Assembly (NCBI RefSeq): GCF_040581405.1
Contig: NZ_CP137157.1
Span: 934,001-998,000, forward strand
Origin: Komagataeibacter sucrofermentans DSM 15973
Lineage (GTDB): Bacteria > Pseudomonadota > Alphaproteobacteria > Acetobacterales > Acetobacteraceae
Reading direction: 5' to 3'
Length of the DNA: 64,000 bases
The notes beneath the pieces are model-generated. The model was not told the origin of the DNA and searched no databases. It saw only the letters and a program-made list of their open reading frames with translations. Both the position numbers and the translations under genes were made by a program. Below are positions 1 to 64,000 of this stretch, in pieces. How positions within the stretch are numbered: the stretch's first letter is position 1; the number at the start of each line of letters is the position of its first letter.

Positions 1-132
1 GCGGGGCTGATCATGTTTGGCATCTGCCTGCGCCCGGTGCTGGCCTGGTTTGGCCAGATGGCCCCAGGCCGCGCGCCGCTGCCGCCCGCCACGGTGGAAA
101 CGCAGGGCGGAGAAAGCGGGACACGCACCTGA
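1..132 (+). CDS. C-terminal end of a membrane protein (partial)
   Basis: An open frame enters from the left edge and stops at TGA 130-132, giving 43 residues. It begins with a hydrophobic stretch (MFGICLRPVLAWFG) and ends in a short polar Pro/Gly/Thr tail. It is convergent with the copper receptor gene 21 bp away. The pattern would suit the last membrane helix of a PepSY-type or similar inner membrane protein, which often sits beside TonB-dependent receptors, but the piece is too short to assign a family. Codon use is like its neighbours. Confidence 0.4.
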   Translation, partial: AGLIMFGICLRPVLAWFGQMAPGRAPLPPATVETQGGESGTRT

Positions 133-153
133 AGCGCTGCCCCGCTCTGGTTG

Positions 154-2310
154 TCAGAAGCTGGCCGTCAGGCTCACATTGAACGACCGGCCCATGCCGG
201 GCAGGGCGCGCAGGCTGCCGGTGGCGGCGTAATCGGCCAGCGACCAGCCGCCCAGTGGCAGTTCGTATTTCTGGTTCAGCACGTTGTCGATACTGGCATC
301 GAGTGTCATGTAGCGCCAGTGATACTGCCCGCCCAGCCCCAGCAGGGCATAGCCGGGGGTGCGGGGTTCGTTGCGCACCCAGTCCACCGTGTCCTTGGCC
401 TTGACGAAGGTCATCTCGACCCGGCCGCTCCAGTTCTTCCACCGTTCATTAAGCGTGACGCTGCCGTTGGTGGGCATCTGGTGGTACAGGCCCGCGCCGT
501 TGGTCAGGTCCTGCCCGCGCACCCAGTTGATGTTGGCCACGATCTCGCCCCGGCCAAAGCGGCCATTCTGCCACAGCCGGTAATTGCCTGATCCGTTGAT
601 GCCATAGCTCTGGGCATTATGGTTGGCAAAGCCAAGCGTGCTGAACTGCCGCACGCTGGCAATATGGTAGGCGTTTATGTAGTCGTGGGTATAGGTGTAG
701 TAGGGCTGGACCTTCAGATCCCACCTGTCGCCATCGGGGTCGTGCCAGTCGGCGGTGATGGAGGCGGTATTGGCCACCTCCGGCTTGAGGTCGGGGTTGC
801 CCACGTAGCCGTTGCCATCGCCAAACCAGTTGATCATGCTCGAGACCATGGCCGAGCGCCCCCAGGCATAGCGCTCATACAGGTTGGGCGAGCGGGTCTT
901 GCGGGCATAGCCGCCCTCGATGGTCAGGTCGCGGCGCGGTTTCCAGCGCACCAGCGCCGTGACATCGAAGTTTACGTCCGTCCGGCCCCGGTCGGTTGTG
1001 TTGAACGCATTGGCCGCCGTGATGTTGGCCATGTTCATCATGTTCATGGTGGAGGAATAGCCTGAAACCGGGCCAGTATTCATCATGACCAGATCATTGC
1101 GAAAGCCCAGCAGCGTGGTTACGCGCGGGGTCCATGCGGCCTCCCACTCCACAAAATGGCCCAGACGGTCGCGGTGGCCGTTATTGATGCTGTGATAGGT
1201 GTCGGGCCCCATCATCATGCTGCCCGCCACCGGCGGCCACCAGTCATTGAGCCCGGAATGGTCGAACGAACTGCCCAGGCGCAGGGTTTGCCCCTCCGCC
1301 AATGGGATGGTGGCTTTGATGCTGTAGCCTGCCATGCGGGCATTGGTGTTCATGGGCATGTGGGTGGTCTTGGCGCGGTCGGGCAGGAAGTCCATCGCGT
1401 GGTCCTCGCGCTGCCAGTAGCCGCGCGCCTCAAGCTCGCCCCAGTCGAACGTGCCGAGATACTTGCCGTTGACGAAGGTGGAGCGGTTGTTCGTCATGTC
1501 CATGTATTGATTGGCAAACCCCTCATGCGGGGTGTCCTGCTGGCCAAAGGTGAGGGCAAGCAGATGGTTGCCCTTGTGCACGCCAAAGGTCACCGCATGG
1601 TTGTAGGTCAGGTAGCTTGTCGAGCGCACCAGCCCCGCATCGCCACCGCCTTCATAATCGCCCGCCTGCGCGTAGGAGGCGTTATAGCGCAGGCTGAACG
1701 TGTCATTGGCCACCGTCAGGCTGCCCGATGCACCATAACCACCGCCATTGCTGCGATAGGTGCCGGTGACGTGGCCGGTCACGAGAACCTTGCCATGTTT
1801 GGCAAATTGCGGGTCCTTGCGCTCGACATCGATCGTACCGCCGGTGCTGTCGCCGCCCATGCTGACGGGTGTTATGCCCGCAATGGCGGTGGCGGTGTCC
1901 ACGCTGTCGGGGTCGATGAAGGACAGGGCGGGGTTCATGTGGTTGGGGCAGCCCGAGGCGATGCGCACGCCATCGACCACGGTGGCCACGCGGTCATCGG
2001 CCATGCCGTTGAGCACGGGCAGGGAAGCGAGGCCGCCTGCCGAATACGTGCTGACACCGGGCTGGTTGCGAAACAGGCTGGCGGCATCGGGGCTGCTCAG
2101 GCTGGCCGCCGTGCGCTGCGAGGCCGAAGGAGACGACGCCGAGAGCAGATGGTCGCCCATGGGCGTGCTGTCCGCCGTATCCTCGATCGAGAGGCCGGGC
2201 AGGGTTACGGTGGTCTGGGCGCGCGCGCCCAGCGGGTGCAGGGAGACTGCCAGCATGCAGCCGCCTGCGGCCACCACGAGGGGGGTGGCCGTTTTTTTCA
2301 TGGAAGTCAC
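154..2310 (-). CDS. TonB-dependent copper receptor (OprC/NosA-like)
   Basis: Outer membrane beta-barrel receptor of 718 aa, likely for copper. A signal peptide runs to about residue 31 (basic start, hydrophobic core, ARAQ). A plug domain follows, with the stretch ASGCPNHMNPALSFIDP that I recognise from OprC/NosA-type copper receptors, then a C-terminal barrel ending in aromatic F. Methionine clusters (GSMMMG, STMNMMNMAN) suit soft-metal binding. The start is GTG 2310, chosen because AGGAC lies about 8 nt upstream; ATG 2301 (MKKTATP) is the alternative. It lies downstream of a DUF2946-like gene in the same direction and opposite tonB, so the three probably work together in copper uptake or handling. 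The substrate is inferred, not shown. Confidence 0.85.
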   Translation of the reverse strand: MTSMKKTATPLVVAAGGCMLAVSLHPLGARAQTTVTLPGLSIEDTADSTPMGDHLLSASSPSASQRTAASLSSPDAASLFRNQPGVSTYSAGGLASLPVLNGMADDRVATVVDGVRIASGCPNHMNPALSFIDPDSVDTATAIAGITPVSMGGDSTGGTIDVERKDPQFAKHGKVLVTGHVTGTYRSNGGGYGASGSLTVANDTFSLRYNASYAQAGDYEGGGDAGLVRSTSYLTYNHAVTFGVHKGNHLLALTFGQQDTPHEGFANQYMDMTNNRSTFVNGKYLGTFDWGELEARGYWQREDHAMDFLPDRAKTTHMPMNTNARMAGYSIKATIPLAEGQTLRLGSSFDHSGLNDWWPPVAGSMMMGPDTYHSINNGHRDRLGHFVEWEAAWTPRVTTLLGFRNDLVMMNTGPVSGYSSTMNMMNMANITAANAFNTTDRGRTDVNFDVTALVRWKPRRDLTIEGGYARKTRSPNLYERYAWGRSAMVSSMINWFGDGNGYVGNPDLKPEVANTASITADWHDPDGDRWDLKVQPYYTYTHDYINAYHIASVRQFSTLGFANHNAQSYGINGSGNYRLWQNGRFGRGEIVANINWVRGQDLTNGAGLYHQMPTNGSVTLNERWKNWSGRVEMTFVKAKDTVDWVRNEPRTPGYALLGLGGQYHWRYMTLDASIDNVLNQKYELPLGGWSLADYAATGSLRALPGMGRSFNVSLTASF

Positions 2311-2378
2311 TTTTCATGTCCTGAACAGGAAAACGAAAAACACGCACGCCCCAACAGGGCATGCGGCAGCGCGTGAGT

Positions 2379-2843
2379 TCAGGAGATGGAAGGTGGCCCG
2401 CAGGCCGGGGGCAGCCCCAGCGGAGTGGGAGGGGGCGCGCGGGGCTGGCGGGGTTCATGCCGGTGGGCGGCCCATGTCATGGGTGGCATGGGCAGGAAGG
2501 GCAGAACCACCAGCGCAAGGGCGGGCAGGTGCAGGAGCGGGCAGAGCGGGCAGCCTTCGGCATGGTCGTGGCCGTGCGGGGCCGTATCGCCATGCTGATG
2601 GGGGGCGGGTTCATCCGCCATCACCATGTGGTGATGCGGCGGCGTGGCGTGCCGGTCCGCTCGCATGGTGACGGGAGCAATATCGATTCCCGTCAGCCGC
2701 ATGATGGTGCCGCGCGGCAGTTCGCCGGGCAGGCTGCGGCTTTCAACCAGCAACTGACCCCACAGCCCCAGACACGCGCACAGCACCATGACCCAGCGGA
2801 TCACAGGCATGTCATGCATGAAGGGGTGGCGGGCTTGGTCCAT
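2379..2843 (-). CDS. DUF2946-like His-rich membrane-associated protein
   Basis: A protein of about 154 aa. It has an N-terminal hydrophobic helix (VIRWVMVLCACLGLWGQLL), a His-rich middle (PPHHHMVM, HQHGDTAPHGHDHAE), a CPLCP motif, a second hydrophobic stretch (LPALALVVLPFLP), and a Pro-rich end with a PPACGPP-type motif. CPLC-type motifs and the ending are typical of DUF2946 proteins, which are often found beside copper receptors. The family function is unknown; metal binding by His and Cys is inferred. The start ATG 2843 was chosen over the longer frame from 2951, which would overlap tonB; ATG 2819 and 2810 are also possible. It lies 68 bp upstream of the receptor gene, probably in one operon. 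Confidence 0.65.
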   Translation of the reverse strand: MDQARHPFMHDMPVIRWVMVLCACLGLWGQLLVESRSLPGELPRGTIMRLTGIDIAPVTMRADRHATPPHHHMVMADEPAPHQHGDTAPHGHDHAEGCPLCPLLHLPALALVVLPFLPMPPMTWAAHRHEPRQPRAPPPTPLGLPPACGPPSIS

Positions 2844-2950
2844 GATGGACAGGTTCTTTGCGGTTGTAAGAAGAAGGCGGTAACAGGAGAGTGTTCTCGG
2901 AGGTCGGGGGCTTTTTGTCAAATGACAAGGTAGTCCGCGCCCATGCCCCA

Positions 2951-3871
2951 ATGGATGGAAGCGTGCAGCAGCAGGACAGAACGGCAGGCAGGATTCTCGT
3001 CACGCCAACCGGCCCCACGGGCTGGGGGCGGGGGCGGCTGCTTGCAAGCTGGGCCATTATGGCCGCCGTGCTGGGCCATGGGCTGGTTGCCGCGTGGCTG
3101 CTGCCCGCCCGCACACCCGTGCCCGCGGCGCCAGCGGAAAAAAACAGCATTCAGGTCTTTTTTGACCGGCCAGGGGTTGCGGCGCCCCCCCCGGAGGCTA
3201 CGCCACAGCCACAGCCACAGCCACAGCCACAGCCACAGCCACAGCCACAGCCACAGCCACAGCCACAGCCACAGCCACAGCCACAGCCACAGCCACAGCC
3301 ACAGCCACAGCCACAGCCACAGCCACAGCCACAGCCACAGCCACAGCCACAGCCACAGCCACAGCCACAGCCACAGCCACAGCCACAGCCACAGCCACAG
3401 CCACAGCCACAGCCACAGCCAAAAGCCATGGCCACGCCGCCTGTTGCCGCGCGGCCTGCCGTAATGCCTGCCGCGCCTGCTGCTGCGCGGTCCAGGCCAT
3501 TGTCTGCTTCTCCCCCCCTCCGGCCCACTGGCGCACCGGCCGGGTCAGCCCCGGCGCTAACGCAGAATGGGCCAGGAGCGCCCAGCACGGCGCAGACAAT
3601 GGCGGCAGCACCAGCCGCGCCCCATTGCACGCCGCCCGCCTGGCGTTATCCCGCCATGGCCCGACACATGCATGAGGAAGGCAATGCCATGGTTGATGTC
3701 GTGCTGGGCAGCGAGGGGCAGGTAACACAGGTCAGCCTGAAATCCGGTACCGGCTATGATGACCTGGACAGCACGGCCCTTGCCGCTGCGCGCAAGGTGC
3801 AGTGCACCCCGCAGGGGCACCCGCTGGAGGGTACGCATGTTCTGCTGCCGGTTACATTTCACCTGCATTGA
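2951..3871 (+). CDS. tonB: Energy transducer TonB with long Pro-Gln spacer
   Basis: Inner membrane protein of 306 aa that couples the proton motive force to outer membrane receptors. One membrane helix near residues 34-55 (LLASWAIMAAVLGHGLVAA) is followed by a periplasmic spacer with 36 uninterrupted Pro-Gln dipeptides (about residues 85-156). Then comes a Pro/Ala-rich stretch and a C-terminal TonB domain (WRYPAMARHMHEEGNAMVDV; final LLPVTFHLH). ATG 2951 has no clear ribosome site; GTG 2891 in the same frame is the alternative. The gene is divergent from the copper receptor module, so it may be its dedicated TonB. The low-complexity spacer is unusually regular. Confidence 0.88.
   Translation: MDGSVQQQDRTAGRILVTPTGPTGWGRGRLLASWAIMAAVLGHGLVAAWLLPARTPVPAAPAEKNSIQVFFDRPGVAAPPPEATPQPQPQPQPQPQPQPQPQPQPQPQPQPQPQPQPQPQPQPQPQPQPQPQPQPQPQPQPQPQPQPQPQPQPQPQPKAMATPPVAARPAVMPAAPAAARSRPLSASPPLRPTGAPAGSAPALTQNGPGAPSTAQTMAAAPAAPHCTPPAWRYPAMARHMHEEGNAMVDVVLGSEGQVTQVSLKSGTGYDDLDSTALAAARKVQCTPQGHPLEGTHVLLPVTFHLH
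3203..3418 (+). repeat. (CCACAG)36 hexanucleotide tandem repeat inside tonB
   Basis: 216 bases made of 36 uninterrupted copies of CCACAG, read as Pro-Gln in the tonB frame. Every unit looks identical, including third codon positions, which points to recent expansion by slippage rather than selection on protein alone. Because the unit is 6 bp, gain or loss of copies keeps the frame and only changes spacer length. Confidence 0.97.
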
Positions 3872-4483
3872 GTAAAAAGGCGTTCTCAAGGGGCGTTTTC
3901 GGTGAGGGCTTTTTAAAAAACTGGTGTTTTTTCAGGCTGGAAGTTTTTCAAAGAAGGATAGAATCGATATTGATTATCAGTTTTTTAGGAATATTTTCCG
4001 TATAAGGGCCTGTCGTTGGAATCATGCAGGTTCTGGCGATGGCAGCCCCGATCACGATCGACCATCCATCCTGACGGTCGGGGCTGTCGCGTCTTCAACG
4101 GCATTGGCTTTAATGTATTCTATAGGGCTGAAATCAGGTAATATTTGATGAAATTCAAATATATGCCCTGTGCAGCAAACTCATCATGTCGATTGGCACC
4201 GCTTTCCCGGTTGCGGCTCATGCCACGTTTGATGGTTCAAGCCACAATGAAGGCGGCCAGCATCGTGGCGGCTGAGGCGGTCACGGCGCTGAGGGCCATG
4301 GTGACCGGAATGATTCCCGGGCCTTTTTAATTGCCTGCGCTGCAGGCACAGGCAAACCGGGCCGCTAAATAAGAAAGTTTTTGGTGAAGCTTTTTGCAAA
4401 AAGCTTAGAAAAAAGGCATAGGCCGCCATGCCGCAAAATGGGCCGGATGACCCATAGCGCACTGCAAAAGATGCAAAAGTGTC
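3872..4483. other. Intergenic region left of the island
   Basis: No convincing gene. It holds an AT-rich stretch with poly-T runs (3900-4000), a small open frame of 61 codons at 4145-4330 (+) with no recognisable domain or good ribosome site, and a copy of the dispersed A-tract hairpin repeat near 4375-4406. Short TGCAAA motifs at 4463 and 4472, just before the left attachment repeat, resemble those beside the right attachment site and may be integrase arm sites. Confidence 0.6.
4374..4406. repeat. Dispersed A-tract hairpin repeat, copy 1
   Basis: The palindrome AAGCTTTTTGCAAAAAGCTT (4387-4406) is preceded by AAAGTTTTTGGTG. The same composite block recurs at 20757-20790, and related hairpins lie near 61548. 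It may act as a bidirectional terminator or be a REP-like element. Confidence 0.7.
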
Positions 4484-4551
4484 AGCTGCTAAGTCATTGA
4501 AATCTGGCGCGCCCTGCTGGATTCGAACCAGCGACCCACAGCTTAGAAGGC
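4484..4551 (+). repeat. attL: left direct repeat with 3' fragment of tRNA-Arg
   Basis: 68 bases matching 13903-13970 with only two mismatches. Positions 4505-4551 (47 bases) are identical to the 3' part of tRNA-Arg(TCT), from its CCA end to the anticodon loop; beyond 4551 the tRNA similarity stops. This is the usual distal scar of an element that integrated into a tRNA gene. Confidence 0.92.
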
Positions 4552-4642
4552 ACTGGCATTTCCTTTAAAAACAAGGGGATGTTTTGCATCTATGGTGTTT
4601 ATAGGCGTCTCGATTCGTTTACACGAGTCGAGACGTTTGCAG

Positions 4643-5251
4643 TTATGGCCTCTGGCCGACGAACGGAACGAGCGGCGCCTGTCCACCGCACTTGCCGGTG
4701 TTCCAGGTATCAATCATTAGCTGCACCTTGCGCCGCAGGGCTTCTCGGTCAGCGATCAGGCGTGCGGCCTCGGCGTGTCGGACATCATCATTCTGGGCGA
4801 ACACGGACGCCTCGTAGCCAAGTTGTCGCCCCATCTCCACATCAGGCATGGACGACAACGGCGCATAGGCCACCGGCAGGCTGATGGCCTGCCCGCGCGT
4901 CCGGCTGGCATCCGCCTGCACCCCGAACGTAGGCACAGTGGTGGCCGCTCCTACGCTGAACTGGCCGCCCTGCGTGAACTGGCCGGAGAGCTGTAGCGTC
5001 ACGTCGCCTGCAATCGTGCCCACAACCGGGTCGGGCGTGTGCTGGCTGCACTGGGCTGTGCGCACGGCGTGCGTGAATCGGGCATCCTGCTCCGCCGTCC
5101 ACTCGCCGGCATGCGAGACCGACACTACCCCGGCCTGCGCCAGGCTGGACTGGATGGATGCCATGGCCTGCGGGATCGTGGTCTGCACGGATGCCTGATG
5201 GGCGCAGGCAGATAGGCCGAGGGCGCAGGCCAGTGCCAAGACCGCCCTCAC
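4643..5251 (-). CDS. Putative lipoprotein, island cargo
   Basis: A 202 aa protein of unknown function. The N-terminus is a lipoprotein signal with lipobox LSAC (Cys16), so it is predicted to be exported and lipidated. The rest is a soluble, Gln/Thr/Ala-rich sequence; AEAARLIADREALRRKVQLM near residue 165 looks helical. Its ATG overlaps the TGA of the upstream papain-like gene by 4 nt, so the two are almost certainly co-translated and likely work together. I recognise no domain. Phage-type spanin or immunity lipoproteins are possible comparisons, without direct support. Confidence 0.72.
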   Translation of the reverse strand: MRAVLALACALGLSACAHQASVQTTIPQAMASIQSSLAQAGVVSVSHAGEWTAEQDARFTHAVRTAQCSQHTPDPVVGTIAGDVTLQLSGQFTQGGQFSVGAATTVPTFGVQADASRTRGQAISLPVAYAPLSSMPDVEMGRQLGYEASVFAQNDDVRHAEAARLIADREALRRKVQLMIDTWNTGKCGGQAPLVPFVGQRP

Positions 5252-6048
5252 GCCACCCCCCTCAGATACGCATCATTGGCCGCGACCAGCGCCTCCCAGT
5301 CCGGCTGGCTCGGTGCCAGAGCCGTGGCGGGCAGCAGCTGGCGCCAGGCGAGCGCATGGGCTTCCATGATGCGCGAGCGCATCCAGCGCCAAGTCGCGCG
5401 CTGCGTGGTGCCCCAGGTGAGCAGGGTCACGATGTCCGTGTCATCGGTGCCGGTGTAATCCCAGCCCAGCAGGCAATGGCCGTTCGCGGGATTAGGGTTC
5501 GGATCGCCATGCCCGGCCGGGGTGTCGGTATCCCACACCGGAGCCAGTGCGCCGTTCTCGTCCTCCCACAGATCGGCGTCAGCCAGCTGCACGCCGAGAT
5601 AGGCCGCCGACAGGCCTGCCATGACATTGCGCATGCCATTCAGGTCACCCGGATCCGCGCTGCCCCACAGCGGGAACAGGGTCTGGTTGGTCACGGCATA
5701 CCCATCGCGCAGCGCCGTGGTCAGCACATCGACCTCCACGCCGCCGCGATCCGTGGCCGGGGTGCCCGGCACATAGCCGGTGGAGCGGGAATAGAACGCC
5801 ACCGCCTGCGCTGTGGTGATGTCGGTCTGGAAGCCGCCCAGCGCGGACGTGGCGCGGATATGGTTGCCGATCCCGGCCGAGGTGCAGTCGCCCAGCATGT
5901 CATTACCCAGCAGCAGCGGGGCAGGATCGATATGGCCGCGGTCAAGCCGGGCAGGGGCCTGCCGGGCCATGAAGCCACGCATGGCCGACATGGAGGGCTG
6001 GCCCGCACGCGTCTGCGCAGGACGACAGCCGAGCATTCGCTGTGTCAT
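5248..6048 (-). CDS. Papain-like cysteine peptidase-like protein, island cargo
   Basis: A 266 aa protein with no signal peptide visible. Cys55 in LGNDMLGDCTSAG and His191 in NGHCLLGWDYTG are placed like the Cys and His of papain-fold enzymes (GxCxA, then GH followed by a strand). TWGTTQRATW near residue 211 could stand where NSWG occurs. I infer a cysteine peptidase or transglutaminase-like fold; the substrate is unknown. It is the first gene of a two-gene unit with the lipoprotein downstream (4-nt overlap) and is divergent from the HD gene, with 36 bp between starts. Proteins of this look also occur in phages, so it may be a phage-derived remnant. Confidence 0.55.
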   Translation of the reverse strand: MTQRMLGCRPAQTRAGQPSMSAMRGFMARQAPARLDRGHIDPAPLLLGNDMLGDCTSAGIGNHIRATSALGGFQTDITTAQAVAFYSRSTGYVPGTPATDRGGVEVDVLTTALRDGYAVTNQTLFPLWGSADPGDLNGMRNVMAGLSAAYLGVQLADADLWEDENGALAPVWDTDTPAGHGDPNPNPANGHCLLGWDYTGTDDTDIVTLLTWGTTQRATWRWMRSRIMEAHALAWRQLLPATALAPSQPDWEALVAANDAYLRGVA

Positions 6049-6084
6049 ATTCTACCTATCTGGATTTTATGGGATTATCGACGG

Positions 6085-6606
6085 ATGACGGATTTGATCT
6101 CACGGACCGATGCATTTGCCGCAGCGGCACACGCCAGCATCGACCAGCGCCGCAAATACACGGGTGATCCGTACATCGTGCATCCGCGCCGTGTTGCGCA
6201 GACCGTGAAGGAGGTCGGTGCTCGCGATGAGGTGATCGCAGCAGCGCTCCTGCATGACGTGGTGGAAGATACACCAGTCACGCTGGATGAGATCAGGGCT
6301 GCATTTGGTGAGGACGTGGCAGCCCTGGTCGAGATGGTGACAGATGTCAGCCGACCGAAAGACGGCTACCGCAAGGTGCGCAAGGCGATGGATCGGGATC
6401 ATCTGACCGAGGCCTCGGCCGAAGGTCAGACCATCAAGCTGGCAGACCTGATCGATAATACGGCGTCCATCACCCGATATGATCCGGGATTCGCAAGGGT
6501 CTACATGCGGAAAAAAGCGGAACTGCGTGGCATTCTTAAGAAAGGGAATAAAACATTGCGCCAGCATGCTGCAGCTCTTATGAAGCTGCATGGTTGGCAA
6601 AAATAA
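6085..6606 (+). CDS. Stand-alone SpoT/MESH1-like HD phosphohydrolase
   Basis: A 173 aa protein matching the hydrolase half of RelA/SpoT enzymes. The His-Asp metal motif is spread as HPRRVAQ, LLHDVVEDT and IKLADLIDNT, the last corresponding to the IKLADRLHN region. No synthetase, TGS or ACT domain follows, so it resembles small alarmone hydrolases that remove the 3'-pyrophosphate of (p)ppGpp or act on related nucleotides. The start ATG 6085 is chosen because similarity begins at once (FAAAAHASIDQRRK). Upstream in-frame codons run antisense through the papain-like gene and are not credible. On an island it could counter an alarmone-making toxin or phage-triggered signalling; that is inference. 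Confidence 0.82.
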   Translation: MTDLISRTDAFAAAAHASIDQRRKYTGDPYIVHPRRVAQTVKEVGARDEVIAAALLHDVVEDTPVTLDEIRAAFGEDVAALVEMVTDVSRPKDGYRKVRKAMDRDHLTEASAEGQTIKLADLIDNTASITRYDPGFARVYMRKKAELRGILKKGNKTLRQHAAALMKLHGWQK

Positions 6607-6912
6607 GATTCATTTAAATGCGAAATATCAGCTAACGTCCTCTTTCCGACCATAAGGACCCTGAGCACCGTTACGCATGGCGGACGTGCCCAATTCTAAC
6701 TTAACGCAGCCACTTCAGGCTAGTGATCGCATTGCAATCGCGTTGAGGCGCCACCCGTAGCGTAATAGCAGAATGCATATCCTTCGCCCGCGAACGAGGC
6801 ATTGTCTCGCTTGCTTAATCGATGCTCCTGATGCAAGATTCAACTGGTGGTGCGTGCGAGCTGCAGGGCTCGAGCTCTCGCACGAGACGCCCTGCGAGCA
6901 GGGGATCATAAT
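6607..6912. other. Non-coding stretch before the AAA+ gene
   Basis: 306 bases without a credible gene. GC falls relative to the preceding cargo. Short inverted segments rich in CTGCAGG/CCCTGC lie at about 6862-6900, just upstream of the ATPase ribosome site, and could be a 5' leader hairpin or operator. I see no clear promoter. Confidence 0.4.
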
Positions 6913-8031
6913 ATGAACGATCAGCGAAACGTCCGCCGGTTACGTAGCGTCGGCCAACGCGACAATGATCATGGGCGCATTAAGGACACGATGACCGCGC
7001 TCATTGAGGAAGCGCACTTCCAGCAGAAGCATGGCCTCGCCTCTCGTCTCGTAAGACGTACGTCCCCGACCGTAGGTCGCGCTGTTTCTGCCCCGTGCTC
7101 CACCGACAGAGAATCGCCCATGTTGCCCGACAGTTTGCAGCTTCTGCTCCGTGAGACCTTTCCGCGTCGTCGGATCAATGAACTGGTTCACAGTCGCGCA
7201 ATCCGTAGTGAGGTTCGGGAGCTTATCGCCGAGATCGCGCAGACGTCGCTTCTCCGATCGCACTCACTTGAACCGCGTCACACGGTGCTACTGGTGGGAC
7301 CGCCGGGTACTGGCAAGACCAGTCTTGCTGAAGCCCTCGCAGCTGAACTCGGCATGCCGTTCCTCACGGTCCGCTATGAAGGACTCGTCGGCAGCTATCT
7401 GGGAGAGACCGGCTCTCGGCTGCAGGAGATTGTGCAGTACGCATCACGCATGCCGTGTGTCCTGTTCTTCGACGAGTTCGAAAGTGTCGGCAAGGAGCGC
7501 TCTGACGCGCAGGAGACCGGTGAAATCAAGCGCGTGGTAAGTTCGCTTCTGATGCACATGGACGCACTGCCGACCCACTGCGTGGTGGTCTGTGCCACGA
7601 ATCATCCGGAGTTGCTTGATCGAGCAGTCTGGCGACGGTTCGAGGTCCGACTAACGCTTCCAGCACCTGGCGCTACCGAATTGAAGGAGTGGCTGGCCAG
7701 AACCAATAAGACTTTCGGCGATATCGGCATGACCGCAAAAGAGTTCATTGAACTATTCTCGGGTGAAACTTTCTCCGAAATAGAAGCCATAACTCTCGAC
7801 GCTCGTCGCAAAGTCGTTTTATCTTATGGTAAGAAGACCCCGGCGCTGGCCTTCAAGGAGGCTGTAGCCTCATGGGAGCGGCGGCGGCGAGTAAGTGGGA
7901 TAAACGCAGTTGGCACAACGACCAATCGTAAGAATGCGGCGAGAATCCGAAAGCCAGAAGCGAATAAAGGGAAGGAAACCCCGGTTTCCTCGAGCCTTCT
8001 CTTCGGAGACGCAGAGGATCAGATTAGGTAA
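6913..8031 (+). CDS. AAA+ ATPase paired with subtilisin-like peptidase
   Basis: A 372 aa protein. One AAA+ module: Walker A GPPGTGKT near residue 129, Walker B VLFFDEFES near 183, sensor-1 ATNHPE near 230, and an arginine finger region RAVWRRFE near 239. The first 90 or so residues are basic and not recognised. ATG 6913 has AGGGGAT about 8 nt upstream and is preferred over the in-frame start at 6847. The gene runs into the peptidase gene, overlapping by nearly 100 nt. AAA+/S8 peptidase pairs recur in bacterial genomes and have been proposed as conflict or defence modules; the ATPase would remodel or gate the peptidase. The mechanism here is unknown. Confidence 0.85.
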   Translation: MNDQRNVRRLRSVGQRDNDHGRIKDTMTALIEEAHFQQKHGLASRLVRRTSPTVGRAVSAPCSTDRESPMLPDSLQLLLRETFPRRRINELVHSRAIRSEVRELIAEIAQTSLLRSHSLEPRHTVLLVGPPGTGKTSLAEALAAELGMPFLTVRYEGLVGSYLGETGSRLQEIVQYASRMPCVLFFDEFESVGKERSDAQETGEIKRVVSSLLMHMDALPTHCVVVCATNHPELLDRAVWRRFEVRLTLPAPGATELKEWLARTNKTFGDIGMTAKEFIELFSGETFSEIEAITLDARRKVVLSYGKKTPALAFKEAVASWERRRRVSGINAVGTTTNRKNAARIRKPEANKGKETPVSSSLLFGDAEDQIR

Positions 8032-9634
8032 CAAGTTCAATGCGTTAGAACGAAGCGTCGATGACATTCTGAGTGGCGCCGACTTGTCCACCCGTCCTTC
8101 CGAGGTCAGCCCCGATCGTGCATTGGTCTTCGAGGTCATTGGGCCAGTGGCGAAGTTCATTACTGCCGCAAGGCAGGTCGGCCTCGAGTGGCTTACCGAG
8201 GCGCAAGACGGCAGTCCCTTCAGGGGAGAGGACGTCGATGAGGAAGATGAAGATGTAGAGGGCGACGGCTCCGCAGTAGGAGAAACACTGCTCTATGTGA
8301 CCATGCCCACAATCGGCGGGCTCCAGCGTGTTCTTGCTCTTTGGAATCGTTATATCGCAGGCCGTCCGAAACCAACCGACGACGGCAACTGGTGGGCGCT
8401 TTTCGGTTACCTTTCTGACCTTCGAACGTGGTCGGCGCGAGACCGGGTGGATCCCATTTCCCAAGCCTACGTCAACCGGATGCTTGAGCGATATCCCGAT
8501 CGACCGGTCCGATTGGAGCTTGATCTCTGGTTTAGGGAATCATCCGAGCTAAGGGAAAGCGCAGAGGCTTACGTCGAGGCACTGATGGACTCGGTCGGTG
8601 GCGAAGTGCTTGATTTCGCCACAATTGAGCCAATCTGCTACCAGGCGGCGCTGGTCGAACTACCAGGTAACCGAGCGCGGCAGCTTGGTTCTTTGCGCGG
8701 CCCCTTGGCGAATGCCGACAAAGTGATGCGGGTCCGCCCACAGTCGCTTTACACGACGGATCCGCGCAATCCCATCGACAATCCCATCGATATTCGTCCT
8801 ATTCCGACGGCGGTCGACGAGCGCGAGCCGGTGGCAGCCCTCTTGGATGGCTATCCTGTTCAGAACCACGTTCTTCTCGCGAACCGAGTTGATATCGAGG
8901 AAGTCGACGTAACCGGCGCGATGTCACCGGTTAGGCGGCGTCAACACGGCACCGCCATGGCGTCACTTATCATCCACGGCGATCTTGCCTCCGAACAGGA
9001 TCCAATCCCCCGGCTCCTCAAGGTAGTGCCAATCCTCGCTGCGCCTCAAGGAGCAAACGAGGAGTGCACTCCCCCAAACAAATTGCCGATCCTGATGGTG
9101 TATCGGGCGGTGACAGCCCTTGTCGAAGGTCTTGGCGGCGAGCCGCTTGGCCGTCGCGTGGTGGTAATCAACCATTCTATCTGTGATCAAGAGGCGCCAT
9201 TCGTTCGAGGTGCGAGCCCTTGGGCGAAGCTGCTGGACTATCTAGCCCATCGATACGACCTTTTATTCGTCGTGAGCACCGGAAACTGCAATGCGCAGTT
9301 CCACCTTGACAGCTACGAATCCTGCGAAGAGTTCGAAGATGCAGCCGAGCTCGAGCGCCAGGTTGTCATCCTTAGGTCGATCGAGAAAGCGAAGGGCACC
9401 CGTTCGCTGCTTAGCCCGGCTGAGTCGGTTAATGCTCTCACGGTGGGGGCGGTGCACGAGGATGCCGCCGGTGACTGCCCGATTGGCCACATCGAGCCTT
9501 TCGCGGCAGCCGGCGTCACAAATATCGGCTCCGGTCTCGGGCTGGGGGTAAACCGAGCCATCAAGCCGGAGGTGGTCGAAGCCGGTGGTCGACAGCTTGT
9601 CCGCACTCAAACGATTGATGGCGTTATCTGTTGA
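7934..9634 (+). pseudogene. S8 (subtilisin-like) peptidase truncated by IS21 element
   Basis: The open frame encodes about 566 aa and ends in the IS terminal repeat; native sequence stops at 9628. About 300 unrecognised residues precede an S8 fold. The Asp (VAALLDGYP, about residue 305), His (RRQHGTAMASL, about 338) and oxyanion Asn (VVSTGN, about 451) are present, and the KPEVVEAGG strand that normally precedes the catalytic serine is reached. The GTSxAxP serine motif and everything beyond are missing. The right flank of the IS does not resume the peptidase. The product should be proteolytically dead. ATG 7934 was taken; TTG 7910 is possible. It is translationally linked to the upstream AAA+ gene. 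Confidence 0.85.
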
Positions 9635-9658
9635 TTTTCACTGAGAACTGACCCGGGT
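9629..9658 (+). repeat. IS21 left terminal inverted repeat
   Basis: 30 bases identical to the reverse complement of 12090-12119. A degenerate second copy of the GAATTGACCC core follows at about 9669. Confidence 0.95.
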
Positions 9659-9714
9659 TTTTCATCAGGAATTGACCCAGCCAGATGCTATTTCAGGCAT
9701 AGTGAGGCGGGCGG

Positions 9715-10494
9715 TCAAGAAGAGGATCTGTCCTTTTTGTTTTTTGACGCGGCGGTGCTGGCGCGGAACCTGTAGCTGTCATTTCCTGTCTCGAGGATAT
9801 GACAGTGATGGGTCAGCCGATCGAGGAGCGCCGTCGTCATCTTCGGGTCACCAAAGACATCACCCCATTCACTGAAGCTGAGATTGGTTGTGATGATGAC
9901 ACTGGTGCGCTCGTAGAGGCGGCTGAGCAGATGGAACAGCAGGGCGCCCCCTGATGCACTGAAGGGGAGATAACCGAGTTCATCAAGGATCACGAGATCC
10001 AGGCGGAGCAGCCTGTCGGCAATCTGCCCGGCCCGGTTGGCGATCTTTTCCTGTTCGAGCGCATTGACCAGGTCGACCGTTGACCAGAAGCGCGCCTTCT
10101 TGCGGTGATGGGTGATCGCCTGGATGGCCAGCGCGGTCGCCAGGTGGGTTTTCCCGGTTCCCGGGCCACCGATCAGCACGACATTTTCAGCACGCTCGAT
10201 GAAGTCCCCGCCATGGAGCTGGCGGATCATGGGCTCGTTGACCTGCGTATCGGCAAAGGAGAACCCGGACAGGTCCTTGTAGGCGGGGAACCGGGCGGTC
10301 TTTGTCTGGTAGGCGATGGAGCGGACTTCGCGTTCGGCCAGTTCCGCCTTCAGGAGCTGCGAGAGGATGGGGATGGCCGCCTCGAAGGCGGGCGCGCCCT
10401 GCTCGATGAGGTCGGCCGTGGCCTGGGCCATGCCATACATCCGCAATCCACGGAGCATGACGACAAGTGAAGCAGCAGCAGGATCATGACGCAT
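9715..10494 (-). CDS. istB: IstB-like ATPase of IS21 element
   Basis: A 259 aa helper ATPase for IS21 transposition, of the DnaC/IstB AAA+ family. Walker [10 protein letters not shown] and Walker [13 protein letters not shown] are clear, followed by the usual TTNLSFSEW motif. ATG 10494 overlaps the end of istA by 11 nt, as normal for IS21 elements, and is chosen over the longer frame from 10605. The length and motifs look intact, so the element may still be active. Confidence 0.95.
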
Positions 10495-12016
10495 GGCGGC
10501 TGTCCCTTCGCAGGATGTCATACCGCCCTGTATCGGCGCACGGTTCGTGTGCGAGCACCAGGGCCTGTGGGGCATCAAGCCGGGGAACCACGGTTCTCTT
10601 GGCATCGATCAGGCGATGAAGCGTATTGAGAACATGGGTCTTGGTCGCCACGCCGTCTTCAAGTGCCAGTTCAACCGCGCAGAGGACAGCCTGCTCATCA
10701 TGCTGCAGCACAAGGGCCAGGATTTCAGCCATTTCCCGGTCGCCTCCAGGCCGCCTGAGCAGTTGATCCTGCAGGGTCCGGAAGGCGGCTGGCAATTCGG
10801 TAAACGGCGCGCCATTGCGCAGGGCGCCCGGTTTGCGCTGGATGACCGCCAGATAATGCCGCCAGTCATACACCGTGCGGCCTGGCACACCATGCGAACG
10901 CGTGATGATCCGGTCATGCACGCACAGAACCTGCCCTTCGGCGATAATGCGTAGCCTGTCGGGATAAACCCGCAGGCTGACCGGACGATTGGCAAAGGAG
11001 GCCGGCACGCTGTAGCGATTGCCTTCGAACTGGATCAGGCAGGTTGGTGAGACGCGCTTGGTCTGTTCGACAAACCCGTCAAAGGGCCGCCCCGGGATCA
11101 TGAGGTGGGGACGTTCGCTGGCATGGACCTCGGAGACGCTGTGCGGCAATTCAGCATGCTGCAGCCGTTCCCAACAGTCCAGGCAGCGGGCTTCCAGCCA
11201 GGCGTTCAGCGCCCCCAGATCAGGAAAGGCAGGCAGATCCTGCCAGATCTGGCGCCGGGCATCCTGCACGGTCTTCTCGATCTGCCCTTTCTCCCATCCG
11301 GCTGCCGGATTGCAGAAGGTCGCCTCGAACAGATAATGGCTGGCCAGGGCCATGAAGCGCAGATTGACCTGACGTGCCTTGCCCGACCCAATCCGGTCCA
11401 CGGCGGTCTTCATGTTGTCAAAAATACCCCGCCGCGGCACGCCACCGAGCACGCGGAAGGCCTCGGTAAGCGCATCGAAAAGCATCTCGTGGGTCTGCAG
11501 GGGATAGGCCCTGAGTATGAAGGCCCGGCTGAAGGACAGTTTGGTGTGGGCAACCTGCAGCTTGACGCGATGCCCGGCAATCACCGCCCAGTCCTCGCCC
11601 CAGTCGAACTGGAAGGCTTCCCCGGGCTGGAAGCACAGGGGCACGAAAACACCCCGACCCGTTGTCTGGCGTGCCTGGCGCTGTTCGTGTTTCCACTGCC
11701 GGATGAAAGCGGCCACCCGTCCGTAGGACCCATCATAACCCAGCGCCACAAGGTCTTCATGCAGTCGTCGCGCCGTGCGCCGGTTCTTGCGGGGGCGAGC
11801 GGCTTCCAGGACCAGCCATCCCCTCAGCCTGTCAGCAAACGGGTCCAGTCGGCTGGGACGTTCGGGAACCTGAAACCGTGGTTCAATACTCTGTGCCCGG
11901 AGATATTTCCGGATCGTATTGCGTGACAGTCCCGTCCGGCGTTCGATCTCGCGGATCGGAAGATGATCCCGGCAGTGCCACCGACGGATCACACTCAGAA
12001 GCTCCATGTCAATCAC
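10484..12016 (-). CDS. istA: IstA transposase of IS21 element
   Basis: A 510 aa DDE transposase. The N-terminal helix-turn-helix ([20 protein letters not shown]) binds the terminal repeats. The catalytic core shows FQFDWGEDW (first Asp), IFDNMKTAV (second Asp) and EKGQIEKTV (Glu). The full length is as expected for the family. It is transcribed leftward with istB downstream. Confidence 0.96.
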
Positions 12017-12089
12017 TCCTCAAACCCCCAGCAGATGCTGCCGGGGAGTGTGAAGGCATGGGTCAAATCTCGATGAAAATTTCCGCCCT

Positions 12090-12119
12090 ACCCGGGTCAG
12101 TTCTCAGTGAAAATCAACA
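12090..12119 (-). repeat. IS21 right terminal inverted repeat
   Basis: 30 bases that are the exact reverse complement of 9629-9658. The host sequence resumes at 12120 with GCCTGAAACC. Confidence 0.95.
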
Positions 12120-12373
12120 GCCTGAAACCTCATGCCCTCAATGACCAGGCGCACCCATGCCTGCGGGAGCTCGAGTTCGGCCGCGAGATCTACGATGTCG
12201 AGATCTACGGCAACGGGCAGGGTGAATACCTCGGCATCGTCGCCGAGGACGGCGGACCCAGCAGGATTGTTTTCCGTGGGCCTCTGGTCAGGGAGGGCGA
12301 TGTCAGGCTGATCCGGGCGCGTGGTGTGCAGGCATGGTTACAGAAAGGGAGCGAGGACAATGGCAGGGGCTGA
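12107..12373 (+). CDS. Small hypothetical protein, 5' end altered by IS
   Basis: An 88-codon frame whose first possible start (GTG 12107) lies inside the IS terminal repeat, so the native 5' end was probably lost. Residues after about 20 look like real protein (FGREIYDVEIYGNGQGEYLG, IVFRGPLVREGDVRLIRA). The end overlaps the next gene by 14 nt, fitting an operon with the HTH and integrase genes. No family recognised. Confidence 0.5.
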   Translation: MKINSLKPHALNDQAHPCLRELEFGREIYDVEIYGNGQGEYLGIVAEDGGPSRIVFRGPLVREGDVRLIRARGVQAWLQKGSEDNGRG

Positions 12374-12716
12374 GAGCTTACCATTTTGGCCCCGTTACCT
12401 GACCAAAGAACTGGCGGCGCGATACCTTGGGGTCAGCACATCCACCTTTGATGACGAAGTAAAGCAGGGATGGTGGCCGCCCGCGCGCCCGCGCGGCGGC
12501 CGGGGCGGCAGGTTGACGTGGGATCGCAACTTGCTCGACCTATACGCCGATCAGGCTTCTGGAATCGGGGTGGGGGCACCGGCTGCAACCAGTGCCCCCG
12601 TTTCTGCAGAAAGCCTGGTCATGACGCCATCTCTAGTGGAGAGAATGAATGCCACGCTCCCGCAGAACCGGGTTGAACGTCGTGCGCAAGAAGCGCAGCG
12701 ACGGTTCGGTAATTGA
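12360..12716 (+). CDS. AlpA/excisionase-like HTH protein
   Basis: A 118 aa protein. YLTKELAARYLGVSTSTFDD near residue 13 is a MerR/AlpA-type winged helix motif as found in excisionases, followed by a basic Gly/Arg segment (PPARPRGGRGGRLTW) in the wing position. ATG 12360 was chosen; the tail overlaps the integrase start by 68 nt in another frame. Position directly before the integrase fits a recombination directionality factor, which would steer excision; this is inferred from context. Confidence 0.65.
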   Translation: MAGAESLPFWPRYLTKELAARYLGVSTSTFDDEVKQGWWPPARPRGGRGGRLTWDRNLLDLYADQASGIGVGAPAATSAPVSAESLVMTPSLVERMNATLPQNRVERRAQEAQRRFGN

Positions 12717-13842
12717 GTATTTTTATGATCGTGCGACCAAGAAATTCCTTGGTCATACGCGCGAGGCGGCCCTTGAGCGCCTCAGCTTTCAGGATCCAGT
12801 GACCGAGGCGGGTATCGTGCCCGGTTCGATCGCCGCCCTGATCGTGGATTATCTGGGGGATGAAGAAGTGCAGGGCAGGCTGCGCGAGAGCACCCGCAGG
12901 CTCTATCGCGGCTACCTGGACCGCATGCGTGATGACTGGGGAGACATCCCCGCCAGAGCGATTACGCGTCAGGAAGTAAAGGCGATCAAAAAGCGCATGC
13001 GCGGTACGCCACGCAAGGCCAACCAGATCTTGTCTTTGTTGCAGATCCTTCTTGCGCGGGCAAAGGAACAGGGGATCGTGACTGAGAATGTTGCTGAGCG
13101 ATTCGGTCGGCTGCACATAGCCAGTCGCGTGCAGATATGGAGCTATGAGATGGAGGATGCTTTTCTTGTCCGCGCCCGTCCTTCGCTTCAACTCGCCTAC
13201 ATGCTGCTGCTTTATACCGTCCAGCGGCCCAGCGATGTGCTGAGCATGGATGCTTCTCGTATTTCCGAACGCGACGGACGGCTGTTCATAGCCTTGCAAC
13301 AATCCAAGACAGGGACGCTGCTGGATGTTCCTGTGCATGAGAGATTGGCGGGGATGCTGCGAGAGCGCATGCGTCAGATTGAACGAGAAGCGATAAGCAG
13401 CCCTGTTAATCTCGTAGGCAGAATTGGCAGGCAAAGCCCCAAGCTTCTGGTACCAAGCCCTACTGGCAAGAAATGGGCGCGGCGAAATTTCTGTCGGGCA
13501 TGGGATCAGATCATAGCCAGGATGGCACAGGGGGCAGCCAGACAGCTTTTTCGTGAAGGTTTCTCGAAGGAGGAAGTCAGAGAACAGCTGGCGGAGAGCC
13601 ATCGGCAGCGTCGCGACCTTCGTCGCACAGGTATCGTGCGTCTGGCGGAAGCAGGCGCAACTACACCACAGATCGCCTCTATCAGCGGCCATGGGATCGA
13701 TTACTGCCAGCGGATCATAGACACATATCTTCCGCGTCGCACCGAGGTCGCGGTCGCAGGTATGCAACTGTGGGAGCAGCATCAGCAGAGGGAGACCAGC
13801 AAGGTGGTCTCGATCGCTGCAACGCGGGGTCGTCTGGGGTAG
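12649..13842 (+). CDS. Tyrosine-type integrase of the island
   Basis: A 397 aa site-specific recombinase. An N-terminal SAM-like core-binding domain (STRRLYRGYLDRM...TRQEVKAI) is followed by a catalytic domain with Arg in TVQRPSDVL, Lys in QQSKTGT, RDLRRTGIV, SGHGIDYCQ and nucleophile Tyr in IIDTYLPR. The usual first His of HxLR is Arg here (RRDLRR), a tolerated variation in the family. It ends 60 bp before the right attachment repeat and next to the intact tRNA-Arg, so it is the enzyme that targeted this site. Confidence 0.93.
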   Translation: MPRSRRTGLNVVRKKRSDGSVIEYFYDRATKKFLGHTREAALERLSFQDPVTEAGIVPGSIAALIVDYLGDEEVQGRLRESTRRLYRGYLDRMRDDWGDIPARAITRQEVKAIKKRMRGTPRKANQILSLLQILLARAKEQGIVTENVAERFGRLHIASRVQIWSYEMEDAFLVRARPSLQLAYMLLLYTVQRPSDVLSMDASRISERDGRLFIALQQSKTGTLLDVPVHERLAGMLRERMRQIEREAISSPVNLVGRIGRQSPKLLVPSPTGKKWARRNFCRAWDQIIARMAQGAARQLFREGFSKEEVREQLAESHRQRRDLRRTGIVRLAEAGATTPQIASISGHGIDYCQRIIDTYLPRRTEVAVAGMQLWEQHQQRETSKVVSIAATRGRLG

Positions 13843-13902
13843 GTCGATACCGCAATGAGCCATAGTGCACTGCAAACCATCTGCAAACCGTGCAAACTTT
13901 TT

Positions 13903-13970
13903 AGCTGCTAAGTCATTGAAAAATGGCGCGCCCTGCTGGATTCGAACCAGCGACCCACAGCTTAGAAGGC
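13903..13970 (+). repeat. attR: right direct repeat overlapping tRNA-Arg
   Basis: 68 bases matching 4484-4551 with two mismatches; 13924-13970 lies inside the intact tRNA gene. Just outside, three copies of TGCAAA (13871-13895) sit between the integrase stop and the repeat and look like integrase arm-type sites. Confidence 0.92.
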
Positions 13971-14000
13971 TGTTGCTCTATCCAACTGAGCTAAGGGCGC
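13924..14000 (-). tRNA. tRNA-Arg(TCT)
   Basis: 77 nt read on the minus strand. The acceptor stem GCGCCCT pairs with AGGGCGC, the anticodon loop CTTCTAA gives anticodon TCT, the T-loop is TTCGAAT, and the CCA end is encoded. Integration of the island rebuilt a complete gene here. Confidence 0.97.
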
Positions 14001-14026
14001 GAGCCTGCCCTTGTGCCAGATCGCGC

Positions 14027-14338
14027 CTAATGCGTCCAGTTCTGTATCCGGTCATACCGGAAATTATCAGCATAGGCCTTTGGCCTGCGATGGCGCGGGG
14101 CGGGGATCTCGATGTCATACGCAATGCCCTGCGCGGTGGCATAGGCAATGGCGCTGTTCTGGTCGGGAAACTGAAGCTGTAGCTGCGATGGCGTATCGGT
14201 GCTGCCGGTCCAGCCCATGAGGGAATCGACATGGCGCGGGCGGTTCTGCCCGTAATCCAGCACCCATGTATGGGTCATGGCCTGGCCAGACTGGCCAGCG
14301 GGCTTTGATTGCCTGTAAATCCGGGCTCGCATGAGCAT
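14027..14338 (-). CDS. NADH dehydrogenase accessory subunit, NDUFS4-like
   Basis: A 103 aa protein of the ETC complex I subunit family (bacterial counterpart of the 18-kDa NDUFS4 subunit). Family features are visible: MRARIYR at the start, WVLDYGQN, LMGWTGSTDTPSQ, AIAYATAQGI, and the ending PKAYADNFRYDRIQNWTH, which runs to the C-terminus. It would stabilise complex I at the inner membrane. ATG 14338 has GGGAG 5 nt upstream; ATG 14332 is less well placed. The gene lies between tRNA-Pro and tRNA-Arg on the same strand. A longer upstream frame runs through the tRNA and is rejected. Confidence 0.92.
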   Translation of the reverse strand: MLMRARIYRQSKPAGQSGQAMTHTWVLDYGQNRPRHVDSLMGWTGSTDTPSQLQLQFPDQNSAIAYATAQGIAYDIEIPAPRHRRPKAYADNFRYDRIQNWTH

Positions 14339-14354
14339 TGTCACTCCCAGGATA

Positions 14355-14431
14355 TGGTCGGGGCGCCCGGACTCGAACCGGGGGCCTCGTGTACCCAAAA
14401 CACGCGCGCTACCAGGCTGCGCCACGCCCCG
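14355..14431 (-). tRNA. tRNA-Pro(TGG)
   Basis: 77 nt on the minus strand with acceptor CGGGGCG/CGCCCCG, anticodon loop TTTGGGT (anticodon TGG), T-loop TTCGAGT and encoded CCA. Confidence 0.97.
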
Positions 14432-14486
14432 TGACCACGAGCGGGAACCTATGGGGCAAGGGCCATTCTGGCAAGCACATTCTTGC

Positions 14487-14537
14487 AAAAAAATACCGCC
14501 CCCGCCTGCATCGGGCAAGCCGGGCAGGCGGGGGCGG
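14487..14537 (-). terminator. Intrinsic terminator after gpt
   Basis: On the minus strand a 14-bp perfect stem (CCGCCCCCGCCTGC with its complement, arms 14524-14537 and 14496-14509) with a 14-nt loop is followed by TATTTTTTT. It lies 42 bp after the gpt stop. Confidence 0.9.
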
Positions 14538-14579
14538 CGAACAACACGTCGTGTAATGGGCCGGGTATTAAGGGAGAGG

Positions 14580-15062
14580 TCAGGCTTTCTCGACCGATTT
14601 GCTGGCCAGCGGCGGGATGAACAGCGGCGCCGTATCCCACGGGAAGAGCACCCACGTATCCTGCGGCACCTCGACTACGAACAGGTCGGTAATAGGGCGG
14701 CCGGCGGGCTTGGCGTAAAGGCAGGCAAACACCGCCTTGGGCAGCAGCTTGCGCACGAGCTGGGCTGTCACGCCCGAATCCACCAGGTCATCAATGATCA
14801 CGAAGCCCTCGCCATCACCGGCGGCCTCGGCGTTCTTGATCACGTTGGCCTCGCCCATCTTTTCCTCGTCATAGGTCACGACGGAGATGGTCTCGATCAG
14901 GCGGCAGTCGAGTTCACGGGCGATGATCGCGGCGGGGATCATGCCCCCGCGCGTGATGGCCACAATGCCCTTGAAGGGGCCACGGTTCATCAGCGTGCTG
15001 GCTAGCTGTCGGGCATCGCGGTGCAGCTGGTCCCATGTTACGGTTGCGTAGCTCTTGGCCAT
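14580..15062 (-). CDS. gpt: Xanthine-guanine phosphoribosyltransferase
   Basis: A 160 aa purine salvage enzyme that joins xanthine or guanine to PRPP to make XMP or GMP in the cytoplasm. The PRPP-binding motif VIIDDLVDSGVTA is near residue 88 and GIVAITRGGMIPA lies near residue 32, as in Gpt. The length matches the E. coli enzyme closely. The ATG overlaps the csaA stop by 1 nt, so the two are translationally coupled, and a strong terminator follows. A purine nucleoside-type importer is encoded further along at 26477-31182. Confidence 0.93.
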   Translation of the reverse strand: MAKSYATVTWDQLHRDARQLASTLMNRGPFKGIVAITRGGMIPAAIIARELDCRLIETISVVTYDEEKMGEANVIKNAEAAGDGEGFVIIDDLVDSGVTAQLVRKLLPKAVFACLYAKPAGRPITDLFVVEVPQDTWVLFPWDTAPLFIPPLASKSVEKA

Positions 15063-15427
15063 CAGAAAAGTTTTCCTCCATCGGGAACACGGCCATCCGG
15101 GCGGATCAGGACGGCTTCTCCATTGCTGTCGGGCATGCCCAGTGTCAGCACTTCACTACGGAAGGAGCCAACCTGCCGGGGCGGCACGTTGATCACCGCG
15201 CAGATCTGGCGGCCCACCAGCCGGGCCGGGACATAGCGGTGATTGACCTGCACCACCGATGACCGCACCCCGAGATGGGGGCCGAAATCGATCGTGAGCC
15301 AGAAGGTGTGCGGCCGCATCTCGCGCAGGGGCCGCGCCTCCACGACCGTGCCGGCGCGGATATCGAGCCACTCACGGGCTTCCCCTTGTGTGCCGGGCAC
15401 GGTGGCATGCTCTACAGGGTCTGTCAT
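15062..15427 (-). CDS. csaA: CsaA-like tRNA-binding domain protein
   Basis: A 121 aa protein with the EMAP/CsaA-type OB-fold. Diagnostic stretches are WLDIRAGTVVEARP near the start, FWLTIDFGPHLGVRSS in the middle, and GRQICAVINVPPRQVGSFRSE followed by LTLGM. CsaA proteins bind tRNA and have been described as chaperone-like; the role is not settled. ATG 15427 (MTDPVEH) is chosen because the family starts there; the upstream extension overlaps the divergent MFS gene. First gene of a two-gene unit with gpt. Confidence 0.9.
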   Translation of the reverse strand: MTDPVEHATVPGTQGEAREWLDIRAGTVVEARPLREMRPHTFWLTIDFGPHLGVRSSVVQVNHRYVPARLVGRQICAVINVPPRQVGSFRSEVLTLGMPDSNGEAVLIRPDGRVPDGGKLF

Positions 15428-15535
15428 GCAACCGCTTTTGCCCGTGTTGGGGCGGATTTGCAAACGGGAGAATGCGTTTTTTTGATAGGCAAAGCATAGG
15501 ATATCCAGGAGTGCTGCTGTTAGGATACAGCCATC

Positions 15536-16783
15536 ATGCCTCCTGCTTCCGCTCCGCCTGCCGCTCCCTCCCTGCCGCTGCACCGCCATCCCGGGCTGCT
15601 GGCTTTTCTTGCCGCCCGCACGGCGTCCTCCTTTTCAGCCTGCGTGCAGGCCGTGGCCGTGGGGTGGCAGATCTATGCGCTCACTCACAGCACCACGGCG
15701 CTGGCGCTGGTGGGGCTGGCGCAGTTCCTGCCCATGGCGGGGCTTCTGCTGCCTGCGGGGCATGCGGCGGACCACTTCAACCGGCGCGTGATCGTGGTGA
15801 CATGCCAGGCCATCGAGGCGCTCTCGGCGCTGTTCATGGCCATTGCCGCGTTTGGTGGCTGGACCACGCCGTGGATGATCTATGCCATGGTGATGATATT
15901 TGGCGCGGCCCGTGCGTTCGAGATGCCCTGCCAGCAGACCTTCCTGCCATCGCTGGTGCCTGCCCATGTGTTTCCCCGTGCCGCGGCGGTGTCCTCCTCG
16001 CTGTTTCAGGCGGCGGCGGTGACGGGGCCTTCGGTGGGCGGCCTGCTTTACGGGGCGGGGGCAGGGGTGTGCTACCTTGTGTGCGCGCTGGGGTTTGCCT
16101 GTGCGTGCGTGGGCACGCTGTGCATCCGGCTTGTGTTCCAGTCCCGGCCGCGGGTGCCGCTCTCGCTGGCCACGTTTGTCGAGGTGGCGCATTTCATGCG
16201 CGCGCGGCCCGACATGCTGGGCGCCATATCGCTTGACCTGTTTGCCGTGCTGCTCGGCGGTGCTACCGCCATGCTGCCGGTCTATGCCAGTGACATCCTG
16301 CATGCAGGCCCGGTGGGGCTGGGGCTTTTGCGGGGCGCGCCCGCCATCGGGGCGGTGGCGTGTTCCATCATCCTGGTCTGGAAACCGCTCAACCACCGGG
16401 CCGGGGCGCGCATGTTCATGGCGGTGGCCGTATTCGGGCTGGCCACGGTGGTGTTTGCGTTTTCGCGCTCCATGGCGGTGTCCATCATTGCGCTGGCGGT
16501 GCTGGGGGCGGCTGATGTGGTGAGCGTGGTGGTGCGCAGCGCCCTGGTGCAACTGCGCACGCCTGACAGCATGCGCGGGCGGGTCTCGGCGGTGAACATG
16601 CTGTTCATCGGGTCATCCAACCAGCTTGGCGAGTTCGAGAGCGGCATGCTGGCCAGCCTGATCGGTCCGGTCGAGGCCGTGGCGCTGGGGGGTATCGGCA
16701 CGCTGGTCATAACCGGGTTGTGGATACGGATGTTCCCCACCCTGTGGCGCGTGGACCGGCTGGATGATATCACCCCTGAATAG
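15536..16783 (+). CDS. MFS exporter, EntS-like
   Basis: A 415 aa inner membrane protein with about 12 hydrophobic segments, of the EntS/DUF894 branch of the major facilitator superfamily. Features are the N-terminal FLAARTASSFSACVQAVAVG, a loop motif GHAADHFNRRVIV between helices 2 and 3, and the late signature RGRVSAVNMLFIGSSNQLGE. EntS-type members export siderophores or drugs; no siderophore gene is nearby, so the substrate is unknown. It is divergent from csaA, with the starts 109 bp apart, and is followed 15 bp later by a small gene. Confidence 0.85.
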   Translation: MPPASAPPAAPSLPLHRHPGLLAFLAARTASSFSACVQAVAVGWQIYALTHSTTALALVGLAQFLPMAGLLLPAGHAADHFNRRVIVVTCQAIEALSALFMAIAAFGGWTTPWMIYAMVMIFGAARAFEMPCQQTFLPSLVPAHVFPRAAAVSSSLFQAAAVTGPSVGGLLYGAGAGVCYLVCALGFACACVGTLCIRLVFQSRPRVPLSLATFVEVAHFMRARPDMLGAISLDLFAVLLGGATAMLPVYASDILHAGPVGLGLLRGAPAIGAVACSIILVWKPLNHRAGARMFMAVAVFGLATVVFAFSRSMAVSIIALAVLGAADVVSVVVRSALVQLRTPDSMRGRVSAVNMLFIGSSNQLGEFESGMLASLIGPVEAVALGGIGTLVITGLWIRMFPTLWRVDRLDDITPE

Positions 16784-16798
16784 GCAGGAATACGGAAC

Positions 16799-17173
16799 AT
16801 GAAGCTGTACTGGAATATTCATGCACCCGGAGAAGACAGCGGCGGGAGCATGAAAAATCCATCGCCCGATGACGTGATGGAACGGCTGGATGGCATGGAA
16901 CGTCATGCAGGCGTGGTCGGGCTGGATGATCCGGCAACGTCATCCAATCTTCAGGTCAGAGGCGAGCGCCAGACCTATCTCCTCACGCTCGGCTGTGAGG
17001 AAGAGGATGATTATGATGTTAAAACACCTTATTGCGCCACGACCGCGCCTGATATGATTCCCGTTCTGGGCGATCTGTATGATGCCCGGACCCTGACCAC
17101 AGACTTCGGGTTGGTTCGCGCCATATTCCGGTTATTTCTTGCTGGGGAGCGAAACCCGGACGGGATGGTGTGA
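16799..17173 (+). CDS. Small acidic protein of unknown function
   Basis: A 124 aa soluble acidic protein. AGGAAT lies about 8 nt before ATG 16799. Patches that look conserved-like are QTYLLTLGCEEEDDYDV, PVLGDLYDARTLTTDFG and VRAIFRLFLAGE. The overall look, a small single-domain acidic protein with a DYxVxT centre, resembles polymorphic-toxin immunity proteins of the Imm/DUF6911 type, but I cannot confirm the family. It follows the MFS gene and is convergent with the antiporter gene, 10 bp away. Confidence 0.6.
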   Translation: MKLYWNIHAPGEDSGGSMKNPSPDDVMERLDGMERHAGVVGLDDPATSSNLQVRGERQTYLLTLGCEEEDDYDVKTPYCATTAPDMIPVLGDLYDARTLTTDFGLVRAIFRLFLAGERNPDGMV

Positions 17174-17183
17174 GGGCGCGGAC

Positions 17184-18410
17184 CTAGCGCAGTTGCCCCG
17201 TCGCCCCCGTGCGCGGCGCGAACAGGCGAAACAGCGGGCCGGTCAGCGCGGTGGAAATGACCGCGAGTACCATGAGCGAAGCGAAGGCGAAGTCCGACAG
17301 CATGCCCTGCGCGTGCAGGATGGTGGCGGCCACGATTTCCATCAGCCCCTTGCATTGCAGCAGCGCGCCCACGCTGAGCGCCTGCCGCCGCGACAGGTCG
17401 GGCGCGGGCGGGAAGGCATAGACCGAGGCCATCTTGGCCAGCACGGAAATCACCACCAGCATCAGCGACGCCATGACCGAGGGCCAGGTCAGCGCATCAC
17501 CATTGATGTGCAGCCCGCTATGGCCAAAGAACATGGGGGCCAGCCAGATGAGCGAGAACGTGCCCACCTGTTCCACCGGCAGGCGCGCCACCCAGCGCGG
17601 CGGCATGAGCGCGCCGGCAAAATAGGCCCCGATCAGTTCATGCAGCCCCAGTTGCATGCTGGCCCATGAGCCTGCGGCCAGATAGAGTGGCACCGCCAGC
17701 CAGATGATGATGGCAGGCGGATTGGGCATGTTGCGCGTGGCCCAGTTGCCCGCAAAGGCCAGAAGTGCGAGCAGGGCGACGGCCACGGCCTCCAGCCCGG
17801 TCCAGCCATGCAGGGCGGCAGGGCCGCGAGCGGCGAATTGAAGCAGCACCAGCCCGATCCACAGTGCCGCGTCATCCACCACTGCCAGCTTGAGCGCAAG
17901 CTGCCCGATGGAGCGCTGGGTGGGGTCAAGCTCGCGCACGATGCCGATCAGCACCGGCAGGGCGCTGACTGCAATGCACAGCCCGATGGCCATGGCCCCC
18001 ACCACCGGCCCCACATGCGGCGGCTGCCAGCCGTGAAGCGGCAGGAAAAAACAGTAGACCAGAATGGAGCCGAGCAGGAACGGCCCGCCAAGCGCTACGG
18101 CCGCGCCGCCCAGCAGGCGCCCCAGCGGCGGAGCGGGGATGGTGTGGGCCGAGACATGGGCATCGGGCGACTGCCACATTTCAAGCCCGGCGGTAAAGGC
18201 CAGCACCAGAACGGCCAGCCAGCCAAGGTTGTCGCCATAGACGGAGGGAATGCCAAAGCGCTGCACGGGCGCATGCATAACGGCCAGGATGATGCCAAGC
18301 AGGATGGGCAGGACAACAATCGGTATTGTCCGCCCAAGCAGTCGCCACAACCCCCACGGGAGAAGAACAAAGAGACCAGCATCAAGAACAAGGGCCGTAA
18401 TGTCTGACAA
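17184..18410 (-). CDS. Cation/proton antiporter (CPA2-like)
   Basis: A 408 aa integral membrane protein with 11-13 hydrophobic segments and no C-terminal TrkA domain. The central LKLAVVDDAALWIGL holds the paired acidic residues expected in the ion-binding helix of Na+/H+ or K+/H+ antiporters. LAFTAGLEM near residue 70 and LHELIGAYFAGALMP near residue 260 are also typical of the CPA2/NhaS3-like group. It likely exchanges Na+ or K+ for protons, useful to an acid-producing cell. Ion specificity cannot be read from the sequence. Confidence 0.87.
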   Translation of the reverse strand: MSDITALVLDAGLFVLLPWGLWRLLGRTIPIVVLPILLGIILAVMHAPVQRFGIPSVYGDNLGWLAVLVLAFTAGLEMWQSPDAHVSAHTIPAPPLGRLLGGAAVALGGPFLLGSILVYCFFLPLHGWQPPHVGPVVGAMAIGLCIAVSALPVLIGIVRELDPTQRSIGQLALKLAVVDDAALWIGLVLLQFAARGPAALHGWTGLEAVAVALLALLAFAGNWATRNMPNPPAIIIWLAVPLYLAAGSWASMQLGLHELIGAYFAGALMPPRWVARLPVEQVGTFSLIWLAPMFFGHSGLHINGDALTWPSVMASLMLVVISVLAKMASVYAFPPAPDLSRRQALSVGALLQCKGLMEIVAATILHAQGMLSDFAFASLMVLAVISTALTGPLFRLFAPRTGATGQLR

Positions 18411-19137
18411 TGGCTATCCTTTCCCATTTATAAACAGGCATATGTTATATGCATAAAAAACGCATGTGGGATTTATTTTTTTTAATTTGCATAAAATAAT
18501 CAATTTATGCGCGATTTGTTTTTGTTATGTTCTTTTTGATCTTGTGACTGGCCATGTCATGCACCGGCACAAAATTCCGGTATTGGCATCAAACGCGATG
18601 TGAAGGCGGTGGTTCGGAACCGGGCTGACATATTTGGTGGCGTGATGGGCCTGATGGCGATGGCCCTTGGGTTCCATTCAGTTCTGAGTATTGAACAGAA
18701 CGATGAAATCATCAGGAAATGGCAAGTAATCCTGCACAAACCATTTAATGACTGGTTCCAGCATTCATAATACGCGCCTGTGTGGCGGGTCGGAGGCATT
18801 TTTATCCCGTGACCCTGTGGGTGAAGAGGCGGCATGCATGGGGTGGCACATCAGTTCAGGTATGTCGTGACTGACGTAAATGAGCGTGGCTTTGAATATT
18901 GTTTTATAATCGTATGAATTGCCATCATATTCGTTATCTCTATATGATCTACATTCATTAAAAATAAGTTGTTTTTAAAATATAATAGATAGAGGAATCC
19001 TATATTTTTATATTTTATATTCATATGTGGCCAATATTGTTTGATCCTGATCATGGCTGCTCACGCCGCCGTGCGTGACGGTTCCTGCGTCGAGGCCGCC
19101 CCCAAAGGGTAACCTGTGATGAAAAAGGACTTTCACC
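18411..19137. other. AT-rich intergenic region
   Basis: About 730 bases, much richer in AT than the chromosome (for example 18440-18540 and 18880-19030). A plus-strand frame ending at 18768 (VVRNRADIFGGVMGLMAMAL...HKPFNDWFQHS) reads like protein but lacks a good start and may be a small gene with a GTG start or a remnant. No RNA gene recognised. The esterase promoter probably lies at its right end. Confidence 0.4.
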
Positions 19138-20094
19138 ATGCCCAAAAATGTCGTCAATCCCGAATTCCTGCCCATTCTGGAGAAGATGCCGTCCTTCGAT
19201 GGCCTGTCCGGCCGCTCCCTGCCCGAAGTGCGCGAAATCTTCATGACATCGGTGCGCCTGATCGAAGGCAAGCCCCTGCCAGATGTGGAAGTGCAGGAAG
19301 AATACATTCCCGGCCCCGCAGGCGCGCCGGATGTGCGCGTGCTGGTCTATCGCCCCCGCACGCGGCAGCCCGATGCCCCGGCCATGGTCTATATCCACGG
19401 TGGGGGCCTGGTATCGGGCCACCCGGAGGTCGATGACCCCAAATGCCAGGTGCTGGCGAGCAAGATGGGCTTCGTGATCGTATCGGTCGATTACCGTCTG
19501 GCGCCGGAGGTAAAATATCCCGCTGCAATCGAGGATTGCTACGCCGCCCTCAAATGGGTGCATGACAACGCGGCACAGCTTGGCATCAATCGCGACAAGG
19601 TGGCAGTGGCAGGCGAGAGCGCGGGCGGGGGCCTGAGTGCCGCCCTGTCGCTCATGGCGCGTGACCGCAAGGAGTACAAGCTGGCCTATCAGTTGCTCAT
19701 CTACCCCATGCTGGATGACCGCACGGCCACAAAGGTCGATCCCGCTCCTGATTTTGGCGAGTTTGTCTGGACCCGTTCGGCCAATAAATACGCATGGGAG
19801 GCCTATCTGGGCGCGGCTGCGGGTGGCGACAATACTCCGGCCTATGCCGCCGCCGCGCGGGCAAAGGATCTGACCGGTCTGCCGCCCACCTTCATTGGCG
19901 TGGGGTCGATGGATCTGTTCCTGTGCGAGGATCTGGAATACGGCCGTCGCCTCATGGCGGCAGGCGTGCCGACCGAGGTGATGGTGGTGCCCGGTGCCTA
20001 TCATGTGTTCGACATGTTCGTGCCCGAGGCCGAACTGTCGCGCCGGTTCATGGAGGCGTATTGCGCGGGGCTCAAACGTACGCTGGGCCTGTAG
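19138..20094 (+). CDS. Alpha/beta hydrolase, HSL-type esterase
   Basis: A 318 aa cytoplasmic hydrolase of the hormone-sensitive lipase group. The oxyanion motif HGGG is at residues 87-90, the nucleophile Ser161 sits in AGESAGGG, Asp259 in GVGSMDLF and His289 in PGAYHVFDMF, giving a complete triad. Likely substrates are short-chain esters or lactones. AAGGAC lies 7 nt before ATG 19138. It stands alone between an AT-rich gap and a small exported protein gene. A second HSL-type gene sits at 57229. Confidence 0.93.
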   Translation: MPKNVVNPEFLPILEKMPSFDGLSGRSLPEVREIFMTSVRLIEGKPLPDVEVQEEYIPGPAGAPDVRVLVYRPRTRQPDAPAMVYIHGGGLVSGHPEVDDPKCQVLASKMGFVIVSVDYRLAPEVKYPAAIEDCYAALKWVHDNAAQLGINRDKVAVAGESAGGGLSAALSLMARDRKEYKLAYQLLIYPMLDDRTATKVDPAPDFGEFVWTRSANKYAWEAYLGAAAGGDNTPAYAAAARAKDLTGLPPTFIGVGSMDLFLCEDLEYGRRLMAAGVPTEVMVVPGAYHVFDMFVPEAELSRRFMEAYCAGLKRTLGL

Positions 20095-20217
20095 GGCGCA
20101 TGCCTGCCCCGGCCGCGGCATGGGGCAGGCACCATTGCGTGTACGGTGGCTTTTGTGGTTGCAGGCGACCGGCCCGGCTTTGCATCATGCTGCCCATGCG
20201 TGAGGGGAGTGCGCCAG

Positions 20218-20748
20218 ATGATGCAATTACACCGATGCATGTGGCGTGAGGGGCTGGTGGCGGCCTTCATTATGGTGGCGCCTGCCGCCCATGCGCAGGG
20301 CCATGTGGTCCTGACCCCCAAGCTTGACTGGCAACTGGCCGCCCAACTGGCGGAAGAAGCGGTCAGGACCTGTGCCGCACAGGGTTACTCCGTCACGGCC
20401 ACGGTGGTTGATACGAGCGGGCATCAGCAGGCCGTCATCAAGGGGGATAGCGTGCCGCTGCAATCGCTGTCCGTCTCCTATCGCAAGGCCTATACCGCCT
20501 TTGCCTATGGCCTGGCCTTTAACATGAACACCACCAGTGAACTGATTGCCGCCAAGGTAACGGGGCCTGCCAACGGGGCGCTCAATACCATTCCCGAAGT
20601 ATTGTTCGTGCCCGGTGGGGTGACGTTGCGGCGGGTGGCGGATAACGCGGCCCTTGGCGGCATTGGCGTGTCTGGCGCGCCGGGCGGCGAGAAGGATGAA
20701 GCATGCGCACAGGCGGCTGTGGCGAAATATCGAGCGGAATTCCGTTAA
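20218..20748 (+). CDS. Exported GlcG/HbpS-like protein
   Basis: A 176 aa protein. The signal peptide (GLVAAFIMVAPAAHAQG) is followed by a GlcG/HbpS domain: LAEEAVRTCAAQGYSVTATVVDTSG, then RKAYTAFAYGLAF, PGGVTLR and the closing GGIGVSGAPGGEKDEACA, all typical. Members bind heme or small ligands in the periplasm or act as sensors; the function is not well defined. ATG 20218 follows GAGGGGAG by about 9 nt. It ends at the dispersed hairpin repeat, which probably terminates it. Confidence 0.88.
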   Translation: MMQLHRCMWREGLVAAFIMVAPAAHAQGHVVLTPKLDWQLAAQLAEEAVRTCAAQGYSVTATVVDTSGHQQAVIKGDSVPLQSLSVSYRKAYTAFAYGLAFNMNTTSELIAAKVTGPANGALNTIPEVLFVPGGVTLRRVADNAALGGIGVSGAPGGEKDEACAQAAVAKYRAEFR

Positions 20749-20756
20749 AACGCGTA

Positions 20757-20790
20757 AAAGTTTTTGGTGAAGCTTTTTTCAAAAAGCTTC
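20757..20790. terminator. A-tract hairpin repeat, copy 2, between convergent genes
   Basis: GAAGCTTTTTTCAAAAAGCTTC (20769-20790) preceded by AAAGTTTTTGGTG, the same block as at 4374-4406. It lies between the HbpS-like gene (+) and a minus-strand gene, the expected place for a bidirectional terminator. Confidence 0.65.
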
Positions 20791-20874
20791 GGAAGATGTC
20801 CCTGTTTTGAAAAAGGGCGATACTTAAAAACTTTTATAATTTCACGGCATTATTGGGCCGCATCATGGCGAGGG

Positions 20875-21417
20875 TTACTGCAGTTTCTCGCTATCCTCAT
20901 CCAGATCATGCAAAAGCGCCTGCGTCAGCGCCTGGTGGGACTGGATCAGCCGCACGTTATCGCGGTTCAGTTTCGGGGCATTCTTCCTGTCTGCTGGCGG
21001 GGCGTCACTCATGGTTGCCGTCATTTCAAATGCAGTGAGGCCCATGACAAAATCCCGCGCCGACATATCGTGCGCCTGCAGGATCGCCTGAAGTTCCGGC
21101 ATGTCCTCGGTGCGGCGGATCGTGATGGCGAGCGGCATGTTTCTTGTCTGCATCGGCGGCGTCAGACGCGCCTGCCGGATGGCCCGGATGAGGGGGAGCA
21201 TGCGGGCAAAAAAATCCTTGGGGAGCCTGTAATCGGCAGCGCTCTGAATATCCTGCTGCCGGGCCTCGTGCACGGCCCGTTCAATCTCGGCCTTTTGCTC
21301 AGCCGAGGGGCCGTGCGTCTCAACGTCCTGCGTCCGTGCCTCCCGCAGCCCAAGGGATGGGGCTGCAAGCACGCAGGCGCAGGCAAAAAGAATTCTGCAC
21401 GGAATAAAAGCATTCAT
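20875..21417 (-). CDS. Exported hypothetical protein
   Basis: A 180 aa protein with an N-terminal signal peptide (IPCRILFACACVLAAPSLG). The mature part is helical and charged, with no recognised domain: AEQKAEIERAVHEARQQDI, then FFARMLPLIRAIRQARLTPP, AITIRRTEDMPELQAIL and a C-terminal LNRDNVRLIQSHQALTQALL. ATG 21417 is chosen because GGAGG sits 5 nt upstream; the longer frame to 21576 lacks this. Probably periplasmic. A similar layout is seen in small Acetobacteraceae periplasmic proteins, without known function. Confidence 0.65.
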   Translation of the reverse strand: MNAFIPCRILFACACVLAAPSLGLREARTQDVETHGPSAEQKAEIERAVHEARQQDIQSAADYRLPKDFFARMLPLIRAIRQARLTPPMQTRNMPLAITIRRTEDMPELQAILQAHDMSARDFVMGLTAFEMTATMSDAPPADRKNAPKLNRDNVRLIQSHQALTQALLHDLDEDSEKLQ

Positions 21418-21845
21418 GCGCGCCTCCATCATGCCCTTCGTGCTGCTGGCCGGCAGGCCATCATGTGCATTCATGTCTGTTGTGCTGATTGTGCGGCAGA
21501 TCGCGCCCCAGTCAATATGGATTGGCAATTGACGCATGCCCCGGGTCGTAACGCCGCAGCATGGAGTCATTGCCATGACCCATAACCGGTCCAGCCCTGT
21601 ATGGGATTGAAAAAACGGGGGTGCATATTATCATAAATGCGCTTTTCATAAGAATTTTATCATAAAAATCTGTACATAAACTGCCAATTTACATCACCTG
21701 TCGGCAGGATTACGCAGGCTACATGGCAGGTGGCGCGATGGTTCCGGTATAATATGAAAAATAAAGAACAATATTTTTCAAATATGAACCTGATCGGAAT
21801 AAAAAGTTAACATGAAATCATGCATTTGTGGCGGTGTTTAAAGTA
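21418..21845. other. Intergenic region between divergent genes
   Basis: 428 bases, GC-rich on the left and strongly AT-rich from 21610 to 21845 (CATAAAA runs, AAATAAAGAAC). It should hold the promoters of the lipoprotein gene (+) and the exported protein gene (-); no site is clear enough to mark. Confidence 0.4.
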
Positions 21846-22397
21846 ATGAATAAATACATATTGATCACTGCCGCTCTGTTTCTGGCAGGCTGTCATCCAG
21901 ACCCTGACTCCGTACGCGCGCCTGCTACTGCGTGGGATATGTCATGGTCTACAAAAGAGGGGACAGCCACCATTACCGGCTCGGCATACCACATTTACTT
22001 TGACTATCACTACTACCCCAGCGGTAATGGGACCATGCAAACATTGCCTGTTGGCCCGGGGCACAAATTCACCTGCGCCGGGCATGATGTGCAACTGCTG
22101 CCGCAAAGTCCGGCATCTGATCCTGTGGTCGATCATATGTTCCGTTACGGTACGATGACCGGACCCAAGGTGGATTCTGCTGAGGTTGCGCCATTCGTCC
22201 GGCACGTGACATGTGATGCGGATGGACAGTTTACCTTCTCTAACCTGCCTGCTGGCGTCTGGTATGCAGTGACAAATATCTGGCAGGGAAATATCGCCGT
22301 CAAGGAAATCCGGACCCAGTCGGGCCAGACTACGTCCGTCACCCTGAAGCACGACTGGAATTACCCGCCTTCGTGGCGACATGGACCGCATTTATAA
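21846..22397 (+). CDS. Putative lipoprotein
   Basis: A 183 aa protein. A short basic start (MNKYILI), hydrophobic core and lipobox LAGC (Cys16) predict an exported lipoprotein. The mature protein is rich in aromatic and polar residues (YHIYFDYHYYPSG). Toward the end FTFSNLPAGVWYAV followed by SVTLKHDW looks like a carboxypeptidase-regulatory (CnaB-like) beta sandwich strand pair. Function unknown. It is isolated in an AT-rich setting next to decayed genes, so it may be horizontally acquired. ATG 21846 fits the signal peptide better than the upstream start at 21828. Confidence 0.7.
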   Translation: MNKYILITAALFLAGCHPDPDSVRAPATAWDMSWSTKEGTATITGSAYHIYFDYHYYPSGNGTMQTLPVGPGHKFTCAGHDVQLLPQSPASDPVVDHMFRYGTMTGPKVDSAEVAPFVRHVTCDADGQFTFSNLPAGVWYAVTNIWQGNIAVKEIRTQSGQTTSVTLKHDWNYPPSWRHGPHL

Positions 22398-22629
22398 CAG
22401 GTCGTTGCCTGCAGATGGTTGATTGTAGCATCGCCCTGATTTTTATGCGGAGCAGGAGAGACCGTATTTTCAGTCAGTCGCGGGGCAATGTTGGCGCGTC
22501 GCGTCAGTCTTTGCAGCATGGCTCGCCCAGGCCTGAACGCGATGATGGTTGCGCGATCCTGTGGCTGACAGGTCGACGCGCAAAACGGGTCGGGGCTGGG
22601 TTGCCGCCTACCCGGTCAGTTTGCCCCTC

Positions 22630-22965
22630 TTTGCGTGACAGCAGGGCGTTGCCGCGACTGCGTGCTCTGGTGCGGTATCCAACCTGCGCCAGTTTGCCCA
22701 TCAGGTCTGATTGCCAGCGATCACGTTCGGAATCTTCCATCATGATATGCTTTGGTAAGAGGCTGTCAGGCGCCGTATCCAGAAAGGGTATCAGGGCCCG
22801 ATCCTCATATCCTTCAATGTCGATTTTCAATACATCCACATGGTTTACCTTGGCCTCGGTCAGGATATCGAGCAGCGGCGCTGATGCGCACGGCTTCTCC
22901 TTTGCCCTGCCCATTGCTGGACTAGGGGCCGGGTGTTGCCTGACACAAAGGCTGCCTTGTTTCAA
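22630..22965 (-). pseudogene. FkbM-family methyltransferase remnant
   Basis: About 110 residues match the C-terminal part of FkbM-type SAM methyltransferases: VDVLKIDIEGYEDRAL (strand with the acidic DIEG motif) followed by LLPKHIMME and a closing GYRTRARSRGNALLSRK. The N-terminal SAM-binding half is absent and the upstream sequence (past 22965) is AT-rich without continuation. FkbM genes usually sit in polysaccharide or glycan clusters, so this is likely the relic of a surface glycan locus. Confidence 0.7.
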
Positions 22966-23646
22966 CGGCGCTACAACATGCCGGTAATATAATAATATAT
23001 GCCCATACAGACTAACATGAATAAATATAATATACTGTTTTAGAACACTGTTATAAAAATAAATCTTGATTTTTTACCAGATTCTGTTGAAATAATATAA
23101 TAATATCTGGCCTGCACCCGTCGTCATGAGCAAGGGCACAAACCTCACTAACGGATGTGCGAAGATATAGCTGACATGACAGGCCTGCCGCCCGGCATGA
23201 AACACGTAATGGTCCGATATACGGGTCATGTCCTCGTAAAAGAAGTCAAAGCGAGGGGGCGGCCAATCGCGTTCCCTCCTGATTCCACTGTGGGTTGAAG
23301 TCGGTGGTATCGAGCATGTCAGCAGCCAGAGGAAGAAAGGCCCGCTCACAAGCAGGCCAATGCATAAACCAGGGGCGTCGCCCCCCTAACGGATGCCCGT
23401 GATTTTATAGGGGTTTGCTCCGAGGCCCATTACGCCACGCACCATGCCTGCAAGAAAAAATGAAAAACATGTTGGCAGCATAATAATTAAGATGAGATGG
23501 TATACGTATTCCTATGTAATTCACTATGTACAATGTTTTCGCAGATGGTATCAATGTGGACCATTATGTGCGGTATTCCACCTCAAGGCAGGTGAAAGAC
23601 GAAAAATAACGGTTTCCCACCATTTCCTGTATCGAAGATGAGAGCG
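22966..23646. other. AT-rich decayed region
   Basis: About 680 bases with no firm gene. Strongly AT-rich at 22985-23090 and 23450-23540. A minus-strand frame at 23074-23349 (91 codons, containing PPRFDFFYEDMTRISDHYVF and SYIFAHPLVRFVPLL) reads partly like protein and could be a remnant of a sugar-modifying gene, but I do not recognise it. Confidence 0.4.
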
Positions 23647-24246
23647 CTAGCTGGGAATCCCTTCGTAAGCCTCCAGGAACGCCTCGATATTATCGCTCAT
23701 CAGCAGCGGCATCCGGGCCCGTATGACCTCCTCCGGCCAGTCCCACCATGCCAATGCCAGCAGCCGCTCGATGGTTCTCTCGGGAAAGCGATATTTGATG
23801 ACCCGGGCCGGATTGCCGCCCACGATTGCATAAGGCGGCACGTCTTTGGTCACCACGGCTGCCGTGGCAATGATCGCGCCTGACCCGATGGTGACACCCG
23901 ACATGATGTTGGCCCGCGCGCCGATCCAGACGTCATTGCCGATGACGATATCCCCCTTGGTGGAATGGTCATCCGTTGCATCTGCGGCTTCGGGCCAGAA
24001 ATTGCACTGGTTCTTGAACGGATAGGTGGTGATCGTGTCCGGGCGGTGGTTGCCCAGGATCATCAGCACCTCGCGGGCGATGGAACAGTATTTCCCGATC
24101 TTCAGGCCAGCATATTCGGCCTCTATGACAATGGGAGAGCCCTGGGCGCCATACGTATGGTCCCCGATCTCCCAGCCCCATTCCTCGATCTCGTGGGCCA
24201 GCGTGTAGCGTAGTAACAGCGAAAAGGCGTTCTTGCCGTAATACAT
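23647..24246 (-). CDS. CatB/Vat-like O-acetyltransferase
   Basis: A 199 aa hexapeptide-repeat acyltransferase with a left-handed beta helix. Repeats run through [20 protein letters not shown] and [19 protein letters not shown] followed by [20 protein letters not shown]. The catalytic-type His is in ILGNHRPD, an insertion typical of xenobiotic acetyltransferases. The closing [15 protein letters not shown] is the family signature. It probably acetylates a sugar, given the FkbM relic nearby; antibiotic acetylation is the alternative. ATG 24246 has GGGAG about 11 nt upstream. Confidence 0.88.
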
Positions 24247-25166
24247 GGGGCCGCGCTCTCCCGTTCTGGTTGAGATTATGCGATGTGCGTTTTTACATAT
24301 CGGTTGTCGCACTGTCAGGCTTTTAACGGCACGCACCCAAGGTCCGCAATGTGGCGAGGAAGGTTGCAATGTTTCGTGACCGATCATGGGGTGACGGATA
24401 TCTCTATGATCGCAATACAGAAACGGTCCTGTGTAGCAAGAACGACTCCCTCACGCACCTGCCAGCCGCAGGTCGCTAACCCAGCGCCTCTTACATAGCG
24501 GGGAGGGCAGGGGATTGCCTCCCGCCCGGATAAGCAATGAAGCCTGATTTAAAGGCACTTATTTTTGGCTCAGGGGCTGCGACGACGGATGAGCCGGGTT
24601 TGTTTTTCAACCTCTTCCAAGGCGGCACTTACATCAATGTCGGTCTCATTGGCGGCCTGTAATCGCTCTGCCTGTTGGTGGGCCGCATTGTAATCGTCAG
24701 GTTATCAGCGATGGCCTTGGATCGCAGGGTGTTATCAGGACTCCCGTCCCGTTCTGGCAGCCTGATGACCGGCGGCGTTGTGCCGGGAAATCAGCAGCAT
24801 CCAGGAACATGGTCACGATCTGGTTGAGTGCGCGGATTTTTCTCTGGCCAGGGGAGTTTCTGGCAACCGTCACGTCTTCGTTTCGGACGCGTCCCTGTTT
24901 TCATGCTGTCAGCCCCATGCACCGTGGCGCAGTCATTGACAGCAAGGAATTTTCAGCCAGAGCAAAGGAGCCGCCACGTGTAAGCTGGTAACCGTGGATG
25001 GAGCCGCTTGGGATGTGAAATGGTCGAGGGGTTGGAACAGTGCCAAACAGCACAAGAAACCGGCCTGAACGTATCTGCACGTTCCCGGAAAGCGCCTTGC
25101 TCAGTATGGGCTCAGATTTAACAAAATCCGTAACCGACTGATCTAACACTAATTTTTAAGGAAATG
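24247..25166. other. Gene-poor region with protein-like remnants
   Basis: About 920 bases without an intact gene. A minus-strand frame ending near 24589 encodes a tail like HQQAERLQAANETDIDVSA ending LIRRRSP but is stopped about 45 codons upstream. Another minus frame at 24901-25149 (82 codons, with SGSIHGYQLTRGGSFALAEN) reads like protein. They could be relics of a prophage or element that entered beside tRNA-Asn. No direct repeat of the tRNA end was seen. Confidence 0.4.
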
Positions 25167-25242
25167 TGGCTCCCGAAGTAGGACTCGAACCTACGACCCA
25201 GCGATTAACAGTCGCTTGCTCTACCAACTGAGCTATTCGGGA
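25167..25242 (-). tRNA. tRNA-Asn(GTT)
   Basis: 76 nt on the minus strand: acceptor TCCCGAA/TTCGGGA, anticodon loop CTGTTAA (anticodon GTT), T-loop TTCGAGT, encoded CCA. Confidence 0.97.
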
Positions 25243-25289
25243 TCAGCGTTGGTGAGCAGCTTATAGCTACACTGATGGGGGCGCGTAAA

Positions 25290-25320
25290 CCCCCCTTTTG
25301 AACTTTTTTTCAAAAAGGGG
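25290..25320. repeat. A-tract hairpin variant upstream of solute-binding gene
   Basis: CCCCTTTTGAAC and TTTTTTTCAAAAAGGGG form an imperfect hairpin related to the dispersed A-tract repeats. It lies between tRNA-Asn and the divergent solute-binding protein gene, so termination is not its obvious role. Confidence 0.45.
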
Positions 25321-25387
25321 AAAAAAGGGAACCCCGGCAGGCTAAAAGAAGGGTAATGCCTTCCCATCTCAGGAGAAACCGCAACCA

Positions 25388-26470
25388 ATGGTCGAACAGA
25401 ACAGGGAAGGAAAGCCGCGCCAGTTGCTGCGCCGCGCTGTAGTGCCCATGCTCGTGGCGGGCGGATGCGCCATAGTGGGCACGCAATGGGTGCAGAGCCG
25501 CCAGCAGGCGCGTCTCGTTCGCCGCGATGATGCCCTGCTTGATGGCCAGCCCCATGACATGACGCTGTCATGGCCCTACGCCCGGTCCTCCACCCTGTAT
25601 AACGTTGCCCTGCGGCAGGATTTCTTTTTGCAGTATCGCCTGAATGTAAACCTGCGCGAGGGCGTGGCCAACGGGCGTGACGCCATTGCCGACCTGCAGG
25701 CGGGGCGCGCCATGGCGGCGGTGGCGCCCGTGCTGTCATGGCTGCAGGCCTGGCAGGCCAGCCCGGATCTGCCGGCGCGGCTGGCCATGGGGTTGCAGGC
25801 AGGCACCTTTCGCCTGCTGGTGCGGCGCAAGTTGCGCATTGCCAAGATCGAGGATCTGGTGGGCCGCCGCATTGCCGTGCTCAATGCCGATATGGCCGAC
25901 CGGCTGTTCTTCTCCATCATCCTGCGCCGCAAGGGCCTGAACCCTGACACCGCGCCCAACTGGGTCATCCTGCCGCCTGATGAAATTGATGACGCGCTTG
26001 CCGCAGGCACGGTCGATGCCGTGGCCCTGCACGACCCGCTTGCCTGGCGGTTGCTGCGCAACCCCGCGCTGGATGTGGTGGAACTGGTCAATAGCGTAAA
26101 CGGACTGTATGCCGGGCGTACCAATCTCGCGCTGGGGGTTTCCACCGATGTGCTGCGCGATACGCCCGCAGCCGCCGTAGCCCTCGTGCTGGCGCTTTAT
26201 AACGCCGCGCACTGGCTCCCCACCCACATGGCCGAGGCCGCCAGCCTGCTCGATGGCCGCGTTGATGGCATGCAGCAGGACGCCATATTGCAGATGATGC
26301 GCCATGAGGTGCTGGGCATCAGCCCTGTAGGCAATGACCTGAAAACCCAGATCGCGCGTTATGTCGATGAACTCAAGCTGCTCGGCCAGTTCCCCGACAG
26401 CCTCAATTCCGCCAGCTACGCCCGCAGCATCTCCGCCGATATCCTGCGCCCCGGTCAGCCCCGGCCATAA
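25388..26470 (+). CDS. NMT1/SsuA-like ABC solute-binding protein
   Basis: A 360 aa exported protein; the N-terminus (LLRRAVVPMLVAGGCAIVG) is a membrane anchor or signal. The body matches the nitrate/sulfonate/taurine periplasmic binding fold: LQAGRAMAAVAPVLSW, then FRLLVRRKLRIAKIEDLVGR with RIAVLNADMADRLF, ALAAGTVDAVALHDPLAW, and a helical C-terminal region. The real ligand is unknown. It has no permease or ATPase of its own family beside it; it is convergent with the BMP-type transporter, 6 bp from its last gene. GGAGAAA precedes ATG 25388. Confidence 0.83.
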   Translation: MVEQNREGKPRQLLRRAVVPMLVAGGCAIVGTQWVQSRQQARLVRRDDALLDGQPHDMTLSWPYARSSTLYNVALRQDFFLQYRLNVNLREGVANGRDAIADLQAGRAMAAVAPVLSWLQAWQASPDLPARLAMGLQAGTFRLLVRRKLRIAKIEDLVGRRIAVLNADMADRLFFSIILRRKGLNPDTAPNWVILPPDEIDDALAAGTVDAVALHDPLAWRLLRNPALDVVELVNSVNGLYAGRTNLALGVSTDVLRDTPAAAVALVLALYNAAHWLPTHMAEAASLLDGRVDGMQQDAILQMMRHEVLGISPVGNDLKTQIARYVDELKLLGQFPDSLNSASYARSISADILRPGQPRP

Positions 26471-26476
26471 GGCCGC

Positions 26477-27415
26477 CTACCGTACATCGCGATAATAGGG
26501 CTGGGCCAGGGCGGCAGGTGCCGCCATTACCCGGCGCATGCGGTGCCACACCACCACCGGCACGATGATGAAGGCCATGGTGCCAACATAGGGCAGCATG
26601 TTCAGGAAGGCAGGGTCAATCGGCCAGTTATGGGCCTGCCCCACAAAGGACAGCGCTGTGACCAGCCCGAACAGAAGCGCCGAGAGCGTGACGATAATGG
26701 GCCGGTAGCCCGCAAAGATCACCAGTGCGAGGGCAATCCATCCGCGCCCCGCCACCATGCCCTCTGACCAGACCGGCACGTAGGTCAGCGTCAGGTACCC
26801 GCCTGCCATGCCCGCCATGGCTCCGCCCAGCGTTACGTACCAAAAGCGCATGGCCATGACCGGAATGCCCGCGGCATCCGCTGCCGCCGGGTTCTCGCCC
26901 ACCGCGCGCATGTTCAGCCCGTGCCGGGTGCGGAACATGATGAAATGCACAGCCAGCGGCAGCAGCACGTAAATCGGTATGATGAGGATATTCTGCCCGA
27001 ACAGCGCCGGGCCAATAATGGGGATGGAGGACAGCAGCGGAATGGTGACATGCCCGAAGGTCGTCTCCACCGGCTGGCCCGCGTAGCTGTGGCCCAGCGC
27101 GGTTGAAAGCCCCAGCCCCATGAAGGTCGTAGCCAGCCCGCACAGCACCTGATTGGCCCGCATCACCACCGCGCCAAAAGCAAATACCATGCCGCCCACG
27201 GCGCCCACCATGATGGCCATCAGCAGCCCGACCCAGGGCGAATGCACAGAGGAGACGGTCATCACCGCCGTGACCGCGCCCAGCGCCATGAGGCCTTCCA
27301 CCCCAAGGTTGGTCACGCCCACGCGCTCGGCCAGCACTTCGCCCAGAGCCGCGAGCGCCAGCACGCCACCGGCCAGCACGGCGGTGGCCAGCATGCCTGT
27401 CAGCAGCATGATCAT
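26477..27415 (-). CDS. ABC permease, purine nucleoside/BMP-type (second)
   Basis: A 312 aa inner membrane protein with 8-10 helices, of the branched-chain/ribose-type permease superfamily used by BMP transporters (NupQ/YufQ-like). Visible signatures are LAALGEVLAERVGVTNLGVE at the start, and VGENPAAADAAGI in the coupling region. It pairs with the upstream permease (4-nt overlap) to form the channel for a nucleoside or base. Last gene of the transporter operon. Confidence 0.9.
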   Translation of the reverse strand: MIMLLTGMLATAVLAGGVLALAALGEVLAERVGVTNLGVEGLMALGAVTAVMTVSSVHSPWVGLLMAIMVGAVGGMVFAFGAVVMRANQVLCGLATTFMGLGLSTALGHSYAGQPVETTFGHVTIPLLSSIPIIGPALFGQNILIIPIYVLLPLAVHFIMFRTRHGLNMRAVGENPAAADAAGIPVMAMRFWYVTLGGAMAGMAGGYLTLTYVPVWSEGMVAGRGWIALALVIFAGYRPIIVTLSALLFGLVTALSFVGQAHNWPIDPAFLNMLPYVGTMAFIIVPVVVWHRMRRVMAAPAALAQPYYRDVR

Positions 27416-28476
27416 GAGGCTTTCCCCTTGGCTGGCGTGGTGGCGACAGGCCGGTAATGGGCCAGTTCATCGCCAATGGCGATCATGAACAGGATCAGCC
27501 CGGTAATGGCGAGGATGACCGAGGCCGAAAGCTGCTGCGTCTGCATGACAATGCCCGAATCAAGGATCAGCGCCATCAGCAGTGCCGCCGGGATCACGTT
27601 CAGGCACGACCCGCGCGCCAGCACCGCCACCACAATGCCCAGATAGCCAAAATTGTTGGCCATGCCGCCCTGCAGCCGGTGCACCGTGCCCGCGACCTCG
27701 AACATGCCAGCCAGCCCCGCCAGTCCGCCAGAAAGCAGCATGACCGAGATGATGCGCAGCCGCACCGGAATGCCCGCATAGCGCGCGGCCTCAGGGTTGG
27801 CCCCGCCCATGCGGATTTCGTATCCCCACCGCGTGCGCGACAGTACGAGCGCCAGCCCGACCACGATCATGATGGCGACCGGAAAGCCCCAGTGCACGAT
27901 GCCCCACATCTCGGGAATGGACACCGAAAGCCGCTGGGTCGAGACCTGCGCCCCGCTGATCCGGTCGCGCCACGGCCCCGTGGTCAGGTAATAGGTAAGG
28001 AGCGATGCGATGAAGTTGAGCAGAAGCGTGGTGATGATCTCGTTCACCCCGGCAAAGGCGCGGGCCAGCGTGGGCACCGCAATCCAGGCCATGCCACCCA
28101 GTATGCCCGCAATGGTCATGAGCGGCAGCATGACCAGCGCCGGGCCATGCAGGCCAAGGGCCACGCCCGTCGCGGCAATGGCGCCCGCATAGAACTGGCC
28201 CTCCGCCCCGATATTCCACAGCCCGATGGTGCCGCACACCGTAACGGCCGCCCCCGTGAGCAGCAGCGGGCACATGAACAGCGCCAGATCCTCCAGCCCG
28301 AAGCGCGAGCCAAGGGTGGAGCGCAGGATCAGTTCCGCCAGCATGAGGGGGCTGTGGCCCGAAAGGGCCAGCACGCCCGCGATGATAAACAGCGAGAGCA
28401 CGATGGCCACCAGCCGCAGGGCAAGGATGCGGCCCGCGGGTGCCGTGGGCAGGCGCTGAAAGGCGCGTGTCGCCAT
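27412..28476 (-). CDS. ABC permease, purine nucleoside/BMP-type (first)
   Basis: A 354 aa inner membrane protein with about 10 helices, the NupP/YufP-like partner. WNIGAEGQFYAGAIAATGVA near residue 90 and the coupling segment GANPEAARYAGIPVRLR near residue 225 are characteristic. It overlaps the ATPase gene by 1 nt upstream and the second permease by 4 nt downstream, so the set is translated as a unit. Confidence 0.9.
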   Translation of the reverse strand: MATRAFQRLPTAPAGRILALRLVAIVLSLFIIAGVLALSGHSPLMLAELILRSTLGSRFGLEDLALFMCPLLLTGAAVTVCGTIGLWNIGAEGQFYAGAIAATGVALGLHGPALVMLPLMTIAGILGGMAWIAVPTLARAFAGVNEIITTLLLNFIASLLTYYLTTGPWRDRISGAQVSTQRLSVSIPEMWGIVHWGFPVAIMIVVGLALVLSRTRWGYEIRMGGANPEAARYAGIPVRLRIISVMLLSGGLAGLAGMFEVAGTVHRLQGGMANNFGYLGIVVAVLARGSCLNVIPAALLMALILDSGIVMQTQQLSASVILAITGLILFMIAIGDELAHYRPVATTPAKGKAS

Positions 28477-30062
28477 TACTGCGGCCCTCCCGGCTGGAGA
28501 TCGGCTGGCTCGCGCCCGCCCATCAGCATGCCGATGGTGGCGATATCCGCATCTTCCGCATCAATCACATCCATCATGCGCCCGTGGAACATCACCCCGA
28601 TGCGGTCTGACACGTTCAGCAGGTCTTCCAGATCTTCCGAAATAAACACGACGGCCACCCCCTGGTCGCGCAGGTCGGTCAGGTAGCCCAGCATGGTGGC
28701 AATGGCCCCGATATCGAGCCCGCGCGCGGGGTAGGCCGCCACCAGCACCCGGCTGGCGATGCGGATCTCGCGCCTTGCCACCAGCCGCTGCTGGTTGCCG
28801 CCCGAAAGGTTGCGTATGGGCATGGCAAAATCGGGAATGGTCACGTCGGCCAGCTCCGCAATATCGCGCGCCAGCACGCCTGCGGCCCCTGCATCATACA
28901 GGCCGTGGCGGCCGATCGGTGGTTCGGCATACTCACGCAGCGCCATGTTGGTGGTGATGGACAGCGAGGGCGCAAGCGCGCTGCGCAGCCGGTCCTCGGG
29001 GATATGGCCCACGCCCGCATGGGCAAACAGGGCGGGGTCGGCACGCTCCACCAGGCTGCCATCCAGCAGGATCTCGCCCGATGTGCGGGCCATCAGGCCG
29101 GTCAGCACATGGGTCAGTTCGCGCTGGCCGTTGCCTGCAACGCCTGCAATGCCCAGAATCTCGCCACCATGCAGGTCGAGGCTGACATCGCGCAGCGTTT
29201 CCACGCCACGCCCGTCACGCACGCTTACGTGGCGGATCTGCATGATGGGCTGCGGGGCAATCGGGGCGGCCCCTTCGGGGCGCGTGCGCATGTTGCGCCG
29301 CACGATGTCGCGCCCCACCATGGTGGCCGCCAGCATGGTGGGATTGCAGTCCGCCGTCCTGAACGTGCCCACCTTGCGGCCGCCGCGCAGGATGCTGACC
29401 CGATCGGAAATTTCCATCACCTCATCAAGCTTGTGGCTGATGATGATGACCGCGTTGCCCTGCGCGCGGAAGGCCCGCAGCGCGCGGAAAAGCTCGCCGG
29501 TTTCCTCCGGCGTGAGCACGGCGGTGGGTTCATCCATGATCAGCAGCCGCGCCCGACGCGCCAGCACGCGCAGGATTTCCACGCGCTGCTGTTCGCCAGC
29601 CGAAAGATCGCACACCCGTGCCGCCGGATCGACGGGAAAGCCGAAGCGCTCCGAAATCTCGCGCGTGCGGGCCTCCATCACGGCAGGCGAGGCGAGGCGG
29701 GGGGCCTCGTCCCAGCCCAGATGGATGTTCTCGGCTACGCTGAAGGCCTGCACCAGCTTGAAGTGCTGGTGCACCATGCCGATGCCCGCGCGGATGGCAT
29801 CCTGCGGGGAGGCAAAGGTCTGGCCATACCCATCGAGGATGATCTCGCCTTCCTCGGGCTGGTAGATGCCGGTCACCACGTTCATGAGCGTGGATTTGCC
29901 AGCTCCATTTTCGCCCAGCAGGGCATGGATCTCGCCCGGCCACACATCAAGGTCCACGTCCTTGTTGGCGATCACGCCGGGGAAAAACTTGCCAATGCCG
30001 CGCAACTGCAGCACCGGCGGCGTGCCCGGCGCCATGCCGGAGGGGGAGGCAGGGTTATTCAA
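28476..30062 (-). CDS. ABC ATPase with two nucleotide-binding domains, BMP-type
   Basis: A 528 aa protein with two fused ABC domains, as in NupO/YufO and sugar transporters. Domain 1 has Walker A GENGAGKST (about residue 51), signature LSAGEQQRVEI and Walker B LLIMDEPT. Domain 2 has the degenerate Walker A GVAGNGQREL, as usual for this group, with signature LSGGNQQRL. It energises uptake by the two permeases. It overlaps the binding-protein gene by 8 nt. Confidence 0.94.
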   Translation of the reverse strand: MNNPASPSGMAPGTPPVLQLRGIGKFFPGVIANKDVDLDVWPGEIHALLGENGAGKSTLMNVVTGIYQPEEGEIILDGYGQTFASPQDAIRAGIGMVHQHFKLVQAFSVAENIHLGWDEAPRLASPAVMEARTREISERFGFPVDPAARVCDLSAGEQQRVEILRVLARRARLLIMDEPTAVLTPEETGELFRALRAFRAQGNAVIIISHKLDEVMEISDRVSILRGGRKVGTFRTADCNPTMLAATMVGRDIVRRNMRTRPEGAAPIAPQPIMQIRHVSVRDGRGVETLRDVSLDLHGGEILGIAGVAGNGQRELTHVLTGLMARTSGEILLDGSLVERADPALFAHAGVGHIPEDRLRSALAPSLSITTNMALREYAEPPIGRHGLYDAGAAGVLARDIAELADVTIPDFAMPIRNLSGGNQQRLVARREIRIASRVLVAAYPARGLDIGAIATMLGYLTDLRDQGVAVVFISEDLEDLLNVSDRIGVMFHGRMMDVIDAEDADIATIGMLMGGREPADLQPGGPQ

Positions 30063-31182
30063 GGCCCGATACTCCCGCCACCGCCCAGTCGGAGTGATAG
30101 ATCTCGAGGTCGCTCAGCGCCGTGCCCGCAGGCACGCGCAGGCGGCCATGGTTATCGTATATGGGGCCGACAAAGGGGTTATGGCCCGCCAGCATGCGTG
30201 TGCGCATGTCATCGGCGCGGGCGACCGCCTCGGGCGGCACGGTCGGGCCCCATGCATCGCGGTCCACGCCGTGGCCCAGGGTCAGGAAATGCCCTTCCGG
30301 CTGCCAGGTGCCCGCCAGCAGGTTGCGCACCTGGCTTATGTAATACTCATTGAAGTCCAGGCACACGGAGCTGACATAGGCCTGCGGCCCGTAATCGAGC
30401 ATGCCGGTGTTCCACATCGCTGCCTTCAGCCCGCGCTGCACGGCCACGCGTAGATAGGCCGGCTCATCCATGATGCCGCACAGGAAGTCACACCCGTTAT
30501 CGGCCAGCGCGGTGGCTGCCTGCGTTGCCGCCTGCGGGTCGAACCAGGCATTGATGGTGATGCTCTGGAGCGTGATGGCCGGATTGACCGACTGCGCGCC
30601 CAGCAGCGTGGCATTGGCCGAGGCATAGACCGAGGGGATGGGAAACGCGCCCAGAAAGCCGATCTTGTTCGTTTTGGTCATGAGGGCTGCGGCAATGCCG
30701 ATGACGTAGCTGGCATACCAGTGCGCCACGTAATACCAGCCCAGGTTGCCGGTCATGTTGGTGCCATCGCATTCCATAAACGCGACATCGGGCGCGCGGT
30801 CCGACACATCCTTGATGAAGTCGCCATATTCCGACGTGGCCATGACCATCTGCGCGCCCTCGGCCACGAACTGGCGGAACAGGCGCGTGGCATCAGCGGA
30901 GTAGGGCACGCTTTCCACATAGATGGTGCGCAGCTTGGGGAACGCGCGGCGCACGGCCTGCACGCCCCGGTCATGCACCATCGACCAGCCGCCATCGGTA
31001 ATGGGGCCGGTATGGCCAAACGCCACGATGGCGTCGGATTCAGCCAGCGGCCTGCGCCATGCGGGCTGGGCCTGCGCCCGCGCGTGGCGGGGCAGCAGCA
31101 GGCTGGAGCCTGCGCCACCCGCAAGGCCCAGCATCTCGCGGCGCGTTGTCAGCAGCCGCCCCCGCGACCCTGAAACTGTCAT
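30055..31182 (-). CDS. BMP-family substrate-binding protein (BmpA-like)
   Basis: A 375 aa exported protein. The N-terminus has a twin-arginine-like signal (TTRREMLGLAGG followed by ARAQ), so Tat export is likely. The mature part is a BMP/Med fold: AFGHTGPITDGGWSMVHDRG at the start of the domain, ATSEYGDFIKDV, and NKIGFLGAFPIPSV in the hinge. BMP proteins with this operon layout bind purine nucleosides; the real ligand could be guanosine, adenosine or another base. First gene of the four-gene operon. Confidence 0.9.
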   Translation of the reverse strand: MTVSGSRGRLLTTRREMLGLAGGAGSSLLLPRHARAQAQPAWRRPLAESDAIVAFGHTGPITDGGWSMVHDRGVQAVRRAFPKLRTIYVESVPYSADATRLFRQFVAEGAQMVMATSEYGDFIKDVSDRAPDVAFMECDGTNMTGNLGWYYVAHWYASYVIGIAAALMTKTNKIGFLGAFPIPSVYASANATLLGAQSVNPAITLQSITINAWFDPQAATQAATALADNGCDFLCGIMDEPAYLRVAVQRGLKAAMWNTGMLDYGPQAYVSSVCLDFNEYYISQVRNLLAGTWQPEGHFLTLGHGVDRDAWGPTVPPEAVARADDMRTRMLAGHNPFVGPIYDNHGRLRVPAGTALSDLEIYHSDWAVAGVSGLE

Positions 31183-31344
31183 AAGATGTCATCCCCCTGA
31201 AAATCCATGCCGCACCCCGTTGCGGCGGTCTGGCGTGCTGGTCGGTCTGGTGCTCCCGCGCGTGTCAGCCTGTACTCGGTTCCGGTATAAATGTTACGCG
31301 ACAGGGCCATGCAAGGCCACAGTTATGTTGTGCATCAGGGTGTT

Positions 31345-31362
31345 GCCTTTTTTCAAAAAGGC
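31345..31362. repeat. Short A-tract palindrome after the ligA unit
   Basis: GCCTTTTTTCAAAAAGGC, a hairpin of the same style as the dispersed repeats, lies between the BMP operon start and the end of the small gene after ligA. It may terminate the long division cluster transcript. Confidence 0.5.
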
Positions 31363-31381
31363 GGTGGCTGATGCACCCGTT

Positions 31382-31674
31382 TCAGATCCGGGGCTGTGGG
31401 CGTTGCAGGCCGTATAATTCCACAACCGGTTTACGATCATCAAAATTCCCCCATGTCCGCACCACGATGAGGCCGTGCCTGAGCAGGAGCGCGAGCGTGA
31501 CCCGGGCATCGATCGTCAGCGCCGTGCCCCACTTTCGGGCAGGGCAGCATAAAATGCCTGCACCCATGCCGTGGCGCGCCGGGTCACGACCGGCCAGGCA
31601 CTCCCCGCGGGGCGACGGAAAGTTTCTTCGTGCTCCGGCTGGCAGGCAGGCCACACATGTTCGGGCTGCGGCAT
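31382..31674 (-). pseudogene. Small gene after ligA, apparently frameshifted
   Basis: ATG 31674 lies 7 nt after the ligA stop on the same strand. The frame reads MPQPEHVWPACQPEHEETFR to YAALPESGARR and stops at 31516. In the shifted frame the sequence continues sensibly as TIDARVTLALLLRHGLIVVR then TWGNFDDRKPVVELYGL, ending at 31382. One extra G in the GGGG run near 31528 would join both parts into a protein of about 97 aa. So it is either a one-base deletion pseudogene or a sequencing error. The product is unknown. Confidence 0.5.
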
Positions 31675-31681
31675 GCAGCTT

Positions 31682-35552
<3,871 letters not shown>

Positions 35553-35591
35553 GATCGGTTCCTGTTCAGCACGAAGGATCGTTGGCGGAAA

Positions 35592-36476
35592 TCAGAAAAC
35601 CGAATGCCACGCCCGCTGGAAGACGTTGCGGCCCTGCTTGTGGTCCTTGCCATCCACGCCCTTGATAAGGTGGTGGGCGCGCAGATGGTCGTACGCATCC
35701 TCGTACCACTTGCTGCTGGGGTAGTTATAGGCCAGCACGGAGCCGGTCTTGCGGGCCTGTTCCAGCAGGCCCATGTCCAGATACACTTCAACCAGCCGCT
35801 CGAGCGCTTCGGGCACGTGGTTCGTGGTCTGGAAATCCTGCACCACGCGCTGGTAGCGCCCGGCGGCGGCGGGGAAGTCGTTCTGCTGCTGGTAGTAGCG
35901 GCCCACCAGCATTTCCTTGCCCGCCAGATGGTCGCGGCACAGATCGATCTTGAGCTGGGCATCACGCGCATACGGGCTTTGGGGGAAGCGGGTAATCACC
36001 TCTTCGAGCGCATCCATGGCCTCGATGGTGCCCTGCTGGTCGCGCTGCACGTCGGCTACCTGCTCATAATAGCAGAGCGCGCGCAGGTAGAAGGCATAGG
36101 CGGCATCGGAGCTGGTGGGATGCAGTTCCAGAAAGCGGTCAAGCTGCTGCACGGCCTCGGGGTATTTGTTGAGCAGGTAGTTGGCATACCCCTCCATCAA
36201 CTGCGCATTGGCCGTGTACTGGGAGTAGGGGTAGTTGCGCTGAAGCGTGTCGAACTGGTTGACCGACAGCAGGTAACGGTCCGAGCGCAGGGCATCGACA
36301 CCGTTATTGTACAATGTCTCGGCCGAGCCGACACGCGGCGCGCGCTCATTGATTGTGCTTGCGCTGTTGCCGCATGCCGCCAGCAGGCCCGCCAGAGGCA
36401 GGAACGCCAGCCAGCGTGCCGGCTGGTAGGGGCTGCGCAAAGGCTGCGGGGTTGATTGTGATATGCGTGCGAACAT
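35592..36476 (-). CDS. bamD: Outer membrane assembly lipoprotein BamD
   Basis: A 294 aa lipoprotein of the BAM complex that inserts beta-barrel proteins. Lipobox LAAC places Cys at residue 35. TPR-like helical repeats follow: AETLYNNGVDALRSDRYLLS, QFDTLQRNYPYSQYTANAQL, FLELHPTSSDAAYAFYLRAL and YAIDAQLKID-type pairs near YARDAQLKIDLCRDHLAGKE. It lies 82 bp after the ftsZ-lpxC frame and 39 bp before recN. Length is slightly above the usual 245-290. Confidence 0.93.
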   Translation of the reverse strand: MFARISQSTPQPLRSPYQPARWLAFLPLAGLLAACGNSASTINERAPRVGSAETLYNNGVDALRSDRYLLSVNQFDTLQRNYPYSQYTANAQLMEGYANYLLNKYPEAVQQLDRFLELHPTSSDAAYAFYLRALCYYEQVADVQRDQQGTIEAMDALEEVITRFPQSPYARDAQLKIDLCRDHLAGKEMLVGRYYQQQNDFPAAAGRYQRVVQDFQTTNHVPEALERLVEVYLDMGLLEQARKTGSVLAYNYPSSKWYEDAYDHLRAHHLIKGVDGKDHKQGRNVFQRAWHSVF

Positions 36477-36558
36477 GCCAGCTCTTCCAGTTACGGGAGC
36501 TTTATATCATGTGCCGGGTGTGGGTGAAGTCTCCGCGTGCGGATTTCACACTCATCCA

Positions 36559-38670
36559 TCACGCAGCCTGCGTGCAGGGCTGGCCCGCAGGCGTGCCGGC
36601 AGGGGCGACATGCCAGTTCGCCTTATCGGCAAACAGCTTGCGCAACAGGCTGTTATTGAGGGTATGCCCCGATTTGTGCCCCCTGAACCGCCCTTCGATC
36701 AGGCCGCCAGCCAGATACAGGTCGCCAATCGCATCAAGCACCTTATGGCGCACGAATTCATCGGGGTGGCGCAGGCCAGCGGGGTTGAGCACGCTGTCGC
36801 CATTGACCACCACGGCATTGTCGAGCGAGCCGCCACGTGCGAGGCCTATGGCATGCAGGTGCTCGATCTCGGGCTGGAGCACGAAGGTGCGCGCCCGGCT
36901 CAGGTGCTGGCGGAACAGGTGGCTGTCAACCTGCGTTGCATAGCGCTGCTGGCCAATGGCGGCAGCGGGAAAGTCGATGGAAATGTCAATGGCCAGCCCC
37001 GGCTGCGTGGCGGGGGAGAGCTCGGCAAAGGCATCGCCTTCTTCCACCCGTATGGGCCGGGTGACATGGATATGCTGGCGACGGGCCTCCTGCTGCCTGA
37101 TCCCGGCGCATTCGAGCAGGAACACGAATTCGGCGGCTGAACCGTCAAATACCGGGATTTCCGGCCCATCCACCTCGACAAGCACGTTATCGATGCCACA
37201 GCCTGCGAGTGCCGCCATCAGGTGTTCCACCGTGGCAATGCGCGCGCCCTGTGATCCGTGGCCAAGCACCGTGCTCAGCTGGGTGTCCACCACCGTGTCG
37301 TAGCGGGCGGTGACGGGCGGCATGGTGCAGTCGGTGCGGTGAAAGACGATGCCGGTATTCTCTGCCGCGGGCGAGAGGCGCAGTGGCTCAGGCGCCTGGG
37401 GCCTGGCGTTTTCCGTAAACAAGGGCGAGCGGGGCGAACTGCGCTGCACCTGCGGCGGCACGGCATGGGGCGAGGGTGCGCGCGGCGGGGCAGGCGGGCG
37501 TTGCGCAGCGCCGGGAGCCGGGGCCTGGCCAGGCCGGGAGGGTGCCGCGTGTTGCTGTAGCGGCGGTGCGGAAGGCTGCTGCGGCGCGGCCTGTGCCGTA
37601 GTGGGGGCCGCAGGCGGTGCGGCGGCTTCCGGCGCGGGCTGCGCAGGGCTTACGGGTTCCGCAGCCTCGGCAGGCTGGCTGGCGCCCCGGCCTGCCGGCG
37701 GGTTGTCGATGCCCGTGGCCACGACCGAGACGCGGATCTTGCCATTAAGCGAGGTGTCGATGGCGGAACCGAAGATGATGTTGGCGTCTTCCGCCACTTC
37801 CTCGCGGATGCGGTTGGCCGCCTGATCCACCTCGAACAGGGTCAGATCCTCGCCGCCGGTGATGTTGATGAGCAGGCCCTGCGCGCCCTTCATCGAGGTA
37901 TCTTCAAGCAGCGGGTTGGAGATCGCGGCCTCGGCTGCGGCAATGGCGCGGTTGTCGCCCTCGGCATCGCCCGTGCCCATCATCGCCTTGCCCATTTCCG
38001 CCATGATGGTGCGGATATCGGCAAAATCGAGGTTGACGAGGCCCGGTGCCATCATGAGGTCGGTCACGCCGCGCACGCCCATGTAAAGCACGTTGTCCGC
38101 CATCTTGAAGGCATCGCGCCAGCTCGTGCTCTCATTGGCCATGCGGAACAGGTTCTGGTTCGGGATCACGATCAGCGTGTCAACGAACTGCTGCAGTTCG
38201 GCAATGCCAGCCTCGGCCGACTTGGTGCGGCGCATGCCCTCGAACATGAAGGGCTTGGTCACCACGCCCACGGTCAGGATGCCGCGCTCGCGCGCCATGC
38301 GGGCAATGACCGGTGCCGCCCCCGTGCCGGTGCCGCCGCCCATGCCCGCGGTGATGAACACCATGTGCGCGCCATCAAGGTGGCGGGAGAGTTCATCGCA
38401 CGCTTCTTCCGCCGCGGCGCGGCCGATCTCGGGCTTGGCGCCTGCGCCGAGGCCCTGCGTCAGATGCGGGCCAAGCTGGATGCGGCGGTCGGCCTTGCTG
38501 TGCGAAAGCTGCTGGGCATCCGTGTTGGCGACAATGAATTCCACCCCCTGCAACTGCGAATGGATCATGTTGTCCACCGCATTGGTACCACCACCGCCAA
38601 CCCCGATCACTGTAATGCGGGGGGTGAAATCGGAATGATTCTGCTGCGGGATGGTCAGGTTGAGGGTCAT
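36559..38670 (-). CDS. FtsZ-LpxC fused open reading frame
   Basis: One frame of 703 aa. Residues 1 to about 325 are Fts[15 protein letters not shown], the tubulin signature GMGGGTGTG (109-117), NLDFADIRT and the C-terminal GTPase subdomain. A Pro/Ala/Gln-rich linker (about 326-425) is followed, without stop or the FtsZ tail peptide (DIPAFLRRQ-like), by LpxC from [14 protein letters not shown] to the end. LpxC zinc and catalytic residues are present: Glu482-His483 (VEHLMAAL), His642 and Asp646 ([10 protein letters not shown]), His669 (GHKSGH). About 30 N-terminal LpxC residues, including the GLHSG strand, are missing. ATG 38670 has GGGAG 6 nt upstream. FtsZ forms the division ring; LpxC commits UDP-acyl-GlcNAc to lipid A. 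No separate lpxC or ftsZ exists in the window. Confidence 0.93.
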
Positions 38671-38748
38671 GCTGGGCTCCCGATGGATGGGGGGTAGGCG
38701 TGCTGGCATACTAACGGCAAAAGTACAATAAATGGTTTCCGCGCAAGA

Positions 38749-40155
38749 TCATACCCTATCACGTATGAAATCCACAAAACGTCTTACAAGACCGCCGGGG
38801 CGGGCGTCGCGCGTGTCGGGCTCGCCCATTTCATCGGCGGCGCCCGCAGCCCAGGCCAGTAATCCGGCCGAGGTGGAGAACATGGGCCAGGTCGCCGCGT
38901 TTTCAGGCAGGCCCACAATGCGGCGCGGGCGGCCAAGACGCACCTGCCGGTTGAGGATGCGCGCCGCCATGGGGCCGATTCCCTCAAGCAGCGAGCCGCC
39001 ACCGGTCAGGATCACGCGGCCATCGGCAGCGGGGCCTACGGCCGCCATTTCCAGCCTGTCACGTATCATTTCCAGGGTTTCCTCCACGCGTGGATGTATG
39101 ATCGAGACGATCTTTGAGCGTGAGATTCTGACATAATGATGGTCGTTATCGCCAATCAACTGCACGAGGATGGGATCATTATCATCGCCCGCGAGCAGTT
39201 CGGCCGAGCCATACATGGTCTTGAGCCGCTCGGCGCTGTCGATCGAGGTGGAAAGCCCTTGTGCAATATCGCGTGTAATATGCAGCCCCCCCACCGGAAT
39301 CGTGGCGGTGTGCAGCAGCCTGCCTTCGCCAAACACCCCGATCGAGGTCAGCCCGCCGCCCATGTCCACCACGGTCGCGCCAAGGTTGCGCTCGTCCTCG
39401 CTCATCACCGCAAGCCCCGAGGCCAGGGGCGAGGACACCATGCCCGCAATCTTGAGTTCCACGCGTGAGAGCACGGCCTCAAGGTTGCGCAGCGCCGTGG
39501 TGTTGGCGTCGATCACATGCAGCCGCGCCGAGAGCAGGTCGCACAGGTGGCCGCGCGGGTCGAGCACTTCCTGCGTGTCATCCACCGCATAGTCGAGCGG
39601 CAGGGTATGGATGGCCGAGCGCCCTTCCGATACGGCACGCAGCCGCCCTTCGGCAATGATGCGGTTGACATCGGCCTTGGTGATCTCGCGCCCGCCAATG
39701 GGCCAGCGCGCATTGATGTGCCGGCTCTCGGGGTGACCGCATGACAGGTTGACGAAAATCGAATCGCGCCGCTCCGTCGCCATGTCCTCGGCCTGGGCCA
39801 CGGCGTTGCGGATGGCCGATTCCGCCTCGCGCAGGTCCACGATTCCGCCCGAGCGCACCCCGTGCGAGCGCCGCCAGCCATGACCGAGGATACGGATGGT
39901 GTTGTCAGGTTCGCCGCGCCCGATCAGGCAGACGATCTTGGTCGAGCCGATATCAAGCACGCTGAACGGCCCGGTGCGCAGCTTGCGCGCGGGCATGCGC
40001 TCGGCGGCGGGCACAAGGGTTGCGGGCGCGCGCGGGCGGGGCACGCGCGCAGGCACGGCAGGCCCGCGGATGGCAGGCACCGCAGGGGGTGCCGGTGTGG
40101 TCGTGCGCGTTGCGGGAAGGGTCGTTTTGACCGGTCCCGGCACTGGATGGGTCAT
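38749..40155 (-). CDS. ftsA: Cell division protein FtsA
   Basis: A 468 aa actin-like protein that tethers FtsZ to the membrane. An N-terminal Pro/Ala-rich extension of about 55 residues is unusual. Then come the phosphate-1 motif FSVLDIGSTKIVCLIG, the SHS2 1C domain, TVVDMGGGLTSIGVF (phosphate 2) and VILTGGGSLLEGI (adenosine). The C-terminal GLVRRFVDFIRDRV is the amphipathic membrane-targeting helix. The ATG overlaps ftsQ by 4 nt; ftsZ follows after 78 nt. FtsA normally binds the FtsZ tail peptide, which is absent here. Confidence 0.96.
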   Translation of the reverse strand: MTHPVPGPVKTTLPATRTTTPAPPAVPAIRGPAVPARVPRPRAPATLVPAAERMPARKLRTGPFSVLDIGSTKIVCLIGRGEPDNTIRILGHGWRRSHGVRSGGIVDLREAESAIRNAVAQAEDMATERRDSIFVNLSCGHPESRHINARWPIGGREITKADVNRIIAEGRLRAVSEGRSAIHTLPLDYAVDDTQEVLDPRGHLCDLLSARLHVIDANTTALRNLEAVLSRVELKIAGMVSSPLASGLAVMSEDERNLGATVVDMGGGLTSIGVFGEGRLLHTATIPVGGLHITRDIAQGLSTSIDSAERLKTMYGSAELLAGDDNDPILVQLIGDNDHHYVRISRSKIVSIIHPRVEETLEMIRDRLEMAAVGPAADGRVILTGGGSLLEGIGPMAARILNRQVRLGRPRRIVGLPENAATWPMFSTSAGLLAWAAGAADEMGEPDTRDARPGGLVRRFVDFIRDRV

Positions 40156-41093
40156 GCCCGCCTCCGTCTCAGGCCGTTATCGGGGGAAAGCCATGGCTGC
40201 TGCCGGGGGGCCTGGTCGCTTGTGGGGGCTGCCGGTGGCGGGCTGTCGCCCTGGTCAGGTCCATTATTGGTGTTGTCATTCGGCGTCACGGGGTTCTCAC
40301 GGATGATCAGGCGGTCTGGCAGGCGCATGTCTATGGCGATGACGGGCCGGTCGAGTATTTTTATGGTTTCCTGCATTTGTGCAAGGCGCTTGAGCGCTGC
40401 CGCTTCCTGCCCTTCAGGCAGCAGGATGGTCGTGCCGTTGCGCAGCGTCAGGTTCCACCGGCGCTGCCCCACGCGGGCAGCGGCCACGACATGGCTGCTG
40501 ACTTCGGGCTGGGCCGTGAGTTCATCAATCATGGCGGCGGCGGCAAGATTGGCGTCCGGCCCGACCACGAGCGGCAACTGGCGGAAGGCCTCGGCATCCT
40601 TGCCGGTCATGCCCTTGTCGCGCACCTGGTTGCCCGCCCGGTCGATCAGCATGAAATGTCCGTGATTCTGCCATACGGCAAAGGGCTGGCGTTCAAACAG
40701 GTGGATGAGAATGGTGCCCGGCAGGTGACGCTCGACCACCGAATGATCGACAAAGGGCAGCGCGTCGATGCGCTCACGCGCGGCCTTGACCGAAAAACCG
40801 AGAATGAAATCCCCCGTGCGCACGCCCAGCGCTTCCTGCAGGGCGCTTTCGCTGGTCAGCACGCAGCCGGTTACGTCAATTTCGGTCACGCGCAGCGGCA
40901 GCATGTTGATGATCCGCCCCCTGAGTGAGGCAAAGCGCGGGTCGGAGCCGACATGGCGCAGCGCTGTCACGCCACCCGCCACCAGCCCCGCCAGCACCAG
41001 CACCAGCAGGGCCGGGCGGATCAGGCGTTTCTGGCGGCGCAGGAAGATCGAAAGCCGGGAAGGGCGGTCGCCGCTGTCGGTCGGTCGCCTCAT
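40152..41093 (-). CDS. ftsQ: Cell division protein FtsQ
   Basis: A 313 aa single-pass inner membrane protein. The cytoplasmic basic segment (FLRRQKRLIRP), membrane helix (ALLVLVLAGLVAGGVTAL) and periplasmic POTRA domain (ITEID-like VTEIDVTGCVLTSESAL; FVDHSVVERHLPGTILIHLFE) are in order, followed by the FtsQ-specific domain. The C-terminal tail is Pro/Asn/Gln-rich. It links early and late division proteins (FtsL, FtsB, FtsI). It overlaps ddl upstream and ftsA downstream by 4 nt. Confidence 0.94.
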   Translation of the reverse strand: MRRPTDSGDRPSRLSIFLRRQKRLIRPALLVLVLAGLVAGGVTALRHVGSDPRFASLRGRIINMLPLRVTEIDVTGCVLTSESALQEALGVRTGDFILGFSVKAARERIDALPFVDHSVVERHLPGTILIHLFERQPFAVWQNHGHFMLIDRAGNQVRDKGMTGKDAEAFRQLPLVVGPDANLAAAAMIDELTAQPEVSSHVVAAARVGQRRWNLTLRNGTTILLPEGQEAAALKRLAQMQETIKILDRPVIAIDMRLPDRLIIRENPVTPNDNTNNGPDQGDSPPPAAPTSDQAPRQQPWLSPDNGLRRRRA

Positions 41094-42031
41094 GTACGGC
41101 AGGTCGCCTGGTCAATCATCCACTGGCACAGCGTGGCGTAGTCCATGCCACAGGCGGCGGCCTGCTCGGGCAGGAGCGATGTGGGCGTCATGCCCGGCTG
41201 GGTGTTGGTTTCCAGAATCACGAGGCGGCTGGGCTGGTCTGTGCCCGCCGTGTCGTCATAGCGGAAGTCGGTGCGGCTCGCCCCCCGGCAACCCAGCGCG
41301 CGGTGGGTCGCCAGCGCCAGTTCGCGCGCCAGCTCGAAGGCCGCGGGGTGAATGCGCGCGGGCAGTTCGTGGCACGAGCCGCCAGCAGCGTATTTGGCCT
41401 GGTAGTCATAGAAGGTGGGGCCGCTGCCGGTGGGGGTGATGTCGGTTACGGTCAGGGCGCGGTCATGCAGCACGCCCACGGTCAGTTCGCGGCCGGGAAT
41501 GTATTCCTCCACCAGCAAGTGGGTGCCGAATGTCCAGCTCCGTGCAATCTCGGCGCGGCGGTTGCTGCCCGCGCGGATGATCTCAACGCCCACCGATGAC
41601 CCCTCGTTGAGCGGCTTGACCACATAGGGTGCGGGCAGCGGGTCGGCGGGTTCGAGTTCGGCGGGGGTGAGGCACAGGCCGGTGGCGATGGGCAGGCCGG
41701 CTGCGGCAAACACCGCGCGGGCGGCATCCTTGTCCATGGCGGTGGCCGAGGCCCGCACGCCGGAATGGGTGTAGGGGATGCCCATCCAGTCGAGTATGCC
41801 CTGAATCGACCCGTCCTCGCCAAAGCGGCCGTGCAGGGCGTTGAACACGGCGTCGGGCTGGCCTGCCTGCAGGTCGCGCACCAGCGCCAGCAGGTCAGCG
41901 CCGGGGTCGATGGTGTGCACGTCATGGCCCAGGCTGCGCAGCGCGTCCGCCACGTTGCGCCCGCTGTCGAGGCTGACTTCGCGCTCGGCGGAAAGACCGC
42001 CCATCAGCACGCAGATGCGGCGGCGTTTCAT
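41090..42031 (-). CDS. ddl: D-alanine--D-alanine ligase
   Basis: A 313 aa ATP-grasp enzyme making D-Ala-D-Ala for the cell wall precursor. The N-terminal RICVLMGGLSAEREVSLDSG, FNALHGRFGEDGSIQG, the ATP-grasp YVVKPLNEGSSVGVEI, LVEEYIPGRELTVGVL and the late ILETNTQPGMTPTSL motifs are all present. ATG 42031 has GGGAG 7 nt upstream and overlaps the murB stop by 4 nt. Confidence 0.96.
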   Translation of the reverse strand: MKRRRICVLMGGLSAEREVSLDSGRNVADALRSLGHDVHTIDPGADLLALVRDLQAGQPDAVFNALHGRFGEDGSIQGILDWMGIPYTHSGVRASATAMDKDAARAVFAAAGLPIATGLCLTPAELEPADPLPAPYVVKPLNEGSSVGVEIIRAGSNRRAEIARSWTFGTHLLVEEYIPGRELTVGVLHDRALTVTDITPTGSGPTFYDYQAKYAAGGSCHELPARIHPAAFELARELALATHRALGCRGASRTDFRYDDTAGTDQPSRLVILETNTQPGMTPTSLLPEQAAACGMDYATLCQWMIDQATCRT

Positions 42032-42999
42032 GTGTTTTCTCCCATGCCGTGAGGGGCAGGCCGCCCGAGGCGCTTTATTTCCCACCGCAGTGTGACGGCC
42101 GTGTGGTCATGCACGCGCTGGCGCACGACATCACCCAGCCGCTCAAGGTCGGCGGCGGTCGCGGTGCCGGTGTTGAGCATGAAGTTGCAGTGCTTCTCGC
42201 TCATCTGCGCGCCCCCCACCACAAGCCCCCGGCAGCCAGCGGCATCGATCAGCTCCCACGCCTTGCGCTCCGATTCGTCAGGGGCGGGATTGCGGAAGGT
42301 GGAGCCCCCCGTGCGCGCGCGCACCGGCTGGGCGCCTTCGCGCGCGGTGCGGATCTCGTCAATGCGCTGGCGGATGACCGCGGAGGGCGCTTCCTGCGCG
42401 TTGAGGCGTGCGCGCACCACCACGGCCTGCGGCGGCAGGGTGGCGTGGCGGTAGCCAAAATCAAGCGAGGCGGCGGGCAGGCGCAGCAGCCCGCCATCGC
42501 GGGTCACGATCTCCACCCAGTCCAGCACCGTGGCCATGTCCGAGCCGTAGGCGCCTGCGTTCATGGCCACCGCGCCGCCGATCGAGCCGGGAATGCCCGC
42601 CAGGAATTCAAGCCCCGCCAGGCCTGCTTCGGCGGCATGTTCGGCCACCGTCATGTCCAGGCAGGCAGCGCCCACGATCAGGCCATCGCCATCGCGGCGG
42701 ATGGTGGAAAAGCCACGGGCGAGGCGAATGACCAGCCCGTCAATCCCGCCATCGCGCACGATCACGTTCGAGCATGCGCCCAGCGGCAACACCGGCACCT
42801 CAAGCGGCAGGCGCCCCAGTGCCTGCGCCAGATCCTCGGCGCATGCGGGCTGGAACAATAGCTCAGCCGCGCCACCCACGCGGAACCATGTGCGCGGGCC
42901 AAGGGCGGCCTGCGGGGTCAGGCGGCCACGGGGGCGGAATTCGTCCGTGTCCAGAACCTGCGCCCATTGCGGCAGGGGGGTGGCGGGGCCAGCGGTCAT
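42028..42999 (-). CDS. murB: UDP-N-acetylenolpyruvoylglucosamine reductase
   Basis: A 323 aa FAD enzyme that reduces the enolpyruvyl group to form UDP-MurNAc. FAD-binding residues lie in [30 protein letters not shown] and [20 protein letters not shown]; the catalytic Ser is in TGGSTFRNP and the final Glu region in [20 protein letters not shown]. It is a type I-like short form for alphaproteobacteria. ATG 42999 overlaps the murC stop by 4 nt; the upstream extension is rejected. Confidence 0.96.
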
Positions 43000-44444
43000 G
43001 AATGGGCATCCGCCTTCTGGGCGGGGGCATGGGCAATGCCCTGCAGTTCCGCCAGCTGGGCAGGCAGCGCCTGCGCCCAGTTGGTGATGCTGCCAGCGCC
43101 AAGGCACACCACGAAGTCACCGGGGCGGGCGATGGCGTTGATCATTTCCGCCAGATGTTCCGGCCCCGGCAGCGGCACGACCGAGCGGTGCCCGCGCTCG
43201 CGCAGGCCCTCGACCAGCGCATCGCGGTCGATGCCCTCGATCGGCTGCTCGCCTGCGGCATACACATCGGCAATGATGACCGTGCCCGCATCGTTCATGC
43301 AGGTGCAGAACTCGTTGAACAGGCTCTTGAGGCGTGAATAGCGGTGCGGCTGCATCACCGCGATCACGTTGCCCGCGCCCGCCTGCCTTGCTGCCTTGAG
43401 CACGGCTGCGATCTCGACGGGGTGATGGCCATAATCATCGATGATGGTGATGCCACCGGTCTCGCCCGTGCGGGTAAAGCGGCGCTTGACGCCACGGAAG
43501 GCGGCGAAGGCCGAGCGGATGGTGGCGTCGTCGATTTCCATCTCGGTGCCCACCGCAATCGCCGCCAGCGCGTTCTGCACGTTGTGGTGGCCCAGCATGG
43601 GCAGGCGGAACGGCCCCGCCCGGCGCGAGCGGTTGCGGTTGCGGTTGGTGATCACGACCTCGAAGGTTGCGCCGAGCTTGTCGGTAATCACCTTCTCGGC
43701 GCGCACATCCGCCTGCGGCGAGAAGCCGTAGGTGATGATGCGGTGGTCGGACAGGCGCGGAATCATCTGCTGCACGGCGGGGTGGTCGATGCACAGCACG
43801 GCAAAGCCATAGAACGGAATGTTCGAAACGAACTGGTCATAGGCCGCCTGCATCGCCTCTTCCGTGCCCCAGTGGTCGAGGTGCTCGGGGTCCATGTTGG
43901 TGACCACCGTAATGACCGAAGGCAGGCGCAGGAAGGAGCCATCGCTCTCATCGGCCTCGACCACCATCCAGTCGCCCGAGCCCATGCGGGTGTTGGTGCC
44001 ATAGGCCTCGATAATGCCGCCATTGATGACCGTGGGGTCAAGCTTGGCGGCCTCGAGCACGGCGGCGACAAGGCTGGTGGTGGTGGTCTTGCCATGCGTG
44101 CCGCCAACAGCCACCGACCAGCGCAGGCGCATCAGCTCGGCCAGCATCTCGGCGCGGCGCACCACCGGGATCAGCCGCGCGCGCGCGGCCACCACCTCGG
44201 GGTTGTCGCGCTTGACGGCGGTGGAGGTGACCACCACCTGCGCGCCGCCAAGGTTGTCCGCGTCATGGCCGATGGTGACGGGAATGCCGGACGCACGCAG
44301 GCGCGCGACATTGGCGCTCTCGGCAATGTCGGAGCCCTGCACCGCATAGCCAAGCATGTGCAGCACTTCGGCAATGCCGGACATGCCAATTCCGCCAATG
44401 CCGACGAAATGAATGGTGCCAATCGAAAGGGGCAGGGCTCTCAT
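42996..44444 (-). CDS. murC: UDP-N-acetylmuramate--L-alanine ligase
   Basis: A 482 aa Mur ligase that adds L-Ala to UDP-MurNAc with ATP. The Rossmann-like start [21 protein letters not shown]-loop [25 protein letters not shown] and [12 protein letters not shown], and the third domain [12 protein letters not shown] with MQPHRYSRL are all clear. Length is standard. It follows murG after 33 nt and overlaps murB. Confidence 0.97.
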
Positions 44445-44477
44445 CTACTCAGGTCTCCGTATTCGCGCTGCCGGGAA

Positions 44478-45593
44478 TTAAGCGGTGCGGGGCGTGTCAG
44501 GCAAGCGGGCTTCTATCATATCGGCCAGAAGGCGGGCGGCATCGGGGCGGCCAAGGCGGCTCGCGGCCTGCGCCGTGCGGGCGAGCAGGTCGCGGTCAGC
44601 GAGCAATGTGGTCAGGCGCTGCGTGAGCGCGGGCGCGGTAAATGCGGGCTGGCGGATCATCCACGCAGCCCCCGCGTCAACCAGCGCCTGTGCGTTGGCA
44701 CCCTGTTCATCACGCGCGGCAATGGGCAGCGGCACCAGCAGGGCAGGGCGGCCCGCCACCGTCAGTTCTGCCACCGATGAACCGCCCGCCCGGCCAATCA
44801 CCAGATGGGCTGCCCGCAACAGGCCGGGCACGTCATCAAGAAAGGGGGCTATGGTGGCGGGAATGCCAGCCGTTTTATAGGCGGCCTGCACGCGCGCCAC
44901 ATCCTCGGCGCGGGCCTGCTGGGTGACCTGCAGCCGCGCGCGCAGCGCGGGCGGCAGGGCGGCAAGGGCTGGGGGCACCACGTCGCTGAACACGCGGGCG
45001 CCGAGCGAGCCACCCCACACCAGCAGCCTGAGCACGCCATTGGAGGGTTCATAGCCTTCCCCCGCCAGTGCCGCGATATCGGGCCGCACCGGCATGCCGG
45101 TCAGCGTGGTGGGCACCCTGGCAGGCACGCCCGCTACCGTGGGGAAGGACGTGGCGATGCCATCCATGCGCGGGGCCAGGAAGCCATTGGCCTTGCCCAG
45201 CACCGCATTGCCTTCATGGATGAACAGCAGCGGGCGGTGTTTTTTGCCCAGCAGGCTGCCGCCCAGCAGTGGCGGCACGGAGGGGTAGCCGCCAAAGCCG
45301 ATGATGGCGGCAGGGCGAATGCGGCCAATGATGCCGCGCGCCTGCAGCGTGCCGCGCGCCAGCGCCAGTGCTGCCCGGCTGGCCCGCATCAGGCCGCGCC
45401 CGGCAATGCCCGCGCCGGGCAGCACGAACTGCTGGCGCCCGGCAAACACGCCGCTTTCGCGCCCGCCGGCGCGCTGGTCGGTCATGAGGATGATGTCATG
45501 CCCCCGGCGCACCAGTTCGCAGGCCAGCGCCTCGGCGGGGAAGAAATGGCCGCCGGTGCCCCCGGCTGCCACGGCAATGCAGTGATGGGTCAT
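44478..45593 (-). CDS. murG: UDP-GlcNAc:lipid I GlcNAc transferase
   Basis: A 371 aa membrane-associated glycosyltransferase (GT28) converting lipid I into lipid II. The N-terminal AAGGTGGHFFPAEALA, the central FGGYPSVPPLL with FIHEGNAVLGKAN, and the donor-site VIGRAGGSSVAELTVAGRPALLVPLP-type segment (ends near residue 290) are diagnostic. The ATG overlaps the ftsW stop by 4 nt. Confidence 0.96.
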   Translation of the reverse strand: MTHHCIAVAAGGTGGHFFPAEALACELVRRGHDIILMTDQRAGGRESGVFAGRQQFVLPGAGIAGRGLMRASRAALALARGTLQARGIIGRIRPAAIIGFGGYPSVPPLLGGSLLGKKHRPLLFIHEGNAVLGKANGFLAPRMDGIATSFPTVAGVPARVPTTLTGMPVRPDIAALAGEGYEPSNGVLRLLVWGGSLGARVFSDVVPPALAALPPALRARLQVTQQARAEDVARVQAAYKTAGIPATIAPFLDDVPGLLRAAHLVIGRAGGSSVAELTVAGRPALLVPLPIAARDEQGANAQALVDAGAAWMIRQPAFTAPALTQRLTTLLADRDLLARTAQAASRLGRPDAARLLADMIEARLPDTPRTA

Positions 45594-46756
45594 GACGATA
45601 CTCTCTGTGCGGGGGATGGGGCTGGCGTAAACTGCCCGAAGCGGTTCTCGTTGGGCCGGTTGCGGGTCAGCGCCAGCACCAGCCCGATGGTCAGCGCCAC
45701 CGACATGGCCGATGAGCCGCCATAGGAAATGAACGGCAGCGTCATGCCTTTGGTCGGGATGAGGTGCAGCGTCGAGCCCATGTTGACAAAGGCCTGCAGG
45801 CCGAAGCCTGTCACCAGCCCCGCTGTTGCCACCGCAATGAAGGGATCATTCTCGCGCAGCAGCTTGAGCAGCGTGCGGATGACGATGGTGGCGAACACGC
45901 CAATAATGAACAGGCACACCAGCATGCCGAACTCCTCGCCCGCCACCGCGAACACGAAATCGGCGTGCGCATCGGGCAGCAGGTCCTTAACCCGGCCTTC
46001 ACCCGGCCCGCGCCCCAGCAGGCCGCCATTGCCAAAGGCGCGTAGTGCCGTGTCGATCTGGTAATGGTCACCCACGGCAGGGTGCAAAAACCGCTCCACG
46101 CGCGAGCGCACGTGCGGAAACACCATATACGCGCCAATAAACGCCGCCACCATGCTGGCAACACCTGCGCCGACCAGGAACAGACTCAGCCCATCAACAA
46201 AAAGCTGCGCCAGGAATACGGTGGTAATCACGCTCAGCATGCCGATATCGGGCTGCGACTTGAGCAGCAGCAGCACGAGCGCGAACAGCCCCAGCGCCAC
46301 CAGCAGGCCGGGAAAATACGCCCGCGTCTTGCGCTCGGTCAGCAGCCAGGCGGTGACCACGGCAAAGAAGGGCTTGAGAAATTCGGATGGCTGGACCGAC
46401 ATCATGGGCAGCGCGATCCACCGCCGCGCGCCCTTGATCTCGATGCCATGCACCAGGGTGAGGAAGGTGGCGCCGAGTGCGAGCACGAAGCCGATCCACC
46501 CCACCATCCGCACCCCGCGCAGCGAAAGCAGCGAGGTGGTGCATACGATCACCGCCGCGAGCACCAGAAAGACGACCTGCTTGAAAATGAACATATCGCG
46601 CGAGGCACCAATGCGCACGGCCACGGCCGGGCTTGCCGCCAGCATCAGGATATAGCCGAACCCGATCAGGATACCCACGCAGATCAGCGTGACTCGGTCG
46701 ATGCTCCGCCACCATCGCGCCAGATGCGAGGTGTTTATGCGCGACAGGTTGCTCAT
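45590..46756 (-). CDS. ftsW: SEDS-family septal glycan polymerase FtsW
   Basis: A 388 aa inner membrane protein with about 10 helices. SEDS family motifs are visible: SVQPSEFLKPFF, KSQPDIGMLSV, a long periplasmic loop with FGNGGLLGRGPGEGRVKDLL and PDAHADFVFAVAGEEFG, and PTKGMTLPFISYGGSS. It polymerises glycan strands at the septum with FtsI. It overlaps murD and murG by 4 nt each. Confidence 0.96.
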   Translation of the reverse strand: MSNLSRINTSHLARWWRSIDRVTLICVGILIGFGYILMLAASPAVAVRIGASRDMFIFKQVVFLVLAAVIVCTTSLLSLRGVRMVGWIGFVLALGATFLTLVHGIEIKGARRWIALPMMSVQPSEFLKPFFAVVTAWLLTERKTRAYFPGLLVALGLFALVLLLLKSQPDIGMLSVITTVFLAQLFVDGLSLFLVGAGVASMVAAFIGAYMVFPHVRSRVERFLHPAVGDHYQIDTALRAFGNGGLLGRGPGEGRVKDLLPDAHADFVFAVAGEEFGMLVCLFIIGVFATIVIRTLLKLLRENDPFIAVATAGLVTGFGLQAFVNMGSTLHLIPTKGMTLPFISYGGSSAMSVALTIGLVLALTRNRPNENRFGQFTPAPSPAQRVSS

Positions 46757-48153
46757 TGCGTGCCGGTGCCCTCCGGCTTCGCCACAAGGGCCTGCACAAG
46801 GGCTGCAAAGCGCGCGCCACGGGCTTCAAAACCGCTGAACTGGTCAAAGCTTGCGCAGGCGGGCGAAAGCATCACCACATCCACGCCCAGCGCGCGGGCG
46901 GCCTCGTATGCCTCGGGCACGGCGCGCTCAAGGGTTTCGACAATGCGGTAGGGCACCTTGTGCTGGGCAAGGGTGCGGGCCAGCACCGGCGCATCGCGCC
47001 CGATCAGCAGCGCCAGCGCCACGCGCCCGAACAGGGGGGCAAGCGGCTCGATCCCGCCCGCCTTGGCTGTGCCACCCGCAATCCACACCATGCGCTCATG
47101 GCAGGCGAGCGCGCGGGCCGTGGCATCGGCATTGGTGGCCTTGCTGTCATTGATGAAGCGGACGCCATCATGGTTGCCCACGGTTTTCTGCCGGTGGTCC
47201 AGCGCGCTGAAGCTGCGCAGCGCGCCCTCTACCGCAGCCCGCGGCATGCCCAGATGCAGCGCCATGGCGGTGGCGGCAGCCGCGTTCTCGCGGTTATGGG
47301 TGCCGGGCAGGTCGGGCACATGGGTCATGTCGGCAATCACGCCGTGGCGGTCGCACAGCGCATGCGGCGTGCAGTAGAAATCGCATTGCGGTATGTCCGC
47401 GCCGCTGATGCAGGCCACGGTGGCGCGGGTTGGCGCAAGCAGGCGGTTCAGGCTGGCATAATCGGGCAGGGTCGCGCCCAGAACGGCCAGATCGCCCGGC
47501 CCCTGATGGTCGAACACATGCATCTTGGCCCGCGTGTAGCCGGTCATGTCGCCATGGCGGTCAAGGTGGTCAGGCGTCAGGTTGAGCAGGCAGGCGGCAT
47601 CGAAATGCAGCCGCTCCAGCCGCTCCAGCATGTACGATGACATTTCCAGCACGTACACGCCATCATCAGGCAGCAGCGGCAGGCTGAGCGCCGCAGGACC
47701 AAGGTTGCCGCCAACTGCCACCGGAATGCCGCCACAGGCCAGCATATGCGCCAGCAGCACGGTGGTGGTGGACTTGCCATTGGTGCCGGTAATGCCCGCA
47801 AAGCGTGCCCGCCCGCCCGCCGCCCGCAGGGCGCGGAACAGCAGTTCGGCATCCGACAGGATCGGCACGCCGGCCTCCATTGCCATGGTGGCCAGCGGAT
47901 GCGGGCTGGGCAGGCGGTGCGGAATGCCCGGTGAAAGCACGAGGGCGGCCAGCCCCAGCATGTTGGTGAAGGGGGCGACCTTCAGGTGCGGGTGGGCGGC
48001 AAGCGCCTCACGGGCCTCGGACCGGTCATCCCATGCCTGCACGCTGGCCCCCATGGTCAGCAGGGCGGTGACAGCAGCATGGCCGTTACGGCCCAGCCCG
48101 GCCACGCCATAATGGTGGCCCGCGAACAGGGTGGGGGGGAAGGTGCCGCTCAC
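46753..48153 (-). CDS. murD: UDP-MurNAc-L-alanine--D-glutamate ligase
   Basis: A 466 aa Mur ligase adding D-Glu. The N-terminal HYGVAGLGRNGHAAV, the P-loop FAGITGTNGKSTTTVLL, MSSYMLE, LNLTPDHLDRHG and the third domain FINDSKATNADATARAL with VWIAGGTAKAG are all family motifs. The start is GTG 48153, which overlaps the mraY stop as GTGA; the longer frame runs antisense to nothing but lies inside mraY and has no homology. Length is usual. Confidence 0.95.
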   Translation of the reverse strand: MSGTFPPTLFAGHHYGVAGLGRNGHAAVTALLTMGASVQAWDDRSEAREALAAHPHLKVAPFTNMLGLAALVLSPGIPHRLPSPHPLATMAMEAGVPILSDAELLFRALRAAGGRARFAGITGTNGKSTTTVLLAHMLACGGIPVAVGGNLGPAALSLPLLPDDGVYVLEMSSYMLERLERLHFDAACLLNLTPDHLDRHGDMTGYTRAKMHVFDHQGPGDLAVLGATLPDYASLNRLLAPTRATVACISGADIPQCDFYCTPHALCDRHGVIADMTHVPDLPGTHNRENAAAATAMALHLGMPRAAVEGALRSFSALDHRQKTVGNHDGVRFINDSKATNADATARALACHERMVWIAGGTAKAGGIEPLAPLFGRVALALLIGRDAPVLARTLAQHKVPYRIVETLERAVPEAYEAARALGVDVVMLSPACASFDQFSGFEARGARFAALVQALVAKPEGTGTQ

Positions 48154-49241
48154 CGCAGTTTCAGCGTGGCCAGACCACACAGCCCCAGCACGATGGACAC
48201 GATCCAGAACCGGATCACGATCTTGGATTCCGCCCAGCCCTTTTTCTCGAAATGGTGGTGCAGCGGCGCCATCAGGAACACGCGCCGCCCGGTGCGCTTG
48301 TACCAGAACACCTGAATGATGACCGAAAGCGTTTCCACCACGAACAGCCCGCCCACGATGCACAGCACCAGTTCATGCTTGACCGCAACGGCCACGGCCC
48401 CAAGCGCGCCACCCAGCGCGAGCGAGCCGGTATCACCCATGAACACGGCCGCAGGCGGGGCGTTGAACCACAGAAAGCCCAGCCCCGCGCCCACAAGGGC
48501 GGAGCAGAACACCCCAAGTTCGCCCGTGCCGGGCACGGCGTGCAGTTGCAGGTAGTCGGCAAACACATGGTTGCCCACGAGGTAGGAAATCAGCGCGAAT
48601 ACGAGGGCTGCGACAATGACCGGCACGATGGCCAGCCCGTCGAGCCCGTCGGTAAAGTTCACGGCGTTGCCAAACCCGGTAATGGTGATCATGGCAAACA
48701 GCGGAAAGGCGTAGCCCAGCGGCAGCAGCAGGTCTTTCACGAACGGAAAGGCGAGGTGGTTGGCCAGATCAGGCGGCATCATGTGTTCGAGCCAGAGGCC
48801 GCCGATCAGCGAGGCCCCGAACTCGCAGCCCAGACGCATGCGCTTGGACACGCCATCGGTATTGCGGCGTGACAGCTTGAGGTAGTCATCGGCAAAGCCC
48901 ACCGCGCCAAAGGCCGCCGTGGTGAGCATGACAGCCCAGACAAAGCCGTTGGTCAGGTCGGCCCACAGCAGGGTCGAGCCGAATAGCGAGAGCAGGATCA
49001 GCACGCCGCCCATGGTGGGGGTGCCGACCTTTTCAATCAGGTGGCGCTCCGGCCCGAGCTTGCGGATGGGCTGGCCGCCACGCTGGATGCGGCGCAGCTG
49101 CGCGATCAGCGGGTTGCCCAGGCACAGGCTGATGACCAGTGCGGTCAGGCACGCAGCCCCCGAGCGGAACGTGATGTAGCGAAACAGGTTGAGCACGGAG
49201 GTATGGGCCGTGGCATGGTGCTCGAACAGGTCATAGAGCAT
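48150..49241 (-). CDS. mraY: Phospho-MurNAc-pentapeptide translocase
   Basis: A 363 aa inner membrane enzyme with 10 helices that makes lipid I from undecaprenyl phosphate. GTPTMGGVLIL, the catalytic GFADDYLKLSRR, NAVNFTDGLDGLAIVP, FMGDTGSLALGGALG and MAPLHHHFEKKGW (His cluster) are all present. It overlaps murF by 1 nt and murD by 4 nt. Confidence 0.97.
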   Translation of the reverse strand: MLYDLFEHHATAHTSVLNLFRYITFRSGAACLTALVISLCLGNPLIAQLRRIQRGGQPIRKLGPERHLIEKVGTPTMGGVLILLSLFGSTLLWADLTNGFVWAVMLTTAAFGAVGFADDYLKLSRRNTDGVSKRMRLGCEFGASLIGGLWLEHMMPPDLANHLAFPFVKDLLLPLGYAFPLFAMITITGFGNAVNFTDGLDGLAIVPVIVAALVFALISYLVGNHVFADYLQLHAVPGTGELGVFCSALVGAGLGFLWFNAPPAAVFMGDTGSLALGGALGAVAVAVKHELVLCIVGGLFVVETLSVIIQVFWYKRTGRRVFLMAPLHHHFEKKGWAESKIVIRFWIVSIVLGLCGLATLKLR

Positions 49242-50632
49242 CAGGCCGGTCCCACCCGGGCATCATCTTCGCGCAGGGCGGCCACGACATGGCGCATGCG
49301 GCTGCCAAGGCTGCCCTTGACCATAACCGTATCGCCCGCGCGCAGGGCTGCGCGCACCAGGGGGGCAAGGGTGGTGGAATCCGGCGTCCAGGCCCCGCGT
49401 AGGGCAGGAGGCAGGCTGTCAAAAAGTATTTTCATATTCGGGCCGCAACAGAAGACAGCATCCGCGTTTGCACGGACGGCAGGGAGAAGGGAGGCATGCT
49501 CATGCCGCGCAAATGCGCCGAGTTCAAGCATGTCGCCCAGCACGGCGATGCGCCGCCCCGTGGCAACCAGCCCGAGCAGGTCAAGTGCGGCGCGGACAGA
49601 GGCCGGGGAGGCATTATAGCTTTCATCAAGCAGGGCAACATTGTCATGCATCACCTTTGCAATCGCGCCCCGCCCGGCGCCGGGGCGGAAAGTGGCAAGG
49701 CCCGCTACGGCAAGGTTCATGTCAGCACCCGCCGCATCCGCCGCCGCGAGCGCCAGCATGGCGTTATCGGCCATGTGCCGCCCTGGCGCGTTGACGCGCG
49801 CCACGCCCTGCCAGTCCGGCAGCGTGAGGGAGAAGGTGCTGCCATGCGCATCCTGCGCCACGTCATGTGCCCGCGCCGCGCAGTCCGGCGTTGTACCCAC
49901 GCGCCACAGCGTGGCGCCCTTCTGGCCAGCGTTGCGTTCAAAATGGTCATGTCCCGTAATTCCGGCGGGGATGACGGCGGTGCCGCCCGCGGGCAGGGCC
50001 AGCAGGAGTTCGGCCTTTTCGTGCGCAATGGCGTCGATGCTGCCCATCAGCCCCAGATGCGATGCGGCGACCGTGGTCACCACCGCCACGTCGGGGCGCA
50101 CCATGGCGGCGAGCGGCGCGATCTCGCCTGCATGGTTCATGCCGATCTCGCACACGCAGTAGGCTGCCGTGGCGGGCAGGCGGGCGAGTGTGAGCGGCAC
50201 GCCCCAATGATTGTTATAAGACGCCACGGCGCCATGGGTCGGCCCGCACGCATTCAGGGCCGCTTTCAGCATGTCCTTGACCGAGGTCTTGCCCACGCTG
50301 CCGGTCACGGCCAGCATGCGGCCCGTAAAGCGCGCGCGGGCGAAACGGGCCATGCCCTGCATGGCGGCCAGCGTGTCGCCCACCATCAGGATGCGCGGAT
50401 CATCACCACAGGGCTCATGCGCCACGACGGCTGCAGCGTCCGCGGCAAGGGCGGTGGCGACATGGGCGTGCCCGTTGCTGTTCTCGCCCTTCAGCGCGAT
50501 GAATACATCGCCGGGCTGGAGCGTGCGGGTATCGATCGAGACGCCGGTGCCCGCAATGACCACGTCGCCTGATGACGGAAAACGCCCCGATGTCGCGGCC
50601 TCAAGGTCCGCGCGGCTCCATAGCACTGTCAT
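49241..50632 (-). CDS. murF: UDP-MurNAc-tripeptide--D-Ala-D-Ala ligase
   Basis: A 463 aa Mur ligase that adds the D-Ala-D-Ala made by Ddl. The N-terminal domain includes GVSIDTRTLQPGDVFIALKG; the P-loop is LAVTGSVGKTSVKDML; the centre has YNNHWGVPLTLARLP and CEIGMNHAGEI; the third domain has LLDESYNASPASVRAAL and AVLGDMLELG. ATG 50632 overlaps murE by 4 nt. Confidence 0.96.
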   Translation of the reverse strand: MTVLWSRADLEAATSGRFPSSGDVVIAGTGVSIDTRTLQPGDVFIALKGENSNGHAHVATALAADAAAVVAHEPCGDDPRILMVGDTLAAMQGMARFARARFTGRMLAVTGSVGKTSVKDMLKAALNACGPTHGAVASYNNHWGVPLTLARLPATAAYCVCEIGMNHAGEIAPLAAMVRPDVAVVTTVAASHLGLMGSIDAIAHEKAELLLALPAGGTAVIPAGITGHDHFERNAGQKGATLWRVGTTPDCAARAHDVAQDAHGSTFSLTLPDWQGVARVNAPGRHMADNAMLALAAADAAGADMNLAVAGLATFRPGAGRGAIAKVMHDNVALLDESYNASPASVRAALDLLGLVATGRRIAVLGDMLELGAFARHEHASLLPAVRANADAVFCCGPNMKILFDSLPPALRGAWTPDSTTLAPLVRAALRAGDTVMVKGSLGSRMRHVVAALREDDARVGPA

Positions 50633-52113
50633 TCAGTCCCCGTCGTCAGGCCACGGATCACCGTGGCATCATCAAATGGCAGCACCGCATCACCCACGAT
50701 CTGCCCCTGTTCATGGCCCTTGCCCGCCACCACCAGTACGTCGCCCGCGCCGAGCATGTCGAGGCCCGCCGCAATGGCCTGCCTGCGGTCACCGATCTCG
50801 ATGGCGCCAGGGCTGGCCGCCATGATGGCCGCGCGAATGGCGTCGGGCGGCTCGCTGCGGGGGTTGTCATCGGTTACGATCACGGTGTCGGCCAGTTGCG
50901 TGGCGGTGGCGCCCATCACGGGCCGCTTGCCCCGGTCGCGGTCGCCGCCAGCCCCCATCACGATCACCAGCCTGCCCGGCGTGTGGGGGCGCAGCGAGTT
51001 CAGCAGCCGGGCGATGGCATCGGGCGTGTGGGCGTAATCGACATAGGCGGCGGCTCCGCCCGGCAGCACGGCGGCGCGTTCCAGCCTGCCACGCACGCCA
51101 TGCAGGTGCGGCAGGAGGGCGAGCGCGCGCGCGGGCGCATCGTCCGCGCTGCCTGAAAGCGCTGCGGCCATGAGCAGGTTATCGACCTGAAAGCGCCCGA
51201 CCAGCTTCACGCTGACCGCGCATTCCCCCGCAGGGGTGGCGATGCGCAGGTCCTGCCCCATGGGGGTGGCGCGGGCGGACAGCAGGCGCAGGCTCTCGCC
51301 CTGTGTGCCGGTGGTGCGCAGCACGAGGTTGCGGCGTTGGGCAATGGCGCGCACGGCAGCGCAGGTCTCGGCGTCCATGTCCGCATTGAGGGCGGCAATG
51401 CCCCCTTCGGGCAGAATCGTGTCGAACAGGCGCAGCTTGGCGGCGCGGTAGTGCGCGGCAGTGCCGTGATAGTCCAGATGGTCACGCGTGAGGTTGCTGA
51501 AACCTGCGGCATAGGGCGTGATGCCATCGAGCCTGCGCTGTTCCAGCCCGTGCGATGACGCCTCGATGGCGACATGCTCGACCCCGCCCGCCGCCATTGC
51601 GCCGAGCAGGCGCATCAGGCCCACGCTGTCGGGCGTGGTGAGCACGGGGCCGCAATCAGGCAGCGGGCAGGGGGCAACTGCGCCCAGCGTGCCGATGGTG
51701 CCTGCCTGCAAACCCTGCAGCGCCCAGATCTGGCGCAGGAATTCCGCCGTGCTGGTCTTGCCATTGGTGCCGGTAATGGCCGCGATATGGGCAGGCAGGC
51801 GGGGGGCGAGCGCGCGCGCGATCAGGGCCATCGCGCGGCGCGCATCGTCCACCTGCACGCAGGCAACGCCCGGCGGCGGCACGAAATCGGGATCGGCCTG
51901 CACCAGCACGGCCGCAACGCCATTGGCCACGGCCTGCGGAATATAAGCCCGCCCATCCACCCGCGTGCCGCGCAGGGCGGCAAAGATCACGCCGGGGCCG
52001 GTTGCGCGGCTGTCTGCCGTAATGGCGGTAACGGGGCCGGTTGCGGCAGGCACGGGCCGCGCGACGGCAACGCCTGCGCGGTGCAGGACTTCGGTCAGGT
52101 CCATGCGCGTCAT
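50629..52113 (-). CDS. murE: UDP-MurNAc-L-Ala-D-Glu--meso-DAP ligase
   Basis: A 494 aa Mur ligase. ITADSRATGPGVIFAALRG, the P-loop ITGTNGKTSTAEFL, EASSHGLEQRRLDGI, and LTRDHLDYHGT are clear. The substrate-selecting motif is DNPR (VTDDNPRSEPP), which specifies meso-diaminopimelate, so the wall should be of the Gram-negative DAP type. It overlaps ftsI upstream and murF downstream by 4 nt. Confidence 0.96.
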   Translation of the reverse strand: MTRMDLTEVLHRAGVAVARPVPAATGPVTAITADSRATGPGVIFAALRGTRVDGRAYIPQAVANGVAAVLVQADPDFVPPPGVACVQVDDARRAMALIARALAPRLPAHIAAITGTNGKTSTAEFLRQIWALQGLQAGTIGTLGAVAPCPLPDCGPVLTTPDSVGLMRLLGAMAAGGVEHVAIEASSHGLEQRRLDGITPYAAGFSNLTRDHLDYHGTAAHYRAAKLRLFDTILPEGGIAALNADMDAETCAAVRAIAQRRNLVLRTTGTQGESLRLLSARATPMGQDLRIATPAGECAVSVKLVGRFQVDNLLMAAALSGSADDAPARALALLPHLHGVRGRLERAAVLPGGAAAYVDYAHTPDAIARLLNSLRPHTPGRLVIVMGAGGDRDRGKRPVMGATATQLADTVIVTDDNPRSEPPDAIRAAIMAASPGAIEIGDRRQAIAAGLDMLGAGDVLVVAGKGHEQGQIVGDAVLPFDDATVIRGLTTGTE

Positions 52114-54113
52114 CCCCGCTCGCGCTGGTGGTGGGCGGGCGTGCGCCCGGCTTCATTGCCAGCATGCAGGGCATGGCTGGCGGGCGTGGCCTCGGTTACG
52201 TCGCGGGAGGCGTGGGTGCGGGCCGCGGCATGGGGCGCTGCTTCATGCTCGTGCTCATGCAGCCTGGCCGTGCCGGGGTCATAGCCCGGCCCAAGCGCGC
52301 GGTAGCCACGCGGTATGGCAGGCCGCATGGGAATGGCCAGCGAGGCCTCGATCGCGGCTTCATGCTGCGTATCGGGAAACAGCCCGAGCATGGGGGCGAT
52401 GCGCGTGATCATGTGGGCTGCCGTAGGGGCCGCGTTCCAACCCGCCGTGGTCCAGCCATGGGTCTGGGCGGTGGGCTTGGGGCTGTCGAGCATGACGTAG
52501 ATGGCGTAGCGCGGCGCGTTCATGGGGAAGATGCCGGTAAAGGCCGAAACGTTGACATGCTTGAGGTAGCCGCCATGCGCGCCGATCTTTTCCGCCGTGC
52601 CGGTCTTGCCGCCTACGTAATAGCCCGGTGATTCCGCCTTCTGCCCCGTGCCCTTGGCCACGTCGAGGCGCAGGATCTTGCGCAGGATATCGGAATTGGC
52701 AGCCGAGATCAGGCGCTCCGCATCCGCGGGCATGGCGGTATCGGCATCGGTAGGGGCATCCGTCGTGGTGGGGCTTTCCGCCGCGACAAGGGTGGGCCGC
52801 AGCAGGAAGCCGCCATTGGCCGTGGCCGCCGTGCCGCGCACGATGGAAAGCGGCGGCTCCGCCACGCCATGGCCGAACGCCACCGTCATGGTGGTGGAAA
52901 CCCCCCAGTTATGCACCGAGGGGATGATGGGCCGCCCGGCCTCGGGCAGTTCGATCGGCACGCGCGAGAAGAAGCCCATGCGCCGCAGCCATTCCTGCTG
53001 GCGCGGGGCGCCCGCATCAAGTGCGATATGGGCGGCGGCGGGGTTGGAGGAATAGGCCATCACCTCGGGCAGGGACAGCCACGGGGAAAAATGGTCGTTC
53101 TTCATGTCCGAGATGGTGAAGCGGCCGATCTTGATGGGCGTGCTCGAGAAGCTGTCCCAGATATGGGCGATGCCTTCCTGCAACGCCATGGCCACGGTCT
53201 GGAGCTTGAAGGTCGAGCCGGGTTCGTACATGCCCGTCACGGCGCGGTTGAAGCGTGAATCAGCCGCAGCGCGGCCAAAGTCATTGGCGTCATAATCGGG
53301 CAGGCTGACCATGGTGATGATCTCGCCGGTATGCACGTCCATCACGATGGCGCACGCGCCGATGGCCTGGAACATGTCCATCGCGGATTGCAGTTCGTCA
53401 TGCACCACGTTCTGTACGCGCACGTCGAGCGACAGGCGCAGGGGCTGGCTGTCACTGTCGAGGCGCTTGTCAAAATACCGCTCGATGCCCGCCACGCCGT
53501 GGTCATCGATATCCACCCCACCGAGAATGTGGGCGGCCACGCGGCCCATGGGGTAGCGGCGGCGCTCGCCGGGTTCGAAATAGATGCCGGGAATGCCGAG
53601 GTTGTTGATGGCCAGTTCCTGCGCGGGCGAGATGTCACGCGCCAGATAGACGAACTGCTTGTTCAGCAGCAGGCGGCGCTTCGTCTCGGCTTCGTCCAGG
53701 CTGGGCAGGGCGTGCTTGAGCCGATGGGCGGCATCGGTTGCATCGATCATTTCCTGCGGGTTGGCATAGACCTGGGCCACTGGCAGCGACAGGGCCAGCA
53801 CCTGCCCGTTGCGGTCGGTGACCGAGGCGCGGTGCACCTGCGGCAGCACCACGTCGCCCGCGATCATTCCCTTGGGGTCGCTTTTGGGAATGGGGGGTAC
53901 CTGCGGCGCGATCTGCTGTTGTTGCGGCGGCAGGGGATTGATGATCGTGGCCAGTGTCAGCTTGAGCGCAATGGCTGAAAACAGCAGGCAGAACCCCCCG
54001 GCCACAACCACCAGCCGCGCATGCATGCGGTCCTGCGCCATAAGCGTGCGCAGGCTCCCCCCGGGGGAAGCCTGTCCACCTCTGTCTGGCTGGTTGCTCA
54101 AAGGGTTTTGCAT
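52110..54113 (-). CDS. ftsI: Septal peptidoglycan transpeptidase FtsI (PBP3)
   Basis: A 667 aa class B penicillin-binding protein. One membrane helix (about 33-55) anchors it. The transpeptidase has the active-site STFK at Ser300, SSN at 355-357 and KTGT at 503-506. The dimer-domain start SVTDRNGQVLALSL is typical. The C-terminal 70 residues beyond the usual end are His/Ala/Glu-rich (LHEHEHEAAPHAAA, HALHAGNEAG), an uncommon extension. It crosslinks septal wall with FtsW. It follows ftsL after 38 nt and overlaps murE by 4 nt. Confidence 0.95.
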   Translation of the reverse strand: MQNPLSNQPDRGGQASPGGSLRTLMAQDRMHARLVVVAGGFCLLFSAIALKLTLATIINPLPPQQQQIAPQVPPIPKSDPKGMIAGDVVLPQVHRASVTDRNGQVLALSLPVAQVYANPQEMIDATDAAHRLKHALPSLDEAETKRRLLLNKQFVYLARDISPAQELAINNLGIPGIYFEPGERRRYPMGRVAAHILGGVDIDDHGVAGIERYFDKRLDSDSQPLRLSLDVRVQNVVHDELQSAMDMFQAIGACAIVMDVHTGEIITMVSLPDYDANDFGRAAADSRFNRAVTGMYEPGSTFKLQTVAMALQEGIAHIWDSFSSTPIKIGRFTISDMKNDHFSPWLSLPEVMAYSSNPAAAHIALDAGAPRQQEWLRRMGFFSRVPIELPEAGRPIIPSVHNWGVSTTMTVAFGHGVAEPPLSIVRGTAATANGGFLLRPTLVAAESPTTTDAPTDADTAMPADAERLISAANSDILRKILRLDVAKGTGQKAESPGYYVGGKTGTAEKIGAHGGYLKHVNVSAFTGIFPMNAPRYAIYVMLDSPKPTAQTHGWTTAGWNAAPTAAHMITRIAPMLGLFPDTQHEAAIEASLAIPMRPAIPRGYRALGPGYDPGTARLHEHEHEAAPHAAARTHASRDVTEATPASHALHAGNEAGRTPAHHQRERG

Positions 54114-54151
54114 ACGGGTTCCGGGCTACAGGGCCGGTAGGAAAAGGACGA

Positions 54152-54931
54152 TCAGTTGCTGACAGGCACCGGCGGCGGCAGGCTTGTCACATGCGGCGTG
54201 CCCAGCGAACTGCCCCCCATGCGGGGTGCTGCGGTGGGGTGCCATGCGGCCTCGGCTATGTTCTGGCTGCGGGGGGGATAGCTCGCGGCGGCCATGCGGG
54301 CAGGCGTAATCATGCTCTCACGCGGGCTGGGCGGCAGGTGCACGGGCTCGGCCGCCGCCATGCGTTCGGGCAGGTGGGCGTGCTCGGGGGCAGCGTGCGC
54401 AGGCGCGCGCGGCTCGATCTGGGCCATGGCGTGGGCCAGCCCGTCATGCGATGGCGCAGGATCGGCATGGCGGGGGGGCAGGGTAGCCACGGCGCGCTCG
54501 ACATGGGCGGGCGTTACGGGCGCGGCTATTGCGGGCAGGGTCGCCACGGCCGCATGCACGGGCGAAGGCGTTGCATGATCGGCGGCGAGGGTGGCCACCA
54601 TCGTCGCGCGGGGGGCGGGCGCGGGGTTGTGCGATGGCACGCCAACAGGCGGCAGGTGGGCGCTGAGCGCCGACATCTGCACGAACTGTGTGGGCGCGAC
54701 GGGCTGGAGCGCCTTGTCGTAACGGCTGGCCAGAGTGCCCAGCCGGTCGGGCTGGTTCAGCATGGCCCATTCGGCGCGCAGCATGGCGGTCTGCGCGCGG
54801 GTGCGCTCCGTCTGCTCCACGATCTGGGCAATCTGGTGGTCGAGTGCTGTGGTCTGCTGTTTCTTGTTATAAAGGAACAGGCCGGATGCGGCCGCCACCA
54901 TGGCAAAGAAAAGCGTTACAAACCGACTCAT
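54152..54931 (-). CDS. ftsL: Cell division protein FtsL, unusually long
   Basis: A 259 aa protein. Residues 1-22 form the membrane helix ([19 protein letters not shown]), followed by a leucine-zipper-like coiled coil ([39 protein letters not shown]) that ends in the FtsL-type [14 protein letters not shown]. This part is a normal FtsL. It is then extended by about 165 residues rich in Ala, Pro, His and Met ([28 protein letters not shown]), more than doubling the usual 90-120 aa. ATG 54931 overlaps the rsmH stop by 4 nt. FtsL links FtsQ/B to FtsI/W. Confidence 0.88.
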
Positions 54932-55929
54932 GCGGCAGGTTCCGATGCTGCGATGGATGGGGGGGCGATGCATTCCATCGCGCGCAGTCTTGCGCTGCGT
55001 GCACGTGGATTACGGTGGGTTTCTTCCGCTCCCGGCCGGATGGGGCGTCCGGTCAGGAGTTTGAATCCGGTTGGCCCCGCGCGCTCGGTCATGGCGCGTG
55101 GGTCATGGCGGGAGGGGGCGGGCACGCGGCCTGCCGCGCGCAGCATGGCCTGCTTGACCAGCCTGTCCTCCAGCGAATGGAACGAGACAACCACCAACCG
55201 CCCGCCCGGCGCCAGCAGGCCGGGGGCCTGTTCCAGCACGGCGCGGATCTGGCCCAGTTCGTCATTGACGTGAATGCGCAGCCCCTGGAACGTGCGGGTG
55301 GCGGGGTCGATGCCAGAACGGTCGGGGCGCACGACCGAGCGCACCACGTCGGCCAGCTGGGTGGTGCGCAGCAGCGGGGCCTCGGCGCGGGCTGTCACGA
55401 TGGCGCGCGCCACGCGGCGTGACAGGCGCTCCTCGCCATAATGGTAGATGATATCGGCCAGTTCCGCCTCGGGCAGGGTATTGACCACGTCGGCTGCTGT
55501 CGGCCCCGTGTCATTCATGCGCATGTCCAGCGGGCCATCCATGCGGAAGGAGAAGCCGCGCTCGGCCTCATCGATCTGGTAGGACGACACGCCTAGGTCG
55601 AGCACGATGCCATCCACCTTCGTTACGCCATCTTCAGCCAGCAGGGCCGCCATGTCGGCAAAGCCGCCATGAAGCAGGTGCAGCCGCGTGCCGCCATGCC
55701 CATCGGGGAAAGCGGGGGCAAGGGCCTCGCCGCGCGCGATGGCGGCGGGGTCGCGGTCGATGCCCCACAACTGGCAGTTGCAGCTTGCTAGGATGGCGCG
55801 TGCGTAACCACCGCCACCAAACGTGCCATCTACGTAACGGGCGCTGTCATGCGGGGCGAGGTATTCCATCACCTCGGCCAGCATCACGGGCACATGGCCG
55901 GGGTCGTGCGGGGGGAAGGGGCCGTTCAT
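54928..55929 (-). CDS. rsmH: 16S rRNA m4C1402 methyltransferase RsmH
   Basis: A 333 aa SAM methyltransferase acting on 16S rRNA C1402. [15 protein letters not shown] at the start, [16 protein letters not shown] (SAM site), [36 protein letters not shown]-type segment near residue 105-130, [15 protein letters not shown] and the closing [12 protein letters not shown] are all family signatures. The second gene of the cluster, it overlaps mraZ by 4 nt. Confidence 0.97.
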
Positions 55930-56399
55930 GACGGTGTGCCCGTGGGGAGTGCGCCCCGGCCCGTGGTGAGGCTGCGGGCGCGCAGGCGGGCATCGGCCCG
56001 GCGGGCGGCGGCCGCCTGCGGCTCCCAGATCTGGAAAGTGCGGCCCAGCCCCATGAAGGTGGCCTGGTCGGTCAGGCCAGCATGGGCACGCAGGGATTCG
56101 GGCAGCAGGATGCGGCCTTCGCGGTCAGCCTCGAACGGGTAGGCATCGGCATAGAGGGCGGTGGCCAGGTCGTCGTGGTCTTCGGAGGAAATGTCCATTT
56201 CATCCAGCGGGCGGGTCAGTGCGGCAAAAGCATCAGCGGGCCATGCCTCGAGGCAGGGATGCAGATGGGACGGACGCAGGATGGCCAGCGGCTCGCCCGA
56301 TTTGGCCCGGGCACGCAGCGCGGCGCGGAATGCGGAGGGAATGGAAACGCGCCCTTTTGCATCCAGCCGGTTCTGGTGTGTGCCCAGGAATACACTCAC
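55926..56399 (-). CDS. mraZ: Transcriptional regulator MraZ
   Basis: A 157 aa protein with two AbrB-like MraZ domains. [20 protein letters not shown] opens the first and [18 protein letters not shown] the second; [13 protein letters not shown] closes it. It binds DNA ahead of its own gene and controls the division cluster. The start is GTG 56399, where family similarity begins, with GGGAGGG 11 nt upstream; the longer frame has no homology. First gene of the mraZ-ligA run. Confidence 0.93.
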
Positions 56400-56493
56400 G
56401 CTGCGCGATGCCCTCCCTCGGCAAATTTCGAAAACCCAGTGCTCAGCCCCCGTGGCGCCTGTTACCGCGCCCCTTCTGACTCTGGTGTGAGCA

Positions 56494-56517
56494 TGGGATA
56501 ACATGGGATTTTATGGG
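56494..56517 (+). promoter_or_regulatory. Three MraZ-box-like TGGG repeats upstream of mraZ
   Basis: TGGG recurs at 56494, 56504 and 56514 with an exact 10-bp period (TGGGATAACA, TGGGATTTTA, TGGGGGGTCA), 95-118 bases before the mraZ start. MraZ is known to bind direct TGGGN repeats spaced this way at its own promoter, so autoregulation is likely. The remaining sequence between mraZ and rnpB (56518-56722) shows no gene. Confidence 0.7.
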
Positions 56518-56722
56518 GGGTCAATTAAAGAAGCAGGAAAGATGGCCGAAAAATACTGTTATTGCAGCACAGGCGGTTGATGCGGCATGTAAAACCGCTC
56601 CGAGCGCATGCAATATGGCAGGAATGTGCCTTGTTTATGATTTGTTCTTTAGCGTTAATACTTGTAAACAACTCTGGGTAGAGCGCTCCGCGCAAGGCGG
56701 TTGAATCATGGAGTGGGGGAAA

Positions 56723-57138
56723 ATGCCAGACGGTCTGTAAGCCGGGTTCTGTCCGCCCCTTACGGGGCGGGACGATCATTCCTCTGCGATGCGCATTGCT
56801 ACGCACCTGACGCGACCAACCCGAACGACAGGGCGGAAAAACCCCTGATGGCGCCTTGCGGCCCATCCGCCGTTCCTATTCGGTCTTGCTCCCGGTGGGG
56901 TTTGCCCTGCCATCCATGTTACCATGCATGCGGTGCGCTCTTACCGCACCGTTTCACCCTTGCCCCCAACGTCGCCCGCATTGCTGCGCGCGCCGCCGTG
57001 AGGGCGGTCTGTTTTCTGTGGCACTGTCCCTAGGGTTGCCCCCGCCGGCCGTTAGCCGGCACCGTTTTTCCGTGGAGCCCGGACTTTCCTCCATCACGCG
57101 TATGACCACGTGGCAGCGACCGTCCGACCGTCTGGCAT
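56723..57138 (-). ncRNA. rnpB: RNase P RNA (type A)
   Basis: About 416 nt on the minus strand. A 13-bp P1 helix joins the ends (ATGCCAGACGGTC with its complement). The conserved 5' block GAGGAAAGTCCGGGCTCC, the AGGGACAGTGCCACAGAAA block and the 3' ACAGAACCCGGCTTAC block are present in order, with GC-rich hairpins between, as in bacterial RNase P. It processes tRNA 5' ends. Small reading frames over this interval are shadows. Confidence 0.96.
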
Positions 57139-57142
57139 GCGG

Positions 57143-57171
57143 AAACTGGCGGTGCATGCGCGCAGCGTCAA
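57143..57171 (-). promoter_or_regulatory. Possible promoter of rnpB
   Basis: On the minus strand TTGACG (57166-57171) and CAGTTT (57143-57148) are 17 bp apart and end 4 bp before the first paired base of the P1 helix, so a start near that point is plausible. The -10 match is weak. Confidence 0.35.
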
Positions 57172-57228
57172 GCGATAAATGAGGGGCCTGTGTTCTTTCA
57201 ATTCGTTTTCCTGCCGGAAAGGCGCTCC

Positions 57229-58185
57229 ATGCCCGATTCAACCGCCGCCTCCCGCCCTGGCCTGCTCACCCGCACATTGCTGGGCGGCATGCACTGGTGG
57301 CACGCGCGGCGGCGCAACGTCGAGCCGCACACGCTGGAGGACATGCGGCGCAAGCTCAACCGCCCATGTTTTCCCATGGGGCTGTCCTCGCTGCAGGTGC
57401 GGCGCGTGATAAGCTGCCGCGTGCCGGGGCGTGACGGGCTGCTGGCCGCCCGGCTGTACGTGCCCTATGGGCGGGTGCATGGGGTGGTGCTGTTCATGCA
57501 TGGGGGCGGGTATGTGCATTGCGGGCTGAACTCGCATCACGGCATATGCTGCAGGCTGGCGCGGCAGTCAGGGGCGGCGGTGCTGTCCATTGATTACAGC
57601 CTCGCCCCTGAAAACCGCTTTCCCCATGCGGTGGAGGATTGCTGGGCGGCGTTGCAGTGGCTGGCGGGCGAGGCGCATCGCTGGGGTGGCCCGATTGCTG
57701 TCGCGGGTGACAGCGCGGGCGGCACGCTGGCCGCCGTGCTGGCCCAGATGGCGCGTGACCGGGGTGGCCCGGAACTGGCCATGCAACTGCTCTATTATCC
57801 CTCGCTGTACGGGGATCGTGACGTGCCCTCCCGCGAGACCTATGCCACGGGCTACATGCTCTCCACCAAGCTGATGGAATGGTATGCCGAGCAGTATATC
57901 CGCACGCCTGACGACCTGCATGACCCGCGGCTTGCGCCCATTTTTGCGCCCTCGCTGGCCGGGCTGCCGCCTGCCGTGATCGGGCTTGCGCAATGCGACC
58001 CCCTGCATGATGAAGGCACCGGCTACGCCCACGCCCTGCAGCAGGCGGGCGGGCAGGCCGAAACCCGCACATGGCGCGGCACGGTGCATGGGTTCCTCAA
58101 TTTCTACGCTTTTCTGCCCGCTGGCCGCGCGGCCATAAAATATGGCGCCCATGCCCTGCGCCGCGTGCTGCGCGGGAACGCGTGA
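57229..58185 (+). CDS. Alpha/beta hydrolase, HSL-type esterase
   Basis: A 318 aa hydrolase. HGGGY (residues 91-95), Ser162 in GDSAGGT, Asp257 in GLAQCDPLHD and His287 in GTVHGF form the oxyanion site and triad of hormone-sensitive-lipase-type esterases. No signal peptide. ATG 57229 (MPDSTAAS) has GGAAAGG 7 nt before it; GTG 57190 would add a doubtful 13 residues. It is the second such enzyme in the window but not a close repeat of the one at 19138. The physiological substrate is unknown. Confidence 0.92.
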   Translation: MPDSTAASRPGLLTRTLLGGMHWWHARRRNVEPHTLEDMRRKLNRPCFPMGLSSLQVRRVISCRVPGRDGLLAARLYVPYGRVHGVVLFMHGGGYVHCGLNSHHGICCRLARQSGAAVLSIDYSLAPENRFPHAVEDCWAALQWLAGEAHRWGGPIAVAGDSAGGTLAAVLAQMARDRGGPELAMQLLYYPSLYGDRDVPSRETYATGYMLSTKLMEWYAEQYIRTPDDLHDPRLAPIFAPSLAGLPPAVIGLAQCDPLHDEGTGYAHALQQAGGQAETRTWRGTVHGFLNFYAFLPAGRAAIKYGAHALRRVLRGNA

Positions 58186-58253
58186 AAAACAGGAAAAGCT
58201 TCAGGAGGCACCGCCCTTTTTAAAACAGAGAGCGGCGCCATGACCCCTGAACC

Positions 58254-58706
58254 TCAAGGCAGCGGGTGGAACATGCCCGGTGATTTCCAGTCGGTCAGCG
58301 CCTTCTGGTCCAGCCGGTCGATGCGCAGCGTGAACAGCAGCGGCAGCGTATTGCGGTCACCGGGGCATTTGCCGGAATGTTTTTCCATGACCTGAATGCG
58401 GGTTGCATCGGCGGGATCATTGCCGTTGACCACAAAGAGCAGGCAGTCCTTCGCGTCCGCTGTCATGCCGTTATGGGTGACGACGGTGCGGAAGTGCTCG
58501 ACAAGTGCGGTATTGTCGAACCAGCTCGTGCGCGAGAAGGTCAGCTTGTCAGCAGCCTGGTCCAGCCACCCCATGCGGCCCACAAGGATGACGAGGGCCG
58601 CCATGGGGATAAGCATGAGCACGCGGCGGACAATGCGCTGTTTGAGCGTGACCGGCGCGCGCCTGCGGCTCAGGCGCGGGGGTGAGGGCGGGGCGTCATT
58701 GCTCAT
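58254..58706 (-). CDS. Small membrane-anchored hypothetical protein
   Basis: A 150 aa protein. A Pro/Arg-rich cytoplasmic start (PPRLSRRRAPVTLKQRIVRR), one membrane helix (VLMLIPMAALVILVGRMGWL) and a periplasmic domain of about 95 residues with two Cys (DAKDCLLFVVNG, SGKCPGDR) that may form a disulfide. No family recognised. It starts 7 nt after the zwf stop on the same strand, so it may share its transcript. Confidence 0.7.
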   Translation of the reverse strand: MSNDAPPSPPRLSRRRAPVTLKQRIVRRVLMLIPMAALVILVGRMGWLDQAADKLTFSRTSWFDNTALVEHFRTVVTHNGMTADAKDCLLFVVNGNDPADATRIQVMEKHSGKCPGDRNTLPLLFTLRIDRLDQKALTDWKSPGMFHPLP

Positions 58707-58713
58707 GCGGCGG

Positions 58714-60195
<1,482 letters not shown>

Positions 60196-60449
60196 CGAAC
60201 GTGGGCCTCCTGCCTGTATCTGGTGCCCCGCATGGCCGGGCGGGCATGCTTGACGTATGCGGACATGACGCGAAAGCGGCATATGGGGTGCAGCTTCGAT
60301 TACGGCCCGGCTCTCTGGCCTGTCAAGTTGGCATTGACCAGCGGGCGGTGGCGCGATAATCCCGCCGTTCCATCCCGTCGCCTAATGACATTCCCTTCAT
60401 GTGCGCGCGGGCGGGAACGGCGCAATCACGATATCTGGAGAAACCTGCC

Positions 60450-60725
60450 ATGAATGCTGACAATTTCGAGGCGGACGACAACCCCGCCGCTGTTGGTGGT
60501 ATCGCAGCCGATCGCCTGCGCAGCATCATCGAACGTGTTGAGCGGCTGGAGGAAGAGCGCAAGGCGCTTGCGGGCGATATCAAGGATATTTTCACCGAGG
60601 CGAAGTCGGCAGGCTTTGATGTCAAGGTGATCCGCCAGATCATCCGCCTGCGTAAGCAGGAACCGGCGGAAGTGGAGGAACAGGAAACCCTGCTCGATAT
60701 CTACCGCCGCGCGCTTGGCATGTAA
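60450..60725 (+). CDS. gapR: GapR/DUF2312 nucleoid-associated protein
   Basis: A 91 aa protein of the DUF2312 family: RLRSIIERVERLEEERKALA forms the coiled coil, and DIKDIFTEAKSAGFDVKVIR with QIIRLRK the C-terminal part. GapR in Caulobacter binds overtwisted AT-rich DNA and helps replication and division. Full domain present. TGGAGAAA precedes ATG 60450. Divergent from zwf. Confidence 0.93.
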   Translation: MNADNFEADDNPAAVGGIAADRLRSIIERVERLEEERKALAGDIKDIFTEAKSAGFDVKVIRQIIRLRKQEPAEVEEQETLLDIYRRALGM

Positions 60726-60828
60726 CCGGCCCAGGCTGTAGGATCGTCCCTCCAACGCCCCCGCTGGCCGGTGCGTGGTGGCTGGCCATGGCCGCGCCGG
60801 GGCACTGTCCGTTCAGGTTGCACGCTGC

Positions 60829-61503
60829 ATGATGTCGTCGCTTTTTCCACAATGGATGCCCGCCTGGGCGCAGGCCGTGCTGCTGGTGGGCGGCATGCTG
60901 TTCACCCTGTTGTGGATGCTGGTGCCGTTTGCCGTGTTTGGCGTAAAGGGGCGGCTCGATAACCTGGCCATCCAGCTTGATGACCTGCAGGCCGAACTGC
61001 GCGTGCTCGCCCTTGGGCTGAACGGGCAGCCGACGCAGCCCCCGACCGTGGCGGATGCGCTGGCCGACCGGGTGCCTGCGCCCACGCCTGCTGAAGCAGC
61101 GCCCGTTTGGGAGCCCGCACCGCCTGCGGATATGGGCCCGGAGGAGGGTGCGCGCGACATCCCCGCCTATGAACGGCGCGCCCCGCGTGCCCAGCCCGCG
61201 CCGCCGCCACCCTCCCGGCCTGTCGAGCGTGCCCCCACGCCCGCACAGCGCAGGCCTGTGGAAGAGGATGACTGGAGCCCGCAGCCGCCGCGTGGGCCAT
61301 CGCCTGCCCAGCCTTACGTGCCCCGTCGCCCCGAGCCATCATATGACACTGAGGCGGAACCCGGCCTTGCGGACTGGAGCCGTGAACCGGCTCGGCCTGC
61401 TCCGCGCGTAACGCCTGCGCGCCCGGTCCGGGCTTCGGTCTGGCCGCCAGAGCGCCGCGCACGCGCCGAGCCAACCCTGCGCTGGCCACCGCGCCCTGAA
61501 TAG
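60829..61503 (+). CDS. Single-pass membrane protein with proline-rich tail
   Basis: A 224 aa protein. One membrane helix (AQAVLLVGGMLFTLLWMLVP) is followed by a short coiled-coil-like part (RLDNLAIQLDDLQAELRVLA) and a 150-residue Pro/Arg/Glu-rich disordered tail (QPAPPPPSRPVERAPTPAQ). No family recognised; the layout suggests a scaffold or envelope linker. ATG 60829 or 60832 can serve as start. It ends at an A-tract hairpin and is convergent with proB. Confidence 0.65.
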   Translation: MMSSLFPQWMPAWAQAVLLVGGMLFTLLWMLVPFAVFGVKGRLDNLAIQLDDLQAELRVLALGLNGQPTQPPTVADALADRVPAPTPAEAAPVWEPAPPADMGPEEGARDIPAYERRAPRAQPAPPPPSRPVERAPTPAQRRPVEEDDWSPQPPRGPSPAQPYVPRRPEPSYDTEAEPGLADWSREPARPAPRVTPARPVRASVWPPERRARAEPTLRWPPRPE

Positions 61504-61547
61504 GCGCGGCGTGAGGGTGTTGTTTTTCAAAAAGTTGGAATGGTTCT

Positions 61548-61568
61548 GAAGCTTTTTGAAAAAGCTTC
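61548..61568. terminator. A-tract hairpin, copy 3, between convergent genes
   Basis: GAAGCTTTTTGAAAAAGCTTC is a perfect palindrome between the membrane protein gene (+) and proB (-), and belongs to the dispersed repeat seen at 4374 and 20757. A bidirectional terminator is the likely role. Confidence 0.7.
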
Positions 61569-61588
61569 AGGTAGGAATTCTATTTGTA

Positions 61589-63886
<2,298 letters not shown>

Positions 63887-63922
63887 CAATTCGGGTAATC
63901 CCGTAGTGATAAGGCGTATGCC

Positions 63923-64000
63923 TTATTCCGCTGCCAGCGGCAGGGCTTCCACGGAAACGTGCACGCGGCCTTCAGCGCGGCGCACGAACTTCACATGGCC
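63923..64000 (-). CDS. rpmA: 50S ribosomal protein L27, C-terminal end (partial)
   Basis: The last 25 codons of a minus-strand gene running off the right edge, reading HVKFVRRAEGRVHVSVEALP to LAAE and a TAA stop at 63923. The VKF..RAEGRVHVSV pattern and the position ahead of obgE identify L27, which sits near the peptidyl transferase centre. Confidence 0.9.
   Translation of the reverse strand, partial: GHVKFVRRAEGRVHVSVEALPLAAE

Follow-up and report, generated by a model that had tools for sequence, protein, structure and literature searches.

Organization of the locus

The window, meaning the whole stretch of 64,000 nucleotides of Komagataeibacter sucrofermentans DSM 15973 that was analyzed, contains two genes described in the original prediction as an overlapping pair encoding an AAA+ ATPase and a subtilisin-like (S8) peptidase. 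Open reading frames and Pfam domains agreed with this description and with its coordinates. The pair lies among the following features:

4505–4551, forward strand: distal att core repeat, 47 bp, exact direct repeat of 13924–13970
4643–5251, reverse strand: p202, phage gene of the left slot flank, conserved in slot loci (phrog_28078, 1.1e-102)
5248–6048, reverse strand: p266, phage gene of the left slot flank, conserved in slot loci (phrog_19005, 1.1e-114)
6049–6606, forward strand: HD-domain gene, start not fixed (PF13328, 5.7e-19)
6913–8031, forward strand: ietA, predicted AAA+ ATPase gene, intact (PADLOC PDLC04232, 2.5e-115)
7910–9634, forward strand: ietS, predicted S8 protease gene, truncated (PADLOC PDLC04233, 2.9e-173)
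9629–12119, reverse strand: IS21-family element, 2491 bp, with inverted terminal repeats and istB/istA model matches
9715–10605, reverse strand: istB (NF038214, 1.6e-82)
10484–12016, reverse strand: istA (NF033546, 5.5e-96)
12321–12716, forward strand: 131-aa ORF adjoining the integrase, no match in Pfam or NCBIfam up to E = 0.01
12649–13842, forward strand: tyrosine-type phage integrase (PF00589, 8.8e-08)
13924–13970, forward strand: tRNA-side att repeat, inside the 3′ end of tRNA-Arg
13924–14000, reverse strand: tRNA-Arg (TCT), the integration target (ARAGORN)

The two frames overlap by 122 bp on the same strand, with the ATPase gene first, and the overlap ranges from 122 to 149 bp across the five loci measured. 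The ietA start was placed at the ATG at 6913; the longest ORF opens at a GTG at 6847. Pfam matches to AAA (1.2e-33, ATPase) and Peptidase_S8 (PF00082, 9.4e-10, ietS product) exclude chance as the origin of this ORF pair. The profile search proposed for both proteins returned the Iet models of PADLOC, an anti-phage catalogue. The ATPase covers positions 15–322 of the 330 of the IetA profile, and its Walker A, Walker B and RRF motifs align with those of 12 homologues. From these matches, the pair is assigned to the known Iet family, as a predicted IetA (Cdc48-like AAA+ ATPase) followed by an adjacent predicted IetS (S8 protease). The anticipated conflict or phage-defence affiliation was thereby borne out, published relatives acting as toxin-antitoxin systems. 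Both proteins scored below the NCBIfam equivalog cut-offs (IteA, 219.6 of 510 bits; IteS, 41.1 of 900 bits, a score also lowered by the truncation of the window gene), which makes the pair a divergent branch of the family.

A truncated protease with propeptide-like N-terminal units

An N-terminal region of about 300 residues comes before the S8 domain, as described, but the expected large peptidase is not what the window encodes. Its ietS matches only positions 1–567 of the 855-position IetS profile and comprises 573 native residues of about 866, plus one IS-encoded residue; this last residue and the stop codon are supplied by the left end of the IS21-family element. In the alignment, the Asp, His and Asn regions are retained and the region of the catalytic serine (Ser607 in the numbering of L046, a longer copy presented below) is absent. 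The GTS serine motif occurs in 11 of 12 aligned homologues; the twelfth, L013, ends immediately upstream of it, and the window gene is shorter still. A complete protease with catalytic Asp, His and Ser is thus encoded by L046 and not by the window, whose copy is predicted to be unable to work as a protease. A profile search at E ≤ 0.001 found no other IetS pieces in the genome.

The AlphaFold model of a full-length IetS relative (pLDDT 81.7) features two successive β-α-β-β-α-β units, at residues 72–173 and 200–277, before the protease. These units look like subtilase propeptides (I9-like), so that the role of recognition part suggested for the N-terminal region is not clearly indicated. The S8 subtilase fold, identified by PF00082, was also recovered by superposition of the model on KP-43 (PDB ID: 1wmd; Z 25.7, rmsd 3.2, 381 aligned). 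The alignment with ProN-Tk-SP (PDB ID: 3afg) extends over 99–848 (Z 22.5, rmsd 6.5), a comparison that scarcely probes the parts outside 295–703. The IetS profile had no match among PDB sequences up to E = 0.01.

The pair lies in a prophage remnant

As proposed for a tRNA-borne island, the element ends at a tRNA gene and has a lower GC content (0.58 for ietAS and 0.60 for the whole element versus 0.645 for 14500–64000); more exactly, it is a prophage remnant. An integrase and att repeats at the tRNA-Arg gene are those of a temperate prophage, and the sequence around the distal repeat matches the tRNA side at 81 of 90 positions over 90 bp. The integrase gene is 87% identical in DNA to a stretch of one relative (G260) and 85% identical to a stretch of another (G249). 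In G249, the same core at both ends encloses 46.8 kb with terminase, sheath, tape-measure and baseplate genes, compared with 9.4 kb in the window. No virion genes were recognized among the genes scanned between 4505 and 13970, which identifies the element as a remnant. Its features are those expected of a decayed, tRNA-Arg-integrated myovirus-type prophage and not of a plain island.

A variable cargo slot and a longer identical copy

The p202/p266 genes and a lip208/endolysin pair flank a slot in 11 of the 12 stretches fetched, and also in the L046 viral contig. The p202/p266 flank matches DNA of the phages phiKM1, phiKX1 and phiKX2 (PMC8566455, partial text), whose opened stretches carry no annotated S8 protease or AAA ATPase. 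The phiKM1 gene under the DNA match to the HD-domain region is annotated as a (p)ppGpp synthetase of the RelA/SpoT family. Other cargo of the slot includes HicA with a partner, an FkbH-type enzyme and a membrane-like protein. A slot devoted to defence only was rejected, one of ten slot proteins being matched by PADLOC. Within the stretches examined of the eight viral contigs with p266, IetA was found solely in L046. We place the Iet pair in this slot, whose cargo varies among myovirus prophages of the Komagataeibacter type. The partial text of a Komagataeibacter mobilome study (PMC13028821) contains no mention of Iet, and a literature search for Komagataeibacter prophage defence found no paper.

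L046 is identical to window positions 4643–9629 (100% over 4,987 bp) and continues with a full-length ietS (866 aa), a third gene, ietX, and then phage tail genes. The ietX reading frame of L046 is interrupted by a stop after 250 codons, so even this longer copy may be without a working IetX. No ietX was found in the window's own genome, in which a DNA search with L046 4950–14740 retrieved related prophage tail stretches, a short match of 73% and the 38 bp of the window itself. We infer that one IS-associated deletion took the last third of ietS together with the whole of ietX and the virion genes. The IS21-family element is present in nine full copies in the genome, counting that of the window, and a target duplication accompanies one of the nine; its absence in the window is therefore weak evidence for the deletion.

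The break of the toxin gene, with the antitoxin gene left intact, is apparently recent: perfect identity to the longer relative over the shared 4,987 bp suggests that it has not been exposed to selection. This argues against a continued usefulness of the fragment, by which truncated IetS, together with IetA, would act as a dead decoy or dominant inhibitor of an incoming IetS (anti-addiction). Both N-terminal units and a large part of the S8 domain are retained in the 573 residues, and the intact ietA could neutralize an incoming IetS; lacking part of the S8 core, however, the fragment would probably misfold, and we regard such a function as very unlikely.

A third gene in one branch of the family

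Immediately 3′ of ietS, ietX was found in 10 of the 13 loci opened, namely the six nearest and four more (two of the ten being 97% identical), and overlaps ietS by 4 nt in L046 and L048. In an IetA tree of 32 rows, the window and five IetX-bearing rows (those included at the time) form one side of a branch with 100/100 support. IetX as a general component of Iet systems was rejected. It was not seen in any of 31 other loci (L045, L141–L152 and L157–L174, some of them near duplicates, with L141, L165, L170 and L172 ending too close to ietS to judge), and its profile matched none of the 385 class genomes, 23 of which matched the IetS profile; the IetX profile recovered 4 of 4 controls, two of these being in the profile itself.

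Neither Pfam nor PADLOC models matched any of four IetX members, phage records matched neither IetX nor IetS, and the IetX profile had no match among PDB sequences up to E = 1. The AlphaFold model, built from four sequences, was too poor (pLDDT 46.1) to assign a fold. In two others of the 13 loci, an IetX-like gene lies beside a CHAT-like gene (G821, with a 4-nt gene overlap) or beside a caspase-family gene (on a Tolypothrix plasmid). A fusion of IetX to a second domain in G818 and G821, suggested by open-frame lengths, was not supported; in the sequence, the upstream gene ends at a start codon or close to one.

In a set of 31 loci, IetX-bearing ones among them, ietA is open over at least 93% of the matched span, while L013 and L147 have a broken ietS and L044 and L046 a broken ietX. 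Broken ietS or ietX genes affect 5 of 11 IetX-clade loci against 1 of 25 others (Fisher p = 0.006), an excess resting on few loci, of which L043 and L186 are 97% identical and the window and L046 form one lineage, and in which frameshifts may be sequencing errors.

IetX may be a protease substrate or effector. More tentatively, and on balance rather doubtfully, IetX could represent a single family of executioners, or adaptors, that are activated by proteases and shared among three unrelated protease systems (IetS, CHAT-type and caspase-family). On that view, an intact ietA-ietS-ietX module carried by the prophage would be a switch driven by proteolysis: IetS, held back by IetA, would cleave IetX and thereby activate it, a logic analogous to that of caspase-gasdermin and CHAT-Csx30 pairs.

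Distribution of relatives

At E ≤ 0.001, the IetS profile matched 23 of 249 family genomes, eight of them, including the window's, below 1e-100. It also matched one or two of 14 control genomes, so that weak matches do not all belong to the branch of the window. The neighborhood survey called for by the original prediction placed many relatives on plasmids (71 records), in predicted viral contigs (20 loci) or near integrases, in counts that do not give the mobile share among all homologues, since two of the collections contain mobile elements only. Several relatives do have ordinary metabolic neighbors, as would suit a housekeeping AAA+/protease pair caught on a genomic island by chance. Against this stand the sporadic occurrence of IetS (the 23 family genomes above and 23 of 385 in the class), the plasmid and viral-contig loci, and integrase and ParB families among the neighbors, leaving such a pair extremely improbable.

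Proposed mechanism and alternative functions

The window probably holds a decayed myovirus-type prophage at tRNA-Arg that once had a three-gene Iet module (ietA-ietS-ietX) in its cargo slot; although ietA is intact, what is left would be dead as a protease system. The losses (the final third of ietS, the whole of ietX and the virion genes) would be due to the IS21-family element together with a deletion that removed most of the phage DNA. In an intact module, IetA would be produced first, from an overlapping reading frame, and form a Cdc48/FtsH-type AAA+ ring that binds or remodels IetS (two propeptide-like domains, a subtilase, then a β-sandwich) and keeps it inactive, as antitoxin or gate. 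Loss or inactivation of IetA, through loss of the element or infection by another phage, would free IetS to cleave a partner protein (IetX being the likeliest in this clade), leading to growth arrest or death. Cells would thereby retain the prophage, and competitors would be shut out.

A pure addiction role is possible, although somewhat less than probable: IetA would inhibit IetS, a toxic protease of general action, in a prophage-stabilizing toxin-antitoxin system, defence being incidental and IetX a second antitoxin or chaperone, not an effector. This would fit the open ietA and the breaks in ietS or ietX in the 31 loci, as expected if the antitoxin cannot go first. Moreover, sgiAT of SGI1, which is similar to the pTiC58 stability system, behaves as a toxin-antitoxin system when assayed in E. 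coli (PMC5006074, partial text), and a minimal mycoplasma dies from antitoxin loss alone (PMC6755753, partial text). Two observations point the other way: the IetASX genes of L012, an intact Rhizobium mongolense locus (9022–13482), are followed some 4–7 kb downstream by genes for a CBASS cyclase and E1-E2 proteins, and IetAS in a Pf prophage was tied to lytic-phage resistance of the isolates, by correlation only, as lysogens were not obtainable (PMC11878078, partial text).

Just as possible is superinfection exclusion with no role in element stability, in which IetA would sense a phage product and license IetS as an anti-phage weapon of the prophage. The variable slot between conserved phage genes is reminiscent of the P2/P4 anti-phage hotspots (PMC9122126, partial text), and the L048 module lies between tail genes and a CI-like repressor. 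However, the other cargo of the slot is mostly not recognized defence. No published phage test of this Iet branch was found. The three-gene module proposed above, acting in both retention and exclusion, remains our preferred reading.

Comparison with known systems

Iet was first found as a plasmid stabilizer and later as phage defence; Gao and colleagues reportedly presented IetAS as an anti-phage system in 2020. The ietA/ietS genes of pTiC58 (Yamamoto 2009, as cited in PMC5006074, partial text) likewise consist of an AAA+ gene then an S8 gene on a mobile element. In contrast, the window pair is prophage cargo with overlapping frames and a broken protease, and its relatives add ietX. The anti-phage IetAS (Gao et al. 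2020; Pf prophage, PMC11878078) involves the same two families and is phage-carried in Pf; the window proteins differ in falling below the equivalog cut-offs, and the available portion of PMC11878078, which calls the Iet mechanism unknown, mentions no third gene.

Protease toxins with AAA antitoxins are reported in SGI1 and mycoplasmas (PMC5006074, PMC8562856, PMC6755753, partial texts). SGI1 sgiAT and mycoplasma T133/A132 also combine an S8 toxin with an AAA+ antitoxin, the antitoxin gene first, but on other host elements and with no third gene mentioned in those portions; with sgiAT under its own promoter, post-segregational killing was not observed (PMC5006074).

As in the P2/P4 hotspots, a small variable locus is flanked by two conserved phage genes; here, however, the flanks are p202/p266 and lip208/endolysin, the hosts are acetic acid bacteria, and the defence role of the slot is putative. 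The Komagataeibacter phage phiKM1 has HicA/HicB-like genes and an HD-type gene beside its p202/p266 flank. The slot thus defined in Komagataeibacter-type phages offers a place to mine further modules, and the window exemplifies module death, in which IS21 broke the toxin gene and spared the antitoxin gene. The Iet two-gene family was already known; to it we add a candidate third gene in one branch, a dedicated ietX which, occurring elsewhere beside CHAT-type and caspase-family genes, provides a concrete candidate target of IetS.

An interrupted ietA/ietS pair

The AAA+ ATPase gene and the S8 protease reading frame of the window overlap by 122 bp, and an insertion sequence (IS) follows them:

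6913 (ATG) to 8031, plus strand: AAA+ ATPase gene ietA (PADLOC IetA, 2.5e-115; Pfam AAA)
7910-9634, plus strand: S8 protease reading frame ietS (PADLOC IetS, 2.9e-173; Pfam Peptidase_S8)
9629-12119: IS21-family element of 2491 bp, with istB and istA on the minus strand (family models)

The original prediction of an overlapping ATPase/S8 peptidase pair is correct as to the two genes, but the protease gene is broken by the IS21-family element. The element starts directly behind ietS residue 573 and supplies the final residue and stop codon of the reading frame, whose match covers positions 1-567 of the 855-position PADLOC model. Alignment with 12 homologues revealed that the window IetS contains the catalytic Asp, His and oxyanion Asn regions and stops ahead of the GTS serine motif, found in 11 of these homologues; the remaining one, that of Bradyrhizobium BTAi1 (L013), is cut short by an in-frame stop immediately ahead of this motif. 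Beyond that stop, which precedes the catalytic serine, the BTAi1 frame (L013 10001-12649) remains open, and the ietS of another locus (L187 10430-7880) is frameshifted before it reaches the serine. A profile search of the window genome found no further IetS piece at E<=0.001. IetA, aligned in the same way, carries a GPPGTGKT Walker A motif and an FFDE Walker B motif, plus an RRF motif, and the solved structures closest to its profile are Cdc48/p97-type ATPases.

Target duplication is absent at the window IS, which is weak evidence by itself, since a duplication flanks only one of the nine full copies in the genome. Two IS21 copies (L002 and L007) have a common flank on one side, which suggests that IS activity has rearranged or duplicated DNA in this genome.

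A prophage remnant at tRNA-Arg

A 47-bp exact repeat, found at 4505-4551 and at the 3′ end of a tRNA-Arg gene (13924-13970), delimits the island:

4505-13970: phrog_28078 gene, phrog_19005 gene, HD-domain gene, ietA, ietS fragment, IS, two small ORFs, phage integrase

This island is a prophage remnant. In a congeneric relative (G249), the identical 47-bp core lies at both ends of 46.8 kb on one contig, and this element carries the same slot flank genes as the window. Among ten of its ORFs scanned, seven belong to head, packaging or tail families (terminase, head-maturation protease, head decoration, sheath, tape measure and two baseplate proteins), two to phage families of unknown function, and one had no match. 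A publicly available viral contig, IMGVR_UViG_2846444558_000003 (L046), matches window positions 4643-9629 (4,987 bp) with 100% identity; at the point of the window IS, it continues into a full 866-aa ietS, then a third gene, here named ietX, then an endolysin/tail fibre/baseplate module. By these two comparisons, the 3′ third of ietS, ietX and the virion genes are all missing from the window element, a net difference of about 37 kb relative to G249. The perfect identity to L046 suggests that the break in ietS is recent. The reading of the pair as a conflict module on a mobile element holds in part: Iet is a known conflict family, here carried by a mobile element.

The host is probably Komagataeibacter or a near relative, since the slot flank is common to the named phages phiKM1, phiKX1 and phiKX2 and the window IS is also found in Komagataeibacter and Acetobacter plasmids. 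Temperate myoviruses of Komagataeibacter have been reported (PMC8566455). Outside the repeats, an ORF at 2891-3871 encodes a very long run of Pro-Gln dipeptides and looks TonB-like by eye; a receptor-like gene lies nearby on the opposite strand.

A variable cargo slot

The right flank of the slot matched 17 of 19 genus genomes at E<=0.001, some by short pieces only. We examined twelve stretches, two from the window genome (L057 and L058) and ten from 10 of the 16 other matching genomes (L089-L098). In 11 of the 12, content changes between the conserved phage genes p202/p266 on the left and lip208 on the endolysin side; L058 gave only a weak lip208 match. With L046, slot loci total 12.

Their contents are diverse. 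L046 carries ietA-ietS-ietX (ietASX), and L057, from a second, related prophage of the window genome, encodes a DndB/DpdB-like 338-aa protein (DpdB 1.9e-09, DndB 1.4e-13) and a 316-aa protein with no match in Pfam or PADLOC. L090 has a HicA toxin gene and a 143-aa partner, the latter also in L092; L091 a 443-aa membrane-like protein; L096 an FkbH-type enzyme and additional genes. Some slots encode proteins without a recognised domain. As PADLOC matched only one of ten slot proteins scanned, we consider the interval a cargo slot with at most a putative defence role. Antiviral systems are reported in P2/P4 prophage hotspots (PMC9122126).

The L046 contig was the only one of eight p266-bearing viral contigs with IetA in the stretch examined. 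Another viral contig, of separate origin (L048), carries ietA-ietS-ietX flanked on one side by tail genes and on the other by a CI-like repressor.

Two side observations concern these loci. The L057 pair (11243-13206; G000:C1:1351243-1353206) has a low GC content (0.39) and is a candidate two-gene module. The p202-p266 gap is a second insertion place (L090 8503-10206, L092 4768-6030, L097 6252-8063), with a 420-aa gene that is UmuC-type polymerase-like by eye, with a UmuD-like gene ahead of it in L090 and L097.

IetX, the third gene of an Iet branch

In the six nearest relatives (L012, L013, L043, L044, L046 and L048), ietX lies directly 3′ of ietS, with a 4-nt overlap between the two genes in L046 and L048, and unbroken copies encode 292-308 aa. 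The L046 copy is interrupted by an in-frame stop following 250 codons, and that of L044 by a frameshift. Four ietS-ietX loci were found later (L186, L187, L188 and L190), L186 being 97% identical to L043. No IetX was seen in any of 31 other Iet loci, four of which end too close to ietS to reveal it and some of which are near duplicates. In a 32-row IetA tree, the window and five IetX-bearing rows fall on one side of a branch with 100/100 support; L046, whose IetA is that of the window, has no separate row, and the later-found L186-L190 are left out.

Four IetX members matched nothing in Pfam up to E=0.01 or in PADLOC up to 0.001, one member had no match in PHROG, and none was found among PDB sequences. 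IetX is rare, with matches in 5 of 72,556 plasmid records, 0 of 50,697 phage records, 0 of 385 class genomes, and, counting L012 and L013, 5 of 394 and 3 of 391 genomes of their respective families.

Three of 13 opened IetX loci have no adjoining ietAS. In G821 (L189), an IetX-like gene lies 3′ of a gene for a 1211-aa protein, with a 4-nt overlap; this protein has a nucleotide-binding motif mid-protein, by eye, and among its 11 plasmid-record matches five have a CHAT-domain annotation and five a TPR annotation, with one record counted in both groups. No ietA or ietS match was found within the 17 kb read around this module (L189 4778-9333). On a Tolypothrix plasmid (L099 5734-7302), a gene for a shorter IetX form and a caspase-family gene are 60 bp apart, and matches of this type occur in two further cyanobacterial records; a SUMF1-family gene also adjoins the short gene. 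The third locus, in G1244, is a degraded ietX remnant. Because IetX lies near genes of three protease kinds, we suspect that it is a protease substrate, effector or adaptor. Caspase-gasdermin and CHAT-Csx30 are parallels to this idea.

Modelled fold of IetS

An AlphaFold model of L046 IetS was obtained from 19 sequences (pLDDT 81.7, pTM 0.87). In it, two b-a-b-b-a-b units, at 72-173 (of which 101-123 is a low-confidence loop) and at 200-277, follow one another ahead of the protease, and a beta-sandwich at 698-832 lies behind it. The closest folds belong to subtilases that bear a C-terminal beta domain (KP-43, Z 25.7), from a comparison with the whole model that barely tests parts outside 295-703; the Tk-SP pro-form (3afg) aligns from residue 99 on (Z 22.5, rmsd 6.5). 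The N-terminal region had been proposed as a possible recognition part; the model may point instead to tandem propeptide-like domains, inhibitory or chaperone in role, rather than a ligand sensor.

Comparison with known Iet-type systems

SGI1 sgiAT is reported as a functional toxin-antitoxin pair, with a protease toxin and an ATPase antitoxin, resembling pTiC58 ietAS (PMC5006074). A mycoplasma pair is described as behaving like sgiAT (PMC8562856), and deletion of the antitoxin alone as lethal there (PMC6755753). IetAS in a Pf prophage has been correlated with resistance, by a mechanism that report calls unknown, and its lysogenization test with an IetAS-bearing Pf phage gave no lysogens (PMC11878078). 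Titles and abstract openings among the matches listed for Iet systems describe no third gene. To these systems, the present analysis adds a prophage context, a cargo slot and a three-gene branch, whose partner IetX, unnamed by the libraries searched, recurs beside other protease-type genes.
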